DNA from: Chitinophagaceae bacterium
GTDB taxonomy: Bacteria > Bacteroidota > Bacteroidia > Chitinophagales > Chitinophagaceae
Assembly (NCBI GenBank): GCA_025449645.1
Contig: JANWIY010000107.1
Coordinates: 1 to 64,000 of the forward strand
Reading direction: 5' to 3'
Length of the DNA: 64,000 nucleotides
Part shown: one piece after another, positions 1 to 64,000 of the stretch
Layout: each line of letters begins with the position of its first letter
Position numbering within the stretch: position 1 is the first letter of the stretch
Notes under the pieces: generated by a model
Database searches by the model: none
Seen by the model: only the letters and a program-made list of their open reading frames with translations
Told to the model about the DNA's origin: nothing
Made by a program: the position numbers and the translations under genes

Positions 1-385
1 GGTTATGTTTCATTAATCCGAAAATGGTATTTTCCCAGAGCTCTTCGCAATCACCCAGATTGATAAAAAAAAATTTCTCCCGGTCATAGTAGTCAAGCGC
101 TTCAAGGTAGCAGGGCTCACAGACAGCAAAATCATCCGAGCCATCCCTGGTACCCCGGTGCTGATCACTCAGGATAATCACATTGCCGTTATCTGCGGCA
201 ATGCTGAAATGGCAGACCTTGCCGCTTCTCGCTTGCGTCGCCTCCAGATATAGGGAGGACAGCGCCTCCAAGACAGCCATTTTATCGGGATCCGAAGAGA
301 CCCTGTTTGCGATCCATGTAACTGGTTTTTTCAACAAGAATCGCAACACTTTCCGAATCAGGCGGGAAACGGGAGATTCGCTCAT
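1..385 (-). CDS. Metallophosphoesterase-like protein, N-terminal part (runs off window start)
   Basis: Reverse-strand reading from ATG at 385 gives MSESPVSRLIRKVLRFLLKKPVTWIANRVSSDPDKMAVLEALSSLY...VIILSDQHRGTRDGSDDFAV...FFFINLGDCEELWE, with calcineurin-like D-x-H and GD(C/x)xE motifs. Open to the window edge, so absent from the ORF track. Confidence 0.65.
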   Translation of the reverse strand, partial: MSESPVSRLIRKVLRFLLKKPVTWIANRVSSDPDKMAVLEALSSLYLEATQARSGKVCHFSIAADNGNVIILSDQHRGTRDGSDDFAVCEPCYLEALDYYDREKFFFINLGDCEELWENTIFGLMKHN

Positions 386-398
386 ACCGGAATTTTAG

Positions 399-1070
399 CT
401 ATCGAGAAATAACCCGGCTTTCGCCGTTTTCGAAACCAACTACCAATCTCCTTGCTATGTTTATGAAAAGTCCGTTGTCCACAACGCCCGTAATGGCATT
501 GATTCGGCCATGTGTGGCCTCCGGATCTTCAATTTCTCCAAATGCACAATCCACAATATAATTGCCATTATCCGTAAGATAAGGTCCTGATTCCTTCATG
601 CGCCGGGTTGGGCTGCAGCCTAGTAATCTCAGTTTTTCCAAAGTTCTTTCCCATCCGAAAAGCACCACTTCCACCGGCAAAGGAAATTTCCCCAGCGTTT
701 TTACCATCTTAGAATCATCGGCTACAATAATTAACTGGTTGCTGTTGGTCGCCACGATCTTTTCGCGCAGAAGAGCACCGCCCCCGCCCTTGATAAGACT
801 CAACTTTTCATCCGCTTCATCCGCACCATCGATCGTAACATCAATCGTTCCGATGTCTGCAAAACTGTAAATGGGAATTCCCAGCGAACGGCCATGCTCT
901 TCAGACCGGACCGAGGTGGCAATTGCCCTGATCCTCCATTTTCGTTTTTTCATTTCTTCCGCAATTTTTTCTATGGCCCAATATGCCGTTGAACCGGTGC
1001 CTAATCCGATGGTCATCCCATCATCCAGAAATGAAACTGCTTTTTCAGCTGCAACTTGTTTTGCATTCAT
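399..1070 (-). CDS. rpiA: Ribose-5-phosphate isomerase A
   Basis: MNAKQVAAEKAVSFLDDGMTIGLGTGSTAYWAIEKI...DGADEADEKLSLIKGGGGALLREKIVA is a characteristic RpiA sequence. Confidence 0.97.
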   Translation of the reverse strand: MNAKQVAAEKAVSFLDDGMTIGLGTGSTAYWAIEKIAEEMKKRKWRIRAIATSVRSEEHGRSLGIPIYSFADIGTIDVTIDGADEADEKLSLIKGGGGALLREKIVATNSNQLIIVADDSKMVKTLGKFPLPVEVVLFGWERTLEKLRLLGCSPTRRMKESGPYLTDNGNYIVDCAFGEIEDPEATHGRINAITGVVDNGLFINIARRLVVGFENGESRVISR

Positions 1071-1129
1071 ACGCTGAGCATTGATTCATGATTTTTTGTA
1101 ATTATCACAGGCCGAAAATTCTCCGGCTA

Positions 1130-3247
1130 TTATTTGCTCTCTTCAGGCTGAGGTTTTTCGCGGATCAGCACCAGATCGGTCGCATCCACCGTAATCGGAA
1201 TCAATCCAACCTGCACGACAGCTTTTTTCCCACGGATTTCACGCACCACCCCTATCTGGCGGTTTTTTTTCATCTTCACTTTATTACCAGGCTGAATAAT
1301 GCCTTCTATTTCCAGGTATTTAGCATCAAATTTCTTTTTGATTTTTTCACTTACCGGCCTTTCTTTCTGGTGAAATAAAAGCGCCTGCATCTGTTTGATC
1401 AACTCCTGCTTATTTTCAATCTTCCGCCAGTCGAATATAATCTGTTTCAGCTTTCTTTCCATCTCTTTCAGGTAGGCGATGCGTTCTGCCGAAATTTTGT
1501 TTTGTTCTTTCAACAATTCCAGCTGCTGATGGTGTTTTTCCCTATGCAGGGTCTTTTGCATTTCCGATTTCAACTGCTCATTTTCTCTTATCAGCTTTTG
1601 CAATTCCTTATCCTTCTGCTCTATCTGTCTCAGATCCTGTTCCGTGCGGTTGAGCAGTTTATCCAGCCGGAAATGGTCCTCGTCCACAAGAGCCCTCGCC
1701 TGCCGGATAAGGTCAGGATGGAGACCTATCCGCTCGGCAATGGAGAAAGTATATGAGCTGCCTGGTTTACCCGGGATCAGCTTGTATAGCGGTTGCAGGC
1801 TTTCTTCGTCGAAAGCCATGGCCCCGTTCATAATACCCGGAGTTTTATTGGCCATCACTTTGAGGTTTAAGTAATGGGTGGTAACGATACCATAAGCATG
1901 CTTCTTAACCAGTTCCTGCAGGATGACTTCGGCGAAAGCACCTCCCAGGTTCGGATCACTGCCGCTCCCCAGCTCATCAATAAAAAAAAGCGTGCGGCCA
2001 TTGGATTGCTCCATGAAATATTTCATGTTCATCAGATGCGAACTGTATGTGCTCAGCTCAAATTCGATGCTTTGCGTATCCCCGATATGTATCATCAGCT
2101 GCCTGAAAATGCCGGGTCTGGAATCAGGATGAACGGGTATCAGCAGGCCAGACTGGACCATCAGTTGCAGGAGGCCCACCGTTTTCATGGTCACCGTTTT
2201 CCCTCCCGCATTCGGTCCGCTGATCACGAGGATCCGGTTTTTTTCATCCATCCTGATATGGGTGGGAACCGTAGGTTTGTGTGATTTTTTATGGTACAAC
2301 AACAACAATGGATGATAGGCCTCAATCAGATGTAAATGCGAACCATCCTGTATTGTCGGATTGATTCCGTTTATTTCTAGGGCCAGTCTGGCTTTCGAGG
2401 CAATAAAATCATATTCCCCCGTAATCTCTGCATAAGTCTTCAGCAACTCAGCATAAACGGAAAGCCTGCTGGTAAGTTCACGGAGGATCCGGATCACTTC
2501 TCTGGTTTCGGCATGCTCAAGAGAGAAAATCTCATTATTCACTCCGATCGTTTCCTCAGGTTCTACAAATGCAGTTTTCCGGCTATCGCTTTCCCCGTGA
2601 AGAATGCCTTTTACATGGCGTTTATTTTCCGCAAAAATTGCCAGCACACGACGTCCGTTTAAAAAAGCTTCCTCAGTTTCTGCTACATACCCGGCCTTGC
2701 TTAATCTGGATAGAATCCGGTCGAATATGCGCCTCAGTTCCTTCCGTTTAACGAAAAGGGACATCCTGATTCCGGCAAGTTCTGCAGAAGCGCGGTCACG
2801 TACCTGCCCGTTTTCTTCCAGGGTCTCATCTATAAATGAAATGATCTGCTTTTCATAATAGGTCTCCCGGATCACGTCCGCCAGGGCCGGGTAGGCCAGT
2901 CTCTTTTCATTGACAAACCAATGAAAGATATTGCGGAGATTGTCTGCCAGCCTGCGGATCAACAGAAATTCTTCCCCGCTTAGAACAGCACCCGGAAGAC
3001 TGAGCAGCTTGATTTCATGTGAAGAATTCAGACTATCTTCATTTGGGAAATACTGGGCCTGCTCAAGAAGCATTTTAAATTCGGCCGACTGCTGCAATTC
3101 ATGTTGTATGATTTCAAAACGGGTATGGACATGCAGGTTTATGGCCTTCTCCCTGGCATATGCGGATTTGCAGTGGTTTGCCAGCAGCTCCCGGATTTTA
3201 TCAAATTCCAGTTGAGCAAGTGCTGATTCCGGGAAGTATCTGATCAT
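1130..3247 (-). CDS. mutS2: MutS2-family DNA mismatch repair/recombination ATPase, apparently without a C-terminal Smr domain
   Basis: Walker A ISGPNAGGKTVTMKTVGLLQLM, FIDELGSGSDPNLGGAFAEVIL and a MutS2-type coiled coil. The ORF stops after a KOW-like segment (IQPGNKVKMKKNRQIGVVREIRGKKAVVQVG). Confidence 0.9.
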   Translation of the reverse strand: MIRYFPESALAQLEFDKIRELLANHCKSAYAREKAINLHVHTRFEIIQHELQQSAEFKMLLEQAQYFPNEDSLNSSHEIKLLSLPGAVLSGEEFLLIRRLADNLRNIFHWFVNEKRLAYPALADVIRETYYEKQIISFIDETLEENGQVRDRASAELAGIRMSLFVKRKELRRIFDRILSRLSKAGYVAETEEAFLNGRRVLAIFAENKRHVKGILHGESDSRKTAFVEPEETIGVNNEIFSLEHAETREVIRILRELTSRLSVYAELLKTYAEITGEYDFIASKARLALEINGINPTIQDGSHLHLIEAYHPLLLLYHKKSHKPTVPTHIRMDEKNRILVISGPNAGGKTVTMKTVGLLQLMVQSGLLIPVHPDSRPGIFRQLMIHIGDTQSIEFELSTYSSHLMNMKYFMEQSNGRTLFFIDELGSGSDPNLGGAFAEVILQELVKKHAYGIVTTHYLNLKVMANKTPGIMNGAMAFDEESLQPLYKLIPGKPGSSYTFSIAERIGLHPDLIRQARALVDEDHFRLDKLLNRTEQDLRQIEQKDKELQKLIRENEQLKSEMQKTLHREKHHQQLELLKEQNKISAERIAYLKEMERKLKQIIFDWRKIENKQELIKQMQALLFHQKERPVSEKIKKKFDAKYLEIEGIIQPGNKVKMKKNRQIGVVREIRGKKAVVQVGLIPITVDATDLVLIREKPQPEESK

Positions 3248-3347
3248 TCAAAACAAAGATAAGTTAACGAACATTTAAAAGGTTTCAATTGTCATATATA
3301 TTGCAATCTGCATCCTGCTCCACTACGTATATTGCTAAAGAAAAAGA

Positions 3348-4001
3348 ATGAAAATCATTATGTTATCAGCTATACTTCTAAGCATTTTTACGATCGCTTC
3401 CTGCCATTCATCATCAACACAACAAACCACTATGACCGAAGAGAAAATTCCGCCCGGAATCAAAACGGATACCGCCACTTTTGCAACGGGATGCTTTTGG
3501 TGCACTGAAGCCATTTTCCAGGAACTTAAAGGCGTACTTAAGGTAACCTCCGGCTATTCCGGCGGAACAGTCAGCAATCCTTCCTATGAACAGGTGTGTT
3601 CCGGAACTACAGGCCATGCAGAATGTGAGCAGATCATTTATGATCCCAAACAGATCAGTTTTGACGAACTCCTGGAAGTATTTTGGGAATCCCACGATCC
3701 AACATCCCTTAACCGCCAGGGTAATGACGAAGGAACTCAATATAGAAGTGCCATTTTTTATCATAATGCTGAACAAAAAGAAAAGGCGGAGCAGTATAAA
3801 AAGAAACTGGATCAGAGCGGGGCGTATGATAAGCCCATTGTAACGGAGATAACGGCCTTTAAAACATTTTATCCTGCTGAAAATTACCACCAGGATTATT
3901 ACAGGCTTCACGGATCACAACCATACTGCACTTTTGTAATCCGTCCCAAAGTGGAAAAATTCGAGAAGGTATTTAAGGATAAATTGAAGACTTCCAAATA
4001 A
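3348..4001 (+). CDS. msrA: Peptide-methionine (S)-S-oxide reductase, lipoprotein-type signal peptide
   Basis: ATFATGCFWCTEAIFQELKGVLKVTSGYSGG and the YFYHNAEQ/ENYHQDYY region; SPase II-like IASC at the N-terminus. Confidence 0.95.
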   Translation: MKIIMLSAILLSIFTIASCHSSSTQQTTMTEEKIPPGIKTDTATFATGCFWCTEAIFQELKGVLKVTSGYSGGTVSNPSYEQVCSGTTGHAECEQIIYDPKQISFDELLEVFWESHDPTSLNRQGNDEGTQYRSAIFYHNAEQKEKAEQYKKKLDQSGAYDKPIVTEITAFKTFYPAENYHQDYYRLHGSQPYCTFVIRPKVEKFEKVFKDKLKTSK

Positions 4002-4006
4002 GCGAC

Positions 4007-4912
4007 TTAAACTATTTCGTATCCCGATTTTAGCTGTTCAAAAAAATGGATATGATACAGGGAATTGCGACTATCGTGCATTTTTTTTGAGTTCAGGATG
4101 CGGCCTACCAACATCATGTGGCTTCCAAGTTTAAAATGATCCGTTATTTCAATTTCCCTGTACCATGAGGAAAACTCGGGAACGGGGAATTTCAGCAATT
4201 CACTTTCTGAAACCCTGAATGGCAGGCTTTGGATTTCGGGTGGCGTTTTACTGTGATGAGCACCCAGCGCATACATTGTTTTTGAATCAATTTCCTCCGT
4301 ACTGGATACAACCACCCGCTTTGTTTCAATGATCTCATTTACTGTAATATTGGATACCCGAAGGCCAAGCAGGTAGACGTTTATTTCCGGATATTCGCCC
4401 TGAAAATCCATTGGAAAAATATTGTAATATTCTTTGTTCCTGAATGATGTAACGATTACCCTTCGGGGATAGGAGTATAAACCTCCGTAAATCAGCGTCT
4501 CCTTATACCCATGTCTCTTATTAGAAAAGAAGAAGTTAATTAATAAATATTGATGCAAAAGACTTATCTGGTGGCATCTTAGTTTTTCTATCTCAAGCAC
4601 GAGGATTACGCCGTTAGGCTGTTCCAGCTTTTTTATGATTGTAAGGGTCATCGAAACAACAAGCTTCTCATCCCTCAGGATATTTAATTCAAGCTTCCTC
4701 TTCCCGATTGTATCTAAATCATTTCCGCATATCCATACTGCAATACAAAAAGGACGTTCGCACAGAATATTATGACGCTCACTTACGTCGATCCTGCGAT
4801 GCCCATCTTTCAGGTAAGCAGTTTCCGCAATCTTGCCGTTCCGTATACTGACGCCAAAAAAAATCTGGCGGTCCAGGTTTTTAAAGAGAAGTTTTCTTAT
4901 AAGCGATTTCAT
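4007..4912 (-). CDS. Flavin reductase-like (FMN split-barrel) C-terminal domain with uncharacterised N-terminal part
   Basis: C-terminal YPRRVIVTSFRNKEYYNIFPMDFQGEYPEINVYLLGLRVSN...GSHMMLVGRILNSKKM resembles flavin reductase-like domains. Confidence 0.55.
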   Translation of the reverse strand: MKSLIRKLLFKNLDRQIFFGVSIRNGKIAETAYLKDGHRRIDVSERHNILCERPFCIAVWICGNDLDTIGKRKLELNILRDEKLVVSMTLTIIKKLEQPNGVILVLEIEKLRCHQISLLHQYLLINFFFSNKRHGYKETLIYGGLYSYPRRVIVTSFRNKEYYNIFPMDFQGEYPEINVYLLGLRVSNITVNEIIETKRVVVSSTEEIDSKTMYALGAHHSKTPPEIQSLPFRVSESELLKFPVPEFSSWYREIEITDHFKLGSHMMLVGRILNSKKMHDSRNSLYHIHFFEQLKSGYEIV

Positions 4913-5582
4913 TTCTTGATAGAATCAGCATCGCAAAGTTTGAATTTTGAATCGAATTATAAGAAACAAAATCGAAATATTTAGCCGCTGCCGATTTGTA
5001 TTTCTGCAATGTATGAAGATATGTATCCTGGGCAACGCCATTAAAATAATTCCGGGTTATCAATTGCTTATTGAAAAGGGTTTTTGCGGCCACTTTCAGG
5101 GAATGCGACTTAATCATTTTCACTGGCCGGGTGTCAATAACCGTTGCCTGGACATAGCAATGGGTGTCACATATCAGAGGAAGTCTTTCAAACAGGATAT
5201 CAATATCCGGAATGCAATTCAAGACCGCAAAATTTGCCAGGACGCCATTCATCTTATCGGTAAACGGGAGAATATTATCGGACCATTGGCGAAAGTCAAG
5301 CTTTTCTTCAACAAAAACAGGCCTTCCCGGACTTACTGAAACTGATTTTATTGCAATTGCCCTCATGTTGGAAGAAGGTTCCAGAAAAAATACCTTATAA
5401 TGATCAGATAATAAGGCAGGCAGATCAAGGCCAGTTCCTCCTCCAAAATCGAGTATATTTCCATTGGAAATATTGGCCTTAAATATTTCTATCACCTTTT
5501 TGCGAGTTTCATTGTCTGATTCCGTCATATGACAATTATAATTCCGGGCAATATGGTCATAATAAGTTGTAGACGACAGCAT
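4881..5582 (-). CDS. SAM-dependent class I methyltransferase
   Basis: NILDFGGGTGLDLPALLSDHYKVFFLEPSSNMRAIA matches motif I/post-I of class I methyltransferases. Confidence 0.8.
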   Translation of the reverse strand: MLSSTTYYDHIARNYNCHMTESDNETRKKVIEIFKANISNGNILDFGGGTGLDLPALLSDHYKVFFLEPSSNMRAIAIKSVSVSPGRPVFVEEKLDFRQWSDNILPFTDKMNGVLANFAVLNCIPDIDILFERLPLICDTHCYVQATVIDTRPVKMIKSHSLKVAAKTLFNKQLITRNYFNGVAQDTYLHTLQKYKSAAAKYFDFVSYNSIQNSNFAMLILSRNEIAYKKTSL

Positions 5583-5697
5583 TCCGATTTGCGCTTATTT
5601 AATAAAGGTAGTGGTTTATGCAGGCGGATTCAGCAGGTTTAAGATCATACGCACGCAGGCAATTAAAAAAACAAGAATTGGTTTTTGGTCCCGGCTC

Positions 5698-6324
5698 CTA
5701 TTTGCCGATCCAATCATTCAGTTCAGTGCTGTCGAATTTTTCCTTTTCCATCAGGTCAATATCCGTATTGATCATGACCATTTCACCACCAATCAGTTTT
5801 GTCTGCTCATTATCTGTTTTTGATTGATATGATTTGGCCACCTTAAGTTCGCCGCTTAGGAGGTCCACCTCCGCACCCGGGCTGCCCGAAAAAGCATCAA
5901 CCTTAAAATCGGCTGCGGTGGAAATAACGGTCATCCTTAGCGCTTTTGTATAAACTATAAAAGGTAGCAAATTATCCGAGCCGGTCCTGAATAGTGCGGC
6001 ACCCTCAAGCGAAAGTTGGCGGTCTGCTTTGCTAAACCCAGGAGATAGACGGATGATTGAAGAGGTATCTAATAGCACCCTGCTTCCGTCTGGCAATTGC
6101 AGATTAATTCTCCCGGCGCTGCCGTTACTATACATTACTCCCCTGTTATCAGCTGCAGATTTTGAATTTTCAGGCCGGTTTTTGCAGCCTGAGAAATCAC
6201 CCGTCATGAAAAATAAAATAAACCCCAATAATTTTGACAGGTGATTTTCCCGAATGTATGATAAACTTTTGCCTGATACCATGATACAGGATGTGAATTC
6301 GTATCGGAACAGGGAACTAGTCAA
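5698..6324 (-). CDS. FecR-domain protein (orphan, lipoprotein-like)
   Basis: INLQLPDGSRVLLDTSSIIRLSPGF...RQLSLEGAALFRT...VISTAADFKVDAFSGSPGAEVDLLSGELKV is a FecR-type domain. There is no adjacent sigma factor. Confidence 0.7.
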   Translation of the reverse strand: MTSSLFRYEFTSCIMVSGKSLSYIRENHLSKLLGFILFFMTGDFSGCKNRPENSKSAADNRGVMYSNGSAGRINLQLPDGSRVLLDTSSIIRLSPGFSKADRQLSLEGAALFRTGSDNLLPFIVYTKALRMTVISTAADFKVDAFSGSPGAEVDLLSGELKVAKSYQSKTDNEQTKLIGGEMVMINTDIDLMEKEKFDSTELNDWIGK

Positions 6325-7687
6325 GACTTTTTAATTGAAAGGCTTTGGTCTTCGTAAAACCGCGTAATCCTATATGCGAAAGCGTTGCACCAATTCCGGA
6401 ATGTTGTCTTCCGCTCCATGGAACAGCAGCACTCACCCGATCGCAGCAGTTCCAATAACCCGTGCCTACATTTAATTTTTTCAAAATCCCTTCAGCACGC
6501 TCCCTGCTGCCGCTATATACGGCAGCCGTCAGTCCATATTCAGTATCCCCCATCCATTTAAGGGCTTCTTCGTCATTGTTTACACGCATGATGCCGATGA
6601 TGGGCCCGAAAGATTCCTCCTGCATTACGCGCATCCCATGGGTTACGTTTACTAAAACGGTAGGCTCAAAATAATATCCTTTATGCTTAAGTCTTTTACC
6701 TCCGGTAAGTACAACAGCTCCTTTTTGCACAGCATCATTTACCTGATTTTCCAAAACCACCAGCTGTTCCCTGCGCGTCAGCGGGCCAATATAAATATCA
6801 TTTCCTTCAGGTGATCCTATTTTCCAGGTTCTGACCACATTTACAAACTCATCAATATACTGATCATGGATCTTACTATGCACATAAATCCGCTCCACTG
6901 CACAGCAACTCTGCCCATTGTTGTAAAAAGCTCCATCCGCAGTACTTGCCGCAGCGGCCCTGATATCCACTACATCATCCGCAACATACAGGGGATCCTT
7001 TCCTCCCAGTTCGCACTGACAGGGAACCATTTTGAGGGCTGCTTTTTCATAAACAGATTTCCCGATTCTATAACTCCCTGTGAAAAAATAACCGTCAAAT
7101 GGAATTTGCAAAAGGTATTCACCGACCGAACCCGCGCCAATGGCCAGTTGAAAAGCAGTCCCGGGAATTCCTGCCTCCTTTAGCCTCTTATCTATCTCCA
7201 ATCCCGTAAGTGTGGCCATTTCAGAAGGCTTATACATCACGGCGTTTCCGGCCAGGAGCGCAGGCACGAATACATTTATTCCGACAAGATAGGGATAGTT
7301 CCATGCAGAAATATTTGCAATCACGCCCAAGGGCTCGTAAACTATTTTTTCCTCAGGATTCTTGTCGGAAATCATCCATTCCTCATTCAGATATTTTTCC
7401 GCGTTAGCGGTCAGCCACTGAATCCTGGTAACAGCGCCGTTTATCTCATTCCTTGATTGGCGGATAGGCTTTCCTACTTCCTGTGTAAGAATAGCGGCAA
7501 GTTGTTCTCTGTCATTCGTTAATATTTCTGAGAACCTATGGATCCTTTTCACCCTTTCAGAAAGGTTTACCTCCTGCCAGGCCCGTTGTGCCCCCTTCAG
7601 CAATTGAAATTTGGCTCCCAATGAAGATGCATCATCCTCCGGCAGATCCTTAATCATTTCCTCTGTAGCAGGATTAATAATTTTCAT
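6317..7687 (-). CDS. NAD(P)-dependent aldehyde dehydrogenase
   Basis: PLGVIANISAWNYPYLVGINVFVPALLAGNAVMYKPSEMA, CQCELGGKDPLYVADD, NNGQSCCAVERIYVH. Confidence 0.95.
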   Translation of the reverse strand: MKIINPATEEMIKDLPEDDASSLGAKFQLLKGAQRAWQEVNLSERVKRIHRFSEILTNDREQLAAILTQEVGKPIRQSRNEINGAVTRIQWLTANAEKYLNEEWMISDKNPEEKIVYEPLGVIANISAWNYPYLVGINVFVPALLAGNAVMYKPSEMATLTGLEIDKRLKEAGIPGTAFQLAIGAGSVGEYLLQIPFDGYFFTGSYRIGKSVYEKAALKMVPCQCELGGKDPLYVADDVVDIRAAAASTADGAFYNNGQSCCAVERIYVHSKIHDQYIDEFVNVVRTWKIGSPEGNDIYIGPLTRREQLVVLENQVNDAVQKGAVVLTGGKRLKHKGYYFEPTVLVNVTHGMRVMQEESFGPIIGIMRVNNDEEALKWMGDTEYGLTAAVYSGSRERAEGILKKLNVGTGYWNCCDRVSAAVPWSGRQHSGIGATLSHIGLRGFTKTKAFQLKSLD

Positions 7688-8835
7688 CAGAGGGCCTGTT
7701 GATATATTTGTTTGAAATCATTCCTGCTTACCGGTTTAGGATTATTCGGATGGGCAAAATCAGCAAAAGCAAGTCCGGCCAATGTTTCCACATGTTCTTC
7801 ACGCACACCAATTTCCTTCAACCGGGTTGGAATGCCAATCTTTGAATTAAGCTCCAGCAGATAAGTGACCACAGCCTCTCCGCCAGGTTCTTTTAATTGC
7901 AGGGCTATGCTCATTCGCAGGAATTTATCTTCGAAACCGCTCCGGTTAAATTCCATCCCGTAGGGAAGGTTTACCGCATTCGCCAGACCATGATGCGTAT
8001 CCAGTAAAGATGAAAGCGGATGAGCAAGAGAATGTACAACGCCCAATCCCTTTTGAAAAGCAACTGCTCCCATCAGCGAAGCCAATAACATGTCAGATCG
8101 TGATTCCAGGTCAGGATGATTTACTGCTTTGACGAGAGACCGGCTGATCAGCCGCATACCTTCCAGCGCTATTCCTTCGCACATGGGATGTTCCATTTTC
8201 GCCAGAAAGGCTTCCATATTATGAGTCAGCGCATCCATGCCCGTAGCTGCTGTTATGAAAGGCGGAAGTTCCATAGTGAGTTCGGGGTCTGAAAAAACAA
8301 TTTTCGCCATCAGCTTAGGGGAAAAAAGAATTTTTTTCTGGTGCGTGATATCATCCGCAATGATGGCGCTTCGGCCTACTTCACTACCTGTTCCCGCTGT
8401 AGTGGGGATTGTAACAAAATGCGGCACATCCTGCGTTACAAACACTTCCCCTCCTATAAGGTCATCATATTTAAAAAGGTCCTCGCGATGATTTACCCGC
8501 AGTACAATAGCACGGGCCACATCCAATGCTGCCCCGCCGCCGATGCCGACCACTGAATCCCGCCGGGTCTGATCATAAACATCTGTTCCCTTATATACAT
8601 CAGACTTCACCGGGTTTTTATGAATATCTGAAAACACCTCAACAGCGAGCCCTTTTTTTTTCATCCCGTCCAGGATGGATTTAAAAAAACCCAGACCCGC
8701 CACATTTGAATCAGTAACCAATAAAGGTCTTTCCAGCTTCTGCCAGACCAGATAATCAGGAAGCTCCTTAATGGCCCCTGCACCAAACCGGATTATGGTA
8801 GGAAAATTATATTGCAAAACATTCCCGGAATGCAT
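7687..8835 (-). CDS. Iron-containing alcohol dehydrogenase
   Basis: VVGIGGGAALDVARAI, IPTTAGTGSEVGRSAII, GMDALTHNMEAF, GVVHSLAHPLSSLLDTHHGLANAVNLP. Confidence 0.95.
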   Translation of the reverse strand: MHSGNVLQYNFPTIIRFGAGAIKELPDYLVWQKLERPLLVTDSNVAGLGFFKSILDGMKKKGLAVEVFSDIHKNPVKSDVYKGTDVYDQTRRDSVVGIGGGAALDVARAIVLRVNHREDLFKYDDLIGGEVFVTQDVPHFVTIPTTAGTGSEVGRSAIIADDITHQKKILFSPKLMAKIVFSDPELTMELPPFITAATGMDALTHNMEAFLAKMEHPMCEGIALEGMRLISRSLVKAVNHPDLESRSDMLLASLMGAVAFQKGLGVVHSLAHPLSSLLDTHHGLANAVNLPYGMEFNRSGFEDKFLRMSIALQLKEPGGEAVVTYLLELNSKIGIPTRLKEIGVREEHVETLAGLAFADFAHPNNPKPVSRNDFKQIYQQAL

Positions 8836-8926
8836 AAATCAAATTTGTATTACACCACAACACGCCTAAATCTCAGTCTGCCAATACTCATTTTTTTCTT
8901 TTTACTTTTTAATTTTTAATTTTCTT

Positions 8927-10285
8927 CTAAATGATCTCAAAATATCTCCTGTACTCCCAATCCGTTACGGCTTTCAGATGCTGATTCCATTCCCACTCCC
9001 GGGTGGCTACGAAATGATCAATAAAATCTTCACCCAATAAGTTTTTGGCCAGGCTGGATTGCTTCATTTTCTGGGTCGCTTCATCCAATGTTCTCGGAAG
9101 GCGGCCATTGGAAGAATTCCGGTAACCGTTGCCTTTTGTTGGAGCCTGTTGTAACTCAAGATGATTTTTGATCCCATATAAGCCGGAGGATAGGGCCCCA
9201 GCCATGGCCAGGTAGGGATTGGAATCAGCCCCGACAACCCTTGTTTCCAGGCGGGTGGAATGCACGGAATCATTTAAAACACGAAGGGCTACAGTACGGT
9301 TGTCGAAACCCCAGCTACGTGTGGTCGGGGCCCAGCCTCCTTCTACCAATCGTTTGTAGCTGTTAACGGTTGGCGCGTAGAGTGGCAAAATATGCGGCAG
9401 GCAAAATAACTGGCCTGCAATATATTGTTTCATGCATTGGCTGATCTTTTCCGGATCATCCTGGTCGTGAAAGAGGTTTCTCTTGGATTCTTTATCCCAC
9501 AGACTCTGATGAATATGACCTCCACATCCCGGCAGGTTTTCATTGATCTTCGCCATGAAGGTTGCCATGATCCCATGTCTGTATGCAATTTCTTTAACAG
9601 CGGTTTTAAATATTATAGCCCGGTCGCCCGCTTCCAGTATCGGTGCATAAAGGATCGCAGCTTCGTAAGTACCCGGACCTGTTTCTGTATGAATTCCCTC
9701 CAATGGTATGTCAAATTTTTTCAGCAGATCAAACAGGTCAGTGAAATAATCATTTTTCAGACTGGTTCTTAAAATTGAATACCCAAACATGCCAGGCGTG
9801 AGTGGTACCAGGTTCTTGTACTGCTTTTCGGCTGCGCTCCGGGGAGTTTCTGCAAAATTGAACCATTCAAATTCCTGAGCAGCATAAGGTGTGAATCCAA
9901 GTTCTGTCGCTTCGGCCAGGATTTTTTTTAGTAATTGCCGTGGACAAACTGTTGCCGCTTTTCCATCAGCTCCGCTCATTTCTCCCAGGAAAAATGGAAG
10001 TCCTTCTTCCCAGGGAATCTTGCGGAAGCTGTTGAGATCAATCCGTGTGACAGCATCCGGGTATCCCGTATGCCAACCGGTAAACTTAACATTGTTGTAA
10101 GCCGCATCCGCCATATCCCATCCAAAAATGACGTCACAGAAATGACTGTCTTTTTCAATGAGCGAAAGAAATTTTTCCGAGGAAATATACTTTCCCCTTA
10201 AAATGCCATCCGTATCGCTGTATGCAATCCTAACCATCCCGGAGGGATGCGTCTTTACATATTGTATTATTTCTTTCAGGTCCAT
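8927..10285 (-). CDS. Glutamine synthetase-like gamma-glutamyl-amine ligase (start set at MDLKEIIQYVKT)
   Basis: Type III GS-like catalytic motifs: EGIHTETGPGTYEAAI, PGCGGHIHQSLWD, RLVEGGWAPTTRSWGFDNRTVALRV, ETRVVGADSNPYLAMAGALSSGLYGI. The upstream 28 aa of the longest ORF overlap the permease gene. Confidence 0.85.
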   Translation of the reverse strand: MDLKEIIQYVKTHPSGMVRIAYSDTDGILRGKYISSEKFLSLIEKDSHFCDVIFGWDMADAAYNNVKFTGWHTGYPDAVTRIDLNSFRKIPWEEGLPFFLGEMSGADGKAATVCPRQLLKKILAEATELGFTPYAAQEFEWFNFAETPRSAAEKQYKNLVPLTPGMFGYSILRTSLKNDYFTDLFDLLKKFDIPLEGIHTETGPGTYEAAILYAPILEAGDRAIIFKTAVKEIAYRHGIMATFMAKINENLPGCGGHIHQSLWDKESKRNLFHDQDDPEKISQCMKQYIAGQLFCLPHILPLYAPTVNSYKRLVEGGWAPTTRSWGFDNRTVALRVLNDSVHSTRLETRVVGADSNPYLAMAGALSSGLYGIKNHLELQQAPTKGNGYRNSSNGRLPRTLDEATQKMKQSSLAKNLLGEDFIDHFVATREWEWNQHLKAVTDWEYRRYFEII

Positions 10286-10295
10286 GGGATGCTGT

Positions 10296-11708
10296 TTAGC
10301 TGAAATGGGGACTGGGCTTTTCCTTATTGAATGCTTTAAATATAAAATAACAACCTGCCAGCAATCCACAATAAATGACTGCTAATTTAAAATTATAGAT
10401 AGTCATGGCAATAAATGAGATCAGGGCAATCACCAGGGCAATCACCGGGGAAGCGGGATACAGGGGTACTTTAAAAGGCCGGGTCAGACCCGGTTCGCTT
10501 TTACGCAAGCTGAGCAGGGATACCATGGAAAGAATATATAATGTAAGTGCCCCGAATACAGAAATTGTAATGATCTCGCCGGTTTTGCCAGTGCATAAAG
10601 CAATGATGCCGATCAGCATATTGACGAATAATGCATTTACCGGCGTCCGAAAGCGATTGTGGATCCTACCGATCCAGGATGGTGCAAAACGAACGCGGCC
10701 AAATTCGAAACTGGATCTTCCTGCAGCCAGGATGATCCCATGAAATGATGCGATCAGGCCCAGCAATCCGACCGTAATCAGAAGCTGATAAAGAAAATGG
10801 CTACGCGTTATAACATGAGACAAGGCCATTGGCAGGGGCGAATCCGAACTGGTACCATCCGTTTTGTAAACAACGGCCTCCCATCCCGCAATGCCAACAG
10901 ATCCTGCAAAAGTGAGTATGCACAAGATCACCAATGTAAAAATAGCAGAGCCAAAACCGACCAGTATTGTCCTCTGCGGGTTTAGGGTTTCTTCAGCAAC
11001 GTTAGCCACACCCTCAATACCCAAAAAAAACCAAATGGCAAAAGGAAGCGAAGCAAATACGCCTTCCCAACTCTGCGGGAATGCATGATGTTGAAGATTC
11101 GTCATTGTTAAATGAGGAAGTGTAATTCCGGCAAACAATAACAATTCCCCCACTGCGAGAATTGTGATGAGAAGTTCGAACGAAGCCGCGGCCTTCACGC
11201 CATAAATATTAAGTGCAGTAAACACCAGATAAATAAAAATGGCAATGCCCAGCACCGGCAACTGGGGAAAAAACAAATTGAAATATGCGCCGATAGCAAA
11301 TGCAATCGCTGGAGGTGCAAAGATAAATTCGATATTTTGAGCCATGCCGGCAAGAAAACCCAGGTCTCTTCCAAGTGCACGGGTAGCGTAATCAAATGCG
11401 CCACCCGCCCTGGGAATCGAGCAGGCCAGTTCTGCATAGCTGAATGTGAAAGCAAGGTACATGATGATGACAAAAAAGGTGGCAATGGCTAAACCCAGGG
11501 TTCCTCCTTTTTCAAGGCCCAGGTTCCAGCCGAAATACATGCCGGAGATAACATAGCCAACGCCAAGACCCCATAGCATGGTGGAGTTGAGTGTTCGTTT
11601 CAGTCCAATGGCTGGCTGGGACAAGCAAATAAGTTTATCCGCAATATAGGGTATAATAACAGGTTTCCGCTGATAGGAAATTGAAGTCTCAAGACAGGTC
11701 TGGAACAA
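10296..11708 (-). CDS. APC-family amino acid permease, ethanolamine permease (Eat)-like; start uncertain
   Basis: LKRTLNSTMLWGLGVGYVISGMYFGWNLGLEKGG...SYAELACSIPRAGGAFDYATRALG...; about 12 hydrophobic segments. Confidence 0.8.
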   Translation of the reverse strand: MFQTCLETSISYQRKPVIIPYIADKLICLSQPAIGLKRTLNSTMLWGLGVGYVISGMYFGWNLGLEKGGTLGLAIATFFVIIMYLAFTFSYAELACSIPRAGGAFDYATRALGRDLGFLAGMAQNIEFIFAPPAIAFAIGAYFNLFFPQLPVLGIAIFIYLVFTALNIYGVKAAASFELLITILAVGELLLFAGITLPHLTMTNLQHHAFPQSWEGVFASLPFAIWFFLGIEGVANVAEETLNPQRTILVGFGSAIFTLVILCILTFAGSVGIAGWEAVVYKTDGTSSDSPLPMALSHVITRSHFLYQLLITVGLLGLIASFHGIILAAGRSSFEFGRVRFAPSWIGRIHNRFRTPVNALFVNMLIGIIALCTGKTGEIITISVFGALTLYILSMVSLLSLRKSEPGLTRPFKVPLYPASPVIALVIALISFIAMTIYNFKLAVIYCGLLAGCYFIFKAFNKEKPSPHFS

Positions 11709-11743
11709 AAAATAATCGCTTAATTTCGTGCAAATTTTTGATC

Positions 11744-12955
11744 ATGAATCTTCACGAATACCAGGCTAAGGAATTGCTCAAAAAATACCATGTTCCGGTT
11801 CAGGAAGGGATACCCGTGGACTCGGCCAATGCTGCAGAGGAGGCATATAAGCAGATCAAGGTACAGAGCGGTAATTCATTTGCGGTGGTAAAAGCACAAA
11901 TCCATGCGGGCGGCCGTGGAAAGGGCAAGATCAGGGGGACGGAGCAGCGGGGCGTGGCCGTGGCAAAAAATGCTGAAGATGTACGCAATTTTGCTTCCAA
12001 TATACTTGGCGGCACACTGGTCACAATCCAAACGGGGGAAGCGGGAAAAGTTGTCCATAAAGTACTGGTGGCACAGGATGTTTATTACCCCGGAGCCAAC
12101 CCGGTGAAAGAATTTTATCTCTCCATATTGCTAGACCGGGCCAGGGGTCAGTATGTTATCATGTACAGCTCCGAGGGCGGAATGGATATCGAAGAAGTAG
12201 CACATAAAACCCCCGATAAAATTTTTAAAGAATGGGTATTTCCGTTTGGACCCCTCCAGGCTTTCCAGGCACGAAAGATCGCATTTAATCTGGGGCTTTC
12301 CGGTGAGGCTTTCAAGAATTGCTCCAGGTTTGTCACCAATCTTTATAATGCATATATCGGGCTGGACTGCAGCATGCTTGAAATTAATCCGCTGTTTAAA
12401 ACGAGCGACGAAAAAATGATTGCTGTAGATTGCAAAATGAATCTGGATGATAATGCGCTCATGCGGCATCCTGATCTGGAAGCTATGCGCGATATCAGCG
12501 AAGAAGACCCGACGGAAGTGGAAGCCGGAAAATATAATCTCAATTTTGTAAAGCTTGATGGCAATGTGGGCTGCATGGTCAATGGCGCAGGCCTGGCCAT
12601 GGCTACAATGGATATGATCAAACTAAGCGGTGGCGAACCTGCAAATTTTCTGGATGTGGGTGGAAGTGCCAACGCACAGACCGTAGAGGCCGGATTCCGG
12701 ATCATTTTGAAGGATCCCAAAGTAAAGGCCATCCTCATTAATATTTTTGGTGGAATTGTCCGTTGTGATCGCGTTGCTCAAGGAGTTATTGATGCGTATC
12801 ATTCTATCGGCACCATCAAAGTACCGATCATTGTACGGCTTCAGGGAACGAATGCAGAAGAAGCAAAAAAGCTCATTGAGGAGAGCGGACTGAAAGTTCA
12901 ATCCGCTATTTTGCTCAGTGAAGCGGCTGCTCTGGTAAATAAGGCAGTCGCTTAG
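11744..12955 (+). CDS. sucC: Succinyl-CoA synthetase (ADP-forming) beta subunit (start set at [12 protein letters not shown])
   Basis: [22 protein letters not shown]...[18 protein letters not shown]...[18 protein letters not shown]. Confidence 0.98.
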
Positions 12956-12963
12956 AAAACGGT

Positions 12964-14370
12964 CTACCTGTTTTTCTTAAAAAGCATATAATCCTGCTTG
13001 TAAACGATCACATCATTTTTATCGAATACTGCCGGAAGATCCTTTTCACCATCCTGAGCGTATCGCTTCAGGAATGTGTATTTCTTAGAAAGAACAGAAT
13101 CTTTACGGATCATGCCGAGATATACCGGGTCGGTGTACAGGTAAAGATAATCTGGCAAAATAGCAATTATCCTGTCATGGGCATTTTTATAGGTGATTGC
13201 CTGCGGCGTAACCAGCATTTGGTTGTCATAAATATAGCCACCGGTGTAATAACCCAACGCACCAATATCGTCCGCGAAGAAGACCTTATCCCGGTAGTCT
13301 GCCCCTTTAAAATCATTTCTTAATTCTCCATATACATGCACCTCAATTCCGCTTTTTCCGGTTTTATAAAGTATAACAATCCATCCAAAAACTGCAAACA
13401 GGGGAAGAGCCACCAGCCACTTGTACTTCGAAAGATCAAGCCTCAGGGTTAAAGCAAGATCTGCAATAGCCGTGCTGGCAAAAATCAGCTGAATTACTTC
13501 TATGGGATAAATATACCAGGTCCAGATCCAGGGTGCGCGAAGAAAATAGGCGCCGGCGTAGCAGATTATCCAAATACCTGAGATCAAAAGGAATTGAAGG
13601 GAACGCAGCTTCCTGATCATGCCGTAAACGGCCAGGGGAAAAATAAGGTAATTGAAGGGATGCCTGAAGAAAATGCTGTTTACAAGATTGAAAAACGGAT
13701 TCCTGCCCGAAGCGCTTTTCGCAATAACCGACTGCGGCAGCACTTGACCGTAATATCTGTAAATTACAAAAAGCGGAATCGCTACCAGAATGACTGACAA
13801 AATGAAATACTTCCATGGAAATCTTTTTGTCATTAGGATTTCATAGCAGCCCAAAACAAAAAGCAGGATCAGGGCTTCCGGCCTCAGAAAATAGATCAGG
13901 GACAGTAATGCGAAAGCAAAACCTTTTTTTTGTTGCAGATAAAGAATAATTCCGAGTAAGGATAGGAACAAAAATAAGTTGGCTTCCATTCCGCCTACAC
14001 TAATGCGATTAACGATCGGATCAAAGGCAAAGAAAGTAGTAAAAAGGATCAGCAGGGTCCTGCTTCCAGATAAAAAAAAACGATAAACCAGGTAAAGTGT
14101 CCCAAGGTCGCAGACCAGGTTAAAGACAACAAAAAATTTTCCTGCAGCAATAGAGAAAAGTAGCGGAATGGTTGAAAGAAGGGCAAATAAAGGGGCTGTG
14201 GTACCCATGATTTTCTCATGTATATTATAAACCAGTCCATCGCCGTTCACGATATGCTGCCCATAACGGTAAGTAATAAAAGCATCATCAAAGGTCGGTA
14301 GGATATAAGCTGCCAGAAGGCGGCAAACAATAATAATCAAACAGGCAAGCCAGAAGTTTTTAATATTCAT
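12964..14370 (-). CDS. Multi-pass membrane protein, GT-C-type glycosyltransferase-like
   Basis: N-terminal TM helix followed by FDDAFITYRYGQHIVNGDGLVYN, typical of GT39-like/AftB-like proteins; many hydrophobic segments. Confidence 0.5.
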   Translation of the reverse strand: MNIKNFWLACLIIIVCRLLAAYILPTFDDAFITYRYGQHIVNGDGLVYNIHEKIMGTTAPLFALLSTIPLLFSIAAGKFFVVFNLVCDLGTLYLVYRFFLSGSRTLLILFTTFFAFDPIVNRISVGGMEANLFLFLSLLGIILYLQQKKGFAFALLSLIYFLRPEALILLFVLGCYEILMTKRFPWKYFILSVILVAIPLFVIYRYYGQVLPQSVIAKSASGRNPFFNLVNSIFFRHPFNYLIFPLAVYGMIRKLRSLQFLLISGIWIICYAGAYFLRAPWIWTWYIYPIEVIQLIFASTAIADLALTLRLDLSKYKWLVALPLFAVFGWIVILYKTGKSGIEVHVYGELRNDFKGADYRDKVFFADDIGALGYYTGGYIYDNQMLVTPQAITYKNAHDRIIAILPDYLYLYTDPVYLGMIRKDSVLSKKYTFLKRYAQDGEKDLPAVFDKNDVIVYKQDYMLFKKNR

Positions 14371-14496
14371 AGAAGGGTTAGAGTATCCCTGATCCCTGGT
14401 TGCTAATGTACAGTTTTTCCTGTTTGGATTGAGAAGAGATTAAAATAAACAGTTCATATTCTCTTCACAATTTGGTCTACCTGCTGTTACATGAAT

Positions 14497-14955
14497 TCAG
14501 CTTTTTACCAGGCGTGCCGGAAGGTGTTTCCCTAGAATTTCCACCTTCACCCTAACGATGCCGAGACCGGTATATTTAAGACGGTGGGCAGCCGAGCGGC
14601 TTAAATCAATCAGACGCGGGTTGCGGGGATGCATCCGGTCGTTGATGCGCAATATGATCCATCTTTTATTTTTCAGATTGGTTATCCGTACCCAATTATT
14701 GATAGGAATGACATTGCTTGCGGCAGAAAGCTTATTCTGACTAAATATTTCTCCGTTGGCTGTTTTCCTACCCTCAAATTTATTCGCATAAAAACTGGCC
14801 GTTCCATAATGAGTAGGCAGCTTTTTTAAAACTGGGTTTTTGGAAGGACCTTGCTTCCCGCATTTTGCGGAATGCGGCGGTGTATATTGTTTTTGCTGCC
14901 CCTGCGCCTGTTGCCCGGCAGCGAAAAGAGCCAAGAGGAAGAAAATCTTTTTCAT
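14497..14955 (-). CDS. RlpA-like double-psi beta-barrel septal ring lytic transglycosylase family protein (start set at MKKIFFLL)
   Basis: GTASFYANKFEGRKTANGEIFSQNKLSAAS...VRITNLKNKRWIILRINDRMHPRNPRLIDLSRSAAHRL. Confidence 0.9.
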   Translation of the reverse strand: MKKIFFLLALFAAGQQAQGQQKQYTPPHSAKCGKQGPSKNPVLKKLPTHYGTASFYANKFEGRKTANGEIFSQNKLSAASNVIPINNWVRITNLKNKRWIILRINDRMHPRNPRLIDLSRSAAHRLKYTGLGIVRVKVEILGKHLPARLVKS

Positions 14956-14997
14956 GAGGATTGTTTCTGTCAACCATCAACTGTCATCCATTGACGT

Positions 14998-16680
14998 TTA
15001 TTCAACGGCTTTCCTGGCAAAATATTTTTGACTCAAATAGCGGTCCTCATCATAAATATCGTCATAAAACCTAATTACACCGCCCTTTCCTTCGCAGGTA
15101 AAATACCGGATAAACAGGGGAAGTTTGTGAAACCCGGTTATTAAATGCTTTTCTTTTCGCGCAATCCAGGCTTTGAGGGTATCGGCCGGATATTTCAGCG
15201 TATCGTTCCTGACCAAGAAATTGGCAAATTTTCGCCATTCCTTTACGCGTACACAACCATGGCTGATGGCCCGGTTAGGTTTACCGAACATCCAGCGAAC
15301 ATTGGTATCATGCAGATATACGCTGTATTTATTCCGGAAGTTAAATTTAATCACGCCCAGCGAGTTATCATCCCCTTCCCTTTGCTTGATCTGGTATGGA
15401 AAATGAGTCTTGCTTAGTTTGGCCCAATTGATACGATGCGGATCCAATACACTGTCGTCCTTGTCCACCACCATCAGGTTTTCGGTTGTGAGAAAATCAA
15501 CATTCTCCTGGATCTTCGGCAGCATTTCCTTAAAAATAATACTATACGGAACCGTCCACTGAGGCATCGTAATGAAATTTGAAATATCGCTTGTGAGTAC
15601 GGGTGTCCTGGTCTGCGGACCGCCAACGATCACCCGTGAGCTAAAAACCAGGGTATCATGATCCCAGACTTCCATGGTATAGCTCGGAAGATTCACCCAT
15701 ACATAGGTCTCCGGAAGCGTATCCGGCAGCTGCTTATAACGGTCAAGTGTAATCGCAATCCGCCTGAACTTCTCTTCGTCGGTATTGTTGAGCTTATCAA
15801 TCAGGGGGTCTGAGATCATGCCCGTGAGCCGGAATCCATATTTCTTCTGATACCTTCTTATGACAGATTTAAATGCGGTCGTATCCAACGGTGGCGTACT
15901 GTCAGCCAGATTTCCGGTCTCTTCCAACCGTTTCTGAAGCAATTTAAAAAAGCTCACAGAATCTGAATAGGGATATGGCAGATAGGTGTAGGGTAAAAAG
16001 CTGGCATTCGCCAAAAACTGCGGCAGATAGGCCCTCAGCGAATCATATCCCCTAAATTTGGGTTCAAGTCCGCGTAGAACCGGGCCCACTTTCCCATCCT
16101 GTAATGCCTGGTATAAAGCGGCTGTATAAAAACTGTCTGGCAGTACGGAGTCTGTTCGCAGGGTTACGCTATCATAGGGAATTCTTCCATGTTTCAGATC
16201 CTTTGTCAGAAGAAAAAAAGCATCAGTCATCAGCAGATCTGCCCTGGCTAATAAGGCCGCGTTCTTTCTGGCATTGGTATCTACCTGAAAAATGCGCTGG
16301 ATAAAAGCCAGCATATGATCATGGTAATCGTTAGGAAACAGTCCGAATAATCTGCTATTGCTGATAAATTTCAGGAGGGAATCTCCGGCCTGGCTCATTT
16401 GGTCTTCTTTAAACCATTGCTGCCGGTACATGTTGGCGGCGTAGAAACTATCCACAAGTGATGTGTAGGAAAAATTGACTGAATCATTTAGTTTACCCTT
16501 GTTTTGCTTCAGGAAGTCAAGCGTACTCCGGATATCTTCCATTGTTCTGTCGGAAAGTTTTTCGGGATTGGCTACTATATCCTTCTCAGGCGCTTTCTTG
16601 CTGCTATTTTTGCATTGAATAAGGGGGAAGGTCAGAGCGATTAAGATCAATAAAGAAAAACACCGATATCTCATCTGCAT
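14998..16680 (-). CDS. L,D-transpeptidase (YcbB/LdtD-like)
   Basis: YkuD motif YLHDTNVRWMFGKPNRAISHGCVRVKEW; PG-binding-like region IRRYQKKYGFRLTGMISDPLIDKLN. Confidence 0.92.
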   Translation of the reverse strand: MQMRYRCFSLLILIALTFPLIQCKNSSKKAPEKDIVANPEKLSDRTMEDIRSTLDFLKQNKGKLNDSVNFSYTSLVDSFYAANMYRQQWFKEDQMSQAGDSLLKFISNSRLFGLFPNDYHDHMLAFIQRIFQVDTNARKNAALLARADLLMTDAFFLLTKDLKHGRIPYDSVTLRTDSVLPDSFYTAALYQALQDGKVGPVLRGLEPKFRGYDSLRAYLPQFLANASFLPYTYLPYPYSDSVSFFKLLQKRLEETGNLADSTPPLDTTAFKSVIRRYQKKYGFRLTGMISDPLIDKLNNTDEEKFRRIAITLDRYKQLPDTLPETYVWVNLPSYTMEVWDHDTLVFSSRVIVGGPQTRTPVLTSDISNFITMPQWTVPYSIIFKEMLPKIQENVDFLTTENLMVVDKDDSVLDPHRINWAKLSKTHFPYQIKQREGDDNSLGVIKFNFRNKYSVYLHDTNVRWMFGKPNRAISHGCVRVKEWRKFANFLVRNDTLKYPADTLKAWIARKEKHLITGFHKLPLFIRYFTCEGKGGVIRFYDDIYDEDRYLSQKYFARKAVE

Positions 16681-16739
16681 GAACCAGGGTTAAGTAACAA
16701 AAAAGGGGGAACCAGCACTTTAAAGAAACAACTTATTAT

Positions 16740-17483
16740 ATGAAAAACAAAATAATGCCGCAGGGGCTGTCCGGGGCCCTTTTTATGATATATCTAACAA
16801 TAAATTCCCTCTCCGCAGCGGCGCAAGTGTTACCCCGCAGTGCCTATGGTCCGCAGGTCGTCAACAGTCTCCCGCTTTATTATCAATCATTAAAGGGTCA
16901 CCCTGAAAAAGAACTGAAGTCAGTGAAGCGTCCCGGTCTCGTTTCCGATCTGCAATATGCAACAGAAAATAATTACATGAACAGTGTGCTTTACCAGGAA
17001 AAGCCAAGGGCGATCTACCTGCGGCAACCCGTTGCGCAGGCACTTAACGGAGTACTGAAAGAATTATCAGAAACGGGTCTGGGTCTGAAGATTTTTGATG
17101 CATACCGCCCCTATTCCGTGACCATAAGGCTCTGGAAAAAGCTGCATGACGCACGATATGCTGCCGATCCTGCTGAAGGAAGCGACCATAACCGGGGGAT
17201 AGCTGTGGACCTGACGCTGCTGGATTTGAAAACACAAAAATCAGTCGATATGCCGACGGGATTCGACAATTTTACCGATTCCGCGCACCAGGATTTTATG
17301 GGGCTCAGCTCTGCTGTATTAATAAATCGAAATCGTCTGAAACGGGTGATGGAAAAATATGGATTCATTGCCCTGCGCACTGAATGGTGGCATTTCAGCT
17401 GGCCTCATCCGGAAAATTTTGACCTGCTCGACCTGAGTTTTAACGAACTTAAAAAAATAACGGACGAAGAAATGGAACACTGA
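16740..17483 (+). CDS. ddpX: D-alanyl-D-alanine dipeptidase (VanX/DdpX family)
   Basis: IFDAYRPYSVTIRLWKKLHDARYAADPAEGSDHNRGIAVDLTLLD...EWWHFSW zinc-site motifs. Confidence 0.9.
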   Translation: MKNKIMPQGLSGALFMIYLTINSLSAAAQVLPRSAYGPQVVNSLPLYYQSLKGHPEKELKSVKRPGLVSDLQYATENNYMNSVLYQEKPRAIYLRQPVAQALNGVLKELSETGLGLKIFDAYRPYSVTIRLWKKLHDARYAADPAEGSDHNRGIAVDLTLLDLKTQKSVDMPTGFDNFTDSAHQDFMGLSSAVLINRNRLKRVMEKYGFIALRTEWWHFSWPHPENFDLLDLSFNELKKITDEEMEH

Positions 17484-17501
17484 GCCGATTCGTAATCTTA
17501 T

Positions 17502-18509
17502 TTATTCTCCTGGCAATACCCTGGGGATCCGTTGTTCGAGCATAAGAAAATCTGCGAGTACTATGGCTGTGACTGCTTCCAGCACTACCGGAACGCGAAG
17601 GGCTATGCAAAGATCATGGCGGCCTTTTACAGAAAAGTTTTCCATTTTTCCTGATTCAAGGTTCAACGTGAATTGTTCTTTCGGCGTGGAGGATGTTGGC
17701 TTGATGGCAATTCGAAAAACCAGTTCATTTCCATTGGTAATGCCGCCCACTATGCCACCGGCATGATTGGTCAGGGTTTTCCCTTCCTTGTTCTCAATGG
17801 GATCATTGTGTTCAATGCCAAACATTTTCGCAGCTGCAAAACCGGTTCCGAATTCGATGGCCCTTACAGCAGGAATAGCAAATACTATGTGGGCGATCTG
17901 AGATTCCACGCTGTCAAAAAATGGTTCCCCCAGGGATGCCGGAACTCCGTCAACACGGCATTCCACAATACCGCCAACAGAATCCTTGGCATCGATAGCT
18001 TTCTGCAGGCCTGCTTCAATATCTTTTAATCCGCCGATCTCGGTAATTTCTGCCTGCACCCCAGTTTGAATTCTTTTTAATAATTTTTTTGCGACGACGC
18101 CTCCGGCAACCAGGGCTGCAGTAAGCCGGCCGCTAAAATGGCCACCACCGCGATAATCCTCAAAACCACCGAATTTTCGATGCGCCACAAAATCAGCATG
18201 CCCCGGCCTGGGAACGGCACGCAATTTTTCATAATCGGAGGAACGGGCATTATTGTTTTCAAATAATATGGTTATGGGTGCGCCAGTCGATCTCTCGTTA
18301 AAAATCCCGGATTTAAAAATCGGCAGATCGGATTCCTGCCTCGGAGTGGTTCCTTTCTGGGTCCCTCCCTTTCTTCTCTCCATGTCTTCATCAAAATCCT
18401 CAACGGTCAGCGGCAATCCTGCCGGGCAGCCGTCTATGATCAGGCCCACGCCTGTTCCGTGCGACTCACCGAAAATGGTTACCCTGAAAATGCGGCCAAA
18501 TGAATTCAT
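17502..18509 (-). CDS. aroC: Chorismate synthase
   Basis: MNSFGRIFRVTIFGESHGTGVGLIIDGCPAGLPL...RPGHADFVAHRKFGG. Confidence 0.98.
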   Translation of the reverse strand: MNSFGRIFRVTIFGESHGTGVGLIIDGCPAGLPLTVEDFDEDMERRKGGTQKGTTPRQESDLPIFKSGIFNERSTGAPITILFENNNARSSDYEKLRAVPRPGHADFVAHRKFGGFEDYRGGGHFSGRLTAALVAGGVVAKKLLKRIQTGVQAEITEIGGLKDIEAGLQKAIDAKDSVGGIVECRVDGVPASLGEPFFDSVESQIAHIVFAIPAVRAIEFGTGFAAAKMFGIEHNDPIENKEGKTLTNHAGGIVGGITNGNELVFRIAIKPTSSTPKEQFTLNLESGKMENFSVKGRHDLCIALRVPVVLEAVTAIVLADFLMLEQRIPRVLPGE

Positions 18510-18643
18510 AAATTAATATGGTATTGTCAAATTCCTATGAAATTTCTATTCAATTCCCCGATCTGATCATTTAGAACCGGAGCCTTCACCCAAACCCCTC
18601 AAGATGCAATCGGAACCGGGAGCTCAGCTGAATTGCATCAACC

Positions 18644-19942
18644 TCAATATATCTTATCCAGCAAATGAATCGATGCTCCCAGTTTTTCCAAATCCCTGAA
18701 AAATTCAGGATAGGACTTATTTATCGCGTCCGCTTTTTCTATCAGCACCGGACCATTCGCGCGCAATGCGGCCACGGCTGTAGCCATGGCAATCCGATGG
18801 TCATGGCGGGAGTGAACGGCGGCGGCGTTCAAGGTTTTTGCGCCCTTTATACCCATGGTATCCCCATTCACGAGAATATCAATTCCCAGCTTGGCAAACT
18901 CTTCCTGCAAAGTCAGCGCGCGGTTGCTTTCTTTGTGCGCCAGCCTGCCTGCGCCTTTTATAAAACTGGAACCATGACAACAGGATGCGAGGGCAACCAA
19001 GGGCGGGAACAAATCAGGGCAATCCGTCGCATCAAATTGAAAAGCTGTTAAGGTCCCCGGCTCATCTGCTCCAACACGAATTTCTTTGCCGGAAATCCAT
19101 ACCGGCACGCCCGTATCCCTCAAGGCCTGCAAAATGGCTTTATCGGCTTGCGCGGAATCGGGATCAAGTCCACGAACAGCACAGCCTCCCGCAATCGCTC
19201 CGGCAACCAGCAGGAATGAAGCTCCACTCCAGTCGCCTTCCACTGTGTAATTAACCAGATCGCCGGAGCGGATATGGGTTTCGCGCGAAAAACAAAAGGA
19301 TTCATAAGCCCGGTTATCCGGAATCTTCAGCCCGAAATCGCGCATAATCTTCAACGTTAGATCTATGTACGGCCGGCTGTTAAGGTTTGTTACTTTGATA
19401 CAGACATCTTTGGCATCGGCAGCTGCATACGCCATCAATAGCCCGGTTAGAAACTGGGAACTGAGCGAACCATCAGTTTGAATATTCCCGGGTATGAGCG
19501 GTCCCTTTATTTGCAGTGGAAGTTTGCCCTGATTCGAGATTACCTCAACGCCCAATTCGGGAAAAATTTCGTCAAAAAAGTCCATGGGCCGGTAAAGAAG
19601 GCTTCCTTCTCCCTCGATAGTCATCTGCCGGCTACAGAGCGCTACCAGCGGCACAAACATGCGAATACCCAGGCCGCTTTCGCCGCAGTTCACAAAATCA
19701 TTTACGGGTTGAATGCCCCGGCTGGTGATATGTAATGAACCGTCGGAGGCGTTATCGACCCTGGCTCCCAATCCCCTGATGACGCGTATGGCGGCGAGAT
19801 CATCATTGGATGATCCGGGGTTGCGTATGATACTTTCGCCTCCCGAAATCAAGGCCGCGGCGCAAGCCCGTTGCATGGAACTTTTGGATGCGGGAGCAGG
19901 AATCGTACCCCTGATGGAGGATGGTGAAATAGTGATATGCAT
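18644..19942 (-). CDS. aroA: 3-phosphoshikimate 1-carboxyvinyltransferase (EPSP synthase)
   Basis: CGESGLGIRMFVPL, DGSLSSQFLTGLLMA, SRHDHRIAMATAVAALRANGPVLIEKADAINKSYPEFF. Confidence 0.97.
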   Translation of the reverse strand: MHITISPSSIRGTIPAPASKSSMQRACAAALISGGESIIRNPGSSNDDLAAIRVIRGLGARVDNASDGSLHITSRGIQPVNDFVNCGESGLGIRMFVPLVALCSRQMTIEGEGSLLYRPMDFFDEIFPELGVEVISNQGKLPLQIKGPLIPGNIQTDGSLSSQFLTGLLMAYAAADAKDVCIKVTNLNSRPYIDLTLKIMRDFGLKIPDNRAYESFCFSRETHIRSGDLVNYTVEGDWSGASFLLVAGAIAGGCAVRGLDPDSAQADKAILQALRDTGVPVWISGKEIRVGADEPGTLTAFQFDATDCPDLFPPLVALASCCHGSSFIKGAGRLAHKESNRALTLQEEFAKLGIDILVNGDTMGIKGAKTLNAAAVHSRHDHRIAMATAVAALRANGPVLIEKADAINKSYPEFFRDLEKLGASIHLLDKIY

Positions 19943-19948
19943 CTTAAT

Positions 19949-20980
19949 TTATCTGGCCCTTGAAATGGAATAAATTAGTTTTTCGAGCTGGTTCATGGGG
20001 ATAGGCTTTATTACGGCTTTGCCAATCTTATCAAGCAACACATAGTTCATAATATCCCTTGTCTTTTTCTTATCCATCCGCATGACCTCCATGATCTTTC
20101 CCGGATCCGCATGGAGATCGGTAGGCAACCCGTATTTTTCCAGGAGGGCAGTCACTCTTGCGGTTTCCTTAAAATCCAGTAACTCCTCGGAAATCAGGCA
20201 GGCAGCCTTGATTCCAATGGATATTGCATGACCATGTGGAAGGTGATAAATATTTTCCACGGCATGACCTAGCGTATGTCCAAAATTCAACAGCTTGCGC
20301 TCACCTCCCTCAAATTCATCTTTCGAGACCACAGCGGATTTGATCATAACGTTCTTGCGGATCAGCCCGGCCAGCTCTTTCTTATTTTTTTTATAATAGT
20401 TGATTGCGTTTTTTTCGAGGTCCCTGAACAGGGAAGCATCTTTGATGGCAGCGTGCTTGATAACTTCGGCAAAGCCGTTCACCCACTCTTCGGGAGGCAG
20501 GGTTTGCAACAGGGTGGTATCGTAAAATAAAAACTTTGGTTGACGGATCGTTCCTACCATATTCTTAAAATGACGCACGTCAATTCCATTCTTTCCTCCG
20601 ATTGATGCATCCACCATGCCCAGGACCGATGTGGGAACGAAACCAAAGGGAAGTCCGCGCATATAAACGGAAGCGGCATAACCGGTGATGTCAGTGACCA
20701 CTCCGCCGCCGACGCCGACAATGGTGGTTTTACGGTCGGCCCCATATTCAATCAGCTGATCTATTATCTGATCGATGGTTTGCTGGATCTTATAAGTTTC
20801 CCCTGCAGGAATTACGATGAGTTTGGAACCTTTGAAATATTTTTTATGGGCGTTATAAACATGTTGGTCAGTGATAAAGATGCAGAGTTCTTTTTCCACC
20901 ACCTTATTTATCTGCGAAAAGGAAGCTTCAAAATAACAGGCGGTTCGGGATGAGGAAAAAGAATAGGTTTTCTTTTGCAT
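19949..20980 (-). CDS. aroB: 3-dehydroquinate synthase
   Basis: TTIVGVGGGVVTDITGYAASVYMRGLPFGFVPTSVLGMVDASIGGKNGID...LLNFGHTLGHAVE...MRMDKK. Confidence 0.98.
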   Translation of the reverse strand: MQKKTYSFSSSRTACYFEASFSQINKVVEKELCIFITDQHVYNAHKKYFKGSKLIVIPAGETYKIQQTIDQIIDQLIEYGADRKTTIVGVGGGVVTDITGYAASVYMRGLPFGFVPTSVLGMVDASIGGKNGIDVRHFKNMVGTIRQPKFLFYDTTLLQTLPPEEWVNGFAEVIKHAAIKDASLFRDLEKNAINYYKKNKKELAGLIRKNVMIKSAVVSKDEFEGGERKLLNFGHTLGHAVENIYHLPHGHAISIGIKAACLISEELLDFKETARVTALLEKYGLPTDLHADPGKIMEVMRMDKKKTRDIMNYVLLDKIGKAVIKPIPMNQLEKLIYSISRAR

Positions 20981-20994
20981 ATGGTAGTCCTGTC

Positions 20995-22080
20995 TTATGA
21001 ATTCATGATCTGATTCTGGTGATTGATGCTTTCCATATGCACTGCGTCAAAATATTTGGTTATGAATTCCTTACTCAGACCGAGTTTGTCTCCTTTTTTA
21101 AAGGCCCTTTCCAAAATGGCGTTCCATCGGTTGGTCTGCAGGATCGTAATATTATTTTCTTTCTTATACTTGCCAATCTTTTCAGATATTTTCATACGTT
21201 CACCAATGATCTGCATCAATTCGTCATCCAGGTGATTGATCTGCTGTCTTAATTTCTCCAGCGCCGCATGATATTCTTCCGAAGCCACATCTTCTTTTCT
21301 CCAGCGAATGCTGTTAAGCAGTTCTCCCAGTTTTTCCGGTGTGATCTGTTGTTTGGCGTCGCTCCAGGCTTTATCCGGGTCAACATGACTTTCAATGATC
21401 AGACCGTCAAAGTCGAGATCGATGGCCGTTTGAGCCACCTCCAGCAGAATATCGCGGCGACCGCAGATATGCGAGGGGTCATTGATGAATAACATGTCGG
21501 GATGCCTGCGCTTCATTTCGATGGCCAGATGCCACATGGGCGCATTACGGTATTCAGTGTTTCCGTAGGAGCTGAAGCCACGGTGTATAAGTCCGATTTG
21601 CCGGATACCTGCTTTGGCCACGCGCTCCACTGCGCCGATCCACAACTCCAGGTCGGGATTAATGGGGTTTTTAATAAGTACGGGCACATCCACACCCCGG
21701 AGCGCATCGGCTACTTCCTGCACGCTGAAGGGATTAACCGTTGTTCGGGCACCGATCCAGAGAACATCCACTTCAAAATGAAGTGCGTCCTCCACCTGCT
21801 TGGCCGTTGCCACTTCTACAGCAACCGGAATCCCCGTGAGTTTTTTTGCTTTTTGCAACCAGGGGAGCCCCTTGGTCCCTATGCCCTCAAAACTTCCGGG
21901 CCGCGTACGGGGTTTCCAGATTCCCGCACGCATCACGTCCACTCTACCGGTACGCTGAAGTTGCACTGCTGTCTCCATCACCTGCTCTTCTGTTTCGGCA
22001 CTGCAGGGGCCGGAAATGATCAAAGGCCGCTTGTTCCAGGCCTGTTGGGTAATTTCCTTCATTGATTTTGTTTCAGTCAT
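20995..22080 (-). CDS. Bifunctional DAHP synthase / chorismate mutase type II
   Basis: N-terminal KRPLIISGPCSAETEEQVMETA...MRAGIWKPRTRPGSFEGIG DAHPS domain, then C-terminal LRQQINHLDDELMQIIGERMKISEKIGKYKKENN chorismate mutase. Confidence 0.95.
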   Translation of the reverse strand: MTETKSMKEITQQAWNKRPLIISGPCSAETEEQVMETAVQLQRTGRVDVMRAGIWKPRTRPGSFEGIGTKGLPWLQKAKKLTGIPVAVEVATAKQVEDALHFEVDVLWIGARTTVNPFSVQEVADALRGVDVPVLIKNPINPDLELWIGAVERVAKAGIRQIGLIHRGFSSYGNTEYRNAPMWHLAIEMKRRHPDMLFINDPSHICGRRDILLEVAQTAIDLDFDGLIIESHVDPDKAWSDAKQQITPEKLGELLNSIRWRKEDVASEEYHAALEKLRQQINHLDDELMQIIGERMKISEKIGKYKKENNITILQTNRWNAILERAFKKGDKLGLSKEFITKYFDAVHMESINHQNQIMNS

Positions 22081-22086
22081 GTGTTG

Positions 22087-22198
22087 AAAATTAATAATTA
22101 AAAAGTAAAAAGTAAAAAGTAAAAACGGTGAAAAATTCAGCGCTTAAGAATCTAGTTCGTCTGTGTGCCAATTTTTTACTTTTTAATTTTTACTTTAC
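22087..22198. repeat. Intergenic heptad dyad repeat, AAAAAGT class
   Basis: Left AATTAAAAAGTAAAAAGTAAAAAGTAAAAA; right TTTTTTACTTTTTAATTTTTACTTTACC. Confidence 0.85.
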
Positions 22199-23862
22199 CT
22201 ACTATTCGCATCATTCATCCTAATCCTTCTTCCCTTGTAATTTTTTCCATCAATCGCGCGGATCATCTGGGGGGCCGATTTCCGGTCAATTTCAAGCCAG
22301 GTATTCATTTCCTTCATATCAATCTTGCCCAGCACCTCTTTTCTAAGATCGCTCATATCCAGCACAAATTGCAGAAAACTTGCCTTATAAAAACCGTCCT
22401 TCGTACCGAGATTTACAAACAGTTTCACAAAATCCCCGCTGCCTGATGAGAAGGTTTTGCGGGCAATACCATTCCCGATCGGAATGCGTTCCCGATGACC
22501 CCTGACAGGCACTTCTCTCGCAGATACGCGGACATTCAGGTCCTCCGAATTCTCATAATATTTAAGGAACCTGTCGAATTCCATGGCAGCAACTCTTTTC
22601 AATACCTCTTCCTTGCTGATGCCAGCAAACCTGTCGGCCAGCATGGGAACATAGGTTTCGTAATCGCCATGACTGATATCGGCCTCCAGCAATTTCTCCA
22701 TAAAATGAAAGAACTGTTTGCGGCAAACATCTTTCCCCGTAGGGACCTCCACTTTGCGAAAGGGAACCTGCACGATCCGTTCGATCTGTTTCAGTTTCCC
22801 GATCTCCCGCGAATGAATGATCGAAAGACAAACCCCGGTATTTCCTGCCCTTCCTGTTCTTCCGCTCCTGTGCGTGTATATTTCCACATCATCCGGCAAT
22901 TCGTAGTTTATCACATGAGTTATTCCATGCACATCAATTCCACGGGCAGCCACGTCGGTTGCAATAAGTAATTGCAATGTCTTCTCCCTGAATTCGCCCA
23001 TCACTTTATCCCGTTGCTGCTGCGTAAGGTCTCCATGCAGTGCATCAATATTATATCCCTCCCTGGTGAGTTTTTCTGCTATATGCTGCGCATCGGCTTT
23101 GGTTCGGGTAAAAATGAGCCCGTAAATACCCGGATTGAAATCGATCAACCGCTTCAGCGCTTCATAACGGTGATGTGCATTCGTAATAAAATACTGGTGG
23201 TCCACCATTTTGTTGGCTGTGTTCATCTTGCCAACGGTAATTTCCAGCGGCTCCTTCATATACTTGCGACTCACCCGTTTAATTTCAGGCGGCATAGTGG
23301 CGCTAAACAACCAGGTAGCATCGCGCTTCGGGGTGTTCTTCAGTATGAATTCTATATCATCCTGAAATCCCATGTTCAGCATTTCATCGGCTTCATCCAA
23401 AACCACATACTTAATTTCCTCGAGGTTGATGGCCTTGCGTTCGATCAGGTCGATCAGGCGTCCGGGTGTAGCCACGACAATCTGGACTCCACGCCGGAGA
23501 TCCCTTATCTGCATCCCGATCGAAGAACCACCATACACGGCAAGTACCTGAACTCCTGGCATGAATTTTTTAAAAAGTTCAATCTCACTTACGATCTGCA
23601 TGCAAAGTTCCCGGGTCGGACACACCACCAATGCCTGCGGAATCCGATGCTCTACCTGAAGGAGCTGCAACAGGGGAAGCCCGAATGCCGCTGTTTTACC
23701 AGTTCCTGTTTGGGCCAGACCTACGAGATCCTTCGTTCCGCTTAAAAGAACAGGTATTGCCTTCTCCTGTATGGGTGTGGGTTCGGTAAATCCAAGCGAG
23801 GCCACTGCCTTCAAAAGATGCTCACTCAATCCCAGCCCTTCAAATGTGCTCATACGGTTCAA
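22195..23862 (-). CDS. DEAD-box RNA helicase with C-terminal DbpA-like RNA-binding domain
   Basis: AQTGTGKTAAFGLPLLQ, VLDEADEMLNMGF, FSATMP, HRSGRTGRAGNTG; C-terminal FVNLGTKDGFYKASFLQFV. Confidence 0.95.
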   Translation of the reverse strand: MNRMSTFEGLGLSEHLLKAVASLGFTEPTPIQEKAIPVLLSGTKDLVGLAQTGTGKTAAFGLPLLQLLQVEHRIPQALVVCPTRELCMQIVSEIELFKKFMPGVQVLAVYGGSSIGMQIRDLRRGVQIVVATPGRLIDLIERKAINLEEIKYVVLDEADEMLNMGFQDDIEFILKNTPKRDATWLFSATMPPEIKRVSRKYMKEPLEITVGKMNTANKMVDHQYFITNAHHRYEALKRLIDFNPGIYGLIFTRTKADAQHIAEKLTREGYNIDALHGDLTQQQRDKVMGEFREKTLQLLIATDVAARGIDVHGITHVINYELPDDVEIYTHRSGRTGRAGNTGVCLSIIHSREIGKLKQIERIVQVPFRKVEVPTGKDVCRKQFFHFMEKLLEADISHGDYETYVPMLADRFAGISKEEVLKRVAAMEFDRFLKYYENSEDLNVRVSAREVPVRGHRERIPIGNGIARKTFSSGSGDFVKLFVNLGTKDGFYKASFLQFVLDMSDLRKEVLGKIDMKEMNTWLEIDRKSAPQMIRAIDGKNYKGRRIRMNDANSR

Positions 23863-23907
23863 AAATTTTGCGCAAAGGTACTATTTTCTGTGCGGAAGGG
23901 CTTTTTG

Positions 23908-24018
23908 ACGGTTGATGTATGATGGTTGATAGTTAATGGACATTTGGTGCGAATTCCCACTTGTTATCGATCAACTTTAATGCCTTTGCTTCCCATCAAC
24001 CATCAACCATCAACCATA
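23908..24018. repeat. Intergenic heptad dyad repeat, GTTGATG class
   Basis: Left arm GTTGATGtatGATGGTTGATAGTTAATGG, core GGTGCGAATTCCCAC, right arm CCATCAACCATCAACCATCAACCAT. Confidence 0.85.
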
Positions 24019-24024
24019 ATCATC

Positions 24025-24873
24025 TTATCTCAAAATCCTTCCAATCTTATTTGCATTTTCCATAAGCTCCCGGAGATAAGGGTAATTCTCCTTTTCCAGG
24101 CAACTCTTGAATTTCTTCAGTTGCATGATATGTTCATTTAGTACGTCCAATACGTTTTCCCGGTTTTGCATGAATATTGGAGCCCACATGGAGGGGCTGC
24201 TCTTCGCTAGCCTCACGGTACTTTCAAACCCACCGCCCGCAAGCTCGAAAATGGCATCTTCCTCGCGTTCTTTTTCGAGCACCGTGTTTGCCAATGCAAA
24301 TGAGGTAATATGGGAAATATGGCTTACATAAGCCGCATGCATGTCATGACTTTGGGCATCCATATAAACCAGGGACATGCCGAGCAACCGGTAAATCTTT
24401 TCCATGACCTCCAGCGCATCCGGTGCCGATTTTCCTTTTTCACAAATAACGCAGGAGCGTCCCCGGAATGCGTCGTGCACGGCGGCTTCAGGCCCGCTGA
24501 ATTCTGTACCCCACATCGGATGCGTTGCAACAAACCGGCTTCGCATGGGATGAGCCGCCAATGCTTCGCACAGGGCCTGCTTCGTTGAACCTGCGTCGGC
24601 CACGATTTGTCTTTCTGTGATCAGGTCCATGATCGTTCTCATAACCGTTAGCGTCACATCCACCGGGATCGCCACATATATCAGGTCACTTTGCCTTACC
24701 GCCTCCTCCAGCGGAAGCATTTCGTCAATGATGCCCAGTTCGAGGGCGCGGCGGGCACTCTCCCCTGTCCGGCTGACGCCGATCACCTTGCTGACCAGTT
24801 GGTGATCCTTCAAGGCCAGGCTGAAGGATCCGCTGATCAAACCCACCCCAACGACTGTAACAGTATTAAACAT
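24025..24873 (-). CDS. tyrA: Prephenate dehydrogenase
   Basis: TVVGVGLISGSFSLALKD...VADAGSTKQAL...FVATHPMWGTEFSGPEAA. Confidence 0.92.
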   Translation of the reverse strand: MFNTVTVVGVGLISGSFSLALKDHQLVSKVIGVSRTGESARRALELGIIDEMLPLEEAVRQSDLIYVAIPVDVTLTVMRTIMDLITERQIVADAGSTKQALCEALAAHPMRSRFVATHPMWGTEFSGPEAAVHDAFRGRSCVICEKGKSAPDALEVMEKIYRLLGMSLVYMDAQSHDMHAAYVSHISHITSFALANTVLEKEREEDAIFELAGGGFESTVRLAKSSPSMWAPIFMQNRENVLDVLNEHIMQLKKFKSCLEKENYPYLRELMENANKIGRILR

Positions 24874-26062
24874 GTTTTAATGATTTAAGAGTGCCTGCCT
24901 TCTTTACGCGTGCTATAGACTCTAATATATTTTCTTCCGGTGCACATAAACTGACCCTGACAAAATCATTTCCCCCGCTGCCGAAAATGCCCCCGGGAGT
25001 AACGAATACCCGCGCATTATATAATAAAAGATCGCTGAGTTCATAACCATCTTTCATCGTTTCCGGAACCCTGGCCCAAACAAAAAGGCCGGCCTGTTTT
25101 TTGGAATACTGACAGCCCAATTCATCCAGCAAAGCTTCAGTCGCCAATTTTCTTTTGCTGTAAATGGAATTGACCTGATTATACCAGGACGGAGGAAGAG
25201 ACAATGCTTTGGCTGCCGCAAGCTGTACCGGCAAAAACATGCCGCTGTCCATATTGCTCTTAAATATTAGCACTTCATCCACGCGTTCTTTTGAGCCCAC
25301 AAGCATGCCTACACGCCAGCCAGCCATATTGTGTGATTTACTCAGAGAATTCAATTCTATAACATGGGTCCTGGCGCCCTCCACGCTCATCAGGCTAACC
25401 GGTTCTTCATTCAGAATAAAACTGTAAGGGTTATCATGAACCAGCAATACCTTGTTTTCTTTTGCAAATGCCACGAACTTTTCAAATATTCTTTTATCAG
25501 CAACTTGTCCCGTCGGCATCTGCGGATAGTTCAGGAAAAGCAATACCCATTCCTGTCCCGGCTTTTTTTTCCCAATCAGGGTTTTCAGTTCTTCAAAATC
25601 GGGATTCCAGTTATTTCTTTCAAGCAACTGATAGGTAGATACATCGCCTCCCGCCAGGCTGGCCGCACTCCGGTACGTGGGATAACCCGGATTTGGGATA
25701 AGCACCAGATCGCCCGGATTGATATAGGTCATACAAATATGCATGATTCCTTCTTTGGACCCGGCCAGCGGCAGGATTTCCCGGTCAGGATCAAGGCTGA
25801 CACCATACCACTGCATATACCAGTCGGCCATGGCTTTTCTAAGTACCGGTGACCCTTTGTAACTCTGGTAACTATGTGCTGTGGGTTTGATACTTTCTTC
25901 ATTCAATACCCGGATCACGTCAGCGTGCGGAGGCTGATCCGGACTGCCGATTCCCAGACTGATAATTTTTTCCCCTTCTCTGTTAAGTTTTTCGATCTCC
26001 CGCAGTTTGCCGGAGAAATAATATTCACCAATGCCATTTAATCGCTGCGCAGTGTTAATCAT
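24866..26062 (-). CDS. Class I/II pyridoxal-phosphate aminotransferase (start set at MINTAQRLNGIGEYYF)
   Basis: LGIGSPDQPPHADVI...NPGYPTYRSAASLAGG...ELNSLSKSHNMAGWRVGMLVGS. Position between pheA and tyrA suggests an aromatic aminotransferase. Confidence 0.9.
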   Translation of the reverse strand: MINTAQRLNGIGEYYFSGKLREIEKLNREGEKIISLGIGSPDQPPHADVIRVLNEESIKPTAHSYQSYKGSPVLRKAMADWYMQWYGVSLDPDREILPLAGSKEGIMHICMTYINPGDLVLIPNPGYPTYRSAASLAGGDVSTYQLLERNNWNPDFEELKTLIGKKKPGQEWVLLFLNYPQMPTGQVADKRIFEKFVAFAKENKVLLVHDNPYSFILNEEPVSLMSVEGARTHVIELNSLSKSHNMAGWRVGMLVGSKERVDEVLIFKSNMDSGMFLPVQLAAAKALSLPPSWYNQVNSIYSKRKLATEALLDELGCQYSKKQAGLFVWARVPETMKDGYELSDLLLYNARVFVTPGGIFGSGGNDFVRVSLCAPEENILESIARVKKAGTLKSLKHV

Positions 26063-26147
26063 ATATTTAAGCTTAACGTATAAATCGTTGCCGGATGACG
26101 GTTGACGGTTAATAACCCATAACACATAATTCATAACTCATCAGTAT

Positions 26148-26987
26148 TCAAGCATTCAATCCCTTCTTATATACCCCATAGATTTTGAATTCCGAAGTAA
26201 CGGGTTTTACCATTTTCACCACTTCTTCAAACTGTTCTCTTGTATCAAATTCCATATCTGCATGAAAACTATATTTCCAGTCGCTACCGGGAATCGGATA
26301 AGATTGCAGCTTACTCAGATTAATTCCTCCTTCGGCAATAAGGGTCAGCACCCGCGCCAGGCTTCCTCTGGAATGATCCGTGTGAAAGGTAACGGAGGCC
26401 TTATTTGCATCATTGACGATTTCCACTATTTCCATTCTCTGCAGCACAAGGAAGCGGGTGTAATTGTTTTGCATAGTTTGAATATCCGGAGCAAGCATTT
26501 CGAGGTTAAATAGTTTCGATGCCAGCGCACTCCCGATGCCGGCGATATGCTTACTCTTTCGCTGATGAATATGCTTTGCACTGAGGGCAGTGTCCTCTGT
26601 TTCAATCAGCTTCCAGTCGTACTGATTTAGGTAATCAAGACACTGGAGGATAGCCATCGGATGGGAATGCACTTCATGAATATCCTTGAGTGTAACACCA
26701 GGATTTACCAGCAGGTTCTGGCGGATCTGCAAGTATATTTCACCGGAGATCATTAAGCTGCTTTTGCGCAGCAGGGAATAATTGGGAAGAATGCTCCCGG
26801 CAATGGAATTTTCGATAGCCATCACGGCTGCATCACAAAGCGTTTTGTCTTCCGCTGCTCTTATCACTTCCTCGAAGCGCGCGCAAGCCTGGATGCCAAT
26901 TTGCGCTCCAAAAAGGATTCGTGCAGCTTCCTCATGAAAACTGCCTTCGAAACCCTGAATGGCTACCCGTTGAATTTGTTGCTGCAT
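26148..26987 (-). CDS. pheA: Prephenate dehydratase
   Basis: VAIQGFEGSFHEEAARILFG...AVMAIENSIAGSILPNYSLL...ACT region SRGSLARVLTLIAEGGINLSKLQSYPIPGSDWKYSFHADMEF. Confidence 0.95.
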   Translation of the reverse strand: MQQQIQRVAIQGFEGSFHEEAARILFGAQIGIQACARFEEVIRAAEDKTLCDAAVMAIENSIAGSILPNYSLLRKSSLMISGEIYLQIRQNLLVNPGVTLKDIHEVHSHPMAILQCLDYLNQYDWKLIETEDTALSAKHIHQRKSKHIAGIGSALASKLFNLEMLAPDIQTMQNNYTRFLVLQRMEIVEIVNDANKASVTFHTDHSRGSLARVLTLIAEGGINLSKLQSYPIPGSDWKYSFHADMEFDTREQFEEVVKMVKPVTSEFKIYGVYKKGLNA

Positions 26988-26992
26988 ATAAT

Positions 26993-27021
26993 AAAAAAAA
27001 ATCCCGGCTTTTGACCGGGAT
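26993..27021 (-). terminator. Intrinsic terminator in the pheA leader (attenuator)
   Basis: Minus strand ATCCCGG-TCAAAAG-CCGGGAT (7 bp perfect stem, 27021..27001) followed by TTTTTTTT (27000..26993), 5-6 nt before the pheA ATG at 26987. Confidence 0.9.
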
Positions 27022-27041
27022 GTTATTGTTAAGATTTTAGA

Positions 27042-27131
27042 TTAGTTGGTTTTTAACAAAAGCCTTCCCGGTCTGCTGGTAAAGTAGAAAAAATAAAATC
27101 CGAAGGAACGGTATGCTTTTGAATTGAACAT
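27042..27131 (-). CDS. Phe/Tyr-rich leader peptide of the aromatic amino-acid operon, 29 aa
   Basis: Minus strand ATG TTC AAT TCA AAA GCA TAC CGT TCC TTC GGA TTT TAT TTT TTC TAC TTT ACC AGC AGA CCG GGA AGG CTT TTG TTA AAA ACC AAC TAA = MFNSKAYRSFGFYFFYFTSRPGRLLLKTN*. Below the ORF-track length cutoff. Confidence 0.88.
   Translation of the reverse strand: MFNSKAYRSFGFYFFYFTSRPGRLLLKTN
27066..27073 (-). promoter_or_regulatory. Candidate antiterminator segment of the pheA attenuator
   Basis: Minus-strand GACCGGGA inside the leader ORF is the exact reverse complement of TCCCGGTC (27020..27013), the terminator 5' arm plus first loop bases. Confidence 0.75.
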
Positions 27132-27140
27132 ATACAGCCT

Positions 27141-27171
27141 CAAAAATAATCACTTCCGTTGACCCGGCAAA
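27141..27171 (-). promoter_or_regulatory. Bacteroidota-type promoter for the aro/phe/tyr operon
   Basis: Minus strand TTTG (27171..27168), 19 nt spacer, TATTTTTG (27148..27141), fitting the TTTG / TAnnTTTG consensus. Confidence 0.7.
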
Positions 27172-27197
27172 TTTTTATTTTAATACGATCCCCTGGA

Positions 27198-27277
27198 ATT
27201 GATGGTTGATGGTTGATGGCCTTTATGTGCCAATTCGCACCCGATTTCCATCAACCATCAACTATCAACCATCAACC
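27198..27277. repeat. Intergenic heptad dyad repeat, GTTGATG class
   Basis: ATTGATGGTTGATGGTTGATGG ... GTGCCAATTCGCAC ... CCATCAACCATCAACTATCAACCATCAACC. Confidence 0.9.
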
Positions 27278-27282
27278 TTTTT

Positions 27283-27849
27283 TCATTCCCCCAATCTCTT
27301 ACTCTCAAACGCCTCCACCAAACGGAACAGGTGAAAAGGTTTGAATGTACGCCAGTCGGGCTGTTCCATCAGGTCCATATACCGGTCCAGCCTTGCCCTG
27401 CGAAAATCATATTGTGTCTGTTCAGGCATATTAATACAAACTATCCATCCCCCATTTTCCAGAACCTCTTCGCTCCATTCTTCATAATAGTCTTTGTCCC
27501 CACTATGAAAATTGAGTACGTTTTCTGAAATGAGAATGAATTTGTAAATCCCCTGAAACATAAATTTGTCGGCTACCACCCGCTTCAGGCTCATGATATC
27601 ATTTTCAATCGCATCGTTCCATTCACCGATCAATTCTATAATAGCATATTTTTCTTCATAATCAGCCAGGATTACTTTCAGATATAAGGTATGCGACCCG
27701 AAATCGTCCCACTGGGGATGGATAAGATAATTATAAATGGCCTGGGAATATTCAAATTCCGAATACACCCTCCCATAAAAAGGTGAGCGTTCATCTTCTT
27801 CGCTTATATAGATATGGCGCCAGTTAAAGTATGGTTCTATGTCGTGCAT
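27283..27849 (-). CDS. Conserved hypothetical protein (start set at MHDIEPYFNWRH)
   Basis: Long ORF with typical coding composition. The longer ORF-track N-terminus (MMGFNWKSAPEVHQLSTING...) is translated repeat sequence. Confidence 0.6.
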   Translation of the reverse strand: MHDIEPYFNWRHIYISEEDERSPFYGRVYSEFEYSQAIYNYLIHPQWDDFGSHTLYLKVILADYEEKYAIIELIGEWNDAIENDIMSLKRVVADKFMFQGIYKFILISENVLNFHSGDKDYYEEWSEEVLENGGWIVCINMPEQTQYDFRRARLDRYMDLMEQPDWRTFKPFHLFRLVEAFESKRLGE

Positions 27850-27885
27850 TTGGATGATCAAAATTAGGAATTTCCCGCTGTCGCC

Positions 27886-27958
27886 GTTGATGGTTGATAG
27901 TTGATGGACCTCAGGTGCGGATTTCCAATTGAATCCCATCAACTATCAACCATCAACC
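27886..27958. repeat. Intergenic heptad dyad repeat, GTTGATG class (perfect 22 bp arms)
   Basis: GTTGATGGTTGATAGTTGATGG (27886-27907) and CCATCAACTATCAACCATCAAC (27936-27957) are exact reverse complements. Confidence 0.95.
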
Positions 27959-28770
27959 TTTTTCCTGCTCTCTGCCGCCTTCTTGACGCTTCCATATTTC
28001 AACAGCAACGCTTTGGCGGTTTCATAATCCTTAATTCCGGATTGGTTCATCAGCATGCGTGTTCCCCGATCTATCAGTTTGCTGTTTGTGAGTTGCATGT
28101 TTACCATCCGTGTATCTTCCACCCGGCCGATCCGGATCATTACTGAAGTGGAGATCATATTCAAAATAAGTTTCTGGGCGGTTCCGCTTTTCATACGTGT
28201 ACTACCTGTAACGAATTCCGGCCCCACGACCACTTCAACAGGAAAATCTGATACCGTGGCCAGGGGAGTTCCTGGATTGCAGGTAACGCAACCCGTACTG
28301 ATCTTATTTTTCCTGCAGGTTTCCAGCGCGCCAATCACATAAGGCGTTGTACCGCTCGCAGCAATTCCGATAACCACATCCTTCGGGCTCACTTCGTAAT
28401 CACAGAGATCCAGCCAGCCCTGATCCCGATCGTCTTCCGCATTTTCGACGGGCGTGCGGATAGCCTCCTCACCACCTGCAATCAATCCGATGATCAAGCC
28501 ATAGGGCATACCAAAGGTTGGCGGAATTTCGCTGGCGTCCAGAATACCCAGCCGCCCGCTGGTACCTGCCCCAAGATAAAAAAGTCTTCCGCCAGCCAGC
28601 ATTTTATCGGTGATATGCTCCGTGAGTTTTTCAATTTGCGGTATTGCTTTGCCCACCGCTTTCGGAACCTGTTGATCTTCCTTATTCATTAAGGTAAGGA
28701 GTTCGCGGATGGTCATCTTTTCGAGATGGCGGTACTGGCCCTGCTCTTCCGTAATTTTTTCGAATGCCAT
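27946..28770 (-). CDS. murQ: N-acetylmuramic acid 6-phosphate etherase
   Basis: GRLFYLGAGTSGRLGILDASEIPPTFGMP...GIAASGTTPYVIGALE...TGSTRMKSGTAQKLILNMIST. Confidence 0.97.
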   Translation of the reverse strand: MAFEKITEEQGQYRHLEKMTIRELLTLMNKEDQQVPKAVGKAIPQIEKLTEHITDKMLAGGRLFYLGAGTSGRLGILDASEIPPTFGMPYGLIIGLIAGGEEAIRTPVENAEDDRDQGWLDLCDYEVSPKDVVIGIAASGTTPYVIGALETCRKNKISTGCVTCNPGTPLATVSDFPVEVVVGPEFVTGSTRMKSGTAQKLILNMISTSVMIRIGRVEDTRMVNMQLTNSKLIDRGTRMLMNQSGIKDYETAKALLLKYGSVKKAAESRKKVDG

Positions 28771-29615
28771 TATATTGATTTATGATAAGCGATCAATCCA
28801 TCCATCGGCTTTTGCAACACTTTGCCCAAATCCCATTTGTACATGCCACAGAGTTCTTTTAGCGTATCCCGAAATCCATAGGCAACACCGCCAACAAAGT
28901 GTACCGGCGTCTTCCAGATCTCCGGGAATTTGCACAAATGGGCAAAGAAAAAATCATTGAGCCCGTCCTCAATGATATTCTCAATCATAAAATGTCCCCT
29001 GTTTTCTGCCAGAAACATGGCATAAGAAGCAATATAACGGTTCGGAAGAGGCTTTTTATAAACATGATCAAGAATTTCAGCTGCCTCAACATGGTATTTC
29101 TGATTGAATTTCAATGCAAGCGTTTCGTCGAAGGTCTTATACAAGAAATACTGTAACACTTTCCTGCCCAGATATGCCCCGCCGCCTTCATCGCCAAGTA
29201 TAAAACCAAGACCCGGACTATTCGTTATAATTTTTCTTCCATCGAAATACCCGGAATTACTGCCCGTGCCCAGGATGGCAACTACCCCACTCTTATTTCC
29301 ACAAAGTGCCCTGGCCGCTCCGGTAAGATCGTTTTCCACTGATGACTGCGCTTCCGGAAAGACCTTTTTTAAAGCCCTTTTCACCAGAGCACGGTTGGAG
29401 GCGGCCGCACAGCCCGTTCCATAGAAGAATATAAAAGATGGGCGCAGGTTTTTAAGGGCTGGCACCAATTCCTTTTGCATCAGTTCAATAAGCTGGGACT
29501 CATTTAAGAAATAGGGGCTTGCACCCTGGGTTTCGATGATCTTTTTCTTCCTCCCCTGCTGAAGCAAACACCATTCGCTCTTGGTAGATCCGCTATCGGC
29601 AATCAGTATGGTCAT
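28770..29615 (-). CDS. BadF/BadG/BcrA-type ATPase, N-acetylglucosamine/muramate kinase-like (start set at MTILIADSGSTKSEW)
   Basis: ILIADSGSTKSEWCLLQQG...VVAILGTGSNSGYFDG...GFILGDEGGGAYLGRKVL; adjacent to murQ. Confidence 0.85.
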   Translation of the reverse strand: MTILIADSGSTKSEWCLLQQGRKKKIIETQGASPYFLNESQLIELMQKELVPALKNLRPSFIFFYGTGCAAASNRALVKRALKKVFPEAQSSVENDLTGAARALCGNKSGVVAILGTGSNSGYFDGRKIITNSPGLGFILGDEGGGAYLGRKVLQYFLYKTFDETLALKFNQKYHVEAAEILDHVYKKPLPNRYIASYAMFLAENRGHFMIENIIEDGLNDFFFAHLCKFPEIWKTPVHFVGGVAYGFRDTLKELCGMYKWDLGKVLQKPMDGLIAYHKSI

Positions 29616-29749
29616 TAATTTGAGTTTTCTTCCGGTAAATATCCTGGACGAAGGTATAATGCAATTTTTGACAAACCATTCATCCGGAACTTTCAACCCG
29701 GTTCGGCTCATTTGCTTAATTTGCAGCCGACTACGGAGAAATTAAGTAA

Positions 29750-31366
29750 ATGAAAAAACTGAAAGTATGGCTGCCCCTCTTATTTGCGGTAGTCATGATC
29801 ATGGGAATGCTGATCGGGTTCAGACTTTATCCCAACGTCAACACCGGCGGATTCTTTAAAACAGGGAAACTCAACCGGGTGCAGGAGGTACTCGATATCA
29901 TTGACAATAAGTATGTGGATTCCGTGAATACAGACTCCATGAGCGAGGACGCTATAGGGGGAATGCTCGCCCATCTGGACCCGCATTCCTATTTCATTCC
30001 CGCCATCGACCGGGAAGAGATGAATGAAGATCTGGAAGGGAATTTTGAGGGCATCGGCGTTGAATTTCAGATCCTGAGCGATACTGTAAATGTCATCAAC
30101 GTGCTGGCCGGCGGCCCAAGTGACAAAGCAGGCCTGCAGGTCGGTGACCAGTTTATTAAGGTGAATGATTCCCTGGTCGCCGGCAACGGGATAACACCTG
30201 AAAAAATAAAGAAGTTATTACGCGGTCCCGGCGCAAGTACTGCTGACCTGCAAATGCTGAGGGAACATGCATTAAAGACCTTCCGTGTTATGCGGGGAAG
30301 CATTCCATTGCCCGCACTTGACGCTGCGTATATGCTAAACAGGGAATCAGGTTATATCCGTATCAATAAATTTTCACGAACCACTTATCAGGAATTCGAG
30401 GATGCCCTCCGGCAGTTGCTAAACCAGGGTATGAAAAAACTCGTGCTGGATATTCGGAGCAACGGAGGAGGAATTGTGGATGAGGCCGTAAACATGGCCG
30501 ACGATTTCCTGGGAAATGATGAACTGATCGTATACACGGAAGGAAGAAAAAGTCCGCGTAAAGAATATCATGCGCAGCGTCCGGGGAATTTTGAAACCGG
30601 AAAGCTGATCCTGCTTGTTGACGAAGGCACAGCCTCCGCGAGTGAGATCCTTGCGGGAGCTTTACAGGATTGGGACAGAGCAACCATCGTCGGTCGCCGC
30701 ACTTTCGGCAAAGGCCTGGTACAAGAACCATTCATGCTTAGCGACGGCAGCGAATTGCGCCTGACCATCGCGAGGTACTATACTCCGCTTGGGCGCAGCA
30801 TTCAGAAGCCTTATAATAAGGGTCGGGAAGCTTATGACGACGAAGTCATTGAGCGATTTCATAACGGCGAAGCCATCCATGGTGATACGTCAACAACCCA
30901 CACTGGCCCCATTTACAAAACACCCGCGGGAAGGATCGTTTATGGCGGCGGCGGCATCACCCCGGATGTATTTGTTGGATTCGATACAAATCGCATCTCC
31001 AAGAGCATTACATCTTTATACCTGAATGGCACCCTCGGCAATTTTGTTTACGAATATTATATTCATCATCTGAAGGAATTCAGGCAGTTCAAGGATGCTG
31101 CTGATTTTTCAGCAAGGTTCAATAAAGATGAGGATGTATGGCGGGGCCTTGGCAATTATGTTATTAAGGATTCCATTTCCCTGGCTACCATTTCCACGCC
31201 AGACAAGCATCTGCTTCAAACGAGGATAAAAGCGCTGCTGGCCAGGCTGGTCTGGCGTTCTGAAGGATATTTCATGGTCATGAACCAAAGCGATCCGGTA
31301 ATGAAAAAGGCATTGGAACTATTGAATACAAACAGTCCAATGCCTTCGGCGGGAAAACCGCACTGA
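29750..31366 (+). CDS. S41-family C-terminal processing peptidase with PDZ domain
   Basis: YVDSVNTDSMSEDAIGGMLAHLDPHSYFIP, PDZ region, GKLILLVDEGTASASEILAGALQDWDRATIVGRRTFGKGLVQ. Confidence 0.95.
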   Translation: MKKLKVWLPLLFAVVMIMGMLIGFRLYPNVNTGGFFKTGKLNRVQEVLDIIDNKYVDSVNTDSMSEDAIGGMLAHLDPHSYFIPAIDREEMNEDLEGNFEGIGVEFQILSDTVNVINVLAGGPSDKAGLQVGDQFIKVNDSLVAGNGITPEKIKKLLRGPGASTADLQMLREHALKTFRVMRGSIPLPALDAAYMLNRESGYIRINKFSRTTYQEFEDALRQLLNQGMKKLVLDIRSNGGGIVDEAVNMADDFLGNDELIVYTEGRKSPRKEYHAQRPGNFETGKLILLVDEGTASASEILAGALQDWDRATIVGRRTFGKGLVQEPFMLSDGSELRLTIARYYTPLGRSIQKPYNKGREAYDDEVIERFHNGEAIHGDTSTTHTGPIYKTPAGRIVYGGGGITPDVFVGFDTNRISKSITSLYLNGTLGNFVYEYYIHHLKEFRQFKDAADFSARFNKDEDVWRGLGNYVIKDSISLATISTPDKHLLQTRIKALLARLVWRSEGYFMVMNQSDPVMKKALELLNTNSPMPSAGKPH

Positions 31367-31373
31367 TTTATGC

Positions 31374-31772
31374 CTAGACAGTTTTCTGCTTATCCAGCAC
31401 TTCTTTTTTCTCGATCCGGTAGCTTATTATAAGCCCCAGACCACCTCCTATTGCAATCAGAGCAAAATAGATGGGCACATTCGCTCCACTGTCAAAGTCG
31501 TTGGGATTCTGATGCCGGACGCTGTACAATGCGAAATTGTCCAGGAGGTACGCAAGGAATAATCCCAGGCCGGCCCCTACCATGAGCAGGCCCCATTTCA
31601 GGTTCCGGAATGGTGCAGGTCTTGGACGTTCCCGCTGGATCTTGGGATCCATCCCCTTTTCTATCATTGCCATACTCTCTTTATTGTTCAGATATCTGAG
31701 GCCGAATATCATAGCGAAAAGCGAAATACTAAGTATGATCAGCCAAAAAAATAACAGTTGATCGGGTCCCAT
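31374..31772 (-). CDS. Small membrane protein (DUF6249-like)
   Basis: LRYLNNKESMAMIEKGMDPK motif with three hydrophobic segments. Confidence 0.6.
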   Translation of the reverse strand: MGPDQLLFFWLIILSISLFAMIFGLRYLNNKESMAMIEKGMDPKIQRERPRPAPFRNLKWGLLMVGAGLGLFLAYLLDNFALYSVRHQNPNDFDSGANVPIYFALIAIGGGLGLIISYRIEKKEVLDKQKTV

Positions 31773-32044
31773 TTTATTTTGTTTTTTGTTTAAATGCGGT
31801 TGAACACTATATCAGACTGCATATTGGAAAGAAAGGTTACACCGGATTGCCCCGATTATCTCAAAATCCCCAAACCTGGTTAGGGCTCAAGGGGCCCGTC
31901 AGGCCATCAGGCATTCCAATATACCCCTGATGGTCAGTGCCATGCCTGCTAAAACCACCTGAAGCACCCGTTTTCCAGATGAATACGAGCAGTAAAATGT
32001 ATCTTACCATGTAACCTCAATGACGGGGTCGCCGTCTCATTTTT

Positions 32045-32635
32045 GTGATAACAACCGGACTCTCAGATACCGAGATCATCAGCAGGGTTCTGCGGGGGGA
32101 ACAAACCGTGTTTTCCCTGGTCGTGGACCGTTATCAGAATTATGTATTCTCGCTGGTCATCCGGTTTGTTGGGAACCGGGAAGATGCCGAGGAGATTGCC
32201 CAGGACGTTTTCGTAAAAGCATACCGGTCGCTGGCTGACTTCCGGGGAGAATCGAAATTCAGCACCTGGTTATTTACAATTGCACGAACGACCTGTATAA
32301 GCTTTTTGAGGAAAAAAAAGCTCGGCACCCAGTCGCTGGATAATGAAAGAACGGGCATCCAGCTCGCGAATAGGGAGTCTGGCTTCCGGGCAGATATGGT
32401 AGAGCAAAAATCCAGGCACGCTATGCTGAACGAGGCAATTCGTATGCTGAGCGTGGACGACAGCCAGGTATTGACCCTTTTTTATAAAGGGGAACAGACG
32501 CTGGAGGAGATCGGCAGGATCATGGGGCTGGATCAGAATAATGTTAAGGTGAAACTTCATCGCGCCCGCCAGCGTTTGAGAGTCAAGATGGAAAAATATT
32601 TTCGCCATGAGGTACGTGAAATACAGGATGATTAA
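32045..32635 (+). CDS. ECF RNA polymerase sigma factor
   Basis: REDAEEIAQDVFVKAYRSLADFRGESKFSTWLFTIARTTCISFLRKKK...LEEIGRIMGLDQNNVKVKLHRARQRL. Confidence 0.95.
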   Translation: MITTGLSDTEIISRVLRGEQTVFSLVVDRYQNYVFSLVIRFVGNREDAEEIAQDVFVKAYRSLADFRGESKFSTWLFTIARTTCISFLRKKKLGTQSLDNERTGIQLANRESGFRADMVEQKSRHAMLNEAIRMLSVDDSQVLTLFYKGEQTLEEIGRIMGLDQNNVKVKLHRARQRLRVKMEKYFRHEVREIQDD

Positions 32636-32708
32636 AAGAAAAAAGCACCCCCCTGGAATGGACCAGGCAAATGATTCTGGTAGTTTTGCATTATATAAAG
32701 AAAAGCAT

Positions 32709-33236
32709 ATGGATATCGGGCAGGAAATGGAAGAGCGTTTATGGGATTTTATAGATGGATTATCTAATCCGGATGAGCAGGTGAGTATCCGGCAATTGAT
32801 TTCAGACGATCCTGCCTGGCAGCGTCGTTACAACGAGCTATTGAATGTAAATAAGGCGATGCATCTACATGAATTGGATGCACCTTCGCTGCGATTTACA
32901 AAAAATGTAATGGAGCAGATTGCCAGATACCATGTGGCGCCGGCAACTAAAAAATATATCAACAAAAATGTTATCCGGGGAATAACCGCATTTTTTCTGG
33001 TTATGCTTGTGGGTATCATATTATATTTCCTCGGACAGATTCACTGGACGGCAACATCTACAGATCTCCTGGTTCCGCAATATAGTCTTGATGCCAGCAA
33101 ACTAAACTGGGGAAAGGCACTAAACGGTACTTCAGTAAATATATTTATACTGGTCAATGTTATCCTTGGCCTTATTCTTTTGGATAAATACCTCCAGGCA
33201 AGGAAGAAAGCCCGCAACCGCGGGGAAACGATTTAA
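32709..33236 (+). CDS. Putative anti-sigma factor / membrane protein (start set at MDIGQEMEERLWDFIDG)
   Basis: EERLWDFIDGLSNPDEQVSIRQLISDDPAWQRRYNELL is anti-sigma-like, followed by two TM segments; directly follows the ECF gene. Confidence 0.65.
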   Translation: MDIGQEMEERLWDFIDGLSNPDEQVSIRQLISDDPAWQRRYNELLNVNKAMHLHELDAPSLRFTKNVMEQIARYHVAPATKKYINKNVIRGITAFFLVMLVGIILYFLGQIHWTATSTDLLVPQYSLDASKLNWGKALNGTSVNIFILVNVILGLILLDKYLQARKKARNRGETI

Positions 33237-33238
33237 GA

Positions 33239-33325
33239 GTTGATGGTTGAAAGTTTTTGGTTGATGGCTCCCATGAGTGAATTCGCACCTAAGGTCCATC
33301 AACCATAAACTATCAACCATCAACC
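33239..33325. repeat. Intergenic heptad dyad repeat, GTTGATG class
   Basis: GTTGATGGTTGAAAGTTTTTGGTTGATGG ... GTGAATTCGCACCTAAGGT ... CCATCAACCATAAACTATCAACCATCAAC. Confidence 0.92.
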
Positions 33326-33368
33326 CATATCATCTTCCCATTCCGCTTTTAGAATTACCTTCGCAAGT

Positions 33369-34736
33369 ATGGATATAAAAAATAATATTCTCGAAACCAT
33401 CGGGAATACGCCCCTTATCCGGTTGAATAAAATAACGAAGGATTTCTCCTGTACTGTGTTGGCTAAAGTGGATTATTTCAATCCCGGCAATTCCATTAAA
33501 GACAGGATGGCCGTCAAGATGGTTGATGTGGCCGAAAAGGAAGGCAGATTAAAAACGGGAGGAACAATCATTGAATGCACGAGCGGCAATACGGGAATGG
33601 GCCTTGCATTAACCGCTATTGTAAGAGGATATAAATGCATATTCACTACCACCGATAAGCAGTCCAAGGAAAAGATGGATATCCTCAAGGCAGTTGGTGC
33701 AGAAGTGATTGTTTGTCCGACGAATGTTGAACCGGAAGATCCCCGCAGTTATTATTCTGTCGCCCGACGACTGGCTGCCGAAATTCCGAATTCATTTCTC
33801 TGCAATCAATATGATAACCTCGCAAACCGTCTGGCACACTATGAAAGCACCGGTCCGGAAATATGGAAACAGACGGATGGAAAGATCACCCACCTCGTTT
33901 GCACGGCAGGCACAGGGGGAACGATAACCGGAGCGGCCATGTACCTTAAAGAAAAAAATCCTGCTATACAAATCTGGGCGATAGACGTGGAAGGGTCTCT
34001 TCTTACAAAGTATTTCAATACCGGCGAGATTGACATGAACGAAGTGCATCCATATGTTTCAGAGGGATTCGGGGAGGATTTTGTTCCGGAAAATTATAAT
34101 ATGAAGGTGATTGATCATTTTGAGCAGGTAAGTGATAAAGCCGGTGCCGTGATGGCCCGCAGGCTGGCCCGTGAAGAAGGATTATTCTGCGGATATAGTG
34201 CGGGAAGTTGTTTGCAGGGACTGGCTCAGTTGAAAACCAGGCTGAAAAAAGCTGACCTCGTCGTTTGCATTTTCCATGATCACGGAAGCCGCTATGTAGG
34301 AAAAATATACAATGATCAGTGGATGATGGAAAGGGGATTTCTGGACGTGAAAACTTTCCGTGATATCGTGAATGCGAGAGGAGAAAGCAAACTCGTAACC
34401 ATCAGACCCTATCAAACGGTGGGTGATGCGGTGGATCTGATGAAGCAATTCCATATAGAAAATATTCCGGTTTTGGATGAAGGAATTCTTTCCGGTGCAG
34501 TAAGTGAAAGCGGATTATTCGGAAGAATGCTGACCGAAGGCAACGACATCAGAAATAAAAAAATCTCCGAGGTTACCGAGCCGTCTTATCCGCTGGTTTC
34601 CTTCGATACTACCGTAGAGCGGATCAGTTCACTGATCAGTAAGGAGAATGGCGCCGTCCTGGCAAAGGATGACAGCGGCAATTTCCACATCGTGACGAAG
34701 TATGATGTTATACAGGCATTTAGAGTGAATGCATAA
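33369..34736 (+). CDS. Cystathionine beta-synthase / cysteine synthase with C-terminal CBS domains
   Basis: NTPLIRLNKI, NPGNSIKDRMAVKMV, TSGNTGMGLALTAI, GTGGTITGAAMYLKE, then TIRPYQTVGDAVDLMKQFHIENIPVLDEG. Confidence 0.93.
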   Translation: MDIKNNILETIGNTPLIRLNKITKDFSCTVLAKVDYFNPGNSIKDRMAVKMVDVAEKEGRLKTGGTIIECTSGNTGMGLALTAIVRGYKCIFTTTDKQSKEKMDILKAVGAEVIVCPTNVEPEDPRSYYSVARRLAAEIPNSFLCNQYDNLANRLAHYESTGPEIWKQTDGKITHLVCTAGTGGTITGAAMYLKEKNPAIQIWAIDVEGSLLTKYFNTGEIDMNEVHPYVSEGFGEDFVPENYNMKVIDHFEQVSDKAGAVMARRLAREEGLFCGYSAGSCLQGLAQLKTRLKKADLVVCIFHDHGSRYVGKIYNDQWMMERGFLDVKTFRDIVNARGESKLVTIRPYQTVGDAVDLMKQFHIENIPVLDEGILSGAVSESGLFGRMLTEGNDIRNKKISEVTEPSYPLVSFDTTVERISSLISKENGAVLAKDDSGNFHIVTKYDVIQAFRVNA

Positions 34737-35065
34737 GAGAGGTTGATGGTTGACGGACTTTACTTGTGGGTTCGGATTTGATAACGGTGAATCCTTGGCC
34801 GTCATCGTATTTTTACCAGTAAATTTACTAGCCTCAAAGTAAAAGCTGAATGATCAAAATCAGGCAAAATGTCTATTGTTGTTGATTTGTGTATAAGTTA
34901 TTTTTGATTCTGAAGTTGATTGATTTATTCAATCGCAACAATATCCAAAAACCCGTAGTCAAAGTTCTTTTATCCAATATCCGATAGAATTTCCAAATTA
35001 AATCCGATATCAGTCAACTTCATTTTTCCTTATCCTTCGAATGAACCGAAACAGAGAAACAGCAT

Positions 35066-35175
35066 CTGAGAAACCTGTCCTTATCCAGTAGAACCAATCC
35101 AGTCCCTGAGAAACTATCCTTGTCCCGAAGAACCAATCCAGTCCCCGAGAAACCATCCTTATTCTGAAGCATTCA
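35066..35175. repeat. Degenerate tandem repeat, about 40 bp unit, ~2.7 copies
   Basis: CTGAGAAACCTGTCCTTATCCAGTAGAACCAATCCAGTCC / CTGAGAAACTATCCTTGTCCCGAAGAACCAATCCAGTCC / CCGAGAAACCATCCTTATTCTGAAGCATT. Confidence 0.8.
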
Positions 35176-35369
35176 TTTGCCCCTGGCCGATTGTTGATGA
35201 CCTGAAAAATCAATCCTGTCCCTGAGAAACCTGACGTTAAGCGATTTGCGTTTGCGTTCCAAGAACAACCGAACCTGTCCTGAAAAAGTATTATTAAAAT
35301 CCAGTCTCCGTAGAGAAACCAGTAATCAGTTCCAATTCCTTGTCAAAACCAACTGCATTACTCCAGTAC

Positions 35370-35410
35370 CCTCCTGCTAAATTTATACAGCACCACAATT
35401 TAGCAGGAGG
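35370..35410. repeat. Perfect 14 bp inverted repeat with 13 nt loop
   Basis: CCTCCTGCTAAATT-tatacagcaccac-AATTTAGCAGGAGG. Confidence 0.9.
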
Positions 35411-35467
35411 CAGCAATCAGGGAATCCATCAACCATCGACTATCACCCATCAGCGTATATTTGCTTC

Positions 35468-36568
35468 ATGTACTTTTCATTCGAAAAAAATGAAGGGGAC
35501 GAAGCAAACAAGCCTTCGCGCAAGAAACCCATTTTTCCTGTCAGCGAAATGCTGAGAGATTACCTGAAACAACATGGCAGGGAAGTGAAGCTTCCTGTTT
35601 CCTATAATGACCTCAGACTGGTGTCATACGCAGTTCCACTGAAAGATAAACACGGTCAGGACACATTGTGGGAGACCGTTTCCTATGATATGCAGCATTG
35701 GCAATTCATCCGGGCCGGACTGGTGAAAATGTATGCCATCCTGAAAACCGAAGGTGACCTCACTTTTAGCAAACATCTGGATGTAGCAAGGGTCGATTTC
35801 TGCAGCTTCGCCAATTCCAGTCCCTTTCGCATCCGCATCGTGAATAAATTCAATGATAACTATGATCATTACTATGTTAAACAGGCCGATGCTTCCCGGA
35901 TTTACGGCCTTGAACTCGAGCACCTGCTTTCACCCAATAGAATTACTTATTTCACCCATCTGAATACCCTGATTGAAGAGCATATTCCGGGCATCCCGGG
36001 AGATGTATTCATTACGAATTACCTCGAAGAACCAATTACTAACCGAATCCGTTTTGCCAAGGAATTTGTGAAATTCAATGAACGCTGCTTCGTGCGGTTG
36101 CTGGGAGATATGCGTTCCTATAATTTTGTCGTTAATATAACACCTGATATAGAAGACTTCCAATATCGCATTCGGGCGATTGATTTCGATCAGCAATCCT
36201 ACGAAGGCAGGAAAAATTTATACCTGCCACAATTTTTTAAAGAGAATAGGGCACTTGTAGATCTTTGCATAAAATATTTGAACAGGGATTCTATCACCCA
36301 ATACCAAACGGAAGAAAGAACCATGATGGCGTTCCGTGTTGCTTCCTCCAGGTTCCGCCTCATGCATTTGCTGAATATCATGTCAAAGGATCCGATTTCC
36401 TCGCCTGAAAAATTATTGCAGCTTAAGCAGGAGCTTGCGGTCGCATTTGAATCACCCATCTTTCTTAAAAGCAGCTCAATGGGTCAACTCGTGAAAAGGC
36501 AGCTCAAGCAAACCCTTCAAAAAAACCTGGCGCTTATCCAAAAAAATCTCGGAAAGTTCCATGATTGA
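35468..36568 (+). CDS. Conserved hypothetical protein with aminoglycoside-phosphotransferase/kinase-like motifs
   Basis: 366 aa; FVRLLGDMRSYNFVVNITPDIEDFQYRIRAIDFDQQSYEGR resembles a kinase-like catalytic loop (GDxxxxN) plus a DFD-like metal site. Confidence 0.5.
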   Translation: MYFSFEKNEGDEANKPSRKKPIFPVSEMLRDYLKQHGREVKLPVSYNDLRLVSYAVPLKDKHGQDTLWETVSYDMQHWQFIRAGLVKMYAILKTEGDLTFSKHLDVARVDFCSFANSSPFRIRIVNKFNDNYDHYYVKQADASRIYGLELEHLLSPNRITYFTHLNTLIEEHIPGIPGDVFITNYLEEPITNRIRFAKEFVKFNERCFVRLLGDMRSYNFVVNITPDIEDFQYRIRAIDFDQQSYEGRKNLYLPQFFKENRALVDLCIKYLNRDSITQYQTEERTMMAFRVASSRFRLMHLLNIMSKDPISSPEKLLQLKQELAVAFESPIFLKSSSMGQLVKRQLKQTLQKNLALIQKNLGKFHD

Positions 36569-36617
36569 TACTTTAGAATTCATGGTTCAGAATTAAAGCA
36601 GCTAGCGTTGAATATTG

Positions 36618-36625
36618 TATCTTTG
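36618..36625 (+). promoter_or_regulatory. Candidate -7 promoter element for the aldolase gene
   Basis: TATCTTTG matches TAnnTTTG, 28 nt before the ATG at 36653. Confidence 0.4.
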
Positions 36626-36652
36626 CGGCTTCTTATTCATAAAAAACAACCC

Positions 36653-37720
36653 ATGGCGAAGTATAACGCAGGCGTTTTATTTGGCGAAGAACTCGAAGCC
36701 CTCTATCAGGATGCAAAGGATAATGAGTTTGCGATACCGGCAGTAAATGTTACAGGAACTGATACGATCAATGCGGCATTGGAAGCGGCGGCAAAAGTGA
36801 ATTCTCCAATTATCATTCAATTCTCCAATGGGGGCGCACAGTTTGTTGCAGGAAAGGGCATGCCCAACGACAAACTCCAGGGCAATATATCCGGAGGCAT
36901 TTCAGGGGCCCTCCATATTCATACTGTTGCCAAATATTACGGTATACCGGTGATTGTGCATACGGATCACGCAGCAAAAAAATGGCTGCCCTGGATCAGC
37001 GGATTAATAGATGCGGGAGAAAAATATTTCAAAGAAAAAAAACGACCGCTCTTCAGTTCGCATATGCTGGATCTATAGGAAGAGCCGCTGGAAGAAAATA
37101 TTCACACATCGGTTGAATTTTTCAAGCGGATGAAGCCGCTGGGTATGGCGATCGAGATTGAGCTTGGTGTTACCGGCGGCGAAGAAGACGGCATCGACAA
37201 CAGCGGAGTGGAAAATGATAAATTATATACACAGCCCAAGCATGTGGCTTACGCTTATACTGAGCTCAGCAAGGTTGGGCGGCTGTTCAGCGTCGCTGCA
37301 GCATTTGGAAATGTACACGGAGTATACAGTCCTGGTAATGTAGAGCTTCGGCCGGTAATCCTCAGGAACAGTCAGGACTACATTGAAAGGGAGCTTAAAA
37401 CAAAACCCAAGCCCGTTTATTTTGTCTTCCATGGCGGAAGTGGATCTCCGCAAAATCAAATCCGTGAGGCCATTGGGTACGGTGCCATCAAAATGAACCT
37501 GGATACCGATCTTCAATGGGCTTTCTGGGAAGGCGTTCACAAATACTATCAGAAAAATGAGGCCTATCTCCAGGCACAGCTGGGCAATCCCGAAGGAGCC
37601 GGGCGTCCCAATAAAAAATATTATGATCCCCGGGTATGGCTTAGAAAGGGAGAAGAAAGTTTTATCAGCCGGCTTCAGATCGCTTTTGAAGATTTGAATT
37701 GCATTAATAGAAACGCTTAG
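36653..37720 (+). pseudogene. fbaA: Class II fructose-bisphosphate aldolase interrupted by one in-frame TAG at 37076-37078
   Basis: MAKYNAGVLFGEELEALYQDAKDNEFAIPAVNV...VIVHTDHAAKKWLPW...SSHMLDL*EEPLEENIHTSVEFFKRMKPLGMAIEIELGVTGGEEDGIDNSG...; both ORFs (36608..37078 and 37130..37720) lie in one frame. Confidence 0.9.
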
Positions 37721-37744
37721 TTTTTGATTGTGTATTGTATCAAT

Positions 37745-37827
37745 TATGGCTGATGGAAATCTGATGCGAATCCGCACCTGAGGGCTATCAACCATCAACC
37801 CAATTACCGCTCATCAACAATCAAATC
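37745..37827. repeat. Degenerate heptad dyad repeat, GTTGATG class
   Basis: GGCTGATGG...GATGCGAATCCGCACCTGAGG...CTATCAACCATCAACC plus CTCATCAACAATCAA. Confidence 0.75.
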
Positions 37828-37884
37828 CCAACCCCCGCCGATTCAAGGCAAATTCCATATATTCATTCCATATTTAAATAATTT

Positions 37885-40419
37885 ATGAAATTTTTTCTTG
37901 CAGCCCTGCTGTGCGAGGGCCTTTTCATAGGATCTTCAGGGCAGCAACCCCATCAAGCGCCAACCAGAAAATCAGATTCTTTTCCTGTAACCAGGTCACC
38001 GGCTAAACCATCCGTACCAAAACCTTATAAAGAAGTAATACCGGACAGTGCCTTCAGCAGAACAGGATTATTTACAGTTCATAAAGTAGGTGACAAATGG
38101 TATTTCGAGATTGCAGACTCCCTTTTCGACCACGAGATCCTGGTTGTTACGCGCTTTAGTAAATCACCTGCAGGGAGTCGAAATTACGGCGGAGAGGAGG
38201 TTAATGAACAGACGATCCGATGGGAAAAAGGCCCTTCTGATGTCGTTTTTATGCGCATTGTAACAGAGGTTAACGTGGCGGCGGATTCATCACAACCCAT
38301 CGCCCGCGCCGTGCGCAATTCCAACCTGGATCCCATCGCGGAGGCATTCGAGATTAAAACTTACGGAAAGGAATCTGTAGTGATTGAGGTAACGGATTTT
38401 TTCAAAGGAGATAATCAGCCCGTCAGCCTGGACCCACCCACCAAGAGAAGATATAATCTCGGTGGAATTTCCTCTGACCGCTCCTATATTTCATTTATCC
38501 ATACATTCCCTCTGAACACGGAAGTGAGAACGGTGAAAACTTTCACCTCCTCTCCATCACCCGGCGGCATCCAATTCGGACCCTCATCCCAGGTAAGCCT
38601 TCCGGCGGCAGAGGCATCCGGCTCCGTTACCATCGAATTAAACAATTCGTTTATCATGCTACCGGCCATCCCTATGCGCAAACGGCTGTATGATCCGCGT
38701 GTAGGATATTTCGCGAGTGAATTTACTGTGTACAGCGACGATCAGCAGAAAGTGCAGACGGCTACATTCATTCATCATTGGCGGTTGGAGCCCCGGGATG
38801 AGGATACGGCGGCCTGGAAAAGAGGAGAACTGGTTGAACCGAAAAAGCCCATCGTCTATTATATCGATCCGGCCACTCCAAAGAATTGGCGCCCCTTCCT
38901 GATTGCCGGAATTAACGATTGGCAGCCCGCTTTCGAAAAAGCCGGCTTTAAAAACGCAATCACCGGCAAAGAATGGCCCGAGCATGATTCTACGATGAGC
39001 CTCGAAGATGCGCGGTTTTCCGTGATCCGCTATTTTGCTTCTGAAATTGAAAATGCGTATGGTCCCAATATCGCCGATCCCCGTACCGGAGAGATTCTGG
39101 AAAGCCATGTGGGCTGGTATCACAACGTGATGAAATTGGTACACGACTGGTATATGATTCAGGCGGGAGCCGTGGATCCACGGGCCAGGTCGATGAAGTT
39201 TGATGACAGCCTTATGGGAGAACTCATTCGATTTGTTTCATCACACGAAATCGGACATACCCTCGGATTGCGCCACAATATGGGCAGCAGCAGCATGACG
39301 CCTGTTGAAAAGCTTCGGGACAAGGCCTGGGTGGAAGCCCATGGCCATACCGCATCGATCATGGACTATGCCCGGTTTAATTATGTTGCCCAGCCAGAAG
39401 ACCATATTGGTCCGGCTGGATTATATCCCCGCATCGGGGAATATGACAGGTGGGCGATTCAGTGGGGATACAAGCATATTCCGGGAACCAAAGATGAGGA
39501 GGCAGATAAAAAAATCCTAAACCAATGGATAGTTGATAGCCTGAAAGCCAATCCCCGTTTGTGGTTCGGCGGTGAGGGACAAAATTATGATCCCCGTGCA
39601 CAAACAGAGGACCTGGGAGACAACAGCATGAAAGCAAGCGAATATGGGATTAAAAATCTGAAAAGAATTATTGTCCAGCTACCCCAATGGACAAAGGAAG
39701 AAGCAGACACCTATGAAAACCTGGATAACATGTATGCACAGCTCACTATTCAGTTTGGAGATTATATGAACCATGTAAGCAAAAATGTAGGAGGTATCTA
39801 TGAAACGCTTAAGAGCGTTGAACAACCAGGAGATGTATATGAACCCACGCCAAAAAAAATTCAACAGGAGGCCGTGGCCTTTTTACATTCGCAATTATTT
39901 GAAACACCTTATTGGTTGCTGAATAAGGATATACTCAACAAGATCAATAGCCCTTCTTCGAATGAGCGCATAGTGAACACGCAGGGAAGCGTTTTGCAAT
40001 CCTTACTTTCCAGCTCCCGCTTATTCCGCATGGCCATTATCCGGGACCGTTATGGTAAACCGGTAGTATACGGACCTGACGAACTGGTCACCGATCTTGA
40101 AACAGGCATCTGGAAAGAATTATCTGCAACTGTGGCCATTGATCCCTTTCGCCGAAATCTTCAAAAGGAATATGTGGAGGCGCTGATCTCGTTGATTAAT
40201 CCTGCCCAGCCTGCCATACCTTCAAATCTTCCCCGGGGGCTCATTTTATTTTTCGGAGGTGATATAAGGAACACGGATATACCTTCCATTGCCCGTGCCC
40301 ACCTGGTGGCCCTTCGAAAGCGAATCCTGGCTTCTGTTCCACGCAACTCCGACAAACTGAGCCGATACCACCTCGAAGATGTGGCTGACAGGATTAAACG
40401 GGCGCTGGAGCCCAAATAA
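37885..40419 (+). CDS. Secreted zinc-dependent metalloprotease (DUF5117/DUF5118-like)
   Basis: SSHEIGHTLGLRHNMGSSSM metzincin-like HExGHxxGxxH site; N-terminal signal peptide. Confidence 0.9.
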   Translation: MKFFLAALLCEGLFIGSSGQQPHQAPTRKSDSFPVTRSPAKPSVPKPYKEVIPDSAFSRTGLFTVHKVGDKWYFEIADSLFDHEILVVTRFSKSPAGSRNYGGEEVNEQTIRWEKGPSDVVFMRIVTEVNVAADSSQPIARAVRNSNLDPIAEAFEIKTYGKESVVIEVTDFFKGDNQPVSLDPPTKRRYNLGGISSDRSYISFIHTFPLNTEVRTVKTFTSSPSPGGIQFGPSSQVSLPAAEASGSVTIELNNSFIMLPAIPMRKRLYDPRVGYFASEFTVYSDDQQKVQTATFIHHWRLEPRDEDTAAWKRGELVEPKKPIVYYIDPATPKNWRPFLIAGINDWQPAFEKAGFKNAITGKEWPEHDSTMSLEDARFSVIRYFASEIENAYGPNIADPRTGEILESHVGWYHNVMKLVHDWYMIQAGAVDPRARSMKFDDSLMGELIRFVSSHEIGHTLGLRHNMGSSSMTPVEKLRDKAWVEAHGHTASIMDYARFNYVAQPEDHIGPAGLYPRIGEYDRWAIQWGYKHIPGTKDEEADKKILNQWIVDSLKANPRLWFGGEGQNYDPRAQTEDLGDNSMKASEYGIKNLKRIIVQLPQWTKEEADTYENLDNMYAQLTIQFGDYMNHVSKNVGGIYETLKSVEQPGDVYEPTPKKIQQEAVAFLHSQLFETPYWLLNKDILNKINSPSSNERIVNTQGSVLQSLLSSSRLFRMAIIRDRYGKPVVYGPDELVTDLETGIWKELSATVAIDPFRRNLQKEYVEALISLINPAQPAIPSNLPRGLILFFGGDIRNTDIPSIARAHLVALRKRILASVPRNSDKLSRYHLEDVADRIKRALEPK

Positions 40420-40456
40420 TTTATGCCTTCTTCAATTACTTTGTCAACTTCAAGAA

Positions 40457-42484
40457 ATGAAAAAAATATATTTATTCGGCCTCATCTGCTTCAGTATTTT
40501 ATCGTGCAATACAAAAACCGCAGAGAATCCTAAGGATGTGTTTGCTTCGAATATTGACGCGACGGTTAAACCGGTAGATGATTTCTTTTTGTATGCCCAT
40601 GGAAAATGGATAAAGGATAATCCGATCCCTCCTGAAGAAAGTTCCTGGGGAATCGGCAATGTGGTTTATAACGAAAATCAACGGCGCCTTCGCCTGATAA
40701 GTGAAGCCGCAGCACAAGAGGGGGGAGCAAAAGGATCCGCTGCCCAGATGATCGGAGATTTTTGGACGACCGCAATGGACAGCACGCAAATTGAGAACCA
40801 GGGAACCAGTTACCTGAATTCCTATTTCAAAGAAATAAACGCCATCACCAACATTCCTTCCTTTATAAACTGCATCGCAGATCTAGACAAAATACGGGTG
40901 AAGGCGCTTTTTAGCAGCCTGGAGGACCTGGATGATAAAAATAGCGATGAGATGAGTTTTAAACTCAACCAGGGCGGTTTGGGGCTTCCCGAACGTGATT
41001 ATTATTTTAACAAGGACTCATCCACAACAAATATTCGGAAAGCCTATGCTGTTCATATTAGCAAAATCGAAATGCTCCTGGGCAAGGACTCTGTTAGCGC
41101 AATTAAAAGTGCAGAAGGTATTTTAACTATGGAAACTAAGTTGGCAGGAGCTTCCCGTTCGGTCGCTGATTTGCGCGATCCGTATTCCAATTATCACAAG
41201 ATATCCATTGCAGATCTCAGAAAACTATCATCTTCCATTGATTGGAAAAGTTTATTAACAAATATTGGCGTCACGCATGTTGATTCTGTGATCGTAGGCC
41301 AGCCTGAATTCTTCAGATCTTTGGATGCTGTTTTGAAGTCGACACCCATCACGATTTTGAAAGATTACCTCACTTATCAACTGGTGAATTCCTTTGCTGG
41401 AGCACTACCTGAAAAATATGGCGAGGAATCCTTTCATTTCAATCAATTATTTAGCGGCGCAAAAGAGAGAAAACCACGCTGGAAAAGAGTGATAGGTGCC
41501 GAAGAAGGGGCGATGGGCGAATTGCTTGGTCAACTTTATGTAAAAAAATATTTTAATGAAACAGCAAAACAACGCTACGAGCGAATGGCCGAAGAAATAC
41601 GTACAGCTTATAAGGAACGGATTCAAAAACTGCCATGGATGAGTGATAGCACCAAACAAAAAGCTATCCTGAAGCTGGAAGCAATAAATAAGAAAATAGG
41701 ATACCCGGACAAATGGAAGGACTTCTCTGGTATGCAAATAAGCAAAGAAAGCTATGTGCAAAATCTAATCAACGCCAATACCTGGTGGGAAAGGTATAAT
41801 TTGAATAAACTCGGTAAGCCGGTCGATAAAAGTGAATGGACCATGTATCCCCAAACCTATAATGCCTACTACGATCCGGATAGAAACGAAATGGTATTTC
41901 CCGCTGCCGCTTTTATTGTTCCGGGTTTTGAAGATAAAGACCTGGATGATGCCACCATGTATGGTTATGTGGGCGCAAGTACGATCGGTCATGAAATAAC
42001 CCATGGCTTTGATGATCAGGGAAGGCTTTATGATGCAAGGGGCAATTTGCACAACTGGTGGACAAAAAATGATTCTGCTGAATTCGTAAAAAGAACTACA
42101 CAGATCATTAAACAGTTTAACGAATTTGAACCGCTTCCGGGCGTTCACATAAACGGGAAAGCGACACAGGGGGAAAATATTGCGGACCTTGGGGGCCTTG
42201 AATTAGGGATTCAGGCATTTAAGAAATCAGAAGCCTATAAAAAGAACGAAATAATTGGAGGCCTTACACCCATGCAACGATTCTTTATGGGATATGCGCT
42301 TTCCTGGCTATATGAAACAAGGCCGGAGAGTTTGAAATATCTGATAATGGTTGATGTACATTCGCCCGAAAAATACAGAGTGATCGGACCTTTGAGTAAT
42401 TTAGAGGAATTCTATTCAGCCTTTAATGTAAAACCGGGTGATAAAATGTACCGGGCAGACAGTGTGAGGGTGCGGATTTGGTAA
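40457..42484 (+). CDS. M13-family metallopeptidase (neprilysin/PepO-like) lipoprotein (start set at MKKIYLFGLICFSILSC)
   Basis: YNAYYDPDRNEMVFPAAAF, STIGHEITHGFDDQGRLYDARGN, ENIADLGGLELG. Confidence 0.95.
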   Translation: MKKIYLFGLICFSILSCNTKTAENPKDVFASNIDATVKPVDDFFLYAHGKWIKDNPIPPEESSWGIGNVVYNENQRRLRLISEAAAQEGGAKGSAAQMIGDFWTTAMDSTQIENQGTSYLNSYFKEINAITNIPSFINCIADLDKIRVKALFSSLEDLDDKNSDEMSFKLNQGGLGLPERDYYFNKDSSTTNIRKAYAVHISKIEMLLGKDSVSAIKSAEGILTMETKLAGASRSVADLRDPYSNYHKISIADLRKLSSSIDWKSLLTNIGVTHVDSVIVGQPEFFRSLDAVLKSTPITILKDYLTYQLVNSFAGALPEKYGEESFHFNQLFSGAKERKPRWKRVIGAEEGAMGELLGQLYVKKYFNETAKQRYERMAEEIRTAYKERIQKLPWMSDSTKQKAILKLEAINKKIGYPDKWKDFSGMQISKESYVQNLINANTWWERYNLNKLGKPVDKSEWTMYPQTYNAYYDPDRNEMVFPAAAFIVPGFEDKDLDDATMYGYVGASTIGHEITHGFDDQGRLYDARGNLHNWWTKNDSAEFVKRTTQIIKQFNEFEPLPGVHINGKATQGENIADLGGLELGIQAFKKSEAYKKNEIIGGLTPMQRFFMGYALSWLYETRPESLKYLIMVDVHSPEKYRVIGPLSNLEEFYSAFNVKPGDKMYRADSVRVRIW

Positions 42485-42557
42485 ATGAATCCTATTATTC
42501 GTGTGACGATGCTACTGATCAGCGCGGAGATGGTAACAAGAGCACGCAGATTCAGAT

Positions 42558-43700
42558 TTAATATTTCCTGAGCAAATCCAAAAACCTGCGATCGAGCTTA
42601 TGGCCATACCAATCCTCGTACTGTAGATCTGTTCTGCCGGAATCGAGGATGCCAAAATCGCCGGCAAAATTCCACACTGCAAAACCAATTCCATTGGAAG
42701 AAAGTATGTCAAGCACATCCGAGAACCAGGCCATGAAAACATCATGCGGAGTTTTATTCCAGCATCCGCATTCCCCACAATGAACTCCAACACCCTGTTG
42801 CACCAATTCTATCCATGGCTGGTAATAGGTCTCCAGCATCTCCCGGCTCAAATATTGGTTACCAACCTCGCCAGGCCATTTCGGAATAGGCATATGCTCA
42901 ATATCCTTGTTGGCCCATGGCGCTTTAAAATGTGATATTGACCCTGGATAATATCCCCTGCAACTCTGGGCAATATTTAAATCTATCAGTTCCGGCACCA
43001 CCTGATTTCCTCCGCTGTTTCCATCTGCGATAATCAGGTGGCCGGGGTTTTCCTTGCGGATAGACTCTGCTGCGGACTGAGCCAGTTTGCGGTAAATTTC
43101 TCCGGGCACAGGACCGGATTTCGAATGCTGGTCATTCATATCTTCACGTACGCTGGGTTCATTCAGAAGATCGAAACTGATTTTTTCAGGGGATTCGTCC
43201 CTGTATTTTCTGGCCCACATATTCCAGTGAAAATAAAATGCCTGCTGCGCCGCTTCGTCGCGCCATAAATTGTAGGGCTCATAAAAACCGGCGTTGATGC
43301 AATAGCCCGGGGCACGATGCAGGTTAAGGCTCACATGCATCTGGTATTTATGCGCCAGGGACACAAATGCATCTATGCGGTCTACCGCTTCCGGATTAAT
43401 ATTATATACTTCCTCAGGTAGAATATTCCTGCTTCTGTCAAAATTCAGGTAGTGAGGGTAAGCAATGGGTATCCGGACAAAATCAAATCCCCATCCCTGC
43501 ATCCATTTAAAATATTCTTCAGTTGTAGGCCGTTTCGATGGCGTTGGATCTGGTGAAAAAAAATCCAGCACATTAAATCCCTTCCATTTCGGCAGTTTGT
43601 TATTTAGCGGCATTTTAGAAACCGCAGATGCAAGGGGTTTCCCGACGGCAAGCGCTGCGGTTATCAGTCCTGCAGTTCTAATGAAATTTCTTCTTTTCAT
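42558..43700 (-). CDS. Glycoside hydrolase family 5-like (cellulase family) protein
   Basis: GFDFVRIPIAYPHYLNF...KISFDLLNEPSVRED...GVGVHCGECGCWNKTPHDVFMAWFSDVLDILSSNGIGFAVWNF; Tat-like N-terminus MKRRNFIRTAG. Confidence 0.85.
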   Translation of the reverse strand: MKRRNFIRTAGLITAALAVGKPLASAVSKMPLNNKLPKWKGFNVLDFFSPDPTPSKRPTTEEYFKWMQGWGFDFVRIPIAYPHYLNFDRSRNILPEEVYNINPEAVDRIDAFVSLAHKYQMHVSLNLHRAPGYCINAGFYEPYNLWRDEAAQQAFYFHWNMWARKYRDESPEKISFDLLNEPSVREDMNDQHSKSGPVPGEIYRKLAQSAAESIRKENPGHLIIADGNSGGNQVVPELIDLNIAQSCRGYYPGSISHFKAPWANKDIEHMPIPKWPGEVGNQYLSREMLETYYQPWIELVQQGVGVHCGECGCWNKTPHDVFMAWFSDVLDILSSNGIGFAVWNFAGDFGILDSGRTDLQYEDWYGHKLDRRFLDLLRKY

Positions 43701-45343
43701 TTTTTTATAACATCAGTAATCGGAACGCCGATACAGCCATTGGGCATCTGAATATGCAAAAGTGCCGCTATGGTCGGGGCGATATCCGTCATATGCACAG
43801 TTTCATTCGAGTTGCCGGGATGGATATGCCAGCCCATAAACAAAAGCGGAATATGTGTATCATAAGGATTCCAGGCGCCATGTGTTGTGCCTGTGCGTGC
43901 AAAAGTATCCAGCCAGCCCGGGTCAAAGACGACCTGCACCTGGCCGCTTCGCTTAAAATTATATCCATTCGTGATCATGGTCTTCAGCGGTTCAGGAATT
44001 GCGGCGTCCTGAAGCCTGTCAATATCGACAGCAAAACTAACACCCGGCTGTTTTTTCAGATAATCAACAGTAAGCGTCTTTATTTCGGAAAAATCAGCTT
44101 TTGCCGCGTCAATCTTTCCCAGATCAAAATTGATCTGATAATTTTGTGCCCCGCGGATCGCTTTGGCAATTCCAAATTTCTCATTGATTTGTTTATTCAG
44201 CGTATCTAAAATCTTTTCTGTGACAAAAAAACCTGCAGGAATGTGGTGCTCCCGGAGAAAGCCAACCGCATGTGCAGCGCCGTGATCTGCAGTTAAAAAA
44301 ACCAGGTATTGTCCTTTGCCTATCCTGTCGTCAAGCATGGAAAAAAAAGAAGCCAGATCCTTATCAAGTCGCAGGTAAGTATCTTCAACTTCAATGGAAT
44401 TGGGGCCGAAGAGATGACCTACGTAATCTGTGGAAGCACAATTGATAGTTAGAAAATCTGTTGCTGGTCCGCGCCCCAGCTGATAGCCTTCAATTGTGGC
44501 TCTGGCAAAATCCATTGTGATTGTATTTCCAAAAGGTGTGCTCCGAAATGAGCCGTGGTTTCTGGCATAAGCTGCTTTGACATCGTGCGGGAAAACCGGT
44601 GCATGTTCATCGCCGAGTTTCCCTTCATACGACATATTATCAGAATCACTCTGCAGGTAGGTGTTGATTGGATACAAAGTATTCCATCCGCCACTAATTA
44701 GCCAGTCAATGTTTCTGTCCCGGTTATACTTCACTGCCCAGTCGGGCAATTGTTTCATGTAATACGAACTGGTAATAAAATTCCCGCTTGCATCATCGAG
44801 CCAGAATGCGGCATTGGCTGCATGTCCTGCTGGTAATATGGCTGCACGGTCTTTCAGAGAAATACCCACAACCCGCGATTTAAACTGAGTGGCTATGCGC
44901 AGCTCATCGGTAACTGTGCTCACAAGCAGATTACGTGGCGACATCTTTCCTTCGGCAGACTCCGCGCCGACAGTCTGCTCCATCGAATCGGACACACAAT
45001 ACACGCTCTTGCCGCTTAATTGATCCGTCCAATCGTTTCCTGATATGCCGGTGATTGATGGAACTGAACCGGTGAATATGCAGGTATGGCCGACAGCTGT
45101 ATAAGATGGTAAATAATTAATGAGGGTGTTCTCGCAGGAAAATCCCTGATCCAAAAGTCGTTTGAATCCGCCTTCTCCATAGCGGTCATAATATCGGTAA
45201 AGATAATCCCAACGCATCTGGTCCACCACGATACCCACGACCAGCCTGGGTCTGGATAAGCCGGATGTATTCGACTGACCAAATCCCGGGAAAGTAAAAA
45301 AGAATGAAATCAAAATAAACAAAAGCAGCCACTTTCTTATCAT
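43697..45343 (-). CDS. Alkaline phosphatase superfamily protein (PafA/nucleotide pyrophosphatase-like)
   Basis: RPRLVVGIVVDQMRWDYLYRYYDRYGEGGFKRLLDQGFSCENTLINYLPSYTAVGHTCIFTGSVPSITGISGNDW...VFLTADHGAAH. Confidence 0.9.
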   Translation of the reverse strand: MIRKWLLLFILISFFFTFPGFGQSNTSGLSRPRLVVGIVVDQMRWDYLYRYYDRYGEGGFKRLLDQGFSCENTLINYLPSYTAVGHTCIFTGSVPSITGISGNDWTDQLSGKSVYCVSDSMEQTVGAESAEGKMSPRNLLVSTVTDELRIATQFKSRVVGISLKDRAAILPAGHAANAAFWLDDASGNFITSSYYMKQLPDWAVKYNRDRNIDWLISGGWNTLYPINTYLQSDSDNMSYEGKLGDEHAPVFPHDVKAAYARNHGSFRSTPFGNTITMDFARATIEGYQLGRGPATDFLTINCASTDYVGHLFGPNSIEVEDTYLRLDKDLASFFSMLDDRIGKGQYLVFLTADHGAAHAVGFLREHHIPAGFFVTEKILDTLNKQINEKFGIAKAIRGAQNYQINFDLGKIDAAKADFSEIKTLTVDYLKKQPGVSFAVDIDRLQDAAIPEPLKTMITNGYNFKRSGQVQVVFDPGWLDTFARTGTTHGAWNPYDTHIPLLFMGWHIHPGNSNETVHMTDIAPTIAALLHIQMPNGCIGVPITDVIKK

Positions 45344-45442
45344 TTCAAAACATTTAGACAAATGTATCTCCAAATTCCGGCTTGCCCTGTTCTTTAAAAG
45401 CATTATTTTTACGTCAATTTTTTAATTCAACCCACTTCAACA

Positions 45443-46699
45443 ATGGCAGATTTTTTTGAAAAGCTCATTAAAAATCGGGGCCCGATCGGGCAGCACAGGG
45501 AAAGAGCACACGGATATTTTGCATTTCCAAAGCTCGAAGGAGAAATCGGCAGCCGCATGAAATTTCGTGGCAAGGATATGATTGTCTGGAGCCTCAATAA
45601 TTATCTTGGGCTGGCAAACCACCCGGAAGTCAGACGAACAGATGCGGATGGCGCCAGGAAATACGGCCTGGCCTCACCAATGGGTGCGCGGATGATGAGT
45701 GGTAACAGTGACTTCCACGAACAATTGGAAAAAGAGCTTTCTGCTTTTATTAATAAGGAAGATACCTGCCTGCTCAATTACGGATATCAGGGTATGGTGA
45801 GTATTATTGACGTATTGTGCGGAAGGCATGATGTAATCGTGTACGATGGCGAATGCCATGCATGCATCATTGATGGGTTGCGGTTGCATGCGGGTCATCG
45901 CTTTGTATATAAGCATAATGACCTGGCCGATTTTGAAAAACAGATTCAGCGGGCCAATGCATTGATCGAAAAGCAAGGTTCGGGTGGTGTTCTTGTAATC
46001 ACTGAGGGTGTTTTTGGAATGGCCGGTGATCAGGGAAGGATCAAAGAAATTGCTTCACTAAAAAAACAATATGGATTCCGTTTGCTTGTTGATGATGCTC
46101 ATGGTTTTGGTACGCTTGGCAAAACAGGTGCGGGTGCAGGTGAAGAGCAGGGAATACAGGACGAGATAGACCTTTATTTTTCCACATTCGCCAAATCCAT
46201 GGCTTCCATCGGAGCTTTCGTTTCAGGAGACAGACTGATCATTGACTATATCCGGTACAATATCCGCAGCCAGATCTTTGCAAAGAGTTTGCCAATGCCC
46301 ATGGTCATTGGAAATCTGAAAAGACTGGAATTGTTGCGTAACAATCCTTCACTTAAGGAAAAGCTCTGGAAAAATGCATTAAAACTGCAAAGCGGATTAA
46401 AGAAAAAAGGATTTGATATTGGAAAAACGGATTCTGTTGTAACACCTATTTATATGAAAGGTGATATTCCTGAAGCTACAGCAATGGTGATGGATCTGAG
46501 AGAGAAATATGGAATTTTCTGTTCAATTGTTGTGTATCCCGTAATTCCGAAAGGCCATATCATCTACCGGCTGATTCCCACTTCAGTTCATACGGATGAA
46601 GATATCCAGGCTACCCTTGATGCTTTTGAAGCCACCAAAAGGAAGCTGGATGCCGGAGAATATAAAGTAGAGGCTATTCCGGATATGGCTGAAGCTTAG
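45443..46699 (+). CDS. Alpha-oxoamine synthase-type PLP aminotransferase (serine palmitoyltransferase / KBL-like)
   Basis: WSLNNYLGLANHPEVR...YGLASPMGARMMSGNSDFHEQLE...LLVDDAHGFGTLGKTGAGAGEEQG...DLYFSTFAKSMASIGAFVSG. Confidence 0.9.
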   Translation: MADFFEKLIKNRGPIGQHRERAHGYFAFPKLEGEIGSRMKFRGKDMIVWSLNNYLGLANHPEVRRTDADGARKYGLASPMGARMMSGNSDFHEQLEKELSAFINKEDTCLLNYGYQGMVSIIDVLCGRHDVIVYDGECHACIIDGLRLHAGHRFVYKHNDLADFEKQIQRANALIEKQGSGGVLVITEGVFGMAGDQGRIKEIASLKKQYGFRLLVDDAHGFGTLGKTGAGAGEEQGIQDEIDLYFSTFAKSMASIGAFVSGDRLIIDYIRYNIRSQIFAKSLPMPMVIGNLKRLELLRNNPSLKEKLWKNALKLQSGLKKKGFDIGKTDSVVTPIYMKGDIPEATAMVMDLREKYGIFCSIVVYPVIPKGHIIYRLIPTSVHTDEDIQATLDAFEATKRKLDAGEYKVEAIPDMAEA

Positions 46700-46719
46700 G
46701 CGGTTATGAAAGTTTTAAA

Positions 46720-46748
46720 GCCGGGCCAGCATAAAGCCCTGCTTTTTT
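46720..46748 (+). terminator. Possible intrinsic terminator after the oxoamine synthase gene
   Basis: GCCGGGC-cagcataaa-GCCCTGC (one mismatch) followed by TTTTTT. Confidence 0.5.
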
Positions 46749-46794
46749 CGTTATTAAGGGAGGTTTCGACTCAAGTTGGAGCCGGCAATACCCC

Positions 46795-47247
46795 TTGCTT
46801 TTGAAATGCACCATATTATCCATTTTTTTCATCCAGGGCCTGCAAGCTTTCGCCCATTACGCCAAGCCGCCAAAAACTGATTCGGGAACAGTTGTTTTTA
46901 CGCTTCAAAACACATCGGACCGCCAAAGCCGCATTGATTCGGTATATCTCATTTTTGACAGATATGATAAACGCGGCGCGGGTATAATAAAACGGGTATT
47001 CTATCCCGTGAATAACCAGGTGCAAATTACCGTACCCAGTGGCAGGTATTATGTAAATATCTTCTGTCTGGGTATTTATAACCATGCAGGCTTTGACCGC
47101 ATACTGACAGCTAAATCAAACCATACCCGCAAGGTCTTTCTTCGCCTTCAGGCATCTGCATTGTTTACGCCCGGCATGGTGGAAATACCAAGAGAAAAAT
47201 GGGATCCCTCTCATCTCGCAATACTCCAGTTGCGTAGTCCAAAATAA
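46795..47247 (+). CDS. Hypothetical secreted protein
   Basis: Signal-peptide-like N-terminus, coding-like composition; no family recognised. Confidence 0.5.
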   Translation: MLLKCTILSIFFIQGLQAFAHYAKPPKTDSGTVVFTLQNTSDRQSRIDSVYLIFDRYDKRGAGIIKRVFYPVNNQVQITVPSGRYYVNIFCLGIYNHAGFDRILTAKSNHTRKVFLRLQASALFTPGMVEIPREKWDPSHLAILQLRSPK

Positions 47248-47460
47248 GAATAGCGGCCAAAAAAAAGACCTCCTTGTTGAAGGGAGGCCGCACTAATCAA
47301 ATACCATTAACCATTAAACCTTATCCTATGAAAAGCCAAATATAAAAGTTTTCAGCATAGAAAATAGTCTCAAACCATAAGCTTTTTGTAAGATGGATAT
47401 AAAATTGATTCATATCAATTGAAAATCAGGTAATTTGTATTTTGTTGAAACAAAAGGCCT

Positions 47461-48030
47461 ATGAGGAAAATAGTTGTTGCCATTACAGGAGCCAGCGGCG
47501 CTATATACGCGAGCCAGTTGATTGATAAACTGGTCAAACTCAGGGCGCAGTGGCAGGAATTATCCGTCTTAATGACAGTTAACGCACGTAAGGTATGGGA
47601 AACAGAACTCGAAAATAATGATTACCTGCATTTTCCTGTTAGCTTGTATGAAACGAACGATTTCTCGGCTCCTTTTGCCTCGGGATCGGCCAGGTATGAT
47701 ACGATGATCATTATTCCCTGCTCTATGGGAACGCTTGGAAGGATCGCTGCGGGAATTTCTTCGGATTTGCTTACCCGGGCAGCTGATGTTATACTGAAAG
47801 AGAGAAGAAAGCTGATCTGCGTAGTACGGGATACTCCATATAATCTCATCCATATCCGCAATATGGAAACGGTAATGCTATCAGGCGGCATCATCTGTCC
47901 GGCTACACCTTCTTTTTACAGCAAACCCAAAACTTTGGAGGAATTAGCAGCAACTGTTGTTGACCGGGTGATTGACCTCGCGGGATTTGATATTGATACT
48001 TTTCGATGGGGGGAAAGGGTTGATGGTTGA
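47461..48030 (+). CDS. ubiX: UbiX-family flavin prenyltransferase
   Basis: KIVVAITGASGAIYASQLIDKL...IIPCSMGTLGRIAAGISSDLLTRAADVILKERRKLICVVRDTPYNLIHIRNM. Confidence 0.96.
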   Translation: MRKIVVAITGASGAIYASQLIDKLVKLRAQWQELSVLMTVNARKVWETELENNDYLHFPVSLYETNDFSAPFASGSARYDTMIIIPCSMGTLGRIAAGISSDLLTRAADVILKERRKLICVVRDTPYNLIHIRNMETVMLSGGIICPATPSFYSKPKTLEELAATVVDRVIDLAGFDIDTFRWGERVDG

Positions 48031-48040
48031 TAGTCCTTTT

Positions 48041-48706
48041 TTATTGTCTCAGATCCACTTCTTCAACACCCGGATGTTTTGATTTGTCGAAAGTAAAACT
48101 GGCATCGCTGATGGCGGCTTTACCATTGAGGCTGTTAATGCTATAAATATACCGGTTGCCATTTTTATCAAGCAATTTTCCGGAGATGACCATATGCGTC
48201 TTCTTATCAATATATAGATAGATCTTATGAAAATTACGGCTCTTGTCCAGAGGAGTCATTTCAATTTCCTGAACGGTTTTTCCATTCATCTTTTGTTCTC
48301 CGTTCAATTTATACAAAAAGTCCTTGTCGTAAAAATTGGTAAAGAGTTTTTGTGGCGACAAGGAGCCGGCAGTAGGATCATTCTTAGTTATGGTCACTTC
48401 CTTGGAAGATTTATCATAGGTCCAGGTGGTTGTACCATCGCTATATATTTCCTGACCCGTAATATCGACTTTGAACTTATTTCCTTTCATCAAAAGCGTT
48501 CCTTTTTTTGTGCCTTCTGAATGTCCGTCGCCATCCTGGATTGCCAGTGTGAAGGTTCCCTGGATAGCTTTAAAGGATTTGATTTTAGAACTTGCCCTGT
48601 CAAGAATTTGTTTCGCTTCGGGATCGCTTTGCCCGAGGCTGTTATTCTGACCAAGGCCCGATGCTGATACCAGCAGGCCGGCCAAAACGGATAAAAATAA
48701 TTTCAT
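48041..48706 (-). CDS. LolA-like outer-membrane lipoprotein carrier (start set at MKLFLSVLAGLLVSA)
   Basis: Signal peptide; DRASSKIKSFKAIQGTFTLAIQD...GTLLMKGNKFKVDITGQEIYSDGTTTWTYDKSSKEVTI. Confidence 0.85.
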   Translation of the reverse strand: MKLFLSVLAGLLVSASGLGQNNSLGQSDPEAKQILDRASSKIKSFKAIQGTFTLAIQDGDGHSEGTKKGTLLMKGNKFKVDITGQEIYSDGTTTWTYDKSSKEVTITKNDPTAGSLSPQKLFTNFYDKDFLYKLNGEQKMNGKTVQEIEMTPLDKSRNFHKIYLYIDKKTHMVISGKLLDKNGNRYIYSINSLNGKAAISDASFTFDKSKHPGVEEVDLRQ

Positions 48707-48798
48707 ACCTGGTGCTTGAAAGAAAAAGAAGGCGCAAGATACCCCCAATCGAATTGCAATTGGTATGCCTCCTGCATTAAAGTATATAAATTTGATAA

Positions 48799-51279
48799 TC
48801 AAGTACTTAAGCTGTCCAAGTAATCCGTGAGCTCCAATTCGGTTTTAATATACACTTCCCTTGCCTTACTGCCAAGGTTAGGTCCGACAACGCCCGCTGC
48901 CTCCAGTTGGTCCATCAGGCGGCCCGCCCGGTTATATCCCAATTTCATACGGCGCTGCAGCAGGGAGGTGGATCCCACCTGATTTTGCACAATGAGCCTT
49001 GCGGCTTCTTCAAACAGCGGATCCCGGTTATTTGCATCAAAATCCCTAGAATCCATTTCCTTTTCATCCACATATTCCGGCAATAAAAATGCCTGGGCAT
49101 AACCGGGTTGCCTGCCTATAAATTCAGCGATCTCTTCTACTTCAGGCGTATCAACAAAAGCGCATTGCAGGCGGGTAATCTCACCATTAAATGAAATCAG
49201 CATATCGCCCTTTCCGATGAGTTGTTCAGCACCGCCTGTGTCAAGGATGGTACGGGAATCAATTTTAGAAGACACTTTAAACGCTATCCTTGCCGGAAAG
49301 TTTGCTTTGATAGTACCGGTGATAATATTTACCGAAGGCCGTTGGGTGGCAATGATGAGATGAATGCCAACAGCACGTGCCAGCTGTGCGAGTCGCGCCA
49401 ATGGCATTTCTATTTCTTTGCCTGCGGTCATAATGAGATCAGCAAATTCATCAATCACGAGCACAATAAATGGCAGGTACTGGTGCCCCTTTTGGGGATT
49501 GAGTTTGCGCTTGATGAATTTGTCATTGTATTCCTTTATATTTCGTGTGCCTGCTTCTTTCAGAAGGTCGTACCGGTTATCCATTTCTATACAAAGTGCA
49601 TTCAATGTATAAACAACTTTCTTGGTATCGGTGATGATGGGCTCTTCCTCGCCGGGAAGTTTAGCCAGAAAATGTTTCTCAATGATGCGGTAAAGACTGA
49701 GTTCTACTTTCTTCGGATCCACCAATACCAGCTTCAGTTGAGAAGGATGTTTTTTGTAAAGTAAGGAAACCAGGATGGCATTGAGTCCGACTGATTTTCC
49801 CTGTCCAGTAGCACCCGCCATCAGGAGGTGGGGCATGGTGGACAAATCCACGATAAAATTTTCGTTGTCAATTTTCTTCCCAATGGCGATTGGAAGATTG
49901 AACGAGTTATGCTGAAATTTCTCCGAAGCCAGCAAAGTGCGCATACTCACGACCGTCTTTTTTACATTCGGCACTTCAATTCCGATCGTTCCTTTTCCCG
50001 GTATGGGGGCAATGATGCGGATGCCAAGTGCCGCCAGGCTCAGCGCAATATCGTCTTCCAGGTTTTTAATTCTTGAAATCCGGACTCCCGGTGATGGTAC
50101 TATTTCGTAAAGAGTTACAGTCGGTCCAACAGTTGCACTTATTTTTTGAATATCTATATCATAATTCTTGAGTGTGCCGATGATCTGGTCTTTATTTCCC
50201 TCCAGCTCAGCAGGGTCCTGGATAATCCGGTCGTTCCCGTGGGATTCGAGTAAATCAAGCGTCGGGTATTTGTAAGAAACCAGGTCCAGGGTAGGCTCAT
50301 AGTCAGGCAGCTTCCCCGAATCAGGCACCGGACTTTCAGTCAAAACTTCTTCCGGATCGGGGTCCGGAACTGCCCTGATCTCCAGTTCAAGAGGATTTAC
50401 ATTCGCCTGTTCTTTCTTGAAGATCCGGATCGGATACGAGGGTGGAATGGGAGGTCTCTCCCCATTTTCCTGCTGCCGCAGCAAAGGAGCATTATCCGCA
50501 TCCTCCTCTTCAGGGAAAATCAAAGGAAAATCATCATCCTTGTTGAATTTATTTTTTTTATTCTTTGAGGTAGGCTCTTCTACAAATAACATCGCCCCAC
50601 TATCATCCTGTTCGTTCTCCGGCAAAAGCGCCTGCGACCTCTCCTTTTTAGATAAATCAGGAACGCGGAATTCCGGATTAAATCTCCAGATAACATAAGA
50701 CAAAAGACCTGCAAACAAGATACAGGCGGTCCCTACTTTACCCAGAAAACGCATCAGCCAGTTACTCAGCATGTCCCCCAGTGCGCCTCCCCAGGGAAAT
50801 GAGATGCCCCGGGTGAAAAAAGCGGACGCCGTGGAAACATACAGCACCCCGATAATCACATACCGGAGATTCCTCCGGATGGAAAATAATTTTTTAGCGA
50901 AGAGCCAGTTGGAGCCGACGATGAAAAAAAAAGAACAGATGAAATAGCTCGCAATGCCAAATCCCTTGTAAAAGAAAAGATGGGAAATATAGGCGCCCAG
51001 GGCACCCAGCAGATTAGCCACTTTCAGGTCCTGGGCTGGAGACAATATTGATATTCCACGGAAAACCTTATCCTGATCTTCTCTCCAGGTAAACAGGTAG
51101 GAAGTAAAAGCAATGAAAAGAAAAATCGAGAGTAATAAAAAAACTGCTCCGGTTATTTTGTGGGTACGCTCGTCCCGAATCACCTGGGAAACAGTGAGTT
51201 TTGCTTCCTTATCAGTCTTCAGGGAGCCCGGTCCGGCGGATTGGTTTTTCTTCGATTTAGAACGGTAAGCCATGGCCAC
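48799..51279 (-). CDS. ftsK: FtsK/SpoIIIE DNA translocase
   Basis: N-terminal TM region; HLLMAGATGQGKSVGLNAILVSLLYKKHPSQLKLVLVDPKKVELSLY...VIDEFADLIMTAGKE; C-terminal gamma-like winged helix. Confidence 0.97.
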   Translation of the reverse strand: MAMAYRSKSKKNQSAGPGSLKTDKEAKLTVSQVIRDERTHKITGAVFLLLSIFLFIAFTSYLFTWREDQDKVFRGISILSPAQDLKVANLLGALGAYISHLFFYKGFGIASYFICSFFFIVGSNWLFAKKLFSIRRNLRYVIIGVLYVSTASAFFTRGISFPWGGALGDMLSNWLMRFLGKVGTACILFAGLLSYVIWRFNPEFRVPDLSKKERSQALLPENEQDDSGAMLFVEEPTSKNKKNKFNKDDDFPLIFPEEEDADNAPLLRQQENGERPPIPPSYPIRIFKKEQANVNPLELEIRAVPDPDPEEVLTESPVPDSGKLPDYEPTLDLVSYKYPTLDLLESHGNDRIIQDPAELEGNKDQIIGTLKNYDIDIQKISATVGPTVTLYEIVPSPGVRISRIKNLEDDIALSLAALGIRIIAPIPGKGTIGIEVPNVKKTVVSMRTLLASEKFQHNSFNLPIAIGKKIDNENFIVDLSTMPHLLMAGATGQGKSVGLNAILVSLLYKKHPSQLKLVLVDPKKVELSLYRIIEKHFLAKLPGEEEPIITDTKKVVYTLNALCIEMDNRYDLLKEAGTRNIKEYNDKFIKRKLNPQKGHQYLPFIVLVIDEFADLIMTAGKEIEMPLARLAQLARAVGIHLIIATQRPSVNIITGTIKANFPARIAFKVSSKIDSRTILDTGGAEQLIGKGDMLISFNGEITRLQCAFVDTPEVEEIAEFIGRQPGYAQAFLLPEYVDEKEMDSRDFDANNRDPLFEEAARLIVQNQVGSTSLLQRRMKLGYNRAGRLMDQLEAAGVVGPNLGSKAREVYIKTELELTDYLDSLST

Positions 51280-51443
51280 AAAGATATGGTGGTTTGCCTT
51301 CGGAAATTTAGGAAGTGTTTATCCATAATTGAATCCTCAGTAATTTACATTAAAAAAGAGCGATTATGAAGAAAATAGCGTTGACCGTTTCAGAAACCGC
51401 TACGAAATAATCCGACTCTTGTTCCACATGTAAATAACCATGT

Positions 51444-51914
51444 ATGATCTTACAAAAAGGAGATCCGGCTCCCGATTTTGAATTAAATGCTACGCCTGAT
51501 CAAAAATTAAAGTTAACCGACTTCAGGGGCAAGCGGGTGATTCTTAGTTTTTATCCTGCAGACTGGAGCCCTGTATGCAGCGATCAAATGTCATTGTACA
51601 ATGAAACGCTTAGATATTTCCATAAATACAATGCAGAGATCATGGGCATATCTGTTGACAGTAAATGGTGTCATATGGCGTTCGGACAAAGCCGGAAAAT
51701 ACACTTTCCCCTTTTGGCCGACTTTGAACCAAAGGCGGAAATTTCCAAAGCATATGGCGCATATAATGAACAGGAAGGTGAAAGTCTCAGGGCTTTGTTT
51801 GTGATCGATGAAAAAGGGATCATCCGGTGGAGTTATCTTTCACCGGATGGAATTAACCCGGGGGCAGATGGCATATTAGACGCGCTGGAAGAAATGTCAA
51901 GCGTAAAAAGTTAA
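51444..51914 (+). CDS. Peroxiredoxin (AhpC/TSA family)
   Basis: KGDPAPDFELNATPDQKLKLTDFRGKRVILSFYPADWSPVCSDQMSLYN. Confidence 0.93.
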   Translation: MILQKGDPAPDFELNATPDQKLKLTDFRGKRVILSFYPADWSPVCSDQMSLYNETLRYFHKYNAEIMGISVDSKWCHMAFGQSRKIHFPLLADFEPKAEISKAYGAYNEQEGESLRALFVIDEKGIIRWSYLSPDGINPGADGILDALEEMSSVKS

Positions 51915-51925
51915 ATCGATTCTTT

Positions 51926-52450
51926 ATGTCCAAACTGAGAATGCCTGTAACGGAACAAGATCATCATACCGGAAATCCGAAAGCAAAAATCATTTTAGTA
52001 GAATATGGCGACTATCAGTGTCCCCATTGTGGCATTGCCCATCCATTTATTAAGCGGCTTATTAAAGAATTTGGTCGTGAACTGTTTTTTGTTTTTCGCA
52101 ATTTTCCCCTCCAGGAAGTACATCCAGCCGCAATGATAGCGGCTCTGGCTGCGGAAGCTGCCAATTTGCAGGGCAAATTTTGGGAGATGCATGATATCAT
52201 TTTTGAGCACCAGGACAGCCTCTCAGCGAACAGCTTATTGAACCTGGCTAAAGCACTTGGTTTGAAACTGGAAAAGTTCGCAAAAGACTGGGAAAGCAAG
52301 GAAGTGATTTCGAAAGTGGAAAATGATTTTGAAGGGGGCATTCGCAGCGGTGTTAATGGAACCCCATCCTTCTTCATCAATGGAAACCAACTCAGCAGTT
52401 ATGATGAAAGTTATGAATCATTGGCTTCGGCAGTACAAAGTTTGGAATGA
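51926..52450 (+). CDS. DsbA-family thioredoxin-fold protein
   Basis: ILVEYGDYQCPHCGIAHPFIKRLIKEFG...GVNGTPSFFINGNQL; CPHC active site. Confidence 0.92.
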   Translation: MSKLRMPVTEQDHHTGNPKAKIILVEYGDYQCPHCGIAHPFIKRLIKEFGRELFFVFRNFPLQEVHPAAMIAALAAEAANLQGKFWEMHDIIFEHQDSLSANSLLNLAKALGLKLEKFAKDWESKEVISKVENDFEGGIRSGVNGTPSFFINGNQLSSYDESYESLASAVQSLE

Positions 52451-52475
52451 ATTACCGGCTTGCCCAGCAGGTCAA

Positions 52476-52871
52476 TCAGGATGAGCTGCCTTTCAACACC
52501 GAAATACAAAGAAAGATCCACCCCAGAATGAAGAGCAATCCGCCAATAGGAGTGAGGATTCCCAGGCCCGTCGGAATCGAAGTGCCGGCGGCCATCAGAG
52601 AGGAAATGATATAAAGCGAACCTGAGAAAAGCAAGATTCCCCCAATGAAACAACTTCCCGCGCGATTTATCCATGTGCCAGAGAATCGTTCACTGAGGAT
52701 GCCCGCAGCAAGCAAAGCAAACACATGGTAGAATTGGTACCTAACGGCGGTTTCAAACACCTCCAGTGCAGGTGCAGGCATTTGCTCGCGCAGCCTGTGG
52801 GCCAGCAGGGCACCTGAAATAACAGCAATAGCGCCGGCAATTGAGCCAAAGGCCAAGAAAAGTTTATTCAC
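52476..52871 (-). CDS. DUF423 family membrane protein
   Basis: FGSIAGAIAVISGALLAHRLREQMPAPALEVFETAVRYQFYHVFALL...SGSLYIISSL...LTPIGGLLFILGW. Confidence 0.88.
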   Translation of the reverse strand: MNKLFLAFGSIAGAIAVISGALLAHRLREQMPAPALEVFETAVRYQFYHVFALLAAGILSERFSGTWINRAGSCFIGGILLFSGSLYIISSLMAAGTSIPTGLGILTPIGGLLFILGWIFLCISVLKGSSS

Positions 52872-52876
52872 GAGTT

Positions 52877-53175
52877 TAAATTAAAAAGTAAAAATTAAAA
52901 AGTAAAAATGGGTTCCATATGATTGCGTTGAGTTTGTTATTTCCAATTTATCTTATCGCAATGCACGCTTATTTTTCATTCGGATTTAATTTTTCAGCTT
53001 GATATTTAAACATGCCATTCCGTCCCTCCCCATTATTTTTTCCTTATTCAACTGATTCTACCGTTACTCAACGGATTATTATCCAAACATCTCTTTTCTT
53101 CTAATTCCAACTTCTTTTTTCATCACATTTCATCATTCACCTATCACTTTTTACTTTTTACTTTTTACTTTTTCA
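52877..53175. repeat. Intergenic heptad dyad repeat, AAAAAGT class, long core
   Basis: Left AAATTAAAAAGTAAAAATTAAAAAGTAAAAA (52877-52909); right ACTTTTTACTTTTTACTTTTTACTTTTTCAAC (53146-53175). Confidence 0.8.
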
Positions 53176-53668
53176 ACAAATCAATCACCGACTCCAAAAC
53201 CATGTCATCTTCAAAAACGGTCAGGTTTGCCTGTTCATAATACATTTTCCGCTCGCCCAGTTTACGCACAATATAGGTATGCAGGCTTGCTTCAGAAATA
53301 TCCCATAACAAAGGCCGTAACTGCTTTTCTTTCATCAGGCGCTTTTTAAGAATACTTGTGGAGGTATTCAGCCAGATCACCTTGCCGTGTTTTTTCATGA
53401 ACTTTATATTATTGAAGAAGCAGGGCGTTCCCCCGCCGGCAGAAAGCACAAATTGCTCTTTCCCGGCAACGAGATCTTCCAGCACTTGTTTTTCTTTATA
53501 CCTGAAATACTCTTCCCCTTTAATATCAAAAATTTCTGAAACACTCATCCCCTCTTCATTTACAATAACCGCATCGAGATCATAAAAGGGGATCTGCAGG
53601 GCCTCCGCTATGCGAGTTCCCCAGAAAGTTTTTCCCGAACCCATAAAGCCTATGAGGAATATGCGCAT
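53165..53668 (-). CDS. aroK: Shikimate kinase
   Basis: IFLIGFMGSGKTFWGTRIAEALQIPFYDLDAVIVNEEGMSVSEIFDIKGEEYFRYKE...FVLSAGGGTPCF. Confidence 0.95.
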   Translation of the reverse strand: MRIFLIGFMGSGKTFWGTRIAEALQIPFYDLDAVIVNEEGMSVSEIFDIKGEEYFRYKEKQVLEDLVAGKEQFVLSAGGGTPCFFNNIKFMKKHGKVIWLNTSTSILKKRLMKEKQLRPLLWDISEASLHTYIVRKLGERKMYYEQANLTVFEDDMVLESVIDLLKK

Positions 53669-53679
53669 GCGGAAAGGCG

Positions 53680-53962
53680 AATTTGAAAATTTGAAAATTT
53701 GAAAATTTGAAAATTCTCAATGTGGGCTTTTTGGTATGATTGTAAATCATAATTCCTATATTTCAATTTGGTTCCCCCATTCATTTTATTTCCTGCTTTA
53801 AAATATTCATGCATTTTTCAATTCCTTCAATTCTAACTTAAACATTTGCGATCAAATGGTCAATTCCCAAAATGGCCGTTTGCATAAGCTGTCATTTCCA
53901 CAAGCGTATGCCACCATTCCTGCATTCCGGCATTTTCAAATTCTCAAATTCTCAAATTTTCG
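53680..53962. repeat. Intergenic octad dyad repeat, AATTTGAA class, long core
   Basis: Left AATTTGAAAATTTGAAAATTTGAAAATTTGAAAATTC; right ATTTTCAAATTCTCAAATTCTCAAATTTTC. Confidence 0.8.
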
Positions 53963-53964
53963 CA

Positions 53965-55149
53965 TTATTTAAACGCGTTCAGTCCCGTAATATCCATTCC
54001 GGTGATGAGTAGGTGAACATCGTGCGTTCCTTCGTAGGTAAGCACACTTTCCATATTCATCATGTGGCGCATAACCGGATATTCACCCGTTATACCCATT
54101 CCACCCAAAATCTGGCGTGCATCGCGGGTTATACCAGCTGCAATTTCGCATCCGTTCCGCTTGGCCATGGAAACCTGTGCGGGCGTGGCGCGGTTCTCAT
54201 TCATGAGTACGGCCAGGCGCCAGTTCATTAATTGTGCCTTTGTTATTTCCGTGATCATCTCCGCAAGTTTTTTCTGCTGAAGCTGGAACCCACCGATGGG
54301 CCGGTCAAATTGTATGCGCTCCTTGCTATACCGGAGGGCCGTGTCGTAACAATCCATGGCAGCACCCACCGAGCCCCAGGCAATGCCAAACCTTGCCTTC
54401 GTAAGACAGCTAAGAGGTCCTTTTAAGCCACTGATATCCGGAAAGAGATTTCCCTTGGGCACTTTCACGTGATCGAATACCAATTCACCCGTGGCAGATG
54501 CACGCAAACTCCATTTTCCATGGGTCTTAGGCGTGGTGAAGCCTTCCATTCCGCGTTCCACAACCAGTCCGCGTATCTCTCCGAATTCATCCTTGGCCCA
54601 AACCACAGCAACCTGCGCAAAAGGCGCATTGCTGATCCACATTTTACTTCCATTCAGAACGACGTGATCTCCTTCATCCTTAAAATTACTTAACATACTG
54701 CCAGGATCAGATCCATGGTCGGGCTCAGTTAGGCCAAAACAACCCAACCACTCCCCGGAAGCCAACCTGGGAAGAAATTTTTTTCTCATATCCTCAGTGC
54801 CGTAGGCATGAATCGGAAACATGACCAGGGAACCCTGAACAGAAGCCGTTGATCGGACCCCGCTGTCCCCTCTTTCCAATTCCTGCATCATGAGTCCATA
54901 ACTTATATAGTCAAGTCCGCCTCCTCCATAAATCTCGGGAATGGTAGGGCCAAAACAACCGAGCTGTCCGAGTTGGCGTGTTATCTGCTGGGGAAATTCA
55001 GCCCTTTGGGCGTAGTCTTCAATAATCGGACTGATCTCCTTTTTCACATAAGCGCGTACGGATTCGCGGATGAGTTTGTGTTCTTCTGTGAGCAATTCAT
55101 CCAGCAGAAAATAATCGGGACTCTGAAAAACATCGGTTTTGGCAGCCAT
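53965..55149 (-). CDS. Acyl-CoA dehydrogenase, glutaryl-CoA dehydrogenase-like (start set at MAAKTDVF)
   Basis: GGGGLDYISYGLMMQELERGDSGVRSTASVQGSLVMFPI...GCFGLTEPDHGSDPGSM...MGITGEYPVMRHMMNMESVLTYEGTHDVHLLITG. Confidence 0.93.
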   Translation of the reverse strand: MAAKTDVFQSPDYFLLDELLTEEHKLIRESVRAYVKKEISPIIEDYAQRAEFPQQITRQLGQLGCFGPTIPEIYGGGGLDYISYGLMMQELERGDSGVRSTASVQGSLVMFPIHAYGTEDMRKKFLPRLASGEWLGCFGLTEPDHGSDPGSMLSNFKDEGDHVVLNGSKMWISNAPFAQVAVVWAKDEFGEIRGLVVERGMEGFTTPKTHGKWSLRASATGELVFDHVKVPKGNLFPDISGLKGPLSCLTKARFGIAWGSVGAAMDCYDTALRYSKERIQFDRPIGGFQLQQKKLAEMITEITKAQLMNWRLAVLMNENRATPAQVSMAKRNGCEIAAGITRDARQILGGMGITGEYPVMRHMMNMESVLTYEGTHDVHLLITGMDITGLNAFK

Positions 55150-55372
55150 GCTAAAGCTTGTTGGATGCGAAAATAAACAATGGAGGTAAGCATTCGTCAA
55201 AACCATGATTATTCGCTGATCGCAGGATCTTTGCAAATTCATAATCGGATGATTATTATATATTTACGATGGTGGCACCAGGCGATAGCTGCCAACCTGA
55301 GTACCGGAAGGATCGGTAGATGCAACATCCTGCCTTTCTTTGTGTATTTGTTATTAAAGAACTAAAAAGGAA

Positions 55373-55933
55373 TTGTTGGAGTTAAGGGCACCGATACAAC
55401 GCGACGAACTCGTGGAACGCTGCAGGCAGGGCGATTCACGTGGCTTTAGTGAATTGTATCAGAAGTATTCCAAAGCAATGTACAATACGAGCCTGCGTAT
55501 TGTGAACAACACCGGGGACGCGGAGGACGTGCTGCAGGAGTCTTTCTGCGATGCTTTTGCCGCCATTGGAAGCTTTGCGTACAAGTCCACGTTTGGTGCC
55601 TGGCTAAAGAGGATCGTGATCAACAAATCCATTAACGCGCTGAGAAAACGGAAGCTGACCATCATCGACATGGACAAAACGACTGTTGGTCATTTAGCGG
55701 ATGAAGAGGCTTATGATGAAACTGGCATCCGGCTGAAAGTGGAGGAGATAAAAAAGGCGGTTAAGGAGTTGCCGAACGGATACAGAACCGTATTGACGCT
55801 TCATCTTTTTGAAGGATATGATCAGGAAGAGATCGCGGAGATATTGCAGGTATCGCATGTTACGGTCAGAACTCAGTATATGCGTGCTAAACAGAAATTA
55901 TTACAATACATAAAACAGGAGTGCTTATCATGA
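55373..55933 (+). CDS. ECF RNA polymerase sigma factor (TTG start)
   Basis: NTGDAEDVLQESFCDAFAAIGSFAYKSTFGAWLKRIVINKSINALRKRK...YDQEEIAEILQVSHVTVRTQYMRAKQKL. Confidence 0.94.
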   Translation: MLELRAPIQRDELVERCRQGDSRGFSELYQKYSKAMYNTSLRIVNNTGDAEDVLQESFCDAFAAIGSFAYKSTFGAWLKRIVINKSINALRKRKLTIIDMDKTTVGHLADEEAYDETGIRLKVEEIKKAVKELPNGYRTVLTLHLFEGYDQEEIAEILQVSHVTVRTQYMRAKQKLLQYIKQECLS

Positions 55934-56658
55934 GCAGCGATTTAGAAAAATTTGTTAAGGATCACCGGGACCAGTTCGATGATGAAGTTCCGGCTCCTGA
56001 CCTATGGAACAAAATCCGGGATCACATGGAATCTGCCGGAGAGAAGAATGACGCGGAGCAGCCGCCTCAGCCTCGCGTTCTGTATTTCAAACGCTGGCTT
56101 TCGGCCGCGGCGGCAATAGCACTGGTATGTGGTTCCGGATTATTATACTATAGACTGCATCAACCAAAGCAGGAGCTTCCGGTTGCCGTAAACACGCCCA
56201 AGCAAAAAGCACCGGATACAGGAAAGCAAGTCCCGGATAGTCCGTACAATGGCGGGACCGCGGCCCAAAATCAACTGGCACAGACCCAGCAGGATCAGAT
56301 AAAGAATTCAGGCGAAGTGAAATCCGGACCATCACTGACACAGGAGGAATCAGATTATAATGAAGAGATGTACCATTATTCCCGGCTCGTAGAGATCAAG
56401 CAAAATGAATTGAAGGGCCTGCAAAAGGATGAGCCACTGCTCTACAAACAATTCTCAGGCGACGTAAATAAATTAGATAGTGTATACCACGTGCTAAAAA
56501 CACAGCTTCCCAAAAACTCAAACCGGGAGCAGGTGATTGAAGCCATGATCTCAAACCTGCAGCTTCAGATCCGCTTATTGAATAAACAACTGGATATTAT
56601 TAAACAAATCAAGCATTCCAAAAAATCAGCATATGAAAATGCATACAAATCCGTTTAA
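55921..56658 (+). CDS. Putative anti-sigma / membrane-anchored regulatory protein
   Basis: Overlaps the ECF gene by 13 bp; N-terminal acidic cytoplasmic segment, one TM (WLSAAAAIALVCGSGLLYY), C-terminal helical region. Confidence 0.6.
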   Translation: MLIMSSDLEKFVKDHRDQFDDEVPAPDLWNKIRDHMESAGEKNDAEQPPQPRVLYFKRWLSAAAAIALVCGSGLLYYRLHQPKQELPVAVNTPKQKAPDTGKQVPDSPYNGGTAAQNQLAQTQQDQIKNSGEVKSGPSLTQEESDYNEEMYHYSRLVEIKQNELKGLQKDEPLLYKQFSGDVNKLDSVYHVLKTQLPKNSNREQVIEAMISNLQLQIRLLNKQLDIIKQIKHSKKSAYENAYKSV

Positions 56659-57685
56659 AATTATTATTATATCAGGCTTGGTGGCCTTCCTCGCAGTTCC
56701 CCTGCTCAGTTCCGCATCGGATGGAGATCTGGTGCAAAGAAGGAAAAGCATCAGCAAGTCATATCCTGTAACCGGCGATGACAAGTTAAAAATTGAAAAT
56801 TCTTTCGGTGATGTGGCTGTGACGACCTGGGACAAAAACGAGATCCAGGTTGATATTGAGATCGTGGTGAATGCATCCACAGATGAAAAAGCACAGCAAA
56901 TGATGGATGAGATTTCCGTATCCGACGGCAAGAGCGGCGATGAAATTTCCTTTAAGACCGAGATCGGTCATATGAACAATGGCAAAAGGAACAGGGATGG
57001 TGACGATCAGCGAAAGTTTTCCATAGACTATAAAGTGATTATGCCTTCCGGTAATCCCCTCCGAATAGAAAACAGTTTTGGGAAGATCAATATCGGGAAT
57101 TTTATCGGTCCCGTTAACCTGACCAGCAAATTCGGCGAACTCACTACGGGCAAGCTTTCGAATGCTAAAGAGCTCCATGTTGAATTTGGAAAAGCGGAAA
57201 TCGGAGCCGTTACAAATCCAGATATCACATTTAAGTTTAACGGCAGGTCTCTGATCAAAGAGATCACCGGCAATGCCAGGGTTCATACGGAATTTTGCGA
57301 TAACGTTGAATTTTCATTGGATCAGAATATTAAGGATTTCTATCTTTTCGAATCCTATTCCAACGTTCGCATGTATGTTCCGAAAAACCTTTCAGCAAGT
57401 TTTGAAGTACATACAAATTTCGGAAGCTTCAGTAACAATTCAGGTATCGCGATCTCCCAGCGAAAGGAGGAAGATAATATGGGCCCGAAATTCGATGAGG
57501 ATTACTCCGGAAGTTCCGGCAGTGGTAACGCGAAGATCAAGATCAAAAGCAGTTTTGGTAAGATCCGTTTAGGAACTTCGGGTGATGGATCGATTGATAA
57601 AAAAGATTCCGGAGATAAAGACAATGACTCAGGCAACAAGAATGAGGATAAGGAGGATAACGATTCAGGAAAAGTTAATCTGTAA
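56633..57685 (+). CDS. Secreted DUF4097-like / putative adhesin protein
   Basis: Signal peptide; repeated (I)xxSFGxI/V units: KIENSFGDVAV, RIENSFGKINIG, LTSKFGELTTG, HVEFGKAEIG, VHTNFGSF, KIKSSFGKIRLG. Confidence 0.7.
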   Translation: MKMHTNPFKIIIISGLVAFLAVPLLSSASDGDLVQRRKSISKSYPVTGDDKLKIENSFGDVAVTTWDKNEIQVDIEIVVNASTDEKAQQMMDEISVSDGKSGDEISFKTEIGHMNNGKRNRDGDDQRKFSIDYKVIMPSGNPLRIENSFGKINIGNFIGPVNLTSKFGELTTGKLSNAKELHVEFGKAEIGAVTNPDITFKFNGRSLIKEITGNARVHTEFCDNVEFSLDQNIKDFYLFESYSNVRMYVPKNLSASFEVHTNFGSFSNNSGIAISQRKEEDNMGPKFDEDYSGSSGSGNAKIKIKSSFGKIRLGTSGDGSIDKKDSGDKDNDSGNKNEDKEDNDSGKVNL

Positions 57686-57730
57686 GTTTTCGGAACATGA
57701 ATGATTGAATAGCATCCGGACCGCCGGGTG

Positions 57731-58585
57731 CTATTTTCTTTTGGATATTCCCGCTGAGTACAGGAGGCTGCCCATCTCAGCGGCATAACCTGCCGCCACC
57801 TTTCCGGCCTTTTCTGCAAAGTCTTCTCCGGAGGAGGCATAGATGATGGCCCGGCTTGCATTGACAAGCAATCCGCAGTCAGTATTAAGTCCTTTGTCCG
57901 ATATCTCTTTCAAACTCCCTCCCTGAGCACCCACACCGGGAACCAGGTAAAAATGATCCGGGGTGTGCTTGCGGATCTTCGCAAGCAAATCTGCCCGCGT
58001 GGCACCGATCACAAACATCAGGTTTTCGGTTGTCCCCCACCGGGAGGCTTTTTTAAGTACAGATTCATATAATAATTCGTCGCCCAGGCGCAGTAACTCG
58101 AAATCTTTCGCTCCCTGATTGGAGGTTAGTCCGAGGAGGATAGTCCATTTGTCTTTATATTCGAGGAACGGCCTGACGCTGTCTTCTCCCATGTAGGGGG
58201 CAACGGTTACTGCATCGAAGCCCAGGGTCTCGAAAAAAGCCCGGGCATACTGCATAGAACTGTTGCCTGTATCTCCGCGCTTAGCATCTGCGATCTTAAA
58301 ATGGGTTGAAGGAATATAGTCGACCGTTTTCTGCATCGTCTCCCAGCCACGGAAGCCCTGCGCTTCATAGAAAGCCGTATTGATCTTATAGCCGATACAA
58401 TATTCCCTGGTCGAATCTATGATCCGTTTGTTAAATTCAAAGACCGGGTCTGTCACGGATTTCAAAAATGCCGGGATGGCGGAGAGATCCGTATCCAGGC
58501 CGACACATAAATAATTTTTTTTCTCCAGGATCTGGCCGATGAGCTGTTGCCGGTTCATGAAATCCGTTTCGGCAAAGAAAAGCAT
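57731..58585 (-). CDS. pyrF: Orotidine 5'-phosphate decarboxylase
   Basis: NYLCVGLDTDLSAIPAFL...FKIADAKRGDTGNSSMQYARAFF...DAVTVAPYMGEDSVRPFL. Confidence 0.96.
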   Translation of the reverse strand: MLFFAETDFMNRQQLIGQILEKKNYLCVGLDTDLSAIPAFLKSVTDPVFEFNKRIIDSTREYCIGYKINTAFYEAQGFRGWETMQKTVDYIPSTHFKIADAKRGDTGNSSMQYARAFFETLGFDAVTVAPYMGEDSVRPFLEYKDKWTILLGLTSNQGAKDFELLRLGDELLYESVLKKASRWGTTENLMFVIGATRADLLAKIRKHTPDHFYLVPGVGAQGGSLKEISDKGLNTDCGLLVNASRAIIYASSGEDFAEKAGKVAAGYAAEMGSLLYSAGISKRK

Positions 58586-58627
58586 TTTAAAGAAACCAGG
58601 GCCTGCTTTCGGGCTCTTCCACTTAAA

Positions 58628-59245
58628 TCATCCTTTATTTTTTTTCTCCATCATCTCAGAGATCTTTTGCGCACCGGGATCCAGATCGCGGAGATGGTCA
58701 ATAATATGCTGATAGGAACGCTCATCGCGATTTTGGCTGAGTTTAAAAACATGTTCAATTGCCGTTACTTCTATTTCGAATGCCACAATGGATTTCATCA
58801 TTTGCTGAACATACTGCGGATCGAGCCGCTCCACCAGGGAGGGTGAATCCGGTTTTTCAAAATTTCTTGTCAGTCTCGTTAACAGGTCAAGCAATGCATC
58901 TTCATCCAGAAAACGAAGAAGGCCGTTTACATGAACCGCCTGGTAATTCCAGGTGCTTGCGGTTTGCTTATTTTCATACCAGCTGGCGCTCACATAAGTG
59001 TGGGCATCCGAAAAAATGGCCAGCACCCGTGGATTTTGACGATAGGCTTCCGTATGCCCCTGCTTCTTCATGCAATGACCCTGAAGAAATAATTTATTTC
59101 CGCGCTCTTCCATGAGAAGCGGCAGGTGCGTTGCCACCGGAATTCCTTTTTCATTACTGCCGCAAAGCACAACAAAAGGATTTGCCTTCATGAAGTCAAT
59201 GACTTGCTTCGGGTTCTCTGCTTTGAAATATGGGATATCGTACAC
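58628..59245 (-). CDS. PaiB-family FMN-binding transcriptional regulator-like protein
   Basis: MYDIPYFKAENPKQVIDFMKANPFVVLCG...PVATHLPLLMEERGNKLFLQGHCMKKQ...ASTWNYQAVHVNG. Confidence 0.92.
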   Translation of the reverse strand: MYDIPYFKAENPKQVIDFMKANPFVVLCGSNEKGIPVATHLPLLMEERGNKLFLQGHCMKKQGHTEAYRQNPRVLAIFSDAHTYVSASWYENKQTASTWNYQAVHVNGLLRFLDEDALLDLLTRLTRNFEKPDSPSLVERLDPQYVQQMMKSIVAFEIEVTAIEHVFKLSQNRDERSYQHIIDHLRDLDPGAQKISEMMEKKNKG

Positions 59246-59287
59246 GGAAGAAAGTAAAAATTAAAAATTAAAAAATCATACTCCAAT

Positions 59288-60391
59288 CTATCCGACAACT
59301 ATTTCAGCTCTTCGCTGGGTGGGGATATTGGCATTAATCATGGCGATGCTTCTCGCAGCATTGCCTGCAAATTCAGAAAACGCTTTCCTGGAAGGGGCAT
59401 CATCACCAAGCATTACGGGTATGCCTTCATCGCCACCTTCGCGGATTTGTTGAATTAAAGGGATCTGTCCCAAAAAAGGAATATCATATTCCTCGGCCAG
59501 CCTCTTTCCTCCCTCCTTTCCAAAAATATAATATTTGCGCCCCGGCGATTCTTCTGTAACAAAATAACTCATATTTTCCACAATACCGATTATGGGCGCC
59601 TTTAACTGAGCCTGGGCAAACATGGCGATCGCTTTTTTGGCATCAGCAAGGGCCACATCCTGCGGTGTGCTGACCACGATCACTCCGGTAACCGGCACAG
59701 ATTGCATGAGTGTCAGATGAATATCACCTGTACCCGGAGGCATATCCACTACCAGGTAATCAAGCTCATCCCAGAATACCTCGGAAACAAATTGTTTGAT
59801 TGCACTGCTTACCATGGGGCCGCGCCATACAACAGCATCTTTTTCATTGATCAGCAAACCGATACTCATGAGACGAATCCCGTATTTCTCCAGGGGCAGG
59901 ATCATGCCCTTGCCATTTACGTTTTTCATCATGGGCCTTTCACCTCTCACTCCAAACATGATCGGCACGCTCGGACCGTAAATATCAGCATCCATCAATC
60001 CGACTTTTGCACCATCGGATGCAAGGGAAAGTGCAAAATTAGCAGCCACCGTGCTCTTACCAACTCCGCCTTTTCCGCTGACGACGGCAATTATATTCTT
60101 TACATTCGGAAGCACGCTGGCCGGGTCCTTCCTGTTTGCATTTATATTGGAACTGAAATTTATTTGGACCAGTGCGTCCTGGGCTCCTTCGGAATGAATA
60201 GCCCGGATGCAGTCATTTTTGATCCTGTCCTTCAGAGGACATGCCGGCGTTGTCAGCATAACTGTAAAGGAAACCCGGTTGCCGTCAATCACTATATCCT
60301 TCACCATATTCAGTGTGACTAAATCCTTTCCCAGATCCGGTTCTTGTACTTTACTTAATGCTTCTAACAATTTTTCAACAGTCATGGGCAA
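59288..60391 (-). CDS. Mrp/NBP35-family Fe-S carrier ATPase
   Basis: IIAVVSGKGGVGKSTVAANFALSLASDGAKVGLMDADIYGPSVPIMFG...VVDMPPGTGDIHLTL. Confidence 0.96.
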   Translation of the reverse strand: MPMTVEKLLEALSKVQEPDLGKDLVTLNMVKDIVIDGNRVSFTVMLTTPACPLKDRIKNDCIRAIHSEGAQDALVQINFSSNINANRKDPASVLPNVKNIIAVVSGKGGVGKSTVAANFALSLASDGAKVGLMDADIYGPSVPIMFGVRGERPMMKNVNGKGMILPLEKYGIRLMSIGLLINEKDAVVWRGPMVSSAIKQFVSEVFWDELDYLVVDMPPGTGDIHLTLMQSVPVTGVIVVSTPQDVALADAKKAIAMFAQAQLKAPIIGIVENMSYFVTEESPGRKYYIFGKEGGKRLAEEYDIPFLGQIPLIQQIREGGDEGIPVMLGDDAPSRKAFSEFAGNAARSIAMINANIPTQRRAEIVVG

Positions 60392-60489
60392 TTATTTGTT
60401 AAAAAGGCGGAACAGGCTGCAAAATTAGTTCTTGGCCGCTTTAATTTGTTTACGATTTACGGTTTATAAACTTTATTTTTGCCTCCATT

Positions 60490-61125
60490 TTGAAGAAGTA
60501 TCTGCTATACTTAATCGTCTTATCCGCGCCCTGCAGCCTGCGTGCGCAGTTTGATAAATTGAAGGACTCTGTAGTTCAGTTTTATGGTGTTGTGATGACG
60601 GCAGACAGCCTCCAGGGAATTCCTTCCGTGAGTATTGTGGTAAAAGGGCAGCACAGGGGTACCCTCTCTAATGAACAGGGCGTATTTTCTATTGTGGTTA
60701 TGAAAGGGGACGAGATCGAATTCAGCAGCATCGGATACAAACCGAAACTGGTTCAGGTTCCCAAGAATCTCGAAGGCAACCAGTGGAGTATTATACAGTT
60801 ATTGGTTACCAATCCTGAATTCCTACCTGCAACCATTATCAGGCCGAGGCCCACGCGCGAACAGTTCGAGCGGGATTTTGTAAATACCAAGGTACCCGAT
60901 GATGAAATTGAGATTGCCAGGCAGAACAACGATGCCGTTAAACGAAGGGTGCTTGCGCGTGGTCTTCCTTCCGATGCCCGGGAAGCTGCTAACCAGTTTT
61001 TGAAACAGAGCGCAACCAAATATTATTATCAGGGACAGAATCCTCCCCAGAATATATTCAATCCCCTTGCCTGGGCAGATTTCATACAGGCCTGGAAACG
61101 CGGTGATTTCAAGAACAATAACTGA
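60490..61125 (+). CDS. Carboxypeptidase-regulatory-like (CarboxypepD_reg-like) domain protein (TTG start)
   Basis: FYGVVMTADSLQGIPSVSIVVKGQHRGTLSNEQGVFSIVVMKGDEIEFSSIGYKPKLV. A TATTTTTG element lies upstream at 60474-60481. Confidence 0.8.
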   Translation: MKKYLLYLIVLSAPCSLRAQFDKLKDSVVQFYGVVMTADSLQGIPSVSIVVKGQHRGTLSNEQGVFSIVVMKGDEIEFSSIGYKPKLVQVPKNLEGNQWSIIQLLVTNPEFLPATIIRPRPTREQFERDFVNTKVPDDEIEIARQNNDAVKRRVLARGLPSDAREAANQFLKQSATKYYYQGQNPPQNIFNPLAWADFIQAWKRGDFKNNN

Positions 61126-61143
61126 TCGCTCCAATCCGGGGTC

Positions 61144-62451
61144 ATGATGGATTATTCCCAAACGATTGATTTTCTTTTTAACCGCCTGCCCATGTTCAGC
61201 AGGATCGGAGCTCAGGCTTATAAAAATGACCTGACCAATATCCGGATCCTTTGCGGCCTGCTCGACAATCCCGAAAAGAAAATCAAGTCTGTTCATATCG
61301 CCGGCACCAATGGGAAGGGATCAACGAGTCACATGCTGGCTGCGATCCTGCAGCGTTCGGGATATAAAACAGGCCTGTATACATCACCTCATCTCTACGA
61401 TTTCCGGGAGCGCATCCGGGTAAATGGCCAGATGGTTCCGGAATCTTTCGTGACCACATTTACAGGAAGATTAATACCTGCTATAGAATCCATACAGCCT
61501 TCCTTTTTTGAAATTACAGTAGCCATGGCTTTCGATTGGTTCGTTGAACAGGAGGTCGACATTGCCGTAATTGAAGTCGGATTGGGTGGCAGGCTGGACA
61601 GTACCAATATTATTCTTCCCGAATTAAGTGTAATCACCAATATTAGTTATGATCATATGGATCTGCTGGGCAACAGTCTGCAGAAAATCGCATTTGAGAA
61701 AGCAGGTATCATCAAGCCTGCAATTCCGGTGGTTATCGGAGAAGAACAAGCAGAAGTGAAAGATGTTTTTATGCAGGTGGCCTCCCAAAACCAGGCTCCC
61801 ATCAGCTTCGCCAGCGCCAAAAGATCTGTGAATGATTGGAAATTCAACGGGCACCTCCTGGAACTGGAGCTTACAAATAAGCATTCGAATGAAAAGGAAA
61901 AATACAGCCTCGACCTTCCCGGCATTTACCAGACAAAAAATATCGTTACTGTTTCGGAAACCGTTTCCGTTCTAAACCAGCGTGGATTCAATATTCCGGA
62001 ATCATCCGTGCATGCGGGTTTGCAGAATGTAAAAAAACTCACCGGCCTGCACGGGAGATGGGATATTCTTCATGATGATCCGCTGTTAGTACTGGATGTG
62101 GGTCATAATGAAGAGGGCATGAAGGAAATTGCGAAGCAGATCGAATTGACATCGCATGAAGAATTGCACATGGTGATCGGGATGGTTAAAGATAAGGTCA
62201 TAGAAAATATACTGAGGCATTTACCTTCAGGAGCTAATTACTATTTTACCAAAGCGCATATTCCGCGCGCGTTGCATGAAACCGAGCTTGCGGCCAGGGC
62301 GGAGCGAATAGGAATTAAAGGAAAAACTTTCACCGATGTCCGCCAGGCATTGCAGGCAGCGGTTGACCGCTCGCATGATAAAGATCTTATCCTGGTTTGT
62401 GGCAGTGTATTCCTTGCCGGAGAAGTAAATATTAAGGAGATTGTATTTTAG
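61144..62451 (+). CDS. folC: Folylpolyglutamate synthase / dihydrofolate synthase
   Basis: VHIAGTNGKGSTSHMLAAILQRSGYKTGLYTSPHLYDFRERIRVNG...VGLGGRLDSTNII...VLDVGHNEEGM. Confidence 0.96.
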   Translation: MMDYSQTIDFLFNRLPMFSRIGAQAYKNDLTNIRILCGLLDNPEKKIKSVHIAGTNGKGSTSHMLAAILQRSGYKTGLYTSPHLYDFRERIRVNGQMVPESFVTTFTGRLIPAIESIQPSFFEITVAMAFDWFVEQEVDIAVIEVGLGGRLDSTNIILPELSVITNISYDHMDLLGNSLQKIAFEKAGIIKPAIPVVIGEEQAEVKDVFMQVASQNQAPISFASAKRSVNDWKFNGHLLELELTNKHSNEKEKYSLDLPGIYQTKNIVTVSETVSVLNQRGFNIPESSVHAGLQNVKKLTGLHGRWDILHDDPLLVLDVGHNEEGMKEIAKQIELTSHEELHMVIGMVKDKVIENILRHLPSGANYYFTKAHIPRALHETELAARAERIGIKGKTFTDVRQALQAAVDRSHDKDLILVCGSVFLAGEVNIKEIVF

Positions 62452-62989
62452 CAAGTCCATAATATAGTGCGGTCACGTGCATGCTTTGAATGATCTGGTT
62501 ATCGGCAAGCATCTGCTTTACTTCGTCCACTGAACAGAGATAAATCTCGATCTCCTCATTATGATCTAATTGCTGTTCTCTTTCGTGGCGCCCGCCTGTA
62601 GCCAGAAACATGTGCATCCAATTGTTGTTGGTAGATGGATTGGCAGATGTTTTGCCCAGGTATTCATAGCGATCGAACCGGTACCCGGTCTCTTCCATCA
62701 ACTCACGTGCAATAGCCGCCTCAAGCGATGCATCTGAATCATCCACGCACCCTCCCGGGATTTCAAAATTCACTGTATCGAGCGCGTAGCGATATTGTCT
62801 TTCCAGAATCAGCTTGTTGTCTGCAGTAAGCGCCACAGCGGTCACCCAGGTGGGAAATTCGTAAACGTAATACGGATCAATGATCTTTCCTTCCATTGTT
62901 TCACACACATCCTTCCTCACAGTTCCCCATGTATCTCGCAGCAGATATTGGGAGGATATTTTTTTCCATCGCATGTCCTTCATAGTCAT
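62432..62989 (-). CDS. NUDIX hydrolase
   Basis: FEIPGGCVDDSDASLEAAIARELMEETGYRFD Nudix box. Confidence 0.93.
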   Translation of the reverse strand: MTMKDMRWKKISSQYLLRDTWGTVRKDVCETMEGKIIDPYYVYEFPTWVTAVALTADNKLILERQYRYALDTVNFEIPGGCVDDSDASLEAAIARELMEETGYRFDRYEYLGKTSANPSTNNNWMHMFLATGGRHEREQQLDHNEEIEIYLCSVDEVKQMLADNQIIQSMHVTALYYGLAKIQSP

Positions 62990-62995
62990 TGGGGG

Positions 62996-63520
62996 TTAAT
63001 ATCCATTTTTTTCACGGAAAGTGAGAATATGGGCAACATGGTGCCTTCCATGCCAGGCATACAAGCCGAGAAGCCACCAAAGAGATGTTTCTTTTTGGTT
63101 TAGGGGATAAATAACCGTGCGGTTCCATTGCAATTCAGAAAGATCTTTAATGGCTTCGTACCATCGTGTATGAAGAGCATGGAGTAAGGTAACCGAAATA
63201 TTAACAGGAAGAAGCTGCACATCAGCCAATTCTGCCCAGCGTTTTTCTTCATACGATTTTATGACGGGATTATTTTCAGTGAGTCCGAGTTTAATACGGA
63301 TATAAGCATTCATATGGCTGTCTGCAACATGATGAACCAGTTGATGGATTGTCCAGCCGCCATCCCGGTAAGGAGTTTGAAGCTGGGCTACATCCAAATT
63401 CCGGATAGCATGTTCCAATTCGGCCGGCAGGTGGCGAAGCTCATTCAGCCAGGTTTTTTTCTGATTTTCAGAAAATGGCCGGGGCTCGTATTTACCTATG
63501 GGATAGCGGGGGTCGGACAT
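62996..63520 (-). CDS. DinB-superfamily YfiT/BstA-like putative metal-dependent hydrolase
   Basis: MSDPRYPIGKYEPRPFSENQKKTWLNELRHLPAELEHAIRNL...YRDGGWTIHQLVHHVADSHMNAYIRIKL...AWHGRHHVAHI. Confidence 0.93.
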   Translation of the reverse strand: MSDPRYPIGKYEPRPFSENQKKTWLNELRHLPAELEHAIRNLDVAQLQTPYRDGGWTIHQLVHHVADSHMNAYIRIKLGLTENNPVIKSYEEKRWAELADVQLLPVNISVTLLHALHTRWYEAIKDLSELQWNRTVIYPLNQKETSLWWLLGLYAWHGRHHVAHILTFREKNGY

Positions 63521-63828
63521 GGGCGCAAATTTGAAAATGTGGAAATATGTTTATATGAAAATTGAATGCACAATACTGAAATATTTTAACTCAAATCCGG
63601 AATTGCTTCAAATTTTAGTTTTTGTTGATCACTCCAGGGGTGGGATCACAATATTGACCTCTTCATTTTCAAATTTTAAAATTCCCTTTCCATTCTCAAA
63701 TTATAAAATTTATCCTATATTTTCACACATGCACATTTGCCCTCCCATATACACCAACGCACATATACACATTCTCACCCTCGCACATTTACACATTTAC
63801 ACATTGTCAAATTTTCAAATTATCTCCC

Positions 63829-64000
63829 TCATTCCTCGCGCAATGCCTTACCTGTAAGATGAATGAATACGTCTTCGAGATTTGCTTTTTTTACCTCTTT
63901 GGGTCTTTCGAATCCGGTGGCCACGAGTTTGTCGATCAGCCGGTCCGGCGTATCCTTTGCAATGATCCTGCCTGAATCAATAATGGCTACCCGGTCGCAC
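63829..64000 (-). CDS. ABC transporter ATP-binding protein, C-terminal part (runs off window end)
   Basis: Reverse-strand reading gives ...CDRVAIIDSGRIIAKDTPDRLIDKLVATGFERPKEVKKANLEDVFIHLTGKALREE*. Confidence 0.8.
   Translation of the reverse strand, partial: CDRVAIIDSGRIIAKDTPDRLIDKLVATGFERPKEVKKANLEDVFIHLTGKALREE

Follow-up and report, generated by a model that had tools for sequence, protein, structure and literature searches.

The stretch of DNA analysed here (the window; 64,000 nucleotides of a Chitinophagaceae contig, JANWIY010000107.1) carries an aromatic amino acid operon beginning with pheA, and the region just upstream raised the question of how this operon is controlled. An earlier note had read the region as a ribosome-mediated transcription attenuator, and the strings on which it relied (the leader ORF, GACCGGGA, the terminator, and the pheA ATG) were all present on the minus strand at the coordinates it gave. 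On that strand, a Bacteroidota-type promoter, the leader ORF, two antiterminator segments, and a strong terminator precede pheA in this order (Table 1). Four features of a classical attenuator, namely an aromatic leader ORF, a terminator before pheA, an antiterminator exclusive of it, and a biosynthetic operon, are present. Conservation, covariation, spacing, and the operon supported this interpretation, and the element is very probably a ribosome-mediated transcription attenuator through which the supply of Phe and Tyr would control the whole aromatic operon. We infer from the sequence that the ribosome mediates control, where transcription starts, and that translation, stalling, termination, and a response to Phe and Tyr take place.

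Table 1. Features of the pheA leader region and of the operon in the window.
Feature	Position	Strand	Basis
-33 element TTTG, predicted leader promoter	27168..27171	minus	sequence read; 19-nt spacer to the -7 box
-7 box TATTTTTG (TAnnTTTG)	27141..27148	minus	consensus match
Leader ORF, 29 codons, MFNSKAYRSFGFYFFYFTSRPGRLLLKTN and stop	27042..27131	minus	ATG 27131, TAA 27042; sequence read and relatives
Segment 1 CAAAAGC, candidate partner of GCTTTTG (1:2 hairpin)	27115..27121	minus	conserved complementarity, little covariation
Putative aromatic sensor codons FGFYFFYF (TTC GGA TTT TAT TTT TTC TAC TTT)	27081..27104	minus	sequence read
Segment 2, antiterminator 5' arm GACCGGGAAGGCTTTTG	27057..27073	minus	covaries with segment 3
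Outer antiterminator helix, 5' strand GACCGGGA	27073-27066	minus	sequence read
Inner antiterminator 5' arm TTGTTAA	27053..27059	minus	pairs with TTAACAA; covariation and predicted fold
Inner antiterminator 3' arm TTAACAA	27026..27032	minus	covariation and predicted fold
Segment 3 TCCCGGTC, common to antiterminator and terminator	27013..27020	minus	sequence and covariation of both helices
Intrinsic terminator ATCCCGGTCAAAAGCCGGGAT and T8	26993..27021	minus	stem 27021-27001, T8 27000-26993; covariation
pheA, prephenate dehydratase, first gene of the operon	26148..26987	minus	ATG 26987; protein-family matches
Aminotransferase, tyrA, DEAD-box helicase, DAHP synthase/chorismate mutase, aroB, aroA, aroC	17502..26134	minus	family matches

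For PheA, the NCBIfam prephenate dehydratase models were the best matches, yet below their own cut-offs; the Pfam PDT match was above its cut-off in this genome. The operon described in the earlier note, with pheA, tyrA, and the shikimate genes, was borne out and is conserved in relatives: the gene order was the same in 69 large loci, with the aminotransferase in 69, tyrA, aroG/CM, aroB, and aroA in 68, and aroC in 66. The genes that follow the putative attenuator (pheA, tyrA, and the shikimate genes) make the very amino acids that would be sensed. A DEAD-box RNA helicase gene (22195-23862) lies inside the operon, between tyrA and the DAHP synthase gene; a homologue occupied the same place in about 30 of the 69 relatives, and in the others it was located before pheA or was absent from the locus.

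When genome contigs were searched with PheA as the query, 80 loci were obtained, the informatively titled ones being mostly from Chitinophagaceae. Upstream sequence was present in 79 loci, which formed a 79-sequence alignment; the spacing statistics were based on 78 sequences including that of the window, with one duplicate row left out. The leader proposed in the earlier note proved to be conserved: a small ORF containing a run of Phe and Tyr codons, together with a GC-rich terminator, preceded pheA in all 79 loci, including several in which the automated script had overlooked the terminator. The weakest aromatic runs were those of L061 and L069; the leader of the latter, whose start had been missed by the automated start-codon search, was taken from the alignment. 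In a specificity scan of the 80 related loci, covering up to 300 nt upstream of 1309 gene starts (pheA starts counted), 66 starts combined a small ORF dense in Phe/Tyr codons with a strictly defined terminator; all 66 were pheA, and no other gene start showed the combination. With an E cut-off of 0.1, a covariance model of the leader matched 197 of 249 same-family genomes; the weakest among them are uncertain, and one second match was a trpE leader. Phe/Tyr-rich leaders and terminators of different sequence were also found in 22 of 26 pheA upstream regions from other Bacteroidia families, where segment 2 mostly lay 6-13 nt past the run. At L146, L149, L153, L166, and L177-L182, from some other families of the class and order, pheA had no aromatic leader or terminator upstream.

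Among the eight last codons before segment 2, 591 of 624 across the family leaders were Phe or Tyr codons (TTT, TTC, TAT, or TAC). T and C interchanged freely at the third positions of the run, as is expected if the amino acids matter. In each of the 78 measured leaders, the final ten residues of the run included at least two Tyr and at least three Phe, and we read the leader as a sensor of both amino acids.

The pheA terminator was the best terminator-like site within 17000-29800. In the 79-sequence alignment, 94.9% of the cells of the terminator helix were paired, with two-sided changes at 6 pairs. The antiterminator, composed of an outer RCCGGGA:TCCCGGY and an inner TTGTTRA:TYAACA helix, was paired in 87.6% of its cells, and one pair of the inner helix had 20 two-sided changes. 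Two-sided cells numbered 37 for the terminator compared with 3.8 in shuffles, and 41 for the antiterminator compared with 14, values reached by 0 of 500 shuffles in either case, although these counts are not probabilities because the sequences are related. Compensatory changes in the 2:3 and 3:4 stems, the check proposed in the earlier note, were found in both, and slid-register controls gave far lower paired cells and covariation scores. Since the two structures both use segment 3, they are mutually exclusive. The stretch extending from the antiterminator arm through the T-run folded more stably than expected by chance (z -2.7); the folding energy of the whole 183-nt leader region was not significant (z -1.0) and was dropped as support.

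The 1:2 pairing differed from what had been supposed. The hairpin CCTTC:GAAGG suggested earlier was found in the window genome only and was ruled out, as it is not kept in relatives. CAAAAGC:GCTTTTG may be a better candidate, the helix CAAAAGCAT:ATGCTTTTG being paired in 75.6% of cells compared with 44-48% in slid registers, with little covariation and with the complementarity held in another register in some lineages. The match between GGCTTTTG and CAAAAGCC in the terminator loop is real, but it does not explain the conservation of GCTTTTG, which is kept even where the loop differs; this pairing was rejected as the cause.

The spacing of these elements fits a reading ribosome. In 60 of 78 leaders, segment 2 began exactly 8 nt past the final Phe or Tyr codon (range across leaders 7-11), approximately the point that the front of a ribosome would reach with this codon in its A site; were the ribosome to stall on that final codon, it would overlap segment 2 by 1-2 nt. 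In 77 of 78 leaders the stop codon was positioned between -6 and +12 nt relative to the inner arm's end, so that a terminating ribosome would cover this arm. The proposal that the ribosome masks the antiterminator at the stop codon was thus retained in part: the antiterminator segment is present, but in most species the ribosome would cover the inner arm TTGTTRA and not GACCGGGA.

Folding was further calculated under ribosome masks whose footprint edges are general-knowledge values. With this assumed footprint, the window leader gave 0.70 for the terminator in the free state, 1.00 for the antiterminator upon a mid-run stall, and 0.82 for the terminator with the ribosome at the stop codon. In most relatives, equilibrium folding under the same masks favoured the terminator even when stalled (mean 0.73); as the terminator won in all states, equilibrium folding across relatives was uninformative as a test of the switch. 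In transcripts ending before segment 4, the antiterminator formed in all states, including that without a ribosome. Given that the terminator is favoured at equilibrium even upon stalling, the antiterminator has to form first, while transcription is under way, for the switch to work, and we infer that timing must decide between the structures.

The attenuator would then operate as follows. RNA polymerase would initiate a few nucleotides upstream of the leader's start codon, and a ribosome would load on the leaderless or nearly leaderless RNA. When Phe-tRNA or Tyr-tRNA is short, the ribosome would stall within the FGFYFFYF run with its leading edge at or before segment 2; segment 2 (ACCGGGA...TTGTTAA) would pair with segment 3 (TTAACAA...TCCCGGT) to form the antiterminator, and the polymerase would continue into pheA. 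When Phe and Tyr are both plentiful, the ribosome would reach the TAA and cover the inner antiterminator arm, segments 3 and 4 would pair, and transcription would stop at the T-run to yield an RNA of approximately 145 nt.

Other explanations of the hairpin have to be weighed against this attenuator. The co-directional upstream gene (27283-27942) ends about 260 nt before the hairpin, which might accordingly be its ordinary terminator, with the small ORF present by chance. However, the upstream genes vary (nagK, murQ, or DUF genes in about 26-28 of 69), whereas the leader and terminator remain with pheA; moreover, the interval separating the upstream gene from the leader contains a promoter-like box, and the aromatic codons persist even as their third positions vary freely. 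We consider this origin extremely unlikely. Action on translation, in which the hairpin would hide the pheA start and not terminate transcription, would suit this genome, where 13 nt separate the end of the stem from the pheA ATG; it appears very unlikely from the relatives, in which the terminator stem ended 12 to 192 nt (median 44) before the start of the pheA match, whereas the stem and the T-rich tail were kept.

The leader could also encode a small functional protein, with the RNA pairings being secondary. N-terminal KAYR and RPGMLLL-like C-termini are common among the related leaders and favour this explanation, but the KAY and LLL codons overlap paired RNA segments. The C-terminal part was in other frames in 9 of 78 leaders and was widely divergent, with 56 different octapeptides among the 78, and segment 2 was kept as RNA though read in another frame (9/78), indicating that it is selected as RNA. 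Together with the covariation of both helices at the RNA level, this makes a functional protein scarcely credible, and attenuation by the ribosome remains the preferred interpretation.

The start of the leader transcript was predicted from the promoter. The published Bacteroides promoter consensus is TTTG/TAnnTTTG (PMC7366714). A perfect TAnnTTTG was present in 66 of 79 leaders, and in 64 of the 79 the box preceded the start codon by 4-10 nt, compared with 42 of 1348 control gene starts (box at 3-10 nt). In Flavobacterium psychrophilum, the TAnnTTTG box lies at -12 to -5, and leaderless mRNAs account for just 5.5% (PMC9723704). A box at this position would place the transcription start near 27136, leaving a 5' UTR of approximately 5 nt in the window. 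The leader mRNA is thus predicted to be leaderless or nearly so, with a 5' UTR of 0-6 nt in 64 of 79 leaders. Shine-Dalgarno sequences are not recognised by Bacteroidia ribosomes (PMC9976891). In most of the leaders from other Bacteroidia families the promoter box was not near the leader ATG, and the near-leaderless start is therefore claimed for Chitinophagaceae only. Between the upstream gene and the leader promoter, at 27199-27278, there are GGTTGATGGTTGAT repeats with the inverse CCATCAACCATCAACCATCAA about 40 nt on, which are possibly a terminator or a repeat hairpin.

The enterobacterial pheA leader contains Phe codons and is not known to contain Tyr codons. This system (Rfam RF01859, Phe_leader) likewise has an aromatic-codon leader, mutually exclusive antiterminator and terminator, and pheA as the first gene. 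Unlike RF01859, the window leader has Phe and Tyr codons, precedes a whole Phe/Tyr/shikimate operon, and has a predicted near-leaderless start that leaves no space for a Shine-Dalgarno sequence. The window scored 20.1 bits against RF01859 (gathering threshold 55, E 0.5), which is below threshold, and no Rfam match at threshold to the window element was found. In the trpL attenuator of Sinorhizobium meliloti, the ATG of the leader ORF is the 5' end of the transcript (PMC7298713); this system responds to Trp and belongs to another phylum, whereas mostly 0-6 nt are predicted before the ATG here. Bacteroid-trp (Rfam RF01692), a leader RNA before trp genes in Bacteroidetes (PMC2864571), serves another amino acid than the window element.

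According to a 2021 report, F. psychrophilum has a transcribed, structured pheA 5' element that is conserved in Flavobacteriaceae and without an Rfam match, as well as signs of leader-peptide attenuation before amino-acid operons (PMC9723704). A putative attenuator upstream of pheA-hisHb-aroA-aroQ-tyrA in Bacteroides thetaiotaomicron appears in Table 7 of a 2005 report (PMC1173090). The passages covered from these two reports give no leader peptide, pairing partners, covariation, or Chitinophagaceae cases. We found no description of the Chitinophagaceae leader peptide or its pairing in the literature covered, which lacked most subscription papers and one comparative attenuation survey.

Leaders for other amino acids were observed in the same genome. 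A poly-Cys leader, MKRIILHTCCCCCCCQVARFIGWRS and stop (L220:2078-2155; G000:C18, about 3577-3654), is followed by the terminator CCCCACCCAGGTGGGG with a T-run and by a cysM-like (cysteine-synthase-like) gene from L220:2223. Most of the same-genus loci fetched had a C4-C7 leader there, often ending in VEDDLL before the stop codon and usually with a AGCTCCAC...GTGGAGCT-type terminator; the element looks like a cysteine attenuator in Bacteroidota. Upstream of hisG, a His leader, MKIFLTIHHHHTLPNR and stop (L217:1205-1255), was accompanied by the terminator GGGGCTTATCGAAAGGTAAGCCCC with a T-rich tail. A Trp leader, MTKKLINNTWWWHTNSDRGA and stop, on the reverse strand of L219 precedes a terminator and trpE, as does MKNNITNKYWWWHTNFLRGL and stop in the relative G294 (L218, about 1223-1286); the trpE leader of G294 resembles Rfam Bacteroid-trp, just below threshold (41.7 bits, gathering 49). 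The Trp, His, and poly-Cys leaders in the same genome suggest a general regulatory style. We lean slightly toward the view that Chitinophagaceae, and in part other Bacteroidia, make general use of attenuators read by ribosomes (for Phe/Tyr, Trp, His, and Cys). In this view, several of them would lie on ORFs with little or no 5' UTR, translated by ribosomes that disregard Shine-Dalgarno sequences, and one leader would sense Phe and Tyr jointly.

If this is true, transcription-translation coupling would be needed over at least the first 100-150 nt in this phylum. The combination of Phe and Tyr codons, the predicted near-leaderless start, and the occurrence in this phylum are what set the element apart. 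It would provide a well-supported attenuator that can be tested directly in Bacteroidota, where leader-peptide control was merely hinted at before, and the coupling of ribosome and RNA polymerase in the phylum would become measurable. The alignment and covariance model can serve as a template for annotating the element. Furthermore, the attenuator would explain how one operon answers two end products, and would represent a case of translation start, as predicted, on near-leaderless RNA without a Shine-Dalgarno site.
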